Assembly (NCBI GenBank): GCA_012519925.1
Contig: JAAYPF010000024.1
Location: 1 to 44,710 of the forward strand
Source: Clostridiaceae bacterium
GTDB lineage: Bacteria > Bacillota > Clostridia > Acetivibrionales > Acetivibrionaceae
DNA: 44,710 nucleotides
Reading direction: 5' to 3'
Shown here: positions 1-44,710 of the stretch, piece after piece
Layout of the letters: every line of letters begins with the position of its first letter
How positions within the stretch are numbered: position 1 is the first letter of the stretch
Notes under the pieces: model-generated
The model's database searches: none
Seen by the model: only the letters and a program-made list of their open reading frames with translations
Told to the model about the DNA's origin: nothing
Translations under genes and position numbers: made by a program

Positions 1-29
1 AGATTCGTAGCATTGTTTTGATTATCCAT
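1..29 (-). CDS. 5' end of a gene running off the left edge
   Basis: An ATG at 27-29 (minus strand) is preceded by GAGGG with a 5-nt spacer, and the reading frame stays open to the window edge. Only nine codons are visible, starting MDNQNN. The product cannot be recognised. It is transcribed away from the tRNA-like sequence, so it is probably the chromosomal neighbour on the far side of the accessory patch. Confidence 0.4.
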
Positions 30-119
30 CGTATCCCTCTAATTAACCATAATACTTTCAATGCATAATTATAGCATTTTTATCTTTTGAATGCCACAAT
101 ATTAAATTTAATGTATTTG

Positions 120-194
120 TAGCGATTAGCTCAGATGGTAGAGCAACCGACTCTTAATCAGTGGCCTTAGGTTCGAGTCTCCAATGGTGCACCA
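120..194 (+). tRNA. Degenerate tRNA-Lys(CTT)-like sequence, probable pseudo-tRNA
   Basis: The D-arm (GCTC/GAGC), a seven-base anticodon loop with anticodon CTT at 153-155, the T-loop TTCGAGT and an encoded 3' CCA are all present. The helices are damaged. The acceptor stem has three mismatches in seven pairs (positions 1, 2 and 5), the T-stem two in five, and the anticodon stem one in five. The 5' strand would need to read close to GCACCAT to match its 3' strand but reads TAGCGAT. A good intrinsic terminator follows. The nearest gene downstream is a serine recombinase, so this may be a tRNA-derived attachment remnant or a decayed duplicate. It could still be expressed but is unlikely to be a normal tRNA. 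Confidence 0.6.
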
Positions 195-200
195 ACGATA

Positions 201-238
201 AAAAGTTGCTGAAATACAAGGATTTCAACAACTTTTTT
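201..238 (+). terminator. Intrinsic terminator after the tRNA-like gene
   Basis: A hairpin (AGTTG.TGAAAT paired with ATTTCA.CAACT, one internal mismatch) is followed by a run of six T. It lies 7 nt after the CCA end of the tRNA-like sequence, the usual place for a tRNA terminator. Confidence 0.75.
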
Positions 239-355
239 ATGCTTCGAAAGAGATTCTAGTTATTCTCCGTTATTTTACATAATGTAGTATATTTTATTAC
301 AACCCCAATATGGAAATTTCTTTATGACATACATTCACCTGATATAAAAACTCAT

Positions 356-450
356 TTACAATTTTATTTCTTCTACAGCATCAGGTCCTATGCCATTACT
401 GTAATCAAGTAGTTTAAGACTTTCTGGGACCACTTTAAATAATGCTATTT
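356..450 (-). pseudogene. Possible short gene remnant
   Basis: About 24 codons in one minus-strand frame, ending at a TAA at 356, read like protein (for example PESLKLLDYSNGIGPDAVEE). There is no convincing ribosome site, and a stop lies just upstream. The family is not recognised. It may be the tail of a gene cut by insertion of the neighbouring recombinase element. The rest of 239-530 is AT-rich with nothing else I can support. Confidence 0.2.
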
Positions 451-530
451 AATCTATCCTCTCTATTTTCAACAACTACATTAATAAACTCTATTAATTA
501 ATAGTAAATTTAATAAATTTCTCGTAAATA

Positions 531-2081
531 CTAAAACTTCCAATATATTTTTACTTTCTGCCCTTTTGATGTTTTTTCTCCAATTTCAATATGGTCAATC
601 ATGCTGTTGACCACATTTTGCTCTAATTTATCAAAGTTAAGGTAATTCTTCACCCTTTCTTCGTAATTGTCTTTATCATTTTTATGTGATTCCATCTCTT
701 TTTTAACAATTTTCTGTCTTTCCAAAAGTCTTCCTATTTCTTCAGAGAAATCCTTATTAAACTCAATAAACTGACCTTCATCAATAATTCCTTTAATTTT
801 ATCTACATATAAGCTTTTAATTATTCGTTTCTTTTCTAATATATTATTTTTTATTTTCTCCAGCTCATTATTATGTATGCTATGACTTTGTGACGTTTGC
901 TGTTCCTTCTCTAATCTTTCAACTACCCTATGAACATCAATATATCTGTTAAAATACTCTTTAATCTTATCTTTTATCAAATCTGTCAGTTCATCTAGTC
1001 GGATCAAATGACTTGTACACATTTGATTGCCAGCAGATACAGAGTATAGTTTGCATCTTAAATAACTATACTTACCTGTGGTTACCTTCAGCATAGTACT
1101 TCCGCAATCTTTGCATTTTACTTTTGAGGCAAACAAATGCGTTTTGCCGTTTCCTGTGGATTTGACCTTTCCGTTTATTCTACGCTGTACAGCTAAGAAA
1201 GTATCGTTATCAACTATTGGCTGATGTGTGTTTTCAACCTTAACCCATTTATCACTTGAATTAGCTATTATTTTCTTTGATTTATAACTTACTTTTTTCC
1301 GTTTTCCTTGAATCATATGACCTATATAGATTTCATTCCTTAGAATACGCCTTATGGTTGTTTTATTCCAAAGTCCATACTCATCCGTCTTGAAAGTGTT
1401 TTTATATTTTAGTCCGCTAAGTTCCTTATATTTCGTAGGATTAGGTATGCCTTTTTGATTGAGCATAAATGCTATGTGCTGTACTCCATAACCTTCAAGA
1501 TACCAACTAAAGATCATTTTAACTATCTGTGCAGCTTCTAAATCCAGCAAAAATTTATTTTTGTTTTGAGGGTCTTTCTTATATCCATAGGGTGCAAAAG
1601 AGCCTATAAACTCGCCTCTTTTTCGCTTTACCTCAAACACTGCTTTGATATTTTCAGATATATCTTCACAATACCACTCATTAACTAGTCCGTTAATCTG
1701 TCTTGACTTTTTATTTCCTTTTTCAAGGGTGTCAGCATTATCGGTAAGTCCCACAAATCTTATACCCCATTCAACAAACTTATTGTGAAGGTATTTTTCA
1801 ACCATTTCCATATCCCTTGTAAAGCGTGATTGACTTTTGCATAGTATTATATTAAATTTACCTGCCTTTGCATCGGAAATCAACTGATTAAATTCCGGTC
1901 GCTCTGAGTCAAGTCCTGAGTAGTCATCATCACAATAAATTCTATAGACCTCCCATTTATTTTCTCTTGCAAATTCTAGGAGAAGCTTTTTTTGATTTTG
2001 AATACTTTCCGAATCCTCAGTCTTACTTGATTTATTTCTGTCTTCATCGGATAATCTGCAATATATTGCTGCAATATTCAT
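531..2081 (-). CDS. Large serine recombinase (resolvase/invertase family site-specific integrase)
   Basis: A 516-aa DNA recombinase that would cut and rejoin DNA through a covalent serine intermediate. The N-terminal resolvase domain (about 1-140) starts IYCRLSDEDR and carries the catalytic serine in DSESIQNQK (Ser26 most likely). The arginine-rich helix region SQSRFTRD follows. A Recombinase domain spans about 165-300. A zinc-ribbon with CKDC and two later cysteines lies near 325-360, and a long coiled coil near 390-480. The order and length match large serine integrases and Tn4451-type transposases. The ATG start has GGAGGG about 9 nt upstream. The gene points toward the tRNA-like sequence, so it probably belongs to an integrated or decayed mobile element. 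No cargo between it and an obvious second boundary is recognisable. Confidence 0.93.
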   Translation of the reverse strand: MNIAAIYCRLSDEDRNKSSKTEDSESIQNQKKLLLEFARENKWEVYRIYCDDDYSGLDSERPEFNQLISDAKAGKFNIILCKSQSRFTRDMEMVEKYLHNKFVEWGIRFVGLTDNADTLEKGNKKSRQINGLVNEWYCEDISENIKAVFEVKRKRGEFIGSFAPYGYKKDPQNKNKFLLDLEAAQIVKMIFSWYLEGYGVQHIAFMLNQKGIPNPTKYKELSGLKYKNTFKTDEYGLWNKTTIRRILRNEIYIGHMIQGKRKKVSYKSKKIIANSSDKWVKVENTHQPIVDNDTFLAVQRRINGKVKSTGNGKTHLFASKVKCKDCGSTMLKVTTGKYSYLRCKLYSVSAGNQMCTSHLIRLDELTDLIKDKIKEYFNRYIDVHRVVERLEKEQQTSQSHSIHNNELEKIKNNILEKKRIIKSLYVDKIKGIIDEGQFIEFNKDFSEEIGRLLERQKIVKKEMESHKNDKDNYEERVKNYLNFDKLEQNVVNSMIDHIEIGEKTSKGQKVKIYWKF

Positions 2082-2144
2082 TTTGTCCTACCCTCCAAGC
2101 TAAAGCTAAAGATCCACGATATTAAGTATTTTTTAAAACTCTTT

Positions 2145-2300
2145 TTATATATTTTTCTTTATTGAGTGTTCATAATTAATAGAAGTGTTTGGTTCTTCCC
2201 AACTTTTTGTGTTTTGAATTATATTAACTAGTATGTTTTCAAGCATGCTTCTTCTACTTTCTTCATCCATACTTCGAAATACTTCTTCAATTATTATCAC
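2145..2300 (-). CDS. Possible small protein upstream of the recombinase
   Basis: A 51-codon ORF begins with GTG at 2300, with GAGGG at 2309-2313 (8-nt spacer). It ends 63 nt before the recombinase start on the same strand, so the two may be co-transcribed. The predicted protein is a short acidic helix (IEEVFRSMDEESRRSMLENI) followed by a polar tail. I do not recognise the family. An in-frame GTG three codons further upstream is an alternative start. Confidence 0.4.
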   Translation of the reverse strand: MIIIEEVFRSMDEESRRSMLENILVNIIQNTKSWEEPNTSINYEHSIKKNI

Positions 2301-2384
2301 AAAAATCACCCTCGGTAGTTTTTCTTTATAATATGCCTAGGGGCTCACAAATGTTATATTTAAAGAAAATCCCATAATGGCAAT

Positions 2385-2417
2385 CAAGAAAATTCGCTTC
2401 GGTCATAACTTTTCTTG
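2385..2417. repeat. Palindromic repeat, family B, copy 1
   Basis: A 33-bp imperfect palindrome with arms CAAGAAAA and TTTTCTTG and centre TTCGCTTCGGTCATAAC. A near copy in the opposite orientation lies at 43151-43183, at the other end of the window. No coding role is seen. Confidence 0.6.
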
Positions 2418-2500
2418 TTCGTTTTAGTTTTACTTATAATAAGAAATTAAAATAATGATCGTATTAGTGTAAAAATCCAGACTTTTGCAGTAAAACAAGA

Positions 2501-2543
2501 TAAAAACAGCCCTTAACCTCTTTAAAACAACAGGTTTTGGGCT
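2501..2543 (-). terminator. Terminator-like hairpin facing left
   Basis: AGCCCTTAACCT (2508-2519) pairs with AGGTTTTGGGCT (2532-2543) with two internal mismatches. On the minus strand it is followed by a run of T (2501-2507). It lies just downstream of the decayed transposase and would end minus-strand transcription coming through it. Confidence 0.5.
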
Positions 2544-2582
2544 CTTCATTTATCAAACTAGTCGTAAAATTGTAGAATAAAT

Positions 2583-3190
2583 CAAACTTTTTTTGTCTCT
2601 CCTAAAACCTTTTTTATTTTTCCCATAGCATCAATTGTAACAATAGCTCCTTTTATGAACAATAAGTCTAAAAGCTCTGGTATAGCTGTAATCTCATTAC
2701 TCTTATTATCCGCCTTCACCTGACCAAGAACAAGTTTATCACTGCTGCACCATGCACTCACAATATGAATAGCTTTTTTCAGGCACTTTTGTTTGACGTT
2801 CCTCTCATTGTTTTGCCGTCAATCGCTTCTACATCACCTTCTTTGAGTTGTGTAACTTCCTGCATCCACTATACAAAGCATTTTCAAACTGCATTGGGTC
2901 AACTACGTCTAATACTCGTGCTATTGTAAACCAAGATGGAATTGCATTGGGTAACTCAAGATACTGCCTGAGCCAATCTTCTTTTGCACAAGCCCATTCC
3001 TCCATCTCTCCCCACTCATCACATCTACATATAGTTGCAGCCACGGCAATAAAAGGTACATCCAGCAGTTTATGCTGAATTTTACCTTCTTGTCTTGGGT
3101 CGAAAATCACTGTGAAATAATCAATAAAATTTGTATCTATTCTTTTTTCACCACACTTCCTGCAAATCAAAGAGATATTGTGCATAGGAA
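2583..3190 (-). pseudogene. Decayed ISAs1-family transposase
   Basis: Three pieces in different minus-strand frames read through a DDE transposase of the ISAs1 type. The first (about 2830-3170) carries DPRQEGKIQHKLLD, the conserved N-terminal DPR motif, then CDEWGEMEEWACAKEDWLRQ. The second (about 2750-2865) has AIDGKTMRG with the first catalytic Asp. The third (2583-2770) has AIHIVSAWCSSDKLVLGQVK and VTIDAMG with the second Asp. At least two frameshifts separate the pieces, and everything after the second Asp is lost, so it cannot make active enzyme. It sits directly against the broken ATPase gene at 3148-3483. The left terminal repeat was not resolved. Confidence 0.8.
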
Positions 3191-3483
3191 ACCTCTTCAT
3201 GGGGAGCCGTTCCATCTAAAAGAGCCACCTTTATTGCAGGAATTACTACTCCATCAATGCTGTTATTATCGCTTGAACAGTGCATATATTCTACGTCATA
3301 GCCCCTATCTTCCATCTCTTTACCTATTTTTTTCATAAATGTTGATTTGCCAACTCCTGGGCCACCTTTAATGCAAATTATCCTCGTTGCCTCTTCTTGA
3401 CTCAATATGTAATCATAATAACTAAAAAACCCCTGTGATGTATTACCACCAAGAAACATATGTCTTATTTTACCTTTTGACAT
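3148..3483 (-). pseudogene. 5' fragment of a P-loop ATPase (PRK06851-like), interrupted by IS
   Basis: The start is well formed: ATG at 3483 with GGAGGGG about 6 nt upstream. The first ~95 residues match my recollection of a clostridial ATPase family that begins MSKGKIRHMFLGGNTSQGFF. They carry a Walker A motif GGPGVGKST near residue 40-48 and the family stretch HCSSDNNSIDG. Full members are about 370 residues. After LLDGTAPH the frame leaves the family and runs into the ISAs1-like remnant, stopping at 111 codons. The C-terminal two thirds are not found in the window. The natural role of the family is unknown to me. Confidence 0.75.
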
Positions 3484-3656
3484 GAATACCCCTCCATTGT
3501 GTTTAATTTCCTCAACGATATTTGAAACCTATTACTAAAATATGCAGATGGAGGGTTTATGTGAATAGAAGAACACACAATGACAGTATGCTACTTAGAC
3601 AGGACAAAGTGTTAGCTAAAATTACAATTGTATTTATTAACGTTCATAAATATACT

Positions 3657-3691
3657 AAAACAAGGACAATGAGACTCTCCCATTGTCCTTG
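3657..3691 (-). terminator. Terminator-like hairpin downstream of the NUDIX gene
   Basis: A perfect 11-bp stem (CAAGGACAATG at 3661-3671 with CATTGTCCTTG at 3681-3691) and a 9-nt loop. On the minus strand it is followed by TTTTAG, a weak U-tract. It lies 75 nt after the NUDIX stop codon. Confidence 0.6.
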
Positions 3692-3766
3692 TTGAATTTG
3701 ATATCATGATTTAAAGTATAGCGAACACTAAAAAACATAGTAATATATGACCTTAATTAGTAACTA

Positions 3767-4180
3767 TTAAGGTAATTCTTTGTATTTCTTATAGGATAGA
3801 TTAAGCAAAGCCTTATCCTGACTGTAAGTGATAAGATTCATCGCTTCTTCAATATCAAAAAAACCGCCCTCTTGGAACTTTTCCTTTTCAGAAATGTTAT
3901 ATTTATCGGAATCTGTACTCATAATAAACCACGTAATTTTATTGCAGATAGGCTTTTGTCTAGTAACAGAATAGAATTCGTAACTCGTATCACCGGCTAT
4001 AGATAGAATGTAAGCAATTATTCCACCTTCTTCTAAAACTCTCTTTTGAGCAACTTCAGCAGCATGATCTCCATTTCGCATTACGCCTTTAGGAAATACC
4101 CATTCATCCTTTTCGTTCTTAAGCAAAAAAACTTTGTCCCCAAAAAACACTATACCACCAGCACAATTTCTTAGTATCAT
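3767..4180 (-). CDS. NUDIX hydrolase
   Basis: A 137-aa NUDIX-fold protein expected to hydrolyse a nucleoside diphosphate linked to another moiety; the substrate is not predictable. The chosen start is the ATG at 4180 (MILRNCAGG), preceded by AGGAGG with a 9-nt spacer, which gives a typical family length. The Nudix box lies near residues 34-56 (GVMRNGDHAAEVAQKRVLEE). It departs from the GX5EX7REUXEE consensus: Asp replaces the first Glu and KR replaces RE, while the EE pair is kept. Activity may therefore be altered. The reading frame is open for another 119 codons upstream without a stop (see the separate entry). Confidence 0.85.
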   Translation of the reverse strand: MILRNCAGGIVFFGDKVFLLKNEKDEWVFPKGVMRNGDHAAEVAQKRVLEEGGIIAYILSIAGDTSYEFYSVTRQKPICNKITWFIMSTDSDKYNISEKEKFQEGGFFDIEEAMNLITYSQDKALLNLSYKKYKELP

Positions 4181-4537
4181 AAATTGCAGCCTCCTTTTTT
4201 TGTGTTTTAACACTAATCTTTCATAATGTCGCAAACACGTTTCTATTGTTTTGTGTTTCACAAACTTTTGAAAACAATTTCCATTGCGGAGCTCTTGATC
4301 TAGAGTACATGGTATTCTTCTTACTTTTTCTAGTGTAAATATTTGACCTGTTTTGATATGCTTTTCTGCTTGTTTTGTATTGATGAGATCTGATAGTGCC
4401 TTAATCCTAAGACCTTTGCTATATACTATAATGCGTGAGTTATTTCGTATTCCCTCCTTCCTATATACATTAAATGGAAATTCCAAAAAATAACACGAAA
4501 GGCACTTTCCTAACAATATAGGAAAATGCCTATTCAC
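4181..4537 (-). other. In-frame open extension upstream of the NUDIX gene, possibly a fused small domain
   Basis: The NUDIX frame stays open for 119 codons upstream to an ATG at 4537. Residues such as ALSDLINTKQAEKHIKTGQ and CTLDQELRNGNCFQKF look like real protein, with A/T-rich third positions like the neighbouring genes. A strong AAGGAGGG site lies at about 4452-4459, but no ATG, GTG or TTG follows at a usable distance. Either this is a former separate small gene that lost its start and stop, or a true N-terminal domain. The extreme 5' part overlaps a hairpin at 4500-4535. The family is not recognised. Confidence 0.35.
4500..4535. other. Stem-loop in the leader of the NUDIX transcript
   Basis: AGGCA.TTTCCTA pairs with TAGGAAA.TGCCT around a short loop, with one mismatch. 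On the minus strand it is followed by a T-rich stretch ending TTATTTTTT, so it could act as an attenuator or terminator ahead of the NUDIX gene. There is no known riboswitch signature. Confidence 0.35.
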
Positions 4538-4681
4538 TTAATTCATTATATCATAGCTTACAACCATTGTCAACTTTGGATTTAGCTTGATGCCTAGATA
4601 TATCTGGATTATAGCCAATTAAACAAACTAAATAACAGCCTTCATTTCATGCCCTAATCTCCTATAGTTTTACTTAATCTA

Positions 4682-5644
4682 TTATGGCTTCAATTCATCC
4701 ATTAACATCCTCAGCTTAGTCTCAACAGCAACCGGTATATACTCATGACCAAAATATTTATATACCGCTATTTCCTTTGGACAAGTCAAATTATTGTAGG
4801 CGGCAAAAATTGTTGAAGGTGGTGTTATTTCATCTACCAATCCTACACTAACCCAGGTCCTACATTTTATCCTTGATGCAAGGTTCATAATATCAAAATA
4901 AGAAAGCGTCTTTTTAACTTGAACTTCAATTTCAGGTTTGGCATTTCTTCTTAAGTATTGGACAATTTCCTGATAAGGTCCTTGAGGAGCAATATCAACA
5001 GCTCGCTCAAAATTTGACAGGTACGGGTAATCAGCTACTGCAACTTTAGGTATATCGGATAAGGCAGCAGCAGCTAAAGATAATGCTCCCCCTTGGCTTC
5101 CTCCCATCACAGCAATTCTAGTCTTATCCACTTCCGGCATGGATGCCAAAACCTCTAATGCTCGAACCGCATCTAAATAAACTGCTCTGTAGTAGTATTC
5201 CTCAGGGTTTAATATTCCTTTACACATCCATCCTGGAACAAATCCCGTTGAAGAAACAATATTATCAACACTATTTCCTTGCTGACCACGTACTAGCATA
5301 TTCATTACAACATAACCTTTTAAAGCTAAATCCACCACTTCATTGACCATACCTTCCGATGCCCAATTGTATCCGTGATATAATACTATTCCGGGACACA
5401 AGCTCTCTCCCTTAGGTATTGCCAACCATCCTTCAATATTTGCATTCTCAAACCCTAAATAGGATACTCTGTAGACCTTTACGCCCTTAACAGGATAGTC
5501 ATAGGGTGAACGTTCGAATTTTAACGGTACTTGAGCAAGCTTTTTAAGACTATTATCCCAAAACTCCTCAAAATCAGGCTCTTTTGTAAGTTTAGGTTTG
5601 TATTCTTTAAGTGCCTCAAGTGGCATATCATATTGTAGTGCCAT
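4682..5644 (-). CDS. CE7 acetyl xylan esterase / cephalosporin-C deacetylase family
   Basis: A 320-aa alpha/beta hydrolase of carbohydrate esterase family 7 (AXE1), which removes acetyl groups from short xylo-oligosaccharides and other acetylated small molecules. The catalytic triad is visible: Ser in GGSQGG (about residue 183), Asp in GLVDEITPP (about 270) and His in FGHEY (about 300). The family RGQ motif is present in VRGQQG near residue 115. No signal peptide is present, so it should act in the cytoplasm on imported oligosaccharides, as other CE7 enzymes do. The ATG start has AAGGTGGAG 5 nt upstream. It fits with the dockerin-bearing esterases further right, which would work outside the cell. 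Confidence 0.92.
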   Translation of the reverse strand: MALQYDMPLEALKEYKPKLTKEPDFEEFWDNSLKKLAQVPLKFERSPYDYPVKGVKVYRVSYLGFENANIEGWLAIPKGESLCPGIVLYHGYNWASEGMVNEVVDLALKGYVVMNMLVRGQQGNSVDNIVSSTGFVPGWMCKGILNPEEYYYRAVYLDAVRALEVLASMPEVDKTRIAVMGGSQGGALSLAAAALSDIPKVAVADYPYLSNFERAVDIAPQGPYQEIVQYLRRNAKPEIEVQVKKTLSYFDIMNLASRIKCRTWVSVGLVDEITPPSTIFAAYNNLTCPKEIAVYKYFGHEYIPVAVETKLRMLMDELKP

Positions 5645-5674
5645 ATTCTCTCCACCTTATTATAAATATTTTGT

Positions 5675-5744
5675 TTTTACCTCTTTTAAAAAATAAGCGA
5701 AAGAGGTAAAACGTCGGGGCAGAGGTGCCCCAGAGTTTTTATTT
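5675..5744. repeat. Two-hairpin palindromic repeat, family A, copy 1
   Basis: Hairpin one pairs TTTACCTCTTT (5677-5687) with AAAGAGGTAAA (5700-5710). Hairpin two pairs GGGGC (5716-5720) with GCCCC (5727-5731), followed by AGAGTTTTTATTT. The architecture matches the other family A copies although the arm sequence of hairpin one differs. Confidence 0.65.
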
Positions 5745-5860
5745 ATTATATATAATAAATTATAGCTTTCCAATAAACTTTATGACAATATCAATATATA
5801 AAAACACCATAATTTCCTTAGGTTAAACTAGCAATCGTTCTATAGTTGCTTTTTCCAACT

Positions 5861-7048
5861 CTAAAGCCCTTCCTTTAGTATTACTGCTCTTTTGATTTTA
5901 TCAGTACCATATCTTTCTCTTATTGAGTCAAGTGCTTTTTCAAGCTTTTCTTCCTTTTCATCGGGGTCTTCGCTGTCATTCAAATCAAATATTGACATCT
6001 GCTCTGCTTCATCCTCCGAAATATTATTAAGGGAAATTCCCAACAACCTCACTGGCTTTCTATTGTTCCAATTGTCCTCTAACAGTTTTGCTCCAACTGC
6101 ATATATATCCTTTGTCAAATATGTAGTACTCACAGATTTTTGGCGGGTTATGGTTTTAAAATCGTCGTATCTTATAGCTATTGATATAGTTCTCCCTTTA
6201 TAGTTCTGCTTTCTAGCCTCCATTCCAACCTCTTCTGCTAATTTTAATAGAATGGTTTTTGCCAGTTCTAAGTCGGTTATATTCTCTGGCAATGTTGTGG
6301 ATCTGCCAATAGATTTATTTTTCACCAATGGATTTTCCAAAACTTCCGATTCATCAATACCATTTGCCAAACGGTAAATATCTTCACCATATTTACCAAG
6401 TTTTTTAGCAAGAAATACAGGATCACTTTTTGCTATATCCCCAATTTTATATACACCAATACTTTTAAGAATCTTTTCTGTTTGCTTCCCAATTCCGTAC
6501 ATTGACCTAACAGGAAGCGGCCACAGCTTCTCACTTATATCCCGTCTCCATAATTCTGTGATTCCAAGAGGCTTCTTTATTTCCGATGCCATCTTTGCCA
6601 AAAATTTATTTTCAGAAATACCTATAGAGCACCATAGATCCAGCTCATTCATTATAGCGTTCATAATTTTTTGTGCTGCCTCTGTAGGTTTGCCGAATAA
6701 CGCCTCACAACCTGTCATATCAAGCCATGCCTCGTCAATACTATTTTGCTGTATCACTGGTGAATATCTCGACAATATGCTCATTACTTCTCTTGACTTA
6801 TCTTCATAAAGATCATGGCGGGGATGTACAAGAATAATTTTGGGGCAAAGCTTTTTCGCTTCGTGTATAAGCATTGTGGTCTTTACCCCGAACTTCCTCG
6901 CCTCATAATTTGCAGCAAGAATAATCCCTGTCCTCTTTTTCGGATTTCCTGCAACAGCTGCCGGCTTTCCCTTTAATTCAGGATTTTGAGACATTTCACA
7001 ACTTATGAAAAAGGCATTCATATCAACAAGAAAAATAACTTTTTGCAT
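5861..7048 (-). CDS. dinB: DNA polymerase IV (Y-family translesion polymerase)
   Basis: A 395-aa Y-family polymerase that copies past DNA damage with low fidelity. The N-terminal palm begins with the metal-binding LVDMNAFF motif. The second catalytic motif SIDEAWLD lies near residue 105, and the fingers motif AANYEARKFGV near 47. Helix-hairpin-helix and little-finger domains follow. A near C-terminal QMSIFDL (about residue 355) matches the beta-clamp binding consensus. I chose the second ATG at 7048 because GAGG sits 7 nt before it but only 1 nt before the ATG at 7054. The start is about 20 nt after the GH3 stop codon on the same strand, so the two are probably co-transcribed. Confidence 0.95.
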   Translation of the reverse strand: MQKVIFLVDMNAFFISCEMSQNPELKGKPAAVAGNPKKRTGIILAANYEARKFGVKTTMLIHEAKKLCPKIILVHPRHDLYEDKSREVMSILSRYSPVIQQNSIDEAWLDMTGCEALFGKPTEAAQKIMNAIMNELDLWCSIGISENKFLAKMASEIKKPLGITELWRRDISEKLWPLPVRSMYGIGKQTEKILKSIGVYKIGDIAKSDPVFLAKKLGKYGEDIYRLANGIDESEVLENPLVKNKSIGRSTTLPENITDLELAKTILLKLAEEVGMEARKQNYKGRTISIAIRYDDFKTITRQKSVSTTYLTKDIYAVGAKLLEDNWNNRKPVRLLGISLNNISEDEAEQMSIFDLNDSEDPDEKEEKLEKALDSIRERYGTDKIKRAVILKEGL

Positions 7049-7068
7049 AATCATTCCTCAATTTTAGC

Positions 7069-9339
7069 TTAACTATTCAACAGCTCAAAAAGCTCTTGAA
7101 CCATTTCCTTTGTAACTTCGTTACTGGTAAATATAGGCATTGAGCGTATTGGCATATAGGCAATCATAGCCTTTTCCATATTTTGCTCCATATATTTGAT
7201 TCCTCTGTCCATTCCATGCTTTGCTAAAAATCCATGCATGACTTGATTCAATTTATCTAAGCCACCTGGGCTATTCATTATATCTTCTACAGTTGAATTC
7301 ATATCAAACTTCTTCTTTATCTTAGTAGTAGAATTCACCGTTACAAAATCACTAAGAACTATTTGCTGTGATGACTTCCCTATTAATATTTCAAATTCTC
7401 CACTTTCAACATACCAATCTTTTATTTCAGTATTATAGTAAGCAAAGGCTCTTTTGTTCAAAGTAAAGGTTACTGTCTTTTCCTCTCCCACATCCAGCTC
7501 AATCTTGTCAAAACCTTTTAACTCTTTATCTGGTCTTATTACACTTTTTTCAATATCCCTTACATACAATTGAACAATTTCCTTACCCCGCATTTGCCCA
7601 ACATTCTTGACTTTTACACTAATATTTAATGTTTCATTGTCCAGAATTTCTTTTTTACTTAACTTTATATCACTGTACTCGAAATTTGTATAACTAAGGC
7701 CAAAACCAAAGGGGAATAATGGTTTTATTTTTTTTGTATCATAATATCTATATCCCACAAATAAACCTTCCTTGTATTCAACCAAATCCCCTTCACCCGG
7801 GAAATTTAAATAAGAAGGATTATGACTTAATTCCATAGGAAAAGTTTCTGCTAACTTTCCGCATGGACATAAATCACCAAATAAAACGTCTGCTATTGCT
7901 TCACCTATTGCCTGTCCTCCAAGGTATGTTTCCAAAACAGCCTTTACCTTACCAATCCAGGGCATCTCAATAGGGGAACCGTTACTTAGTATTACAACAG
8001 TATTAGCCTGCACCTTTGACACAGCTTCAATCAACTTTATGTGATTTTGGGGTATGCACAAATGCTCTCTGTCATAGCCTTCAGATTCATAGCTTTCTAT
8101 TAATCCTGCAAATATGACTGCCACATCAGATTTTGCTGCCACTTTTGTTGCCTCATCTATTAGATTTTCGTCTATTTTATCACTTTCTAAGTTATAGCCT
8201 TGTGAATATATGATTTCAGCCTTCTGATCCTTAGCATTTATTATTCCGTCATATGCGTTTGATAGGTATGTAGGACAAACATGCGAACTTCCTCCGCCCT
8301 GGAATCTTGGCTCTTTGGCAAAAGCTCCAATCAATGCTATTGTGCCTTGTTTCTTTAACGGCAAAATATTATCTTCATTCTTCAACAAAACCATTGATTC
8401 TCTTGCAACTTCCCTTGCCAATTCATGATGAGCCTTCTTATCAAAGGTTGAATTGGGCTTTTTGCTGTCAACCGCTCTAAAAATTATCTTCAATAACCTT
8501 TCTACAGCTCTGTCAAGAACTTCTTCCGACAATTCTCCCTTCGCTACAGCTTCAGCTATTTGCCTATCTCTGTCGCCTCCACTATAAGGCATCTCTAGCT
8601 CTAAGCCAGCTTTAAGCCCCTTTACTCTTTTGTTTACCGCTCCCCAATCCGATACAACAATCCCATCATGTTCCCATTCTTTTCTTAGAATATCAGTAAG
8701 CAGATAGGAGTTTTCCGAACCATACTCCCCGTTTACCTTATTATAACAACACATTACTGTCCAGGGCTTCGACTGCTTTACTGCACCCTCAAAGCTTGCA
8801 AGGTATATTTCCCGCAAAGTTCTTTCATCAACATTTGCATTAACTGTCAATCTCCTATACTCCTGGTTGTTGGCACAAAAGTGCTTTAAAGATGAACCCA
8901 CTCCTCTGCTTTGTACTCCATCAATGTGGTTTGCAGCCATTTCCGAAGAGAGATAGGGATCCTCCGAAAAATACTCAAAATTTCTCCCGCATAAAGGTGA
9001 ACGCTTTATATTAGCCCCAGGTCCAAGCACGATAGAAACTCCCTCTGCCAAACACTCCTGTGCTATAGCATCCCCAATTTTTTTAAGTAGATTTCGATCC
9101 CATGAACAAGCCATAGCTACAGCTGTCGGAAAACAGGTAGCCGGAATGCTGTTGTTAACATCAGTTAACTGGGCATCTTCCATCTGTTTTCTTAATCCAT
9201 TTGGACCATCTGTCATCATGATTGATGGTATCCCCAGCCTTTCAACAGGTTTTGTACGCCAATTATCCAAACCGGAACATAAACTTGCCTTTTCCTCAAC
9301 AGTCATTTCAGAAATAATTTTCTTTATATCTCTATTCAT
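7069..9339 (-). CDS. bglB: GH3 beta-glucosidase, BglB-like
   Basis: A 756-aa family 3 glycoside hydrolase that splits beta-linked glucose from cellobiose and short oligosaccharides. It has no signal peptide, so it is cytoplasmic. The GH3 N-terminal domain (about 1-300) carries the nucleophile Asp in VVSDWGAV (near residue 230) and the KHFCANNQE motif. The GH3 C-terminal domain follows (GGGSSH, near 345), then a fibronectin-III-like domain near 580-660. The length and domain order match C. thermocellum BglB (about 755 aa). The start is the ATG at 9339, 8 nt after GAGG; an upstream in-frame ATG at 9381 lacks a ribosome site. It would complete the breakdown of cellodextrins released by the secreted cellulase next door. 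Confidence 0.93.
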
Positions 9340-9639
9340 AATAGATACCTCTTTCATAATGTTAATAATGTAAAGCAGCACTAAGTATTTGGTGGTTAAA
9401 AAAACTATGCAATTGCTTAATAAGAAATTCTATTTTTTCATATTTTAAATGAAAATAATGTTTCTAGCATTTAAGGCTTAAACACATCAATGCTGAACTT
9501 TTCTAGCTTAAATATCGTATAGTTTTATACAACCTGATTATTTTTTAATTGTAACATAAACGAAAATAAATTTGTAAACAATTTTGGCTCTTTACTATTT
9601 TATGTAGTTTAACTGACATATATAAAAACTACAGTGCAT

Positions 9640-9712
9640 CGAGCCCCTTCGTTTTTGCTCCTTTCATTCATAAGGAGCGTAAGAACAAAGGGGGCTACGC
9701 CCCGTTTAAAAC
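9640..9712. repeat. Two-hairpin palindromic repeat, family A, copy 2
   Basis: Hairpin one pairs GCTCCTT (9657-9663) with AAGGAGC (9672-9678). Hairpin two pairs GGGGC (9691-9695) with GCCCC (9699-9703), then GTTTAAA. The flanking AGCCCCTT (9642-9649) can also pair with AAGGGGGCT, giving a three-way fold. It lies in the 546-nt gap between bglB and the GH9 gene, which otherwise holds only AT-rich DNA and the terminator at 9810. Confidence 0.65.
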
Positions 9713-9809
9713 CCATATGGTACACTTTTACATTTCTTTTGAAAGCCTTGCGTCTTCTGCGACTCAAGGTTTTATTTTTTTAGAAAATCAATGCACTTTC
9801 TTAGAAAAT

Positions 9810-9853
9810 AAAAAAAGCAGTCACACAAATATTATGTGTAACTGCTTTTTTTA
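9810..9853. terminator. Bidirectional intrinsic terminator after the GH9 gene
   Basis: AAAAAAGCAGT.ACACA (9811-9827) pairs with TGTGT.ACTGCTTTTTT (9835-9851), with one mismatch and a 7-nt loop. U-tracts are available in both directions. It lies 33 nt past the GH9 stop codon. Confidence 0.85.
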
Positions 9854-9885
9854 AATTCCTATACTTCAACAAAAATTACAATTAA

Positions 9886-12018
9886 CTAAAAATCCTGCCT
9901 CATTCCAAGCAACACCTGTCTCATAAGCCCAAAATCTAGTGAATCAACATCATCATTTCCATTAACGTTAGCCGCTTCAAGCTGCTCTTCTGTCAATGTT
10001 CTAGTGCCGAGGAGGTACAATCTTAAGAATCCAAAATCTATTGAATCGAATTCTCCATCACCATTTATATCACCTTTCACAAGGGTTGTTCCAGTCGGTG
10101 TAGGTGTTGGTGAAGGTGTTTTTACCGGTGTATTGATTGGTCCAGGTGTTGTACCATCTGGCTCTGTACCAAATATCAATGTATCTCCAGCATAAACAGT
10201 TATGGTATTTGATTTAGTTGGTTTTTCTCCTGTATCCAGCCCTTTAAATGAAGGGTCATTTGTAGGATCCCAATTAGAACCAGATTTTGCTGTCAAACGA
10301 AGTTGTAATTCAGCAGAATGTGGAGACTGCCCACCAGGATAAATGTTTGTACTGTCTACATACTTAACTTCAACATAGTAGATATTCTCTTTACCCGGAT
10401 ATGGTATAAGTTGTGAAACAGTCGCATCCATATCATTTTCAATATAGTTTGTAGAAACTGTAACATCGCTAGGATCTACACCCTCCGAAAGATCTACATA
10501 ATAGTGGTATTTCAAATCTGAAACCAATCTTGCTGGCCATGCTGAACGGTTATTCAAAAATAATTTGAGAGCCATATCATTTGATGCATTATTCATAATA
10601 ATACCTTCAACGAAAAACTCATCTTCTTTTTCCTCTGGCTCAGGGAAGTTCGCAAGAGGAGTCCCCCCGTGTTTAGCATACATACTACAAAGTGCTCCAA
10701 CAAAACCAGCATTGTAGTCTGTTGCAACTTCATTTGCAATATAGTCTTTAATACTATCAAGATATTCTCCTGTCTGATTAGGTCCACCTACAAGTGCACC
10801 ATAAAGAATATGTCTGTGGTAGTCAGGAAATTCCATTTGATCGGTATATGAACCATGAGCAGTTCTGTGATGAGGATGCTCCGGTGGATTTACTCCAAAG
10901 CCACAAACAAAGCTTCTTCCACTACTACCAAGAGCATAATCCACTTGATTTTTAGCAAAAGTCTGATATCTATCCTTTAGTGTAGCGTCAGATATACTGT
11001 CAGCATATACTGTAGCAAGGAATGCTTGAGTTGTCGCATATCTTAAGCAACCCCATGTGTCCAGCCATGCAAGATCATCCACATATTGAACCCTTCTTCC
11101 GTCATATCCAACAGTCCACCAATCAAGATGTCTCTCAGTATATTCGTGGTACTCTTGCTTATCAGTTACTTTTGCAAGCATTAACATAGCTCCACTTAAA
11201 ACATCATCCCAACAATGAGCCCATCTAAATTTGATTAAGTCTGATTGGTCCTCTTTGTTCTGAAGAGGAACAAGTGCTTCTGCCTTTTGTAGATACGTAT
11301 CGTCATTAGTCGCTAAATATAACCACACTGAAGCCCACATAAGCTCATCCTGCCATCCACTCCAAGATCTATAGAAGTTGTTTGCTGCCACATAATCTTC
11401 ATCACTTCTTGTAGCATCAGATAGGGCGTATAGACTTTTTGCGTGTTTGAGATATGTATCATTTTTTAGAACTATTGAACCAATTGCAAGGGCAGCTGCC
11501 ATTTGTGCAGTTACACAAGTAGGTTTACCAGTAAAAGTAGGTCTTTCCATCCTCTTTTCTATAACCTCTGCTGGACCCCACCAAGCATGGTCTTTATCAC
11601 CATCTCCTATCTGATATACTATACTGGTACCTTTGTCACAAGCTACCAAATAGTCCAATACGAATTTTAAGTTGTTCTCGAGGTGAACTTTTTGACCAGA
11701 AGATTCTATTTGGTCACCATATTCATACAATGCCCACCCTAACATAGAAGCACTGAATGACATAGGTAAATTAAATTTAACGTGGTCTCCTGCATCATAC
11801 CAGCCACCTAATACACTATCATTCATTGTTGCATCTCCACGCCACTCAACACGATTCCATTCAGGCAATGGACCTGCTTGCTGGCACTCGTAGAAATAAA
11901 TAGCTTTTTGGAGAGCTTCAGCATAGTTATAACTTCCGGCTGCAGACACCTTCATAGTTGATGGCAAAAAACTCAAAAGCATGGCTAATGCCAATAAAGA
12001 ACTTACTGCCTTTTTCAA
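9886..12018 (-). CDS. Secreted cellulosomal GH9 cellulase with CBM3 and dockerin
   Basis: A 710-aa secreted endoglucanase that cuts cellulose. I chose the TTG at 12018 because AAGGAGG lies 8 nt upstream; the open frame continues 15 codons further without a ribosome site. A signal peptide covers about residues 1-27 (ending VSA). The GH9 domain (about 28-460) has GGWYDAGDH with the two catalytic Asp near 75 and 78, the HRTAHGSYTD region, and the acid Glu in NEVATDYNAGF. A CBM3 of the catalytic c type follows (about 480-640), then a Pro/Thr linker. A type I dockerin (about 655-710) has two calcium repeats, DINGDGEFDSIDF and NVNGNDDVDSLDF. The GH9-CBM3c-dockerin order is that of processive clostridial endoglucanases such as CelQ or CelF. 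A monocistronic unit is likely. Confidence 0.95.
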   Translation of the reverse strand: MKKAVSSLLALAMLLSFLPSTMKVSAAGSYNYAEALQKAIYFYECQQAGPLPEWNRVEWRGDATMNDSVLGGWYDAGDHVKFNLPMSFSASMLGWALYEYGDQIESSGQKVHLENNLKFVLDYLVACDKGTSIVYQIGDGDKDHAWWGPAEVIEKRMERPTFTGKPTCVTAQMAAALAIGSIVLKNDTYLKHAKSLYALSDATRSDEDYVAANNFYRSWSGWQDELMWASVWLYLATNDDTYLQKAEALVPLQNKEDQSDLIKFRWAHCWDDVLSGAMLMLAKVTDKQEYHEYTERHLDWWTVGYDGRRVQYVDDLAWLDTWGCLRYATTQAFLATVYADSISDATLKDRYQTFAKNQVDYALGSSGRSFVCGFGVNPPEHPHHRTAHGSYTDQMEFPDYHRHILYGALVGGPNQTGEYLDSIKDYIANEVATDYNAGFVGALCSMYAKHGGTPLANFPEPEEKEDEFFVEGIIMNNASNDMALKLFLNNRSAWPARLVSDLKYHYYVDLSEGVDPSDVTVSTNYIENDMDATVSQLIPYPGKENIYYVEVKYVDSTNIYPGGQSPHSAELQLRLTAKSGSNWDPTNDPSFKGLDTGEKPTKSNTITVYAGDTLIFGTEPDGTTPGPINTPVKTPSPTPTPTGTTLVKGDINGDGEFDSIDFGFLRLYLLGTRTLTEEQLEAANVNGNDDVDSLDFGLMRQVLLGMRQDF

Positions 12019-12235
12019 TTTATATTCCTCCTTATAAAAAATAATAAATATTGCCTTAAACAAGATTAAACTTTGTTAACTTGTTTTACTATTTGATTAA
12101 TTAAGCATTTATAATAAACAATATAAAATCAACTTCAATTTGTACAAATATTCTATACCTTTAAGCTATATTAAAATAAGTTCGTAGAAACGAGCTTTTT
12201 TGGGTTCCTTATAAAGATTATTTTAATTCTAATGT

Positions 12236-13105
12236 TTAACTTGTCTTTCCAAGAACAAGAGCTGTCTTCGTTCTCTCAGCATTTCTCAAAGCGTTCATGC
12301 ATCCATCAAAATCTTTTTCGAGTTTGTATTGTATAAGAGCATCATTAAATAGATTAAGTGCATTTTCATAGTAAGATGCATTATTATCCATTTCAGCAAT
12401 CTCATAAAATATATTCCCAATATCAACTTTTACCTGACCATGTTGAGCTTTCAATTCCTTTAATTTTAAGATCTGTTCAAATTCATTAACAGCTAAAAGT
12501 AAATTTTTCTTTCTATCTTCATGCTTTGCTAATTCTAAACAGCATAGCCCCTTTGATTGTTTGATCCATCCATAAATATGGGGATGCTTAAAACAATTAA
12601 GCTTTTTTTCAACTATATCAAACTCACTTAACGCTTCCTTATATTTCATGTTATCAATTAATTGCCCTGCCTTATCCATCACTTTGAGTACTTTTCTCAC
12701 CGGATACTCGTAAGTATATGTGTACAATTCACGAATAGCAACAATTATTAAAGCTGATATGAAAATCTGGATAATTAAATTAATATATAGCTCTTCAATA
12801 ATTAATCTGTCTGAAAAATATTTACCTACCATAGAATAGACAATACTAATAACCCCTACGACAAATACCAAAATAGCCATAAGCCAAATTTCTCTAGGTT
12901 TATAGTTGATATAAGACTTTGAATAGGTTCTCTTTGCGAAAAAATTCATAAGAACTAATAATATGCCACCTGCAAATAATCCAACTCCAAACCAAGGATC
13001 TTTCAGATTAACTAAATATCCAATAGGATTTTTGAATAAAAGGTAATTTGCAGAGAGCACCATAATAATAGCAGCAACAATAAATAAGTCTGGCTTTCTC
13101 TTCAC
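12236..13105 (-). CDS. Unknown membrane protein with helical, TPR-like C-terminal half
   Basis: A 289-aa protein I do not recognise. Four membrane segments are visible in the first half, near residues 8-26, 38-58, 73-95 and 105-125. The second half is soluble and made of paired amphipathic helices (KYKEALSEFDIVEKK, LLLAVNEFEQILKL, YENALNLFNDALIQY) spaced like tetratricopeptide repeats, with aromatic and Ala/Leu positions typical of that fold. It is probably a cytoplasmic protein-interaction domain anchored to the membrane. The GTG start is preceded by AGGAGG. It lies between the GH9 gene and pgsA with separate spacing on both sides; nothing in the context fixes a role. Confidence 0.75.
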   Translation of the reverse strand: MKRKPDLFIVAAIIMVLSANYLLFKNPIGYLVNLKDPWFGVGLFAGGILLVLMNFFAKRTYSKSYINYKPREIWLMAILVFVVGVISIVYSMVGKYFSDRLIIEELYINLIIQIFISALIIVAIRELYTYTYEYPVRKVLKVMDKAGQLIDNMKYKEALSEFDIVEKKLNCFKHPHIYGWIKQSKGLCCLELAKHEDRKKNLLLAVNEFEQILKLKELKAQHGQVKVDIGNIFYEIAEMDNNASYYENALNLFNDALIQYKLEKDFDGCMNALRNAERTKTALVLGKTS

Positions 13106-13352
13106 TTAATACTCCTCCTAAAATAAAAATTATTTAGGAATTATTGATTTGAGAGAATGATTTAAGAAATGGAAATACAAAAATATACAACAACTACTAC
13201 AACACGAAGGACTCTAACTCATTTTACATGCATAACAATAATTATAATTCATATTAACTTAATAAAACCAAAATTCCCCTAAAATATATTCTTTATATAG
13301 TCTAATTATAACATTGTTTAATATAAAAATAAATATTAAGATACACATAAAA

Positions 13353-13907
13353 TTAGTTTTTCTTTACGTTATTCATAACATTTAGCTTTCTAAATTCCAT
13401 AGAATACATGAAAAAGGAAAATAATGTAGATAAAACCGCAACAAATACAAATATATCAATAAGAAGACTTGCATAGGTATTTATACCTCGCTGCAATTGA
13501 AGAATTATAGTCATAACTATAGCAAAGGAAAATATTACAGTAGTCATTTTGCCGTACCAGTTTGCCTGTACAACAAAATTTACTTTCTTATAAAGCAATA
13601 CACTCCCTGCAATCATAAATACTTCTTTAGCTAAGACTATTATTAAAACAGGTAAGGGTATTATTTTTTGTAGTGTAAGTATAGCCAATGCTGTCAATTG
13701 TATAGATTTATCCGCTAATGGATCAGCCAATTTTCCAAAGGAAGTAATCATGTTGAATTTTCTTGCTATTACTCCATCCAAAATATCTGTAATACACGCA
13801 CTTACAAAAATTATAATTGCTACAAGAAATTGCTCATTATATAAATAATATCCAAAAACAGGGACAAGTAAAAATCTTATTAATGTAAGAATATTTGGAA
13901 TATTCAC
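13353..13907 (-). CDS. pgsA: CDP-diacylglycerol--glycerol-3-phosphate 3-phosphatidyltransferase
   Basis: A 184-aa integral membrane enzyme making phosphatidylglycerophosphate, the first committed step to phosphatidylglycerol and cardiolipin. The CDP-alcohol phosphotransferase signature DG(X)2AR(X)8G(X)3D(X)3D is complete: DGVIARKF at about residues 44-51, then GKLADPLADK. Four to five hydrophobic helices surround it. The start is GTG with AGGTGG about 7 nt upstream. It follows the thioesterase gene by 51 nt on the same strand and may be co-transcribed with it. Other CDP-alcohol transferases share the motif, but the length and the start MNIPNILTLIR point to PgsA. Confidence 0.93.
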   Translation of the reverse strand: MNIPNILTLIRFLLVPVFGYYLYNEQFLVAIIIFVSACITDILDGVIARKFNMITSFGKLADPLADKSIQLTALAILTLQKIIPLPVLIIVLAKEVFMIAGSVLLYKKVNFVVQANWYGKMTTVIFSFAIVMTIILQLQRGINTYASLLIDIFVFVAVLSTLFSFFMYSMEFRKLNVMNNVKKN

Positions 13908-13958
13908 CTATTCACCACCTGTTATTTTTTTGGTTGCTTTATTGCATTATTCAATCCT

Positions 13959-14384
13959 TTATTTATCCTCTTGTGCAACTCTTAGAATTAGGTTATAGAT
14001 ATCCGGAGCACATTTTTTCATATTAAGAGGTTTTAACGTCTTATCTGTCCATACATGCATAGTCTCGCCACAATTAATTAATACCTTTTGAGGCTTTTTA
14101 AAAATCTCATAATAAAATGTAATTCTTGTAAAGGACATGTGCTTAATTTTTGTTGTAATAAGCAATTCATCTTCGTATTTTGCGGTCGCTTTATAACAAC
14201 TCTTCAATTCTAGTAAAGGGAGCATATAACCCTTTTTCTCAATTTCAGAGTAGGGCATTCCAATTCCCTTAATAAAATCAGTCCTGGCAACTTCGTACCA
14301 TACAGGATAATTCGAATGATGCACTATTCCCATTTGGTCAGTTTCAGCATATCTTACTACAATATCCGTTTCAGATATATACAT
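13959..14384 (-). CDS. Hotdog-fold acyl-CoA thioesterase (YbgC/FadM type)
   Basis: A 141-aa protein of the 4-hydroxybenzoyl-CoA thioesterase superfamily. The signature VRYAETDQMGIVHHSNY near residues 11-27 holds the catalytic Asp/His region of the YbgC/FcbC group. Such enzymes cleave acyl-CoA thioesters; the substrate here is unknown. I chose the ATG at 14384 (MYISETDIV), preceded by AAAGGTGGAG, rather than an open-frame start eight codons upstream. Its position directly before pgsA hints at a link to membrane lipid or acyl-CoA turnover, but that is inference. Confidence 0.88.
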   Translation of the reverse strand: MYISETDIVVRYAETDQMGIVHHSNYPVWYEVARTDFIKGIGMPYSEIEKKGYMLPLLELKSCYKATAKYEDELLITTKIKHMSFTRITFYYEIFKKPQKVLINCGETMHVWTDKTLKPLNMKKCAPDIYNLILRVAQEDK

Positions 14385-14523
14385 AATCTCCACCTTTAAT
14401 TTACCCAATAAAAATTAAAATAAGCATTTTTATTTAGTTGCCTTTAAAAAACTGTTTTACATTTTTGATATAGCTATATACAAATTTTCTAAAAGGCTAT
14501 TTAATAACTAGTAGACCTAAAAC

Positions 14524-15498
14524 TTATAAAGTCAGTATTTTACTTAATCCAATTAACTCCTCAGGTAAAGCCTTTTTCATGGCAAGCCCTTCGTCTATAT
14601 CAAGGTCAATAAGACTATTGTTTTTTAAACAAATGACTCTGTTTTTGCCTCCGGCTTTTAAAACTTCAACAGCCTTAAGCCCCATCATACTTGCCATAAC
14701 TCTATCTTGAACCGTTGGACTTCCACCACGTTGAATATGTCCTAGTATTGTCGCCCTTGCCTCAATACCGGTCTTTTCTGTTATTTCTTTTGCTATTTCT
14801 ATAGCTTTTCCTTCAACACCTTCCGCTACAATAACGGTATAATTTCTTTTACCCCTATTACGCCCTTCAATTATTGGCTTCAATACATCTTTATCAAGAT
14901 CATAAGGTTTTTCAGGCAAAATAACAGCTTCTGCACCGCCCGATATACTTACATTAACTGCTATGTACCCAGCATGCCTCCCCATAACTTCAAGAACGCT
15001 ACATCTTTCATGGGAATATGCAGTATCTCTTATTTTGTCTATCGCATCTTGTACAGTATTTAATGCGGTGTCATATCCTATTGTATATTCGGAACAACCA
15101 ATATCATTATCAATAGTTCCTGGGATACCTATAACATTCATACCATATTTGCTTATATCCTTTGCTCCTTTAAAAGAGCCATCACCGCCAATTACAACTA
15201 AAGCATCAATACCAAAAACTTTAGCCATTGCCATTGCCTTATTAAGACCTTCTTCAGTTTTAAACTGTGGGGATCTTGCTGTTTGTAATATCGTCCCACC
15301 TCTCTGTATTATGTCGCCTACAGATCTTGCAGTCATTTCTTCAATATCACCATTAATTAAACCGTTAAATCCTTTTCTTATACCCATAACTTTCATTCCA
15401 TAATACAGACCAGATCTCACTACTGATCTAATAGCAGCGTTCATTCCTGGGGCATCCCCACCACTAGTAAGTACACCTATTGTCCTTATATTACTCAA
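14524..15498 (-). CDS. pfkA: ATP-dependent 6-phosphofructokinase
   Basis: A 324-aa glycolytic enzyme phosphorylating fructose 6-phosphate to the 1,6-bisphosphate. The N-terminal GVLTSGGDAPGMNAAIR loop, the ATP-site GGDGSFKGA (near 103-111), the catalytic GIPGTIDNDI with the PGTIDND motif (near 125) and the substrate motif MGRHAGYIA are all intact. Glycine after GGD is typical of ATP-using rather than pyrophosphate-using enzymes. I chose a TTG at 15498 (MSNIRTIGVL), 6 nt after AAGGGGTG, because it gives the normal family length; an upstream TTG lacks a ribosome site. It is expected to be a cytoplasmic homotetramer. Confidence 0.96.
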   Translation of the reverse strand: MSNIRTIGVLTSGGDAPGMNAAIRSVVRSGLYYGMKVMGIRKGFNGLINGDIEEMTARSVGDIIQRGGTILQTARSPQFKTEEGLNKAMAMAKVFGIDALVVIGGDGSFKGAKDISKYGMNVIGIPGTIDNDIGCSEYTIGYDTALNTVQDAIDKIRDTAYSHERCSVLEVMGRHAGYIAVNVSISGGAEAVILPEKPYDLDKDVLKPIIEGRNRGKRNYTVIVAEGVEGKAIEIAKEITEKTGIEARATILGHIQRGGSPTVQDRVMASMMGLKAVEVLKAGGKNRVICLKNNSLIDLDIDEGLAMKKALPEELIGLSKILTL

Positions 15499-15582
15499 TA
15501 TAATCACCCCTTTTTTCAATTTAAAGATTGAGAAAAAATTCTATTTGACTCAATCTCTTTATTCAAAGTAGGTTAAATTAAA

Positions 15583-15608
15583 CCCGTGTTAATACTGTTA
15601 AACACGGG
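15583..15608. other. Stem-loop between the 65-aa gene and pfkA
   Basis: CCCGTGTT pairs with AACACGGG around a 10-nt loop. On the minus strand it is followed by TTTAATTT, a weak U-tract. It could be a weak terminator or a processing site upstream of pfkA. Confidence 0.4.
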
Positions 15609-15644
15609 ATAATCTAATCTTTCCTATTAACATAATAAAACAAC

Positions 15645-15842
15645 TTAATATCCCTTTTCGATAATTACACTATGTGCTTCTTCAACTTCTGCCTCTGGAA
15701 CAAGCACTTCATAGTAATTATCATTATTTTCATGATTCTTACTGATTGGTCTCAATTTAACCAATATACCTTCATTGGTCAATAAATCCTGCATTGAAGT
15801 GGCAATATCCCTGCTTTGAGCCATATACACCACTGTCCACAT
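15645..15842 (-). CDS. Small conserved clostridial protein upstream of pfkA (DUF2007-like)
   Basis: A 65-aa protein beginning MWTVVYMAQSRDIATSM. The layout (a beta strand, a helix, then LLTNEGILVKLRPI, and a C-terminal EVLVPEAEVEEAHSVI) resembles small DUF2007-type alpha/beta proteins of unknown function, and from memory this type occurs beside pfkA in related clostridia. The ATG start has AAGGGG about 9 nt upstream. It is short but its composition and spacing are gene-like. Confidence 0.75.
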   Translation of the reverse strand: MWTVVYMAQSRDIATSMQDLLTNEGILVKLRPISKNHENNDNYYEVLVPEAEVEEAHSVIIEKGY

Positions 15843-15956
15843 ATAAACACGCCCCTTTTTTAGGTGATCTCAAAAAACTCTTTAACGAACTGTTCTAAGA
15901 ACTTGTTCTAATGGGTTATCCCACAAATCTTAAGCAAAGAATTTTTGGAAACAGCC

Positions 15957-16190
15957 TTATTCACCTGAAAGAATTTCTCCATGCCGACATAACACTTTAG
16001 CTTTTCCTCTAATTTTTATCGCAGAAGTATTCTCGGTAAATTGGGCTATAAGCAGTTCACCCTTATCGAGCTTCTCAGTATGATGAAATTTTGTATCGCG
16101 GCCTCTGGTAAGTCCAATAATGTTTACACCATTCTCTTCCGCTTTTATTATAATATAATCACCTGATACTTTTTCGTTTTCCCAATCCAA
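15957..16190 (-). CDS. mtrB: TRAP, tryptophan-activated RNA-binding attenuation protein
   Basis: A 77-aa protein that aligns without gaps to Bacillus subtilis TRAP over almost its whole length ([32 protein letters not shown]). The three RNA-contacting residues of B. subtilis (Lys37, Lys56, Arg58) are Lys40, Lys59 and Arg61 here, and threonines of the tryptophan pocket are kept. TRAP forms an 11-subunit ring that, with tryptophan, binds NAG repeats in leaders of trp genes. I chose the TTG at 16190, which has GAGGTGG 6 nt upstream; the ATG at 16208 lacks a ribosome site. No trp gene, anti-TRAP gene or NAG-repeat leader was recognised in the window, so its target lies elsewhere. Confidence 0.92.
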
Positions 16191-16674
16191 ACAAAACCAC
16201 CTCGTCATAACTATATATTAATTCAAAGCAAAAATCAATACGAATTTTAATACGAATCCATCACCTCCATAGATTGCAATGCCTATAAACTTGCACATTA
16301 GGTGTCCTAATAAGTTCCATTGATTAATATATATATTTTCACCTTAATAAAAGTAACTTTAATAAAACACCTATTGACTAGTTTCTATTTAAAACTAACT
16401 TTTTAAACATATCAATACTTATTTATTATCGTATTATTTCAAATTTAATTAATATCTTTTGATCAATTTCTATTGCTTCTTAAAAATCGATTCACAATTT
16501 CTGCATTTTAAACAATATTAGGTAGTTACGAAAACCAACTAATCACTTGACCTTTCAAAAACCAAATTTACATTTTTTTGTATAGCAATATAATGTTCTT
16601 GCGTTGGAAGTTTTTTAAGCTTCGGTGCTGAGCTTTATGTTCGAGATGTTGTAAATTTTTTCGATAAAGCCTTA
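16191..16674. other. 484-nt AT-rich gap between mtrB and dnaE
   Basis: A GGAGGTGATGG site at about 16258-16270 (minus strand) has no start codon leading to an ORF. No NAG repeats, riboswitch core or strong terminator was found. A weak AAGCT...AAGCTT stem near 16612-16632 might end dnaE transcription. Otherwise I see nothing supportable. Confidence 0.4.
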
Positions 16675-19600
16675 TTATACAACCTTAACATTTTCTTCTC
16701 CAAGCCTTTGCATTAATTCGGAAATAACACAGTCATTTAATGCTACCCAAAAATCCTTCTCTAATATTCTTGCCTTTTTATCACCTTCGAAACATATATA
16801 CACTGGAGTATTTCCATTGAAGTATTTCAATAAGGCCATCAGCGATTCCCTTTTACCTTCCTCCATTTGGGGACTTAACCTTAAATAGATCTTTTGAATA
16901 TGCATTTTTTTTAGCGAGCTTATTTCCTCGCATACTATTTTGGGTTGCTCTTCTTCCTTTATACTAACTCTTCCTTTAATTAGAACAATATTTTCTTCAA
17001 TGATTAACTTCGCATACTTCTCGAGTGTTGTTGGAAACACGATAACTTCCATCATACCATATAAATCTTCTAGAGTTAAAAAAGCCATCAAATTATTATT
17101 TCTTGTAGTTTTAGTCTTCTTTGATGTAATTATTCCTCCAACTACAACATTCATGCCATCCGAAATATTTTTTGCATCCTCTAAAGAATAGTTGTCTTCA
17201 TTATGATTCATGTCAAAGTTTAAATCCGAACTATATAAAGTGACCATTTTATTGAGTTCTTTGTCAAACTCACTTAGAGGATGTCCTGAAATATAAAGCC
17301 CGAGCATATCTTTTTCCATAGATAGAAGAACTTTATTAGGATATTCTTTTATATCAGGATATATATCCTCCTCTTCATAAATAACTGATTCTTTGGAGTT
17401 TACCTTATCCTCCACAGCTGTCGGCATTTCAAATAGTGACATTTGTCCATCCATATTACGCTTTTTTATCTGGGCAATCCCATCTAACATTTTCTCAAAA
17501 ACAGCGATAATCCTTGATCTATAGACCCCCAAAGAATCGAACGCACCACTTTTTATGAGACTTTCTATGCACCTCTTATTTACTTCTTTACCATCAATTC
17601 TCTCGCAAAAATCCCTAAAAGACCTGTAATCTGCTCTCGCATTTCTTTCATCAATGATGGATTTTACAGCACCTTCTCCTACGTTTTTAACAGCTGCCAA
17701 TCCAAATCGTATTTTGCCGTTTACTACAGTAAATTTTATATGACTTTCATTAATATCCGGAGGTAGAACTTCAATATTCAAAGCTTTACATTCGTATACG
17801 TACTGAGATATTTTATCACTGCTTCCTAAAAAGCTATTTAGTAAAGCTGCCATGAATTCAACGGGATAATAGCATTTAAGCCATGCTGTCTGATAAGCTA
17901 CTACTGCATATGCTGCGGCATGGGATTTATTGAAGGCATAGCTGGCAAAATCCATCATCTCATCAAAAATTCTATTCGCTGTTGCTTCATCTACACCATT
18001 TCTTACACATCCCATTACTATAATATTTCCATTTTCGTCATCTATACCATGAATAAAATTTTTCCTTTCCTGTTCCATTACATTTACTTTCTTTTTTGAC
18101 ATTGCACGACGTACTAAATCGGATCTTCCCATGGAATATCCACCTAAATCTCTTACTATCTGCATGACCTGTTCCTGATAAACCATACAGCCATAGGTTA
18201 CATTCAAAATATCTTCAAGAAGTGGATGGTCATATTTTATCCCTTCCGGATTATTTTTATTTTTTATATATCTAGGGATCTGATCCATTGGTCCTGGACG
18301 GTACAAAGAAATTCCGGCGATAATATCCTCTAATGATGAAGGCATTAGTTCCTTCATAAACTGAGTCATTCCTGCACTTTCAAGCTGAAAAATTCCCGAG
18401 GTTCTACCCTCTCCAATTATTTTAAAAACCTTAGGATCATTCATTTCAAGCCTATCAATATCCACACTAACCTTATAATTGCTATATATCAAATCAACAG
18501 CATCCCTAATAACAGTTAGAGTTCTAAGCCCCAAAAAATCCATCTTCAAAAGGCCCATTTCTTCCAATTGACCCATTGGGAACTGGGTTGTGATACTTTC
18601 ATCATTCTTTTGAAGGGGTACATAATTGGTTATAGGTTCCTTAGAAATAACAACGCCTGCTGCATGAGTAGAAGCATGTCTTGGCATACCTTCAAGAAGT
18701 CTCGCTGTATCTATAAGTAGCTCTATATTGCTATCCTGCTCATATTTTAACTTAAGTTCATGATTCATCTCTAATGCTTTTTCGATGCTCATTCCAATTT
18801 GCATAGGAATCATTTTTGCTACAACATCTACTTCGTTATAGGCTATATCTAGTGCCCTTCCTACATCTCTAATAGCTCCCCTTGCAGCCATTGTACCGAA
18901 AGTTATTATTTGTGCAACCCTATCCTCTCCATATTTCCTGACAACATAGTCAATTACCTCTTGCCTTCTCTCATAACAAAAATCTATATCTATATCAGGC
19001 ATTGTAACCCTCTCAGGATTTAGGAAGCGTTCGAAAAGCAAATTATACTTTAGCGGGTCAATATTGGTTATACCTAAAGAATATGCAACAAGACTTCCTG
19101 CGGCAGAACCTCTACCGGGACCAACAGGTATACCATTGTCCCTCGCATATCTAATAAAATCACCAACAATTAAAAAATAATCTACATACCCCATCTGCTT
19201 TATAACAGATAGCTCATATTCCAATCTCTCAATCTTGTCCTGAACATCTTCACCAAATATACGTGTCAAACCTTCATAGCATAATTCTTTCAGATAATCA
19301 TAGGCATCCCTATTATCGGGGATACTAAATTTCGGTAGGTGTAATTTTCCAAATTCAAGTTCAACATTACACATCTTTGCAATCTTTACTGTATTTGATA
19401 TAGCTTCCGGTATGTTTATAAAAACCTCGTTCATCTCCTCAGGAGATTTAACATAGAAGTCATCGGTAGAAAACCTCATTCTATCTTCGTCATTTATATT
19501 CTTACCAGTCTGTATACATAGCAAAATCTCATGAGCTCTCGCATCTTCTTTTCTTAAATAATGAGCATCATTTGTAGCAACAAGAGGGATTTCCATTTCC

Positions 19601-20184
19601 TTAGATAGCTTTATAAGCTGACTATTTACAAATTTTTGTTCCTCTATACCATTGCTCTGTATTTCAAGATAAAAATTGCCCTCTCCAAAGATATCGTTAT
19701 ACCTTTTAGCTACTGTTTTTGCCCGTTCAAAATCATTATTCATCAACGCCTTAGGCACATCCCCCGAAAGACATGCACTTAAAGCAATTAGCCCTTCACT
19801 ATAGCGTTCAAGAATTTCAAAGTCAATTCTTGGCTTATAGTAAAACCCCTCGGTAAAGCCTATCGATACAATTTTCATTAAGTTTTTGTAGCCTTGGTTA
19901 TTCTTTGCTAAAAGAACTAAGTGACCAGGATCAGAATCGGCAATTCCCTGTTTGTCGTGTCTGGTCCTTTTGGAAGTATATACTTCACAGCCAAGTATAG
20001 GCTTTACACCATTGTCAACTGCTGCCTTGTAAAAGTCAACCACTCCATACATTACTCCGTGGTCGGTAATGGCAATACTATCCATACCTAATTCTTTTGT
20101 TCGTTTAATTAGGTCTTTTATTCGATTTGCTCCGTCAAGCAAGCTGTATTCAGTATGGACATGTAAATGCACAAAATTCCCCAA
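16675..20184 (-). CDS. dnaE: DNA polymerase III alpha subunit
   Basis: A 1169-aa C-family replicative polymerase of the DnaE type. The N-terminal PHP domain (about 1-270) keeps metal-ligand motifs HLHVHTEYSLLDG and ITDHGVMYG. The polymerase active site is in PDIDIDFCYERR (near residue 400), after GRGSAAGSLVAY. The fingers region contains FNKSHAAAYAVVAYQTAWLK (near 755). An OB-fold lies near 980-1070, and GQMSLFEMP (near 915) is a good beta-clamp binding motif. The start is TTG at 20184, 10 nt after GAGG; an ATG at 20190 is out of frame. The length is normal for the family. It is probably the start of its own transcript. Confidence 0.97.
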   Translation of the reverse strand: MGNFVHLHVHTEYSLLDGANRIKDLIKRTKELGMDSIAITDHGVMYGVVDFYKAAVDNGVKPILGCEVYTSKRTRHDKQGIADSDPGHLVLLAKNNQGYKNLMKIVSIGFTEGFYYKPRIDFEILERYSEGLIALSACLSGDVPKALMNNDFERAKTVAKRYNDIFGEGNFYLEIQSNGIEEQKFVNSQLIKLSKEMEIPLVATNDAHYLRKEDARAHEILLCIQTGKNINDEDRMRFSTDDFYVKSPEEMNEVFINIPEAISNTVKIAKMCNVELEFGKLHLPKFSIPDNRDAYDYLKELCYEGLTRIFGEDVQDKIERLEYELSVIKQMGYVDYFLIVGDFIRYARDNGIPVGPGRGSAAGSLVAYSLGITNIDPLKYNLLFERFLNPERVTMPDIDIDFCYERRQEVIDYVVRKYGEDRVAQIITFGTMAARGAIRDVGRALDIAYNEVDVVAKMIPMQIGMSIEKALEMNHELKLKYEQDSNIELLIDTARLLEGMPRHASTHAAGVVISKEPITNYVPLQKNDESITTQFPMGQLEEMGLLKMDFLGLRTLTVIRDAVDLIYSNYKVSVDIDRLEMNDPKVFKIIGEGRTSGIFQLESAGMTQFMKELMPSSLEDIIAGISLYRPGPMDQIPRYIKNKNNPEGIKYDHPLLEDILNVTYGCMVYQEQVMQIVRDLGGYSMGRSDLVRRAMSKKKVNVMEQERKNFIHGIDDENGNIIVMGCVRNGVDEATANRIFDEMMDFASYAFNKSHAAAYAVVAYQTAWLKCYYPVEFMAALLNSFLGSSDKISQYVYECKALNIEVLPPDINESHIKFTVVNGKIRFGLAAVKNVGEGAVKSIIDERNARADYRSFRDFCERIDGKEVNKRCIESLIKSGAFDSLGVYRSRIIAVFEKMLDGIAQIKKRNMDGQMSLFEMPTAVEDKVNSKESVIYEEEDIYPDIKEYPNKVLLSMEKDMLGLYISGHPLSEFDKELNKMVTLYSSDLNFDMNHNEDNYSLEDAKNISDGMNVVVGGIITSKKTKTTRNNNLMAFLTLEDLYGMMEVIVFPTTLEKYAKLIIEENIVLIKGRVSIKEEEQPKIVCEEISSLKKMHIQKIYLRLSPQMEEGKRESLMALLKYFNGNTPVYICFEGDKKARILEKDFWVALNDCVISELMQRLGEENVKVV

Positions 20185-20355
20185 AGGTCATCATCCTCTA
20201 TATTTCAAGGGATTCTTTTATTGAGTCCCTTACTGTATTTTCTTAATATTATAACATGTCGGAATAGATGCCACAATCAAAGTAACATCAAACGGATGGT
20301 TATTTAAAAGGACTTTGCGAGAAAGTATGCTACTTGCTGGCTTTCTTAGGCAGTA

Positions 20356-20395
20356 AAAAGGAGCGTTGCACCGTGTTCGGTACAACACTCCTTTT
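20356..20395. terminator. Bidirectional intrinsic terminator between the esterase gene and dnaE
   Basis: AAAAGGAG.GTTG.ACC (20356-20373) pairs with GGT.CAAC.CTCCTTTT (20379-20395), with two mismatches. U-rich ends are present on both strands. It would end transcription of the CE1 esterase gene on the minus strand. Confidence 0.75.
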
Positions 20396-20401
20396 AATTC
20401 A

Positions 20402-20462
20402 GCTCCTTAGAATGAAATGAAAGGAGCAAAAACGAAGGAGTTCGATACCCCTTCGTTTTTAT
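20402..20462. repeat. Two-hairpin palindromic repeat, family A, copy 3
   Basis: Hairpin one pairs GCTCCTT (20402-20408) with AAGGAGC (20421-20427). Hairpin two pairs ACGAAGG (20432-20438) with CCTTCGT (20450-20456) and ends in TTTTTATT. It sits between the terminator above and the esterase stop codon. Confidence 0.7.
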
Positions 20463-20528
20463 TGTTATCTCATTTAGATACATGAAGCGTGTTTGTACTG
20501 ATATCACTAGAATCGGTGCTACTATCAC

Positions 20529-22034
<1,506 letters not shown>

Positions 22035-22272
22035 CTATTAACTAGTAAAAATTGTCATTACCCTATATAGCAATACTTTTTTAAGTAAAAAAGTATATAG
22101 GTAAACATCAACCAGTTTAAAAATTGGGGTATGGCACTATTTTGATTAACACTAGCACAATACCCCTGTTTTACATCCGTTTCTAACCCATTATGATCTA
22201 GTTTTGGATTAAAACTTTATCCTAAATGATAAGCTCTACCCGTGGCTAGAAAACTTATAGCCGTGCTATAGC

Positions 22273-24357
<2,085 letters not shown>

Positions 24358-24412
24358 AAAAAAAGTGTCTGGTGCAAGATATCTTATAGATAAACTAGTT
24401 TGCAACAGACAC
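24358..24412 (-). terminator. Intrinsic terminator downstream of phosphoglucomutase
   Basis: GTGTCTG.TGCAA (24365-24377) pairs with TTGCA.CAGACAC (24400-24412). On the minus strand the stem is followed by a run of seven T. It lies about 40 nt past the pgcA stop codon. Confidence 0.85.
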
Positions 24413-24450
24413 TCTTACTTTAGTTTTGGTTTTATATCAGGTATTTCATA

Positions 24451-26187
24451 TTAAAACAAAAGCTTTTCTACTACACCTAAAACATTCGTTTGAATTCTTT
24501 CTAGCTTAGCCTTTGCAGCATCTAATCCATTATCGGTAACTCCATAATAAACTTTTATTTTAGGTTCAGTTCCAGAAGGTCTTACACAGAACCATGACTT
24601 GCCATCCTTTAATTCATAATATAAAACATCCGATTCAGGCAAATCAATCTTTTCCCTTTTACCTGTGCTTATCTCGTACCTTTCACTCTTTTTATAATCC
24701 CTCACGGCTGCAACTTCTATATCACCAAATTTGGTGACCTCATCTTCCCTTAACTTTTCTAAGGCAAAATTAATTTTGTCTAACCCTTCTTTGCCTTTGA
24801 GAGTGTAAGCCTTTATCCCCTCTATCGTATATCCATATTTATTAAACAATTCCATTAAGCCGTCATAAAGGGACATATCTCTTGATTTATAATAAGCAGC
24901 CATTTCTGCAATCAACATAGAAGCAACAACAGCATCTTTATCTCTAACTGATGTCCCGGCCAAATATCCATAGCTTTCCTCAAAACCAAAGAGATATTCT
25001 TTATCTCCATTTTCATCAAGGAGTTTGATCTTCTCACCAATAAACTTAAATCCGGTAAGTACTTCTAAAAGCTCAACACCATATTCTTTCGCGATCTCCC
25101 TTGTAAGCTCTGTTGTAACAATAGTTTTTACAACAAAACCATTGTCCGGAAGCGTCCCCTTTGCCTTCTTCTGTGAAAGAATGTAATCGAGCAACAAACA
25201 CCCTGTCTGATTTCCTGTAAGAGTAACGTATTCACCTTCCTTGTTCCTAGCAACTACACCTACTCTATCACAGTCAGGGTCAGTACCAATTATAAGATCC
25301 ACATTCTGTGATTTTGCTAGCTCTATTGCGATTGTAAAAGCTTCCTTTTCCTCCGGATTCGGAGATTTTACCGTTGAAAAATTCTTATCGGGAAATTCCT
25401 GTTCTTTTACAACAAGTACGTTTTTAAAACCAATCTCGTCAAGAATACGTCTAACAGGCTTATTTCCTGAGCCATGAAGAGGTGTATAAATAATTTTATA
25501 GTTTTCCCCTACACTTTTGGCAATGTCCGGATTTACACAAAGACTCTTAAGCATTGAGATATAAGCATCATCAATTTCTTTACCTATAATATTTATAAGC
25601 CCCTTTTCAATTGCTTCATCTTTGTCCATAAACTTAACTGTTGTTATATCTTCAATTTTGTTCATGAAACCAATTACCTGATTCGATTCCTCTAAAGGAA
25701 GCTGTCCCCCATCTTCCCCATATACTTTGTAGCCGTTGTACTCTTTAGGATTATGGCTTGCGGTTACAACAATACCAGCAGCAGTCTTTAAGTATCTAAC
25801 AGCAAAGGACAACTCAGGTACAGGTCTCAATTCATCAAATAAATATGCCTTTACTCCATTGCCTGCAAATACTTTAGCAGATTCAAGGGCAAACTCCGGA
25901 GACATATTCCTAGAATCAAATGCAATGACAATACCCTTTTGTGCTGCACCTATACTATTTATAAAATCCGCTAATCCTTGAGATGCTCTTCTCACCGTAT
26001 AAATATTCATCCTGTTTGTACCAGCACCTATAATTCCTCTTAGTCCTCCAGTACCAAAATCAAGGTACTTATAAAATCTATCTTCAATTTCCTTAGAATC
26101 ATCTTTTATCTTTAGCAATTCTTCTCTTGTTTGTTCGTCAAAGTATTCATTTGCTAACCAAAACTTATATACAGCAGTACTAGACAT
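24451..26187 (-). CDS. pgcA: Alpha-phosphoglucomutase / phosphomannomutase
   Basis: A 578-aa phosphohexomutase interconverting glucose 1-phosphate and glucose 6-phosphate. The active-site serine is in TASHNPKEYNGYK (near residue 143). The metal-binding loop GTDPDCDRVG (near 300), the sugar-binding GFEESYGYL (near 400) and the phosphate-binding RPSGTEPKIKVYY (near 540) are all present. The length matches the long clostridial/Bacillus PgcA type. The ATG start has GAGGAG about 8 nt upstream. In this organism it would take glucose 1-phosphate, made by cellodextrin phosphorolysis, into glycolysis next to PfkA. It is a single-gene transcript ended by the terminator at 24358. Confidence 0.95.
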   Translation of the reverse strand: MSSTAVYKFWLANEYFDEQTREELLKIKDDSKEIEDRFYKYLDFGTGGLRGIIGAGTNRMNIYTVRRASQGLADFINSIGAAQKGIVIAFDSRNMSPEFALESAKVFAGNGVKAYLFDELRPVPELSFAVRYLKTAAGIVVTASHNPKEYNGYKVYGEDGGQLPLEESNQVIGFMNKIEDITTVKFMDKDEAIEKGLINIIGKEIDDAYISMLKSLCVNPDIAKSVGENYKIIYTPLHGSGNKPVRRILDEIGFKNVLVVKEQEFPDKNFSTVKSPNPEEKEAFTIAIELAKSQNVDLIIGTDPDCDRVGVVARNKEGEYVTLTGNQTGCLLLDYILSQKKAKGTLPDNGFVVKTIVTTELTREIAKEYGVELLEVLTGFKFIGEKIKLLDENGDKEYLFGFEESYGYLAGTSVRDKDAVVASMLIAEMAAYYKSRDMSLYDGLMELFNKYGYTIEGIKAYTLKGKEGLDKINFALEKLREDEVTKFGDIEVAAVRDYKKSERYEISTGKREKIDLPESDVLYYELKDGKSWFCVRPSGTEPKIKVYYGVTDNGLDAAKAKLERIQTNVLGVVEKLLF

Positions 26188-26496
26188 ATATCAAACTCCT
26201 CATTATTTTTTTCAGTAATTAGTATACCATATTTACCCGATTTTACAACCGAAAACACAAAATTCGAGTGCATATTTTATATATGCACCACTTTATTCCA
26301 AAAGAACAAACTTCTAGGCTTGCACAACCTAAAATCGTATCTTGAAATTCTATTCTCCTAGTATTATAAAATCTATCTTGAGTATTTTAATATAATTCAA
26401 AATGGTTTATAATAATAAAAGTTGTGGGTATCAAATTCTCGCTTATGTATCTTTATTCTAATAAAAGGTATAAAAAAATATTACGGAAGTGATAAA

Positions 26497-26721
26497 ATGG
26501 ATAAAAGTAAAATAGACAGGATAAACGAATTATCAAAGAAGTCTAAAACAACAGGTCTGACTCCTGCTGAGAAACAAGAGCAGCAAGAGCTTAGAAGTGA
26601 ATATATTAAGAGTTTTAGAAGCAACTTAAAATCTACACTCGATACAATTGTTATAGTAGATGAAAAGGGCAATAAAAGCCCCTTAAAGCAAAAAAGCAAC
26701 ATAGCAAAAGAAAAGCATTGA
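26497..26721 (+). CDS. DUF896 small protein (YnzC family)
   Basis: A 74-aa cytoplasmic protein beginning MDKSKIDRINELSKKSK, followed by TGLTPAEKQEQQELRSEYIKS, the signature of the DUF896/YnzC family of two-helix bundles. The function of the family is not settled; some members are linked to the SOS response. I chose the ATG at 26497 with GGAAGTG upstream; the frame is open 25 codons earlier with no ribosome site. It is one of few plus-strand genes here and is transcribed divergently from pgcA. Confidence 0.88.
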   Translation: MDKSKIDRINELSKKSKTTGLTPAEKQEQQELRSEYIKSFRSNLKSTLDTIVIVDEKGNKSPLKQKSNIAKEKH

Positions 26722-26766
26722 TTAGATATATTATGTATTTCATACAGCGGCAAAGCCTAAATTGTG

Positions 26767-26943
26767 ATGCTTAATTATTTTGCAAAACAAATAAACCTAT
26801 TTATTGATAGAATAAAAGAAGTTCTTGGACATGATTATTACTGGTGTATGGAACAATCCGAATATGCAACAGATGTCATGTTTAATAGCCGTGAAGAATT
26901 ACAATCTGTATATATGGATTGTCTTTTTTTTATTCTAACTTAA
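26767..26943 (+). pseudogene. Truncated ORF, probable remnant of a larger gene
   Basis: A 58-codon ORF begins at ATG 26767 and reads MLNYFAKQINLFIDRIKEVL, then DYYWCMEQSEYATDVMF. It looks like the N-terminal part of a longer protein. It ends in a run of T and a stop after VYMDCLFF, without a strong ribosome site. I have the impression of a family often found near mobile elements in clostridia, but I cannot name it firmly. It is treated as a decayed fragment. Confidence 0.35.
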
Positions 26944-27197
26944 TTTTTGCATAAATCACATATTACTTAAGTTTATTAGTAGCTATAAAAATAATTAAAT
27001 AGTGTAAAATATTAAGATTTTATGCGAATTTATTCATATTATCTATGTGTTTTGCAACAACAACCTTATTATCAGTTTGTTGAGGATATTCTCAATAATT
27101 CTGTGTTTTAACATCTGCACAATATATGCTATAATGATAATGTAATACATTCTACCTCCCTTAAACCTAAGGTATAAGGAGATAAATAGGCTTATGA

Positions 27198-27290
27198 AAC
27201 AGGGCAAAATCATTGAAAAATGATGACGCAAAGCTGTGGGTCTAAGTTAAGGATAAACATTCTTGATATGATCGCCAAGCTGCCATTAAA
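27198..27290 (+). ncRNA. Cyclic-di-GMP-I (GEMM-I) riboswitch aptamer, orphan
   Basis: The conserved blocks appear in order: AGGGCAAA, a hairpin with a GAAA loop (ATCATT GAAAAA TGAT), GACGCAAAGC, a variable second stem, then GCCAAGCTGCC at 27274-27284. These hold the tetraloop, its receptor and the two ligand-contacting segments of the class I c-di-GMP aptamer. A terminator-like hairpin follows at 27328-27361, as an expression platform would. No gene lies downstream on the plus strand; the next genes are the convergent Tad pilus genes. It may have lost its gene, make a small RNA, or act on the converging transcript. Confidence 0.85.
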
Positions 27291-27327
27291 AGTTCTGTTT
27301 AGTCTCTTTAAAATATATTTGGGAATA

Positions 27328-27361
27328 GGTCATATTAATTTCCTTATACCGCATTTTTTTT
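27328..27361 (+). terminator. Possible riboswitch-controlled terminator
   Basis: GGT.ATA pairs with TATACC (27328-27350, one bulge), followed by GCA and a run of eight T. It is weak as a hairpin but correctly placed about 40 nt after the c-di-GMP aptamer. Confidence 0.4.
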
Positions 27362-27388
27362 AGATAATTATAGATTTTATTATTATAG

Positions 27389-27427
27389 AAAAATCAAGTG
27401 GATCCATCTCCACTTGATTTTTTATTT
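27389..27427. terminator. Strong bidirectional terminator
   Basis: A perfect 12-bp stem (AAATCAAGTGGA with TCCACTTGATTT), a 6-nt loop, and T-runs on both strands. It ends transcription from the riboswitch side and could also end the Tad operon coming from the right. Confidence 0.85.
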
Positions 27428-27428
27428 T

Positions 27429-27492
27429 GCCCCTTTCGAACGAAGTGAAAGAAGCAAAAAAGAAGGGGCTCAATACCCCGAAGTTTTTATTT
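27429..27492. repeat. Two-hairpin palindromic repeat, family A, copy 4 (tandem)
   Basis: Starts GCCCCTTTCGAACGAAGTG. Hairpin one pairs CTTTC with GAAAG; hairpin two pairs GGGG with CCCC, followed by GAAGTTTTTATTT. It is followed by a second copy at a 65-bp period. Confidence 0.8.
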
Positions 27493-27493
27493 C

Positions 27494-27553
27494 GCCCCTT
27501 TCGAACGAAGTGAAAGAAGCAAAAAAGAAGGGGCTCAATGCCCCCAGAACCTT
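27494..27553. repeat. Two-hairpin palindromic repeat, family A, copy 5 (tandem)
   Basis: The first ~50 bp match copy 4 with one difference, indicating a recent tandem duplication. It ends against the tadC stop codon at 27561. Confidence 0.8.
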
Positions 27554-27560
27554 TGTTTAC

Positions 27561-28481
27561 CTACTTTGTGAATGTATAAATCACCCTAATTACTACAGGT
27601 CCAATAAGTACTGAAAATATAGTTGGAAAAATAAATAAAACCATTGGTATTAGCATTTTCACCGGTGCTTTCATAGCTTTCTCCTTAGCCCTCTGCCTTC
27701 TTTTCTCTCGCATCTGCTCCGATTGAATTCTAAGCACATTACCAATACTAACCCCTAGCTGATCTGCCTGTATAATGGAACCTACAAATGTAGTCAGATC
27801 GTGAATACCTACTCTATCAGCCATATCCTTTAAAGCATCTTTTTTCTGTTTCCCTACTTTCATCTCCTGAATAACATTTTCAAACTCATAAGCAATAGGT
27901 CCGGGCATCTTGTCAACAACTTTTGCTAAGGCTCCATCAAATCCAAGACCAGCTTCAACACTAACTGTCAGTAAATCCAATACATCAGGAAGTGAGTTCG
28001 AAATTTCTTTTTGTCTTTGTGCTATTTTTTTATTTAGCAATAAATTCGGGAACAACAACCCTAAACATATCTCAATTATTCCAATAAAAATAATGCTTCT
28101 GATATCCAACCCTAAATAGTGACATATACCTGCCGTTATGAACGGTAAAACCAAAACTACTATAACCTGAATATTTATCCAATCCTTCATTAATAGATTA
28201 AAAGGATTTCCCGCTTTAATTACTTTCTTTTCAAACACAGATTTAAACTCTTTAGGGGTCACCTTTAATATTATTTTGCTAATATCATCTAGTATAGGAC
28301 GTATTACTCTCACAAACAGAGGCTGATTTAATTCATAATCCAAATTTTTAATATCTTCCTTTGCAATTTTGTCTAGTCTAATGCTTATAACCTTTTTATT
28401 TCTGTAGAACACCCCTACAAAAGCATATACTATAAGGTATGACGAAATAAAAATGGATACCAAAAGCAAATATATAATCAC
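27561..28481 (-). CDS. tadC: Tad/Flp pilus inner-membrane protein TadC
   Basis: A 306-aa polytopic membrane protein of the type II secretion F (GspF/TadC) family, part of the platform that assembles Flp pili. Membrane segments lie near the N-terminus (about 1-22), near 110-150 and at the C-terminus. The conserved cytoplasmic T2SSF segment reads SNSLPDVLDLLTVSVEAGLG and IQEMKVGKQKKDAL. I chose a GTG at 28481 with GAGGTG 7 nt upstream; an upstream in-frame GTG at 28496 would overlap tadB. It is the last gene of the Tad operon, 12 nt after tadB. Confidence 0.9.
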   Translation of the reverse strand: MIIYLLLVSIFISSYLIVYAFVGVFYRNKKVISIRLDKIAKEDIKNLDYELNQPLFVRVIRPILDDISKIILKVTPKEFKSVFEKKVIKAGNPFNLLMKDWINIQVIVVLVLPFITAGICHYLGLDIRSIIFIGIIEICLGLLFPNLLLNKKIAQRQKEISNSLPDVLDLLTVSVEAGLGFDGALAKVVDKMPGPIAYEFENVIQEMKVGKQKKDALKDMADRVGIHDLTTFVGSIIQADQLGVSIGNVLRIQSEQMREKRRQRAKEKAMKAPVKMLIPMVLFIFPTIFSVLIGPVVIRVIYTFTK

Positions 28482-28492
28482 GACTTTACACC

Positions 28493-29473
28493 TCACACTT
28501 CGATTTTTACAATCTTGCCAATAAAGTATATACCAATGAACTCCATAAACATCGAAAAACCGAGTATTACAAGACCTATTGGGTCTGTAAAAAGCACCAT
28601 TATATGGCTTCTATTTATGAGAAATAGTATTAATGTAAGTGCTGGTGGAAGCAATGCTATTATCATTCCCGACATTCTACCCTGAGCGGTTACTGTCTTA
28701 ACTTCACCCTTTATTCGTATCCTTTCTCGTATAGTAGAAGAAATATTGTCTAGAACCTCAGAAAGGTTCCCCCCTACCTGTCTTTGGATCAACACAGCGG
28801 TTACAACTAATTCAAGGTCATCACTCTTTACACGGGTGACAAGGTTTTCAAGTGCCTTTTCCGTAGTTGTCCCAAAATTTACCTCTTTTTGCAGTTGGGT
28901 AAATTCCTCAGCCATAGGACCTGTCATCTCCTTACTTACTATATCAACCGCCTGAAAAAAACTATATCCTGCTTTTAAAGAATTGGATATTAGTACAATA
29001 GCGTCACAAAGTTGCTCATTTAAAAATCTAATTCTTTTCTTAATCTTTATTTTCAGGTACAAATTCGGAAAATACCATCCTACAATCCCTCCTGCAATAG
29101 CAAATAGTACCGCAAAAGAGCTCGAACTCACCAATGCAAATATAAAAGTACCAAATACGAAAAAAAGTATAATGCTAACCGTAATATACTCCTCGGGCTT
29201 TAGAAGGATGTGTGCCCTCTGCAATTCTAGCTGGATTTTTTTCTTATATCCATCTAAAGCTTTTGCATCCTTTACTCCTCGAGCAATAAAGCCTAGACCT
29301 GCTTTATACTCCTTCTGTTTGCTTTTTCTCTTTTCTTCTACTCCGATGTCTAATCTATTGGTATACTTTGACAAACGCATAATTGGAGTCTGTTTTCCTA
29401 TTAAAACTTTAAAGATTTGATATGCAAACAGCAAAACACTTATAAATGTTGAAATAAGGATAAAATTTATCAT
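28493..29473 (-). CDS. tadB: Tad/Flp pilus inner-membrane protein TadB
   Basis: A 326-aa GspF-type membrane protein that pairs with TadC to form the pilus assembly platform around the TadA motor. Predicted membrane helices lie near residues 2-20, 90-130 and at the C-terminus (260-320). The T2SSF core contains LCDAIVLISNSLKAGYSFFQA and RQVGGNLSEVLDNIS. The ATG start has AAGGAAGG about 8 nt upstream. It lies between tadA and tadC with close spacing, as in other Tad loci. Confidence 0.9.
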   Translation of the reverse strand: MINFILISTFISVLLFAYQIFKVLIGKQTPIMRLSKYTNRLDIGVEEKRKSKQKEYKAGLGFIARGVKDAKALDGYKKKIQLELQRAHILLKPEEYITVSIILFFVFGTFIFALVSSSSFAVLFAIAGGIVGWYFPNLYLKIKIKKRIRFLNEQLCDAIVLISNSLKAGYSFFQAVDIVSKEMTGPMAEEFTQLQKEVNFGTTTEKALENLVTRVKSDDLELVVTAVLIQRQVGGNLSEVLDNISSTIRERIRIKGEVKTVTAQGRMSGMIIALLPPALTLILFLINRSHIMVLFTDPIGLVILGFSMFMEFIGIYFIGKIVKIEV

Positions 29474-29518
29474 TGTAAAATTCCTTCCTTCTAAAGATTA
29501 GGCAGTTTCACAAAAAAC

Positions 29519-30877
29519 TTAAGGAGTAAACAAATCAGTTGGAAGCATAACACCTGCCTTTTCAAATTTCTCCATGAATTTAGGTTTTATTCCCGTAGGC
29601 ACTATTTCACCAACTATTCTTCCTCTTTCATCTTTTCCCGATTGTTTATAAACAAATATGTCCTGCATAGTAATTATATCTCCTTCCATTCCTGTCACTT
29701 CAGAGATATGAGTAATTTTCCTACTTCCATCCTTCAATCTCGACTGTTGGACTATTATATCGACAGCCGATGCTATTTGCTCCCTTATAGCCTTTACCGG
29801 AAGTTCCATACCTGCCATTAATACCATAGTTTCAAGTCTTGCCAACATATCTCTCGGAGTATTAGCATGGCCAGTAGTAAGTGAACCATCATGCCCAGTA
29901 TTCATAGCTTGAAGCATATCTAAAGCTTCTCCGCTTCGAACCTCTCCGACTACTATTCTGTCTGGCCTCATTCTCAGTGAGTTCCTAACAAGATCCCTTA
30001 TTGTTATGGCTCCCTTTCCTTCAATATTCGGCGGTCTTGTTTCAAGCCTCAAAACATGCTCCTGACCTAGCTGGATTTCGGCAGCATCTTCTATTGTAAC
30101 TATTCTTTCATCTTCAGGTATAAAGGAAGAGATAACATTTAATGTTGTCGTTTTACCGCTTCCTGTACCTCCTGAGACAACGATGTTTAATCTAGCCTCA
30201 ACACAAGCCTTCAAAAACATAGCTACATTTGGAGTAATAGTTCCGAAGTTGATTAAATCTTTTACTGTATAGGGTTTTTCCGAGAATTTTCTAATAGTTA
30301 TACTTGGTCCATCCAAAGCTAAAGGGGGTATTATTACGTTAACACGAGAACCATTAGGTAGCCTTGCATCCACCATAGGAGAACTTTCATCAATCCTCCT
30401 GCCTAAGGGGGCAACTATTTTCTCAATTACATGCATGACGTGCTGGTCATCTTTAAATCTAACGTCCGACAACACAAGCTTCCCCTTCTTCTCAACATAT
30501 ACCTGATTAGGACCATTAACCATGATTTCCGATACCGATGAGTCGTGAATAAGAGGGTTGATAGGACCAAAACCTATAGTTTCATCTATTACTTCAGATA
30601 AAATTTTTTGTCGTTCATTTTTTGTTATATAGGAGCTTTCCTCATTTAAAATGTTTTCTATTATAGAGGTTATTTGTTCCTCTAATATCTCATCACCGTT
30701 AGGACCAAGATCTTTTAGAGAATCGCTTTTAATCTCCTCAATGATTTTGCTATGTATTTTTGCTTTAATTTTTGCATAGGGATCTTCCTGAACAACGGGA
30801 GTTTTTTTAACTTTTAGTGCTTTGTTGTCAACACCTTCAACACTTTTTTCCCTTTGAATCCTCTCAAGTAGGGACAT
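29519..30877 (-). CDS. tadA: Tad/Flp pilus assembly ATPase TadA (CpaF)
   Basis: A 452-aa hexameric secretion ATPase of the GspE/VirB11 class that drives Flp pilus extension, and in TadA systems also retraction. The N-terminal domain contains IMVNGPNQVYVEKKGKL (near 130). The Walker A motif is GGTGSGKTT (near 240), the Asp box follows in IVTIEDAAEIQL, and the Walker B region is in RPDRIVVGEVRSGEALDML, with the His box at TGHDGSLTTGHAN. All catalytic motifs are intact. The ATG start has GGAGG about 8 nt upstream. It is followed by tadB after 45 nt. Confidence 0.95.
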   Translation of the reverse strand: MSLLERIQREKSVEGVDNKALKVKKTPVVQEDPYAKIKAKIHSKIIEEIKSDSLKDLGPNGDEILEEQITSIIENILNEESSYITKNERQKILSEVIDETIGFGPINPLIHDSSVSEIMVNGPNQVYVEKKGKLVLSDVRFKDDQHVMHVIEKIVAPLGRRIDESSPMVDARLPNGSRVNVIIPPLALDGPSITIRKFSEKPYTVKDLINFGTITPNVAMFLKACVEARLNIVVSGGTGSGKTTTLNVISSFIPEDERIVTIEDAAEIQLGQEHVLRLETRPPNIEGKGAITIRDLVRNSLRMRPDRIVVGEVRSGEALDMLQAMNTGHDGSLTTGHANTPRDMLARLETMVLMAGMELPVKAIREQIASAVDIIVQQSRLKDGSRKITHISEVTGMEGDIITMQDIFVYKQSGKDERGRIVGEIVPTGIKPKFMEKFEKAGVMLPTDLFTP

Positions 30878-31031
30878 TCCAAATCCTCCAATCTATTTAG
30901 GCAATTTCAAAAACAACCAATTTCCCACTAGTGAACCTAGCACCCATCGGGTGAACTTTTAAAATGCAAATTCCTTTACTATTTCAAGTTAATTAAATGT
31001 CTATTATAAATTTCTTCTGAATTATCTGAAC

Positions 31032-32231
31032 CTATATGCCAAATAACTTTTTAACAGTACTCTTTTCTTTTTCAGGAGCTTCCTTTTCTGATACAAGATC
31101 ATTAGTAATACTTAAGACTGCCTTTGCCACTTTTGTTTCAGTCCGTGTCATAACAAAAGGAAAACCTTTGTTTGCAGAAGTGATTACCGTTTGGCTGTCT
31201 TCAGGAATAAAGGCCCATATTTGATGTTTTAATGTGTTTTCAAAATCCTTATACTTTATACCAAATTGCTCTGAGGCCTTATTTAAGATAATGTTAATCT
31301 TTTCCTTCGGATAATGTAGAGTTTCCATAACATCAAGCCCTGATTTGACATTCTTTATGGTAGGCAGATCTAAAGTTGATAGCATAAGTATTTTATCTGA
31401 CATATCAAGAGCCTGAAGAACTGTTTCATGGAAACTTGCCGATGTATCTACTATTATGTAATGATAATGTTCTTTAAGAGTATTCAATATCTTCTCTACA
31501 TGGGCACCGGTTATATATTCTGCATACTCCGGTTTTATAGGTGCCGGTAGTAGCCTTACACCCGAAAAATGAGTAACCATATAATCTTCCATTACATCAC
31601 TGTCAAGTTGATTTATTTCCTTTATTAAATCACTTATCGTGTTTTTTATTGAAGCATTAAGCATTATTGCAACGTCCCCAAACTGAAGGTCAAGATCCAC
31701 AAGTGCAACTCTTTTTTTGGCAGCTCTTGTAATGCTTACTGAAAGATTAGAAGCAAGAGTTGTCTTACCGACGCCTCCTTTTGTACTGAATACAGTTATT
31801 ATTTTGGATTTTACCTCTTCCTTTACTTTTGTTATGTTTGACTTTTGTCTTCTTTGAGATTCTATATCATAGGTTTTAAGTATACTTGTAATTAGATCGT
31901 CACTTGAAAAGGGTTTGTTCAAAAAATTCTTAGCACCTGCTGCCATAGCTTTTTTTATGTACTCATTTTCACCCTGGACAGACATTATTATAACTGCAGT
32001 TTCAGGCACATTTATGTTTATTTCCTCGGTAGCCTTAATCCCATCCATAACTGGCATATTGATATCCATTAAAACTATATCCGGCTTAGATTCCTTAACA
32101 ATAAAAATTGCTTCTTCTCCATTTTCAGCTTCACCGATAATCTCTATGCGTTTTTCAAAAGACAGTAGTGTTTTCACATTGTTTCTGGTTTCTTCAGTAT
32201 CATCAACAATAACAACTTTTATCTTGTCCAT
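31032..32231 (-). CDS. cpaE: CpaE/TadZ pilus-localisation protein with intact receiver domain
   Basis: A 399-aa two-domain protein. Residues 1-120 form a response-regulator receiver with acidic pocket VDD, phosphoacceptor Asp56 in VLMDINMP, a conserved Ser in IIMSVQG and Lys in NKPF. Residues about 135-380 form a MinD/ParA-like ATPase with the deviant Walker A KGGVGKTT. TadZ/CpaE proteins place the Tad machine in the cell. Many have only a degenerate receiver-like domain; here every residue needed for phosphorylation is present. The ATG start has GGAGG 9 nt upstream. The DegS-like kinase nearby (36287) is one candidate partner, but that is inference. Confidence 0.92.
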   Translation of the reverse strand: MDKIKVVIVDDTEETRNNVKTLLSFEKRIEIIGEAENGEEAIFIVKESKPDIVLMDINMPVMDGIKATEEININVPETAVIIMSVQGENEYIKKAMAAGAKNFLNKPFSSDDLITSILKTYDIESQRRQKSNITKVKEEVKSKIITVFSTKGGVGKTTLASNLSVSITRAAKKRVALVDLDLQFGDVAIMLNASIKNTISDLIKEINQLDSDVMEDYMVTHFSGVRLLPAPIKPEYAEYITGAHVEKILNTLKEHYHYIIVDTSASFHETVLQALDMSDKILMLSTLDLPTIKNVKSGLDVMETLHYPKEKINIILNKASEQFGIKYKDFENTLKHQIWAFIPEDSQTVITSANKGFPFVMTRTETKVAKAVLSITNDLVSEKEAPEKEKSTVKKLFGI

Positions 32232-32250
32232 ACATATTTACCTCCATAAA

Positions 32251-33000
32251 TTATTTTGGAACTACTATTACACCTTTATCACTCACTACATCATCCTTTA
32301 TGACGCCATTATCAGTTATAACTTTTTCATCACCAACTGCCCTCAACGTCATCCTTATACTTGCAAATTCACTTACAAAAGTAAGCTTTTCAGCATCCTT
32401 CGGGCTAACCGAAAGGGTTACAGTCTTTGGAAGCTCCATATCTTTTCCTTCTGTTATTACCATATCCTGACCTAAAGCAAGCACCTGTATATTCTGAATA
32501 ACTGTTTCGGATTTTGGTAATTCAATAATCTTATTTTCACCCTGTTCTAAAGTCTCCATAGGGAAAATCGCTATTATATCCACAAAATCTCCTGGCCTAA
32601 TAAGATTGGCTACCTCCACCTGTTCATTAACATTCACACTTATTGCCCTCATACCTTCTGGGATTTTGTAGGCCAATGTATAATTATTTTCTTGCACTAA
32701 TCGGCTCCTTAATATTTGCTCACCTTCTATAACACTATCTTTCAACCTTTTTCCGATAATATCAGCTTCCACTAAAACAGCATCGGGATTTAAATACTCT
32801 TTAGTAACCCTCGACTTCTTAATATCTGCCGCTGTAATTTCGTGTTTCTCTGGTAATGTTTTTGATGCAATATAAACATCTATGTACTCAGCCACATCAG
32901 TCTTAACCGTCGCACTCTTTATGTATAAAAACACCATTGCTGTTGTAAACAGTGCTAAAATCAATGAAATTGTAATAACTCTCTTGTTTACCGATTCCAT
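32251..33000 (-). CDS. cpaB: Flp pilus assembly protein CpaB (RcpC)
   Basis: A 249-aa membrane-anchored protein with an N-terminal transmembrane helix (about 8-27). A SAF domain follows (IASKTLPEKHEITAADIKKS, near 45-110), then a second CpaB domain (PEGMRAISVNVNEQVEVANL). CpaB/RcpC is a periplasm- or wall-facing component of Tad pili. I chose the ATG at 33000 with AAGGAGG 6 nt upstream rather than the ATG seven codons earlier. It lies 19 nt before cpaE. Confidence 0.88.
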   Translation of the reverse strand: MESVNKRVITISLILALFTTAMVFLYIKSATVKTDVAEYIDVYIASKTLPEKHEITAADIKKSRVTKEYLNPDAVLVEADIIGKRLKDSVIEGEQILRSRLVQENNYTLAYKIPEGMRAISVNVNEQVEVANLIRPGDFVDIIAIFPMETLEQGENKIIELPKSETVIQNIQVLALGQDMVITEGKDMELPKTVTLSVSPKDAEKLTFVSEFASIRMTLRAVGDEKVITDNGVIKDDVVSDKGVIVVPK

Positions 33001-33115
33001 AGCTTGCCTCCTTAGGTACATTTAAAATATAGGTTCTAACTATATCTTGCAATAAACATTTTAGATATTACAAAACATATACATGCTGGACAGGTAGCTT
33101 TTTGAAATGACCATA

Positions 33116-34057
33116 TCAATGTATAAGTTTTACTCCTAAAAGTCCATAGTCCGGAATACCATCGCTAGTACTTGATTTAACTGTATATTTAATAAAACTC
33201 CCCTTTATCATCACTGCATCTTTGTTTTCAAAATCAATATCTTCAATAAAGAATGCAGTAAATCCTAATACTTTCATTGGTTTTTCCCGGTTTAATTCGA
33301 GATTGTCTACCACCGGTAAAATAATTATTCTTGAGCAATCGGACTCATAATTGTCATAAGTGCACCTAGGCGAGCCTTTACACTTTTCAATCAGTTTCTT
33401 AGCACTTTTATTTGCAGTTGAAAAATCTATTTGAGACACTTTGTTTAGACTATCTCCAGTACGTACGGTTTTATTGTATCCGTACAATATACCTGTATCA
33501 AAATTACCACTACCTATATTAATGGGTATTACGCTTAAGATAGCTTCCTCATTACTTTTGTGCACTTGTTCATTATTCAAGGCTAAGTAATACTGCTTCC
33601 CATATACAAATTCACCCTTTAGCACTGCAAAAGGTCGTATTCCTTTATACGAAGTAACGTTGGACAACTTTGCAGTAACTCTCGAATCTATTTTTTTATC
33701 AGTAAATCCTATATATTTTAAAAATATATAGTCAATTTTTCTTTCAAGATTTATTGACATTTCTCTCTTATTATCAGATACATTAATGTCAAGTTTGGTC
33801 ATATTATCAACACTTTTTATAGTACTCTCCTGTATAACCTTTATACATTCGTTTTTGCTTACCAATAGAGCCTTCGCTCCCTGCTCTGCGATCCTGTCTA
33901 GAGTTTTGTCCATTTTATATCGTTGAAATGCAATATAGCCTATGTCTGTGACTACTGCAGACAATAGGATAATAATCACAGCAGTACACACAAAAACAAT
34001 TGAACTGCTGCCCCTTCTATTATTCAAGATATTGACTAACATATCTCCCTTCCTCAT
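33116..34057 (-). CDS. TadG-like pseudopilin-type membrane protein
   Basis: A 313-aa protein with an N-terminal RRGSSSIVFVCTAVIII segment typical of TadE/TadG-like proteins: a short charged leader, then a single membrane helix (about 18-40). A large exported domain follows. That domain includes FAVLKGEFVYGKQYYLAL and a disulphide-capable pair in CKGSPRCTYDNYESDC. Its place after tadE and before cpaB supports a role in Flp pilus assembly. The start could be 34057 (GGGAGG 4 nt upstream) or the ATG at 34042. A partial family A repeat lies just before it. Confidence 0.75.
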   Translation of the reverse strand: MRKGDMLVNILNNRRGSSSIVFVCTAVIIILLSAVVTDIGYIAFQRYKMDKTLDRIAEQGAKALLVSKNECIKVIQESTIKSVDNMTKLDINVSDNKREMSINLERKIDYIFLKYIGFTDKKIDSRVTAKLSNVTSYKGIRPFAVLKGEFVYGKQYYLALNNEQVHKSNEEAILSVIPINIGSGNFDTGILYGYNKTVRTGDSLNKVSQIDFSTANKSAKKLIEKCKGSPRCTYDNYESDCSRIIILPVVDNLELNREKPMKVLGFTAFFIEDIDFENKDAVMIKGSFIKYTVKSSTSDGIPDYGLLGVKLIH

Positions 34058-34084
34058 AAATCCTCCCTTACTAACATCGAAGAA

Positions 34085-34118
34085 ATTCGTTTTTGCTCCT
34101 TTCATTCTAAGGAACGTA
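34085..34118. repeat. Partial palindromic repeat, family A, copy 6
   Basis: Only hairpin one is present: GCTCCTT (34095-34101) with AAGGAAC (34109-34115), preceded by TTCGTTTTT. It sits inside the Tad operon between tadE and the TadG-like gene. The second hairpin is missing. Confidence 0.5.
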
Positions 34119-34132
34119 ATCAAAATACTTTT

Positions 34133-34531
34133 TTACTCCATCCTCATTACTGTTTTTGAATTTAGCGGCAAAGGGTTTGGAACTATTGAAGATATAATAG
34201 GGGTAAATAATGCGTTATCATATTTAATAGTAACTACAACTTCATCCCCTTTTTTTCTCATGGCCTGACTAGGATAAATGGTGACAGAAACTTTTGAAGA
34301 ATCTAGACTTGTTGTTAAATTTGCCACTAGATTTGCTATTTCACTGTCTGTTGCTCCAACAGCTGCATTTCTTGCTGCTTCTCTTGAAGTATTTATTATT
34401 ACCAAGTAGTTGTTAAACATTAAGCCAAAATCTATTATACCTGCCAAGACAAGGATTATTATAGGGAGTATAAGTGCTGTTTCAACAATGGATTGACCTT
34501 TTCTTCCAAACATCCTCTCTTTCCTTAGCAT
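34133..34531 (-). CDS. tadE: TadE-like pseudopilin
   Basis: A 132-aa pilin-like protein. The N-terminal KGQSIVETALILPIIILVL is the TadE signature: a short basic leader, a prepilin-peptidase-like G/Q site, then a hydrophobic helix with Glu five residues after the glycine. It is probably a minor pseudopilin in Flp pilus assembly. The start is uncertain. ATG at 34531 (AAAGG 11 nt upstream) is preferred over the GTG at 34540; ATG at 34513 is also possible. It is separated from the pilin genes by the terminator at 34631. Confidence 0.82.
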   Translation of the reverse strand: MLRKERMFGRKGQSIVETALILPIIILVLAGIIDFGLMFNNYLVIINTSREAARNAAVGATDSEIANLVANLTTSLDSSKVSVTIYPSQAMRKKGDEVVVTIKYDNALFTPIISSIVPNPLPLNSKTVMRME

Positions 34532-34630
34532 AAAGTACACAACCTTTCATATATAAACCTCACACTTTGCAGCCCATTATTCTATTAGCTACGATTTTGC
34601 TATTTACCTTATTTCTATTCAGGGATGTCT

Positions 34631-34668
34631 TTTTAAAAGCTGCCCTACCCGAAACCAGGTAGGGCAGC
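34631..34668 (-). terminator. Terminator between Flp pilin genes and the assembly genes
   Basis: A perfect 11-bp GC-rich stem (GCTGCCCTACC at 34639-34649 with GGTAGGGCAGC at 34658-34668). On the minus strand it is followed by TTTTAAAAA. It lies directly after the last pilin gene and before tadE, so it would make pilin mRNA more abundant than assembly-gene mRNA. Confidence 0.85.
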
Positions 34669-34685
34669 CAAGTCCCAGTTTAATT

Positions 34686-34871
34686 TTATGGAGTTGTATT
34701 TATACTATCCGCTACATTGTTGAATAATGTTGCAATCTTTGGTCCAAGCACTAACAATGCTGCTATACAAGCTACCGCTATCAAAGAAATTATCAACCCA
34801 TACTCAACCATACCTTGTCCTTTTTTGTTTCTTAACATAACCTTTAGGTAATCAAAATACATTTTCATCAT
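34686..34871 (-). CDS. flp: Flp-type major pilin, copy 3
   Basis: A 61-aa Flp/Fap pilin precursor. A basic leader ends at Gly (RNKKG), followed by QGMVEYGLIISLIAVACIAA. Cleavage is expected between Gly and Gln, leaving Glu at mature position 5, the class IVb Flp pattern. It is nearly identical to the next pilin upstream, differing mainly at the C-terminus (FNNVADSINTTP). The start is ATG with AAAGGTGG about 9 nt upstream. It is the last gene before the terminator at 34631. Confidence 0.93.
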   Translation of the reverse strand: MMKMYFDYLKVMLRNKKGQGMVEYGLIISLIAVACIAALLVLGPKIATLFNNVADSINTTP

Positions 34872-34931
34872 TTAAAATTCCACCTTTCATTTTCATTGTT
34901 TTTTTAATATCGAGTTGTTTAGCATGATTTT

Positions 34932-35114
34932 TTAAGGAGTCGTTGTTATCTTATTTGCCACATCGCTAAATAGGGTTGAGATCTTTGGTCCGAGAACCAA
35001 CAATGCTGCTATACAAGCTACCGCTATCAAGGAAATTATTAATCCATACTCAACCATTCCTTGTCCTTTTTTGTTTCTTAACATAGCCTTCAGGTAATCA
35101 AAATACATCTTCAT
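34932..35114 (-). CDS. flp: Flp-type major pilin, copy 2
   Basis: A 60-aa Flp pilin precursor with the same leader and processing site (KKG then QGMVEYGLI) and the same hydrophobic stretch as copy 3. It ends FSDVANKITTTP. Both its coding sequence and its ribosome-site region (AAAGGTGGAATT) repeat those of copy 3, indicating a recent tandem duplication. Confidence 0.93.
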   Translation of the reverse strand: MKMYFDYLKAMLRNKKGQGMVEYGLIISLIAVACIAALLVLGPKISTLFSDVANKITTTP

Positions 35115-35167
35115 CCTTTTAATTCCACCTTTCTTTTTTAGGTTCGTTTGTCAAGTTACTTCTATTC

Positions 35168-35350
35168 TTAAAACAGAGTCATAAAGTAGTTGAAGTAGTT
35201 CCCTAAAGCATTCCCAAGTAGACCTAATGAAGCAAACACAGCCATTGCTATAAAGATTATTATAAATGCGTATTCAACCATCCCCTGTCCCTTCTGCTTT
35301 TTTATTAGTTTTAAAAATTTCTTTGAGAAAAATTCTTTTATTGAGTTCAT
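35168..35350 (-). CDS. flp: Flp-type pilin, divergent copy 1
   Basis: A 60-aa Flp-like precursor whose leader is longer in lysines (KFLKLIKKQKG), followed by QGMVEYAFIIIFIAMAVF. The processing site and Glu5 are conserved, but the body and the C-terminal GNALGNYFNYFMTLF differ clearly from copies 2 and 3. It may be a distinct minor or tip pilin. The ATG start has AAGGAGG upstream at a long 12-nt spacing. It is the first gene of the Tad locus. Confidence 0.9.
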   Translation of the reverse strand: MNSIKEFFSKKFLKLIKKQKGQGMVEYAFIIIFIAMAVFASLGLLGNALGNYFNYFMTLF

Positions 35351-35478
35351 GGTTCTTTTAAACCTCCTTGTTCAAAGGCTTATGTAAACCTTATGTTATT
35401 ATTATAAAAGGTCTAGCATTTTTATACTATCCATCACAAGCCCCCATTTGCATAGCTAAAAGTACCTACAAAACAATT

Positions 35479-35511
35479 AGGAAATAAGAGCATACAATAG
35501 CCTTATTTCCT
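35479..35511. other. Perfect stem-loop upstream of the pilin genes
   Basis: AGGAAATAAG (35479-35488) pairs with CTTATTTCCT (35502-35511), a 10-bp stem with a 13-nt loop. There is no strong U-tract on either strand. It lies about 130 nt upstream of the first pilin, so it may be a leader structure or operator. Confidence 0.4.
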
Positions 35512-35531
35512 ATCAATATAATGTGATACAC

Positions 35532-35566
35532 TCAGTTTTTGCTCCTTTCATTTCATTCTAAGGAGC
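35532..35566. repeat. Partial palindromic repeat, family A, copy 7
   Basis: Hairpin one only: GCTCCTT (35541-35547) with AAGGAGC (35560-35566), preceded by CAGTTTTT. It lies between the pilin genes and the terminator of the two-component operon. Confidence 0.6.
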
Positions 35567-35575
35567 GTAATGAAA

Positions 35576-35607
35576 AAGACCTTCATGCTACTTTATATAG
35601 CAGGAAG
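35576..35607 (-). terminator. Terminator of the two-component operon
   Basis: CTTC.TGCTA (35581-35590) pairs with TAGCA.GAAG (35598-35607) with one mismatch. On the minus strand it is followed by GGTCTTTTTC. It lies 37 nt past the response-regulator stop codon. Confidence 0.65.
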
Positions 35608-35643
35608 ACCTTATTCCAGTCCAATGGTTATTGTGCGCCATTA

Positions 35644-36294
35644 TCAGTTAGTTAAGTTATGTTTGAATGCATAAATAGCAGCTTGCGTTCTGTCTGATAC
35701 ATTCAGTTTCCTAAATATATTTGAAACATGATTCTTAACTGTCTTTTCACTTATAAATAAACGTTTAGCTATTTCTTTATTAATCATGCCTTCGGCTATA
35801 AGTTCTAGTACTTCCACCTCTCTAGCAGTCAAATTGTTTTCTTCCGTTTTTCCCTTATCATAAAGAGTGATTTTATTAAATTCCCTTACAAGCTCTCTTG
35901 TCATATTAGCTTGAATATATGGCTGACCACTGTTTACACTTCGGATTGCTTCTAGTAAAACACTAGGTTCTGCATCCTTTAAAACATATCCTTCCACTCC
36001 CATTTGAAGCGTTTTAAAAAGGTACTCCCTATCTTCATGAATAGTCAAGACAATGATTTTTGATGGAATATTGCTATCTTTCATTTCCTTAATAGCCTGC
36101 AAACCATTCATTCCAGGCATATTTATGTCCATCAGAATAACATCGGGATTACACTCTTTTACAAGTTTTACGGCTTCCTCACCGTTTGGTGCCTGAGCAA
36201 TTACAGTCATATCCTTCTCAAGCTCAAGTATTTGCTTTAGTCCTTGTCTCACCATAGTATGATCATCTGCTATCAAAACGCGAATCTTATCCAT
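35644..36294 (-). CDS. NarL/FixJ-type response regulator, DegU-like
   Basis: A 216-aa two-domain regulator. The receiver (about 1-120) has acidic pocket ADDH and phosphoacceptor Asp in VILMDINMPGMNG (near residue 55). The C-terminal LuxR helix-turn-helix (about 150-212) carries LTAREVEVLELIAEGMINKE and TVKNHVSNIFRKL. It should bind DNA as a dimer once phosphorylated by the kinase encoded just upstream, whose reading frame overlaps its start by 8 nt. The ATG has AGGAGG at 7 nt. It resembles DegU, which governs degradative enzymes and surface behaviour in Bacillus; targets here are unknown, but cellulases and the Tad locus are candidates. Confidence 0.92.
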   Translation of the reverse strand: MDKIRVLIADDHTMVRQGLKQILELEKDMTVIAQAPNGEEAVKLVKECNPDVILMDINMPGMNGLQAIKEMKDSNIPSKIIVLTIHEDREYLFKTLQMGVEGYVLKDAEPSVLLEAIRSVNSGQPYIQANMTRELVREFNKITLYDKGKTEENNLTAREVEVLELIAEGMINKEIAKRLFISEKTVKNHVSNIFRKLNVSDRTQAAIYAFKHNLTN

Positions 36295-37462
36295 TTGAGA
36301 CCTCCTCGTCTGGAATTAAGGGTACAGTTATGCTTAATCTTGTGCCTTTACCTATAGTAGAATCAACCTCAAACTTTCCTTTTAAAAGTTCTACTCTTTC
36401 CCTCATGCTATAAAGTCCAAATCCACTATTTATATCTTCTTTTTTAATGTTCAATTCCTCAGTATCAAACCCATTTCCGTCATCTAGTATATTCAGATTC
36501 AATTCATTTTCTAAAAACTCTAGGTTGATTGAAACATTTGTGGCGTTAGCATGTTTCTTTATATTATTAATTGCTTCTTGAACAAGTCTGAAAACCGTTA
36601 AGGATATGATGGGTCTAATATCTTCATAAACGCCTTTTGTTTTAAAGTTGACAGCAATTTTCGATTCTTCCTGAAAAGTATGAATATATCTTTGAAGTGT
36701 CGGAATCAATCCTAAATCATCTAATGACATTGGTCTTAAATTATATATAATTTTTCTTACATCCTTAAGGGTTTCACGCACTACCGTTTTTAAACTTTTA
36801 AGTTCTTTCTTTGCCTTTGTAGGTTCAGAATCTACCAAACGTTCACATATTTCAGCTTTCAAAACAATATTTGACATAGACTGTGCAGGACCATCATGTA
36901 TCTCTCTCGCAACCCGTTGTCGTTCCTCCTCTTGGGCTTTGATTATTCTTATTCCCATAAACTGTTTTTGTTGTAAATCTTCAAGTTGAAGAGTTACTAG
37001 CTGTAAATCACCTGTTAGGCAACTTAATGATATCCCTATATTTGAAATTAACCTATCTGCCTTTTCGACTGTTCTTATAGAGTCTTTTAATCTTATTTCC
37101 AACTCATTTCTTCTTTTTATATAATACTGCTCCCGTTCACGTTTTATTGCCAACTGTAAACGAAGTCTGTCTGTCTTTTCATATGCCTTCATTGTTTCTT
37201 CTTCTGAATATATATCGTAATTTTTACTTACTAGCATTAGGTATTTCTTACTTTGTTTTAATTCCTTTTCTAAAGACTCAACTTCATTAATGAGAAGTGA
37301 GGCTTTAATCTTAAGCTCTTTAAGCTCCTGTTCAAGCGTTCCACACTCTTTTCTTGCACTCTCGGCTATGTCAAACAATTCTATCTTACTATTATTTATT
37401 GCCTCAATGGTTTTCTTTATAATTTTATCTAAACTAGCTACATCTACTTTATAGTTAGCCAC
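36287..37462 (-). CDS. Cytoplasmic sensor histidine kinase, DegS-like
   Basis: A 391-aa kinase without membrane segments. The N-terminal ~180 residues are a long coiled coil (charged heptads from about 25 to 160) like the DegS sensor domain. The HisKA_3 dimerisation domain has the phospho-accepting His in REIHDGPAQSMSN (near 190) and NLRPMSLDDLGL. The HATPase_c domain carries a conserved Asn in EAINNIKKHA, then DDGNGFD and SGFGLYSMRERV. The start is GTG with GAGAGG about 8 nt upstream. Its stop overlaps the response-regulator start, indicating translational coupling. Confidence 0.92.
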   Translation of the reverse strand: MANYKVDVASLDKIIKKTIEAINNSKIELFDIAESARKECGTLEQELKELKIKASLLINEVESLEKELKQSKKYLMLVSKNYDIYSEEETMKAYEKTDRLRLQLAIKREREQYYIKRRNELEIRLKDSIRTVEKADRLISNIGISLSCLTGDLQLVTLQLEDLQQKQFMGIRIIKAQEEERQRVAREIHDGPAQSMSNIVLKAEICERLVDSEPTKAKKELKSLKTVVRETLKDVRKIIYNLRPMSLDDLGLIPTLQRYIHTFQEESKIAVNFKTKGVYEDIRPIISLTVFRLVQEAINNIKKHANATNVSINLEFLENELNLNILDDGNGFDTEELNIKKEDINSGFGLYSMRERVELLKGKFEVDSTIGKGTRLSITVPLIPDEEVSNG

Positions 37463-37762
37463 ATTGATACCTCTCCGAATGTTTGACGTGTAAATAATTC
37501 TATAAAGAAAAACTAAAATCCTTTTTCACTATTTTATATCGAACAATTTAAAGTTTAATTTATACTTTTTTGAAAAATAATTATGAAAACTTGCAGGAAG
37601 TTGTTGGAGAGGCACTCTAGTTATGTGATTATGTAGATTTCCCTCTAAACATTTCAGCCTAAAAATGAGGTTACTATAATAAAGAATCCACGAACTTAAG
37701 AGGAATACTTTGTCTTTTATATAATAAAATAAGACTATAACAATCATTTTTAAAGGTGAGAT
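37463..37762. other. Divergent promoter region between the kinase gene and ylbJ
   Basis: A 300-nt AT-rich region between divergently transcribed genes. A ribosome site AAAGGTGAG precedes ylbJ. A 72-codon minus-strand frame inside it has no ribosome site and was not accepted. No clear -35/-10 pair or sporulation-sigma promoter was assigned. Confidence 0.4.
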
Positions 37763-39040
37763 ATGAGTTTATATACATTTGTGATAATAGCTATTCTCTT
37801 TATAGTTGTTTTATATAATCCAAAATCAATCACTGTTATATATTTGAAACGTCTTTTGCTTCCCTTTGCATGTATTGCTTTTATACTTTCACTAATTCTA
37901 TTTTCAGAAACCGCAGTTAAGTCAGCAGCAAAAGGTATAAATTTATGGCTAAATGTTGTATTTCCCTCGCTTCTCCCTTTTTTTGTTGCATCGGAAATTC
38001 TTTACCGAACAGGCTTTATTAAATCCTTGGGTGTTTTGCTAGAGCCTATTATGCGTCCACTCTTTAATGTACCGGGATGTGGTTCCTTTGCCCTTGCAAT
38101 GGGAATAACAAGCGGCTACCCTGTAGGTGCAAAACTCACAGCAAATATGCGGCAAGAAAGGCTCCTTACCAAAACAGAATCAGAAAGGCTTCTTTCATTT
38201 ACAAACAACTCAGGACCTCTTTTTATTATAGGTTCAGTAGCTGTTGGTATGTTTAACAACTCGGGTATTGGCTTTATTTTATTAGCTTCCCATATTCTCG
38301 CATGCCTTACTGTTGGAATTATATTTAGATTCTATGGAAAAAAATCAAATAGCATAAAAAGACCTAAAGACAATAGAATTTTAAAGAAATTCAAAAAAGA
38401 AATGACAAATACTAAGCAAGTGAATTTAGGTGATGTGTTAGGTGATTCAATTAGAAGTTCTATAAATACCATGCTTGCAATAGGGGGCTTCATAATTTTA
38501 TTTTCGGTAATAATAAGCCTCTTACTAGAAACAGGGGTAATACTTCTTCTTTCAACTTATATTGGGAGCGTCACTTACTTTTTCGGAGTTCCTAGAGATT
38601 TAATTGCATCAGTGTTAAGCGGTTTTATTGAAATAACAACAGGTATAAATATGATTAGCAAGACAGAAAGGATTTCTCTTGTACAGCAATTGTCCGCCGC
38701 TAGTTTAGTTTTAGGCTGGGCTGGGCTATCAGTTCATTTTCAAGTTTACAGCATAATCTCTAAGACTGATATAAGCATTAAACCCTACCTCCTCGGAAAA
38801 CTTCTGCAAGGAATTTTTGCAGCTACATACTTATGGAGCTTTATGACTATTCTCCTTATCAAAGGCACAAAAAGTCAGAGTGTATTTGGTTATTTTACAT
38901 TCAATCCCGATTGGATATGGTTCAACTATTTAATCAACTCAGTAAAAAACATATCCGTTTCTCTTATTATTCTTCTTATAATGATCGGAATATCCTTTAT
39001 GGCTAAAAATATAAAAGCCACGTTGCATAAGGCTAGTTAA
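37763..39040 (+). CDS. ylbJ: Sporulation integral membrane protein YlbJ (SpoVV)
   Basis: A 425-aa polytopic membrane protein of the nucleoside-recognition (Gate) domain family. The signature stretch WLNVVFPSLLPFFVASEIL lies near 60, and GCGSFALAMGITSGYPVGAK near 105, followed by TNNSGPLFIIGSVA. About eight to ten membrane helices are visible. In Bacillus this protein is made in the mother cell and is needed to move dipicolinic acid toward the developing spore. The ATG has AAAGGTGAG upstream. Its position near coaD and rsmD matches the conserved yl- cluster of spore formers. Confidence 0.92.
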   Translation: MSLYTFVIIAILFIVVLYNPKSITVIYLKRLLLPFACIAFILSLILFSETAVKSAAKGINLWLNVVFPSLLPFFVASEILYRTGFIKSLGVLLEPIMRPLFNVPGCGSFALAMGITSGYPVGAKLTANMRQERLLTKTESERLLSFTNNSGPLFIIGSVAVGMFNNSGIGFILLASHILACLTVGIIFRFYGKKSNSIKRPKDNRILKKFKKEMTNTKQVNLGDVLGDSIRSSINTMLAIGGFIILFSVIISLLLETGVILLLSTYIGSVTYFFGVPRDLIASVLSGFIEITTGINMISKTERISLVQQLSAASLVLGWAGLSVHFQVYSIISKTDISIKPYLLGKLLQGIFAATYLWSFMTILLIKGTKSQSVFGYFTFNPDWIWFNYLINSVKNISVSLIILLIMIGISFMAKNIKATLHKAS

Positions 39041-39139
39041 TGCAACGTAAAAATCGGTCGTCTAATAAGACCTTTAATAAGCAACCTGTAATGGAAACTG
39101 CATAAATGTGTTGTTGTATAAAAAAGAATTAAATTTTTA

Positions 39140-39577
39140 TCATTTCATTTCCTGCCTGTTAGCTTTTATTACTTCAAGAGTTTCTTCTAGTATTTCTTCA
39201 ACTTTTTCAAGAACATTGTCTGCATATTCTTTTGTACCAAGTCTTATTTCCTTAGCATTTTTTTGTGCATTTGAAACTATTTCGTTTGCTTGTTCATAAG
39301 CCTTTTTTGTAATTTCATGCTCATCAACAAGGGAAGCTATTTTATTTTCTGCATCTTTAATAATATTGTTAGCCTCTTTCTGAGCTTCTAACAAAATCTT
39401 TTGTCTTTCTTCTTTAACCCATTTTGCCTGTTTAATATCATCAGGAAGCTTAAGTCTCATTTCTTTAATGATTTCAAGTATCTCTTCTCTGTCAACCATG
39501 CACTTACCGGAAAACGGGACACTTACACTTTTTTCAACAACTTCTTCTAACGTTTCAATTATTGATAGTATCTCCAT
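39140..39577 (-). CDS. Coiled-coil protein, ATP-synthase-b / DivIVA-like
   Basis: A 145-aa protein, almost entirely helical and charged. A long coiled coil from about 45 to 140 includes RQKILLEAQKEANNIIKDAE and YEQANEIVSNAQKNAKEI, the pattern seen in ATP synthase b subunits and DivIVA tails. It has no membrane segment, so it is not a true b subunit. A similar protein next to coaD is familiar from related clostridia, usually left as hypothetical. The ATG start has GGGAGGGG upstream. It is transcribed in the same direction as coaD and rsmD and may share their transcript. A structural or division-related role is speculative. Confidence 0.78.
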   Translation of the reverse strand: MEILSIIETLEEVVEKSVSVPFSGKCMVDREEILEIIKEMRLKLPDDIKQAKWVKEERQKILLEAQKEANNIIKDAENKIASLVDEHEITKKAYEQANEIVSNAQKNAKEIRLGTKEYADNVLEKVEEILEETLEVIKANRQEMK

Positions 39578-39648
39578 TAAAACCCCTCCCAGGATTTTCT
39601 ATGCTAGTAACTTTCTAAAACAATTCTGTTATGTTGCACTATAAATAG

Positions 39649-40128
39649 CTATATACTAAATTTTTTAATCACTTCGTCCATTATACAATCTGGAACTAAA
39701 CCATCAATTCTTCCCTTATTTCTTGCCAATTCTTTTACAGAACTAGAACTTAAAAATGAATAATTTATGCTTGCCATCATAAATAAAGTTTCTATTTTAG
39801 AATCCAAATTCTTATTGAGTAATGCCATTTGCAGCTCATATTCAAAATCTGAAACCGCCCTTAAACCTTTTATTATTACCGATGCGTTTCTCTTATTCAT
39901 AAAGTCAATCAAAAGTCCTGAAAAACTTTCAATCTCCACATTAGGAATATCGGCTAAAGTACAATGCAGTAAATCAACCCTCTCTTTTAATGTAAAAGCA
40001 GGAGTTTTACTGTTATTGACCAACACTGCTACAATAAGTTTATCACATAATTTTGCTGCTCTTTTTATGATATCAACATGCCCATTGGTAACGGGATCAA
40101 AACTTCCCGGATAAACATACACTCTCAA
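39649..40128 (-). CDS. coaD: Phosphopantetheine adenylyltransferase
   Basis: A 159-aa enzyme of coenzyme A synthesis that joins 4'-phosphopantetheine and ATP to make dephospho-CoA. The nucleotidyltransferase motif [10 protein letters not shown] is at residues 8-17, [15 protein letters not shown] near 87-101, and the second ATP-binding motif SSSSVKELA near 126. The length is standard. The start is TTG at 40128 and follows the rsmD stop by 6 nt, so translation is probably coupled. The rsmD-coaD pairing is common in Firmicutes. Confidence 0.95.
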
Positions 40129-40134
40129 GTATAA

Positions 40135-40692
40135 CTACACTTCCTGTCTATAAAATGATATTATTGTATCTCCATATTTTTGCTGTCGGAAGTTCTTAAA
40201 TGTTCCTATATATTCCGAAACAACATCTTCCGCATCATGTTCTGCTACAATAAGGGTATCGGGTTTTATAACATCAACACTGGCAATACACGCTAATGTA
40301 TCATCTACAAGACCTTTTGCATAGGGAGGATCTAAAAAAACTATATCAAACTGATTGCCTTTTTGTGAAAGTTTGCTCAAAGCATTGCAAACATCCATTA
40401 CAAGTACTTCCGCCTTATGAGCAAGCTTTGTGTGCGTAAGGTTTTCGTTTATTATCTGAGAACACTCACGATTTTTGTCGACAAATACTGCCGAGCGTGC
40501 ACCTCTACTCAATGCTTCAATCCCAAGATTTCCAGTGCCTGCAAATAAGTCCAAGACATCACTGTCAAAAACAATAGAAGCTATAATATTGAAAATTGAT
40601 CCTTTAACCTTATCTGAAGTTGGCCTAGTCAAATTACTTTTTAATGTTTTAAGTTTGTGGCCCTTAGCCTCTCCTGATATAACCCTTAAAAT
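40135..40692 (-). CDS. rsmD: 16S rRNA (guanine(966)-N2)-methyltransferase, apparent ATT start
   Basis: A 185-aa SAM-dependent methyltransferase acting on G966 of 16S rRNA during 30S assembly. The SAM motif VLDLFAGTGNLGIEALSRG and the catalytic DPPY (in VFLDPPYAKG) are intact. Homology to the RsmD N-terminus (RVISGEAKGHKLKTLK, then TRPTSDKVKG) continues upstream of the first standard start (TTG at 40632, no ribosome site). The only good ribosome site, GGAGG at 40700-40704, leads to ATT at 40692 (7-nt spacer) or TTA at 40689, giving the normal family length. So either an ATT initiates, or a former TTG has mutated and expression is reduced. Confidence 0.88.
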   Translation of the reverse strand: MLRVISGEAKGHKLKTLKSNLTRPTSDKVKGSIFNIIASIVFDSDVLDLFAGTGNLGIEALSRGARSAVFVDKNRECSQIINENLTHTKLAHKAEVLVMDVCNALSKLSQKGNQFDIVFLDPPYAKGLVDDTLACIASVDVIKPDTLIVAEHDAEDVVSEYIGTFKNFRQQKYGDTIISFYRQEV

Positions 40693-40892
40693 AACTATTC
40701 CTCCATTTTCATTACCATAAATAAAAATATATTAATTTCAGATAAAGCCCTTTAAAATATACAATTAAGTCACAAAGCCAATCAAATAAGACTTTTTCAA
40801 TAAGCAATTATGAAATTATATATAATTATCTTCAACATCAACCTAATGATATTTTATTCTATCATATATAATTGTCAACCACAATAATGCTT

Positions 40893-42974
40893 TTAATTCA
40901 TTGTTATATTATAAAGTTTTTCATTTAATATCTCCAACATTTTTGTTTTCAATGTAAAATTCTCTTCTTTCTCAAGCTTTTCATCCTCATCAACAAGCTT
41001 TACTGCGGCTTCTTGAGCTTTTTTGAGAATTTCAATATCTTCATAAAGATTAGCAATCTTAAGCTCTGGAATACCATGTTGCCTTGTCCCAAAAAACTCC
41101 CCAGGACCTCTTAATTCTAGGTCTTTTCCCGAAATAATAAAACCATCATTAGTTTTCTGCATTATTTGCATTCTTTCTTTACTTACCTGAGTTTTCCCTT
41201 CATTATAAAGAATACAATAGGACTGGTGCTCTCCTCTGCCGACTCTACCCCTTAACTGGTGAAGCTGTGCCAAACCAAACCTCTCTGCATTTTCTATAAT
41301 CATTACTGAAGCATTAGGTACATTAACACCAACCTCAATAACCGTAGTTGAAACAAGAAGATCGATTTCACCTTCGACAAAACTTTTCATAACTGCATCC
41401 TTTTCCTTCGATTTCATTTTCCCGTATATAAGTCCAACTCTTAAATCCTTAAAATCATTTTCTGCTATTTCTTTAGCATGCTCTATAGCTGATTTTGCAT
41501 CAATTTCCTGCGACTCTTCCACCAATGGACATACAATATATACCTGTCTTCCCTCACTTACTACTTTTCTTACAAAGGAATTTATTCTACCCCTCATATT
41601 ATTGTCAACGGCATAGGTCTTGACCGGCATTCTTCCTGGTGGGAGCTCGTCTATCACAGATATATCAAGGTCACCGTATAAAATCAGTGCCAATGTCCTA
41701 GGAATGGGGGTAGCAGTCATAACAATCACATCCGGTGCATCTCCCTTTTTTGATAGCAGTGATCTCTGCCTTACTCCGAATCGATGCTGTTCATCTGTAA
41801 TAACCAGTCCTAGGTGTTTAAACTCAATATTATCTTCAATCAGTGCATGAGTACCTATTAATATATCAATCTCGCCAGACTTTATCCCCTCTAGTATTGC
41901 ATTCTTTTGCTTCTTTGTCTGACTACCTGTCAATAGAGCAGTATTAACACCATACCCCTCCATAAGGCTACTGACCGACCTAAAATGCTGCTCTGCCAAA
42001 ATTGCCGTAGGAACCATTAATGCCCCTTGATATCCGTTCTGTACCGCTTTAAACAATGCTAAAACCGCAACAATTGTTTTACCCGAACCAACGTCTCCCT
42101 GAACAAGCCTATTCATAACATTACTGCTTTCCATATCCTTTTCAATCTCTGCAAAAACCTTTTTTTGTGCATTGGTCAGCTTATAGGGGAGCGTCTTTAT
42201 AAAATCTTCAATATCTATAGGCTTTGAAAAAGTTATACCTTTCCTGTCTTTTTCAAAGGCATTTTTTACACTTAGCAAGCAAAGTTGAAGCATAAATAAC
42301 TCTTCGAATACTAATCGGTATCTCGCATTTTTAAAATCTTCATCACTTTTAGGAAAGTGAATCTGCTGCACGCAATAGTTTATTTCACTAAGTCGGTATT
42401 CTTTTAATATATTGTCAGGAAGAAATTCTATAAGTTCTCCATTGACCATATCAAGAGCACTAGAGATTGTTGAACGGATAATGTTTTGACTCAAACCAGC
42501 CGTTGATGGATAAACAGGCACAATCCTCAAAATATTCTTAGCTTTCCCGGCTTCTTGCTTTTCATAGACAGGACTTTGAACTTCAAGTCTTTCGTATCTT
42601 CCAGCTATTTTCCCATAGAAAACAAAGTGCTCTCCGAGCCTTAATACTTTTGCTAGATAATGCTGGTTAAACCACGTAGCCGTAATAGATCCTGTTCCAT
42701 CCTTTATGAGCACCTTATACATCGAAAGACCTTTTCTGAATTTATGTTCGGTAACCTTTGAGGCTATAATACCTTCAAAAGCACACGACTCACCGTCAAC
42801 AAGCTCAGCTATTTTTTTGAGCCTGCTTCTATCTTCATATTCTCTAGGATAATAAGTAATAACATCTTCAATGCTGTATACTCCTAGCCTGTTAAACAGC
42901 TTCGCTCTAGCTTGTCCAACACCCTTTATCTTTTGAATATCCTTCTTCAAAAGCTCTTTTACCTCTGCATACAT
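40893..42974 (-). CDS. recG: ATP-dependent DNA helicase RecG
   Basis: A 693-aa branch-migrating helicase that remodels stalled replication forks. The N-terminal wedge domain (OB-fold, about 50-150) is followed by helicase motifs: Walker A GDVGSGKT (near 290), DEQHRFG as the DEAH-like box (near 395), TATPIPRT (motif III), and motifs V-VI in STTVIEVGVNVPNA and QLRGRVGRG. The C-terminal TRG region has FFGTRQHGIPELKIANLYED. I chose the ATG at 42974 (MYAEVKELLKKD) with AAGGTGG just upstream; the frame is open 19 codons further. The length is normal. Confidence 0.96.
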   Translation of the reverse strand: MYAEVKELLKKDIQKIKGVGQARAKLFNRLGVYSIEDVITYYPREYEDRSRLKKIAELVDGESCAFEGIIASKVTEHKFRKGLSMYKVLIKDGTGSITATWFNQHYLAKVLRLGEHFVFYGKIAGRYERLEVQSPVYEKQEAGKAKNILRIVPVYPSTAGLSQNIIRSTISSALDMVNGELIEFLPDNILKEYRLSEINYCVQQIHFPKSDEDFKNARYRLVFEELFMLQLCLLSVKNAFEKDRKGITFSKPIDIEDFIKTLPYKLTNAQKKVFAEIEKDMESSNVMNRLVQGDVGSGKTIVAVLALFKAVQNGYQGALMVPTAILAEQHFRSVSSLMEGYGVNTALLTGSQTKKQKNAILEGIKSGEIDILIGTHALIEDNIEFKHLGLVITDEQHRFGVRQRSLLSKKGDAPDVIVMTATPIPRTLALILYGDLDISVIDELPPGRMPVKTYAVDNNMRGRINSFVRKVVSEGRQVYIVCPLVEESQEIDAKSAIEHAKEIAENDFKDLRVGLIYGKMKSKEKDAVMKSFVEGEIDLLVSTTVIEVGVNVPNASVMIIENAERFGLAQLHQLRGRVGRGEHQSYCILYNEGKTQVSKERMQIMQKTNDGFIISGKDLELRGPGEFFGTRQHGIPELKIANLYEDIEILKKAQEAAVKLVDEDEKLEKEENFTLKTKMLEILNEKLYNITMN

Positions 42975-43150
42975 AGTCCACCTTAATATGTTCATTTTAT
43001 TATCAACCGAAGCCTTCGCCAATACCAACACAGATAGTAGGCTTTCTTTTCTCGTTATATTCTATCATAAAAAATCAGGCAAAATCAAATAATTAACTAA
43101 ACCACTTTAGGTTTATAAAAAAGCTAATTTGATAAGGGTTCCCTAGCGAA

Positions 43151-43183
43151 AAAGAAAAGTCATGAGCGAAGCGAATTTTCTTG
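43151..43183. repeat. Palindromic repeat, family B, copy 2
   Basis: The reverse complement matches the copy at 2385-2417 over about 33 bp (CAAGAAAATTCGCTTCG, then TCATGACTTTTCTT) with few differences. It lies between recG and rpmB. Confidence 0.6.
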
Positions 43184-43238
43184 AAACTTCCTTATTTAAT
43201 TCTTCTAAAAATAAAAAATAAAAAGTTTGTAAAAAAAC

Positions 43239-43268
43239 TTGCAGTACTTCTATTCTTTATGTTAAAAT
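43239..43268 (+). promoter_or_regulatory. Probable sigma-A promoter of rpmB
   Basis: TTGCAG at 43239-43244 and TAAAAT at 43263-43268 are separated by 18 nt, about 75 nt before the rpmB start. The surrounding DNA is AT-rich. Confidence 0.45.
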
Positions 43269-43345
43269 AGTTATTGCTTTGATTGAAGAACTAAAATTTT
43301 TATAAAGAATTGGATTTCTCCAAACTAAAGGAGGTGTAGTCATAA

Positions 43346-43534
43346 ATGGCAAAATGCGATATATGTAGTAAAGATCATCTTTTTGGTTTAAAAGTCAGTC
43401 ACTCTAACAGAAAATCAAACAGATCTTGGAAACCAAATATAAAGAAGGTAAGAGTTGTTGACAATGGAACTTCAAAGTCAATAAATATTTGTACAAGATG
43501 CTTACGTTCGAATAAAGTAACAAGAGCAGTTTAA
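43346..43534 (+). CDS. rpmB: 50S ribosomal protein L28
   Basis: A 62-aa ribosomal protein beginning MAKCDICSKDHLFGLKVSHS. Two CxxC pairs (CDIC near the start and CTRC near 49-52) form a zinc-binding site, the C+ form of L28. The central NRKSNRSWKPNIKKVRV segment is typical. The ATG has AGGAGGTG about 10 nt upstream. In Bacillus, rpmB also lies beside spoVM, as it does here. Confidence 0.96.
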   Translation: MAKCDICSKDHLFGLKVSHSNRKSNRSWKPNIKKVRVVDNGTSKSINICTRCLRSNKVTRAV

Positions 43535-43549
43535 TGTAAACAATTTTTG

Positions 43550-43580
43550 TTGAGGTAGTTCTAGCTACCTCAATTTTATT
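43550..43580 (+). terminator. Intrinsic terminator of rpmB
   Basis: A perfect 9-bp stem (TTGAGGTAG with CTACCTCAA) and short loop, followed by TTTTATT. It lies 16 nt after the rpmB stop codon. Confidence 0.85.
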
Positions 43581-43645
43581 GTGCTTCTTTCGAACGAAGA
43601 CAAAGAGGCGTAAACGAAGGGGTTCGATGCCCCATAGTTTTTATT
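43581..43645. repeat. Two-hairpin palindromic repeat, family A, copy 8
   Basis: Contains CTTTCGAACGAAG in hairpin one and GGGG...CCCC (43618-43633) in hairpin two, followed by ATAGTTTTTATT. It lies immediately after the rpmB terminator. Confidence 0.7.
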
Positions 43646-43665
43646 ATGTCATGCACCTACTACAA

Positions 43666-43699
43666 TTGAGATGGCAATAAGTGCCACCTCAATTTTTAG
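43666..43699 (+). terminator. Second terminator downstream of rpmB
   Basis: TTGAG.TGGCA pairs with TGCCA.CTCAA with one mismatch, followed by TTTTTAG. The palindromic repeat sits between this and the first terminator. Confidence 0.6.
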
Positions 43700-43726
43700 G
43701 TTTTGATAGTTAAATTTTCCCAAACG

Positions 43727-43780
43727 AATCGCCGCGTTTTTTTCCTCTTTCACTTTGTTCGAAAGAGAGGTAACAAAAAA
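43727..43780. repeat. Palindromic repeat, family A (inverted), copy 9
   Basis: CCTCTTT (43744-43750) pairs with AAAGAGAGG (43762-43770); it carries TTCGAAAG like the other copies and GTTTTTTT on the left. It looks like an inverted or partial copy. Confidence 0.45.
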
Positions 43781-43821
43781 GAAATACTAAATCCTTTTAT
43801 ACATGACAGAAGTATAAGCCT

Positions 43822-43893
43822 CTATCCCATTCTTAGTACCTTTCTTATTATATTCCCGAAGAATTTAGGCATTTTTACCACTAAAATTTTCAT
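43822..43893 (-). CDS. spoVM: Stage V sporulation protein M (SpoVM)
   Basis: A 23-aa amphipathic peptide, MKILVVKMPKFFGNIIRKVL then RMG. It lines up with Bacillus subtilis SpoVM (26 aa) at MK..V/TIK.PKF.G.I.R..L, including the conserved Pro9 that shapes the helix. SpoVM marks the curved forespore membrane and recruits SpoIVA for coat assembly. The ATG at 43893 is preceded by GGGGAGGAG, a strong ribosome site about 8 nt away. It lies next to rpmB in opposite orientation, the same arrangement as in Bacillus. It is too short for usual gene finders. Confidence 0.9.
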   Translation of the reverse strand: MKILVVKMPKFFGNIIRKVLRMG

Positions 43894-43999
43894 ATAAAAC
43901 ACTCCTCCCCGGCATAAAGCTCCCACTACTTAATATATTATTCAAACTCAATCTTTTTTGTGAATACTTTTAGTTGCTTTAATTGCATTTGCTTTTTTT

Positions 44000-44039
44000 A
44001 AACTTATATTGCAACATATATATTTTACAATATAAGTTT
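44000..44039. other. Perfect 12-bp palindrome upstream of the last gene
   Basis: AAACTTATATTG (44000-44011) pairs exactly with CAATATAAGTTT (44028-44039) around a 16-nt AT-rich loop. T-rich DNA on the left gives a possible U-tract only for the minus strand reversed reading (AAAAAAAGC), so it is not a clear terminator. It could be an operator or leader structure of the gene at 44113. Confidence 0.4.
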
Positions 44040-44112
44040 TATTTGCTCCGTTGGTGAATAAGATTATATAGAAAACTATTTTTATGACACCTAATTTTTT
44101 GGAGGATATAAA

Positions 44113-44710
44113 ATGTATATAATTTATATTAGAAATTACAAAAAAAAGTTGTTCTATTTGTCTTTGTTCATTTTTTTATGGATAGCAATGTTTTTGGTTG
44201 CGAGTATTTATGTTGGTCAGACCTTTTTATACAATTTGACTATAAATGATCATCTAACTTTTTCTTATCCACTTAAATATACAATTGAAGATATATTTAT
44301 CAACGAAAACCTTCAAGGAAACACAATTGAAGCTAATTATAATATAGTCCCTCATATAACTCAAAAATTTTCAACCTACACGTCCATAGAAGGCCACTTT
44401 ACCTTTGATTACCCCACAGCCTTTGAGCTAAAAGAACAGTATTTCAGCGGGGCAGATATTCTATATCACATAGGATTTAGAGATAAAAACAGGCCTATTC
44501 ACGGCTTTGTACAAGTTTGGAATATGCCTTATTCTCTTGAAGAATTTTTAGAAAAATCCAAAGCAACTTCAACTCAAAATTATATAAGCTTTACTTCTCA
44601 ACCGATTAAAATAGATAAACATACAGGTACACTTTGGAATTACAGCATTCTTACAGATGATAATATGAATTATAAGAGTTTAGAAGTGTTTTGGAAAAAG
44701 GATGATAAGA
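44113..44710 (+). CDS. Partial membrane-anchored exported protein, unknown function
   Basis: The frame starts at ATG 44113 with TTGGAGGA about 7 nt upstream and is open to the window end (199 codons seen). A basic start MYIIYIRNYKKKLFYL leads into one membrane helix (about 13-37). The rest is an exported domain with aromatic-rich stretches (YNIVPHITQKFSTYTSIEG, HFTFDYPTAFEL, GFVQVWNMPYSLEEFLEKS). The layout of the domain recalls PsbP-like lipoproteins of Firmicutes, but that is only an impression. The C-terminus lies outside the window. Confidence 0.8.
   Translation, partial: MYIIYIRNYKKKLFYLSLFIFLWIAMFLVASIYVGQTFLYNLTINDHLTFSYPLKYTIEDIFINENLQGNTIEANYNIVPHITQKFSTYTSIEGHFTFDYPTAFELKEQYFSGADILYHIGFRDKNRPIHGFVQVWNMPYSLEEFLEKSKATSTQNYISFTSQPIKIDKHTGTLWNYSILTDDNMNYKSLEVFWKKDDK

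Follow-up and report, generated by a model that had tools for sequence, protein, structure and literature searches.

A conserved family of putative stand-alone c-di-GMP riboswitch RNAs in clostridia

A c-di-GMP-I aptamer convergent to a tad operon

The window, i.e., the whole stretch of 44,710 nucleotides analyzed here, holds a c-di-GMP-I aptamer (RF01051) on the plus strand at 27193–27287, matched by the Rfam covariance model with 76.1 bits (gathering score 35, E value 2.6e-13). The first-pass annotation had described such a riboswitch from position 27198 onward; the Rfam search recovered the same GEMM-I aptamer, with a match beginning 5 nt earlier. The core letters GGCAAA, GACGCAAA, and UCUA occupy invariant or nearly invariant columns in an alignment of 41 sequences, and they include the ligand-contacting places of the Vc2 structure. 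Based on the RF01051 match, the aptamer in the window is real, and its binding of c-di-GMP is predicted. No other Rfam family scored above its cut-off in the window.

The convergent neighbor, outside the RNA unit, is tadC on the minus strand (27561–28496; T2SSF, PF00482), assigned by frame and domain match. The minus-strand genes tadC, tadB, and tadA (with T2SSF, T2SSF, and T2SSE domains, respectively) all face the RNA. An open-frame survey of the window found no plausible plus-strand gene downstream of the RNA, the sole longer plus frame (28983–29420) being antisense inside a tad gene. Both the orientation toward the 3' end of the tad operon and the missing plus-strand gene had been noted in the first-pass annotation. 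Upstream of the RNA lie a DUF896 gene (26497–26718, plus strand) and, at 20529–23904, two esterase-like genes whose products carry CBM6 and dockerin domains and are likely cellulosomal enzymes. A 92-aa frame from the same cluster as the DUF896 gene is also found upstream of a related RNA in another genome (G001, locus L116).

The putative transcription unit starts from a promoter at 27108–27135 consisting of TTAACA, a 16-nt spacer, and the extended -10 element TGCTATAAT (27127–27135; TATAAT with TG), which together match in 11 of 12 positions. With the start site placed from the -10 element, the predicted 5' leader spans 27142–27170 and includes the C-rich segment CUACCUCCC (27152–27160). At the other end, the 3' arm AUUUCCUUAUACC and its U-tract (27338–27361) form a predicted intrinsic terminator and probable RNA 3' end, as judged from pairing and from the point where conservation ends in most BLASTN matches. 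A terminator-like platform had been read from the sequence at this place; it exists, but it is not a simple local hairpin, since CCTTATACC (27342–27350), located before the run of eight U (27354–27361), pairs with GGTATAAGG (27171–27179) upstream of the aptamer.

The second strong terminator, placed about 25 nt further on by the first reading, begins 27 nt past the end of the 8-U run (27388–27423, -16.0 kcal/mol). It is shared with the convergent tad operon and could act on both strands, since its A/U symmetry makes it possibly bidirectional. Among the 44 related loci described below, a second terminator of -8 kcal/mol or better within 131 nt was present in 18, compared with 0.6 expected from shuffled sequences, and was therefore rejected as a universal part of the RNA. 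Next to it lies a 65-nt tandem repeat of 1.9 copies (27419–27544), which on the minus strand yields terminator-like hairpins after tadC. Tandem repeats had been suggested to have displaced a gene once located behind the riboswitch; the repeat belongs to a dispersed family, with more copies in the window's genome (G000) and its relatives, that is separate from the conserved unit.

Recurrence, gene context, and conservation

Using 27100–27550 as a BLASTN query against 60 relatives, we retrieved 44 loci with their flanks, located the RNA in each, and aligned them. Most matches began at or near the -10 element and ended at the first U-run rather than at the second terminator, and the repeats were matched separately elsewhere. 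A covariance model built from 41 of these loci was then searched against 58 genomes of the order. It returned 44 members with 133.7–200.5 bits, all spanning model positions 1–182, in 19 of the 58 genomes. The next listed match had 80.9 bits, where the ordinary c-di-GMP-I aptamers begin; as the scores of the members are high by construction, it is the gap from 81 to 134 bits that is informative.

Within the bacterium's own family, 32 members occurred in 13 of 14 genomes, with three copies in seven genomes, two in five, and one in one; the genome without a member is 55% complete. Genome G008 has one member copy (G008:C1:1273245-1273434), and G001 has three. A second family had 11 members in five of five genomes, a third had one member in its one genome, and the remaining 38 genomes had none. 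Of the five c-di-GMP-I aptamers in the window's genome, three are members and the other two are arranged in tandem, approximately 90 nt apart (G000:C86:11751-12009), with similar close pairs in relatives. In a search of 391 genomes from the class at an E value of 1e-16, eight genomes of the own family matched, together with one locus from another order (L245, 89.6 bits). No P0 arms are present at this locus, and the aptamer is followed by a same-strand frame preceded by a ribosome-binding-like site; we therefore counted it as an ordinary riboswitch and not as a family member. A gapped pattern run against named genomes found 29 stretches, located in Acetivibrio mesophilus, A. straminisolvens, A. 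alkalicellulosi, Herbivorax sp., Pseudobacteroides cellulosolvens, and clostridial MAGs. A phage or viral origin was rejected, as BLASTN against phages and the pattern search of viral contigs gave no matches. No description of such an RNA family was found in the literature covered, a coverage that lay outside most subscription journals.

Riboswitches usually control the gene behind them. Based on in-house frame calling, the next downstream gene was convergent in 38 of the 44 member loci, and in one (L113) no next gene was visible before the contig end. A same-strand next gene was present in five loci, at a distance of 444–635 nt in four of them (L097, L098, L099, and L102, with four non-homologous genes); the fifth is the most divergent member, L137, where ilvD lies 143 nt downstream. 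The orientation count involves some judgement, as the 78-aa plus frame of L120 and RNA-overlapping frames in L107, L117, and L118 were set aside. Plus frames in L103, L109, and L110 were also disregarded, since the opposite strand there carries a conserved gene for a c-di-AMP receptor. For comparison, 27 of 29 ordinary c-di-GMP-I aptamers, a subset taken as one per genome, had a same-strand gene, and the other two had a minus frame overlapping the aptamer. A controlled same-strand gene directly downstream, as would define a cis-acting riboswitch, is hence not a feature of these loci.

The same comparison bears on whether the RNA could be what remains of an ordinary cis riboswitch after loss of its gene, as had been proposed from the sequence. 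L137 with its ilvD gene speaks for this. The conservation of the RNA points the other way. In 19 matching-locus pairs, hand-picked within locus groups, the RNA body was 71–98% identical (median 90%), whereas the 150 nt upstream were 41–82% (median 66%) and the 80 nt downstream 19–83% identical (median 53%). With the RNA body conserved above its flanks, the arrangement recurring in 44 loci of 19 genomes, and a near same-strand gene commonly absent, decay does not fit. The relic reading is largely refuted by the recurrence under the covariance model and the flank comparison, and we regard it as scarcely credible. The L137 region with ilvD (3013–4843) may represent an ancestral or an independent cis arrangement.

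The members fall into groups with characteristic surroundings. In group A (eight members, including the window), a phosphoglucomutase gene is nearby in five, and the next gene is tadC of a tad locus in four (window, L115, L118, and L119), the DegU-like gene of a DegU/DegS-like pair in three (L116, L117, and L120, the last with its 78-aa plus frame ahead of the DegU-like gene), and another gene in one (L122). The 13 members of group B are located before a convergent recO and have a PilZ gene upstream that is read divergently from the RNA (2625–3320 in L124, with genes of its cluster in the other group B loci); PilZ is a c-di-GMP receptor domain. The 11 members of group C are mostly beside an AMMECR1/LigB gene and face varied genes. 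Group C RNAs also face, or are close to, a gene for a c-di-AMP receptor (PF06153), which is located at 3291–3617 in L106 and has matches in L103, L104, L109, and L110.

These surroundings argue against an antisense regulator of pili, which had been among the roles suggested initially: tadC is the next gene in only four of the eight members of this locus type, and the other 36 members are elsewhere. Antisense action on tad was thus rejected because tad is not the conserved neighbor across loci. A more general cis device would use c-di-GMP-controlled read-through to produce antisense RNA to whichever gene is convergent, or transcription interference with it. The convergent orientation in 38 of 44 loci would suit such a device, and the antisense RNA AspocR offers a precedent (PMC8079631). 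We nevertheless consider it improbable, as the convergent gene varies between groups (tadC, DegU-like, recO, beta-lactamase-like, and c-di-AMP receptor genes) and also within groups A and C, so that no conserved opposite-strand target gene of the AspocR type is present. Moreover, in 18 loci the second terminator follows, and four second-family members and L137 are without a convergent neighbor.

The start of the unit is conserved as well. TGNTAYAAT was found in 42 of 44 members; its distance to the 5' arm is 30–37 nt in 41 of these and 45 nt in the remaining one. L137 matches this element less well, and L111 does not match it. In the 19 matching-locus pairs, the 5' leader was 84–100% identical. 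Each group has its own C-rich leader segment, namely CUACCUCCC in group A, UUUCCUCCC in group B, UACUCCCC in group C, and AUUCCCC and ACCUCCU in two second-family sets. In group C, 25 nt of the leader are identical in six of 11 members from three genera.

An aptamer AUG (27194) behind AAGGAG is also conserved and would encode a peptide of 9–10 residues, e.g., MKQGKIIEK, with 9 or 10 codons from the AUG in 34 of 43 members checked. That the RNA serves as a short mRNA is nonetheless very unlikely, as the frame lies inside the aptamer and is largely dictated by its conserved letters. The spacing between AAGGAG and AUG is long (approximately 11–17 nt by eye), eight members have 16–47 codons, and one has no such AUG.

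Two predicted alternative folds and their energetics

Pairing was analyzed in alignments of 41 of the 44 members, with L111 left out for its divergence and L112 and L129 for an insertion. The latter two belong to group B, and one comes from the window's genome; their insertion of approximately 50 nt follows the aptamer part and precedes the 3' arm.

The alignments are compatible with two sets of helices. In Fold I, a long-range closing helix P0ext (GGUAUAAGGAGAUA/UAUUUCCUUAUACC; 5' arm GGUAUAAGGAGAU at 27171–27183 in the window), P0c (GACUUAU/AUAGGUC), and P1' (AAACAG/CUGUUU) were paired in 99.3%, 92.5%, and 98.4% of alignment cells, respectively. In the window, the 5' strand of P0c is GGCUUAU (27189–27195), which pairs with AUAGGUC (27325–27331) and partly coincides with the 5' strand that canonical P1 uses in Fold II. 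In Fold II, a 7-bp P0 was paired in 100% of cells, P0b (GAGAUAUAAAUAG/CUGUUUAUACUC) and outer P1 in 92.6%, inner P1 in 100%, and a local hairpin H in 89.9%. The canonical aptamer helix P1 is present in Fold II only; its 3' strand is CAUUAAAAGU (27284–27293), with AUG/CAU paired in 100% of cells. Between the two folds, CUGUUUAGUCUC (27295–27306) has alternative partners: its CUGUUU pairs with AAACAG (27197–27202) as P1', or the whole segment pairs with the P0b 5' strand GAGAUAAAUAG (27179–27189). Hairpin H (GGGAAU/AUUUCC, 27321–27343) is likewise an alternative that competes for the 3' arm. Because P0b crosses P0c, and P1' and P0b share CUGUUU, Folds I and II are mutually exclusive as nested folds.

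Partner-specific signal was assessed by swapping partners between sequences. P0c was more stable with its own partner (mean -5.6 vs. -5.2 kcal/mol, with none of 500 swaps as good), and P0b showed a small effect (-9.2 vs. -9.1 kcal/mol, with seven of 500 as good), although the kinship of the sequences can inflate these signals even without structure. P1 and H showed no partner-specific signal (263 and 445 of 500 swaps as good, respectively). P0ext is nearly invariant, with a single double change (U-A to C-G, in L137), and covariation support for P0 is therefore thin. RNAalifold, run unaided, predicted P0 (11 bp) and the aptamer helices.

Folding of 43 of the 44 members (L111, without a -10 match, was left out) predicted that P0ext dominates. 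In the unconstrained ensemble, its probability was at least 0.80 and that of H at most 0.02 in 42 of 43 members, with L136 as the exception. The minimum-energy folds of the window RNA, L100, and L124 also contained P1' and a P0c-like helix. Enforcing the canonical aptamer helices P1 and P2 in the full RNA cost a median of 7.9 kcal/mol; when P0b and P0 were imposed as well, a median of 4.0 kcal/mol was added. The two folds could be compared in 40 of the 43 members. In a partial transcript ending just past CUGUUU, forced Folds I and II differed by a median of only 0.1 kcal/mol (n = 40), and Fold II had the lower energy of the two in 17 of these 40; it was the overall minimum-energy fold in two of 43. 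Ligand binding at about 1 nM is quoted in PMC3627812. Binding of this strength could decide between the nearly equal folds during transcription. On the other hand, P0ext persists in the energy model when the aptamer is formed, and H has hardly any weight, so that switching may not extend to the terminator.

In the computed ensemble, the C-rich leader segment was predicted to be unpaired with a probability of at least 0.79 in 38 of 43 members. A hairpin between the leader and the 5' arm that would hide this segment was considered and rejected, as a comparison of 16 leaders with their shuffled versions gave it no clear advantage (p 0.08–0.91).

Possible action as a free RNA

Taken together, we somewhat favor the view that the window encodes a stand-alone c-di-GMP-sensing regulatory RNA of approximately 220 nt, one of three paralogues, which runs from its own promoter to its own terminator and most likely has its output in trans. 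Of the roles offered in the first-pass annotation, a c-di-GMP-controlled small RNA fits best, given a stand-alone unit conserved in 44 loci with a promoter match in 42. Judging from conservation, transcription would proceed from the extended -10 element to the unit's own terminator. Without ligand, computed energies favor Fold I, in which a P0ext of 13–14 bp would close the molecule, with P0c inside it and P1' occupying the 5' junction of the aptamer. c-di-GMP bound during transcription would be expected to shift the RNA to Fold II, where canonical P1 and P0b would form instead and hairpin H could take the 3' arm. Such a switch would alter the 3' end, the stability, or the availability of the RNA. 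The output in trans would be provided by the C-rich leader, which differs per paralogue group and is suited to G-rich Shine-Dalgarno regions.

RoxS and FsrA are established examples of Gram-positive small RNAs whose C-rich single-stranded regions bind to Shine-Dalgarno sequences (PMC10433868). The C-rich leader segment, predicted to be single-stranded, would resemble these regions.

An RNA of this kind could instead act as a reservoir or sink, buffering c-di-GMP by virtue of its abundance and stability, as has been proposed for the Bdellovibrio merRNA (PMC3627812). The RNA is stand-alone with no gene behind it, as merRNA is, and its closed 5'-3' helix could stabilize it. A sink, however, needs the aptamer only and leaves unexplained both the conserved group-specific C-rich leader and the 3' module with its alternative partners; we consider it a lesser possibility. 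That the leader is conserved and group-specific points to base-pairing targets over mere storage.

The closest precedents are merRNA and EutX/Rli55. The merRNA of Bdellovibrio bacteriovorus is non-coding and stands alone as well; it contains a c-di-GMP riboswitch and is followed by no conserved ORF. It is a single RNA of 445 nt, reported by its authors as not conserved outside Bdellovibrio (PMC3627812). The present RNAs, likened to it by description and not by sequence, are approximately 220 nt long, have 44 members with up to three paralogues per genome, and possess a conserved 3' module and a C-rich leader. EutX/Rli55 are likewise trans-acting RNAs with a riboswitch, whose orientation need not match that of the target and whose ligand chooses the 3' end, but they carry a B12 aptamer, sequester the ANTAR protein EutV through a binding site in the RNA, and lie near the target operon (PMC5821096, PMC8079631). 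SreA/SreB and AspocR are also riboswitch RNAs acting on other transcripts, although SreA retains cis control of the operon behind it and AspocR is antisense to the neighboring pocR (PMC8079631). The Bc1 riboswitch of Bacillus thuringiensis shares the c-di-GMP-I aptamer and has two terminators 28 bp apart, but it is a cis riboswitch ahead of mcpE (PMC11218506).

More broadly, the 44 members might constitute a multi-paralogue class of c-di-GMP-gated small RNAs acting in trans, with one sensor-switch body and group-specific C-rich seeds; this we put forward tentatively. If true, these clostridia would have a post-transcriptional c-di-GMP regulon run by free RNAs and not by proteins or leader riboswitches. 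To our knowledge, stand-alone riboswitches have been rare single cases (merRNA and EutX/Rli55). Here they form a conserved family, which outnumbers the ordinary c-di-GMP-I aptamers in the window's genome (three of five). This suggests that a c-di-GMP sensor can work as a free RNA, beyond its use as a switch ahead of a gene, and whether a second messenger acts through a free riboswitch RNA is now a directly testable question.

Targets were sought as exact 11-mer complements of the three leader cores in three genomes of the genus, a search that weaker pairing would escape. For groups A, C, and B, this yielded 8, 16, and 21 matches, respectively (RNA genes included), compared with 10, 12, and 9 for reversed controls, and no 11-mer target was shared by orthologues in these three genomes. 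Two group A matches (L200 and L206) were located at Shine-Dalgarno sites, in front of genes that, by eye, we take to encode acetolactate synthase subunits.
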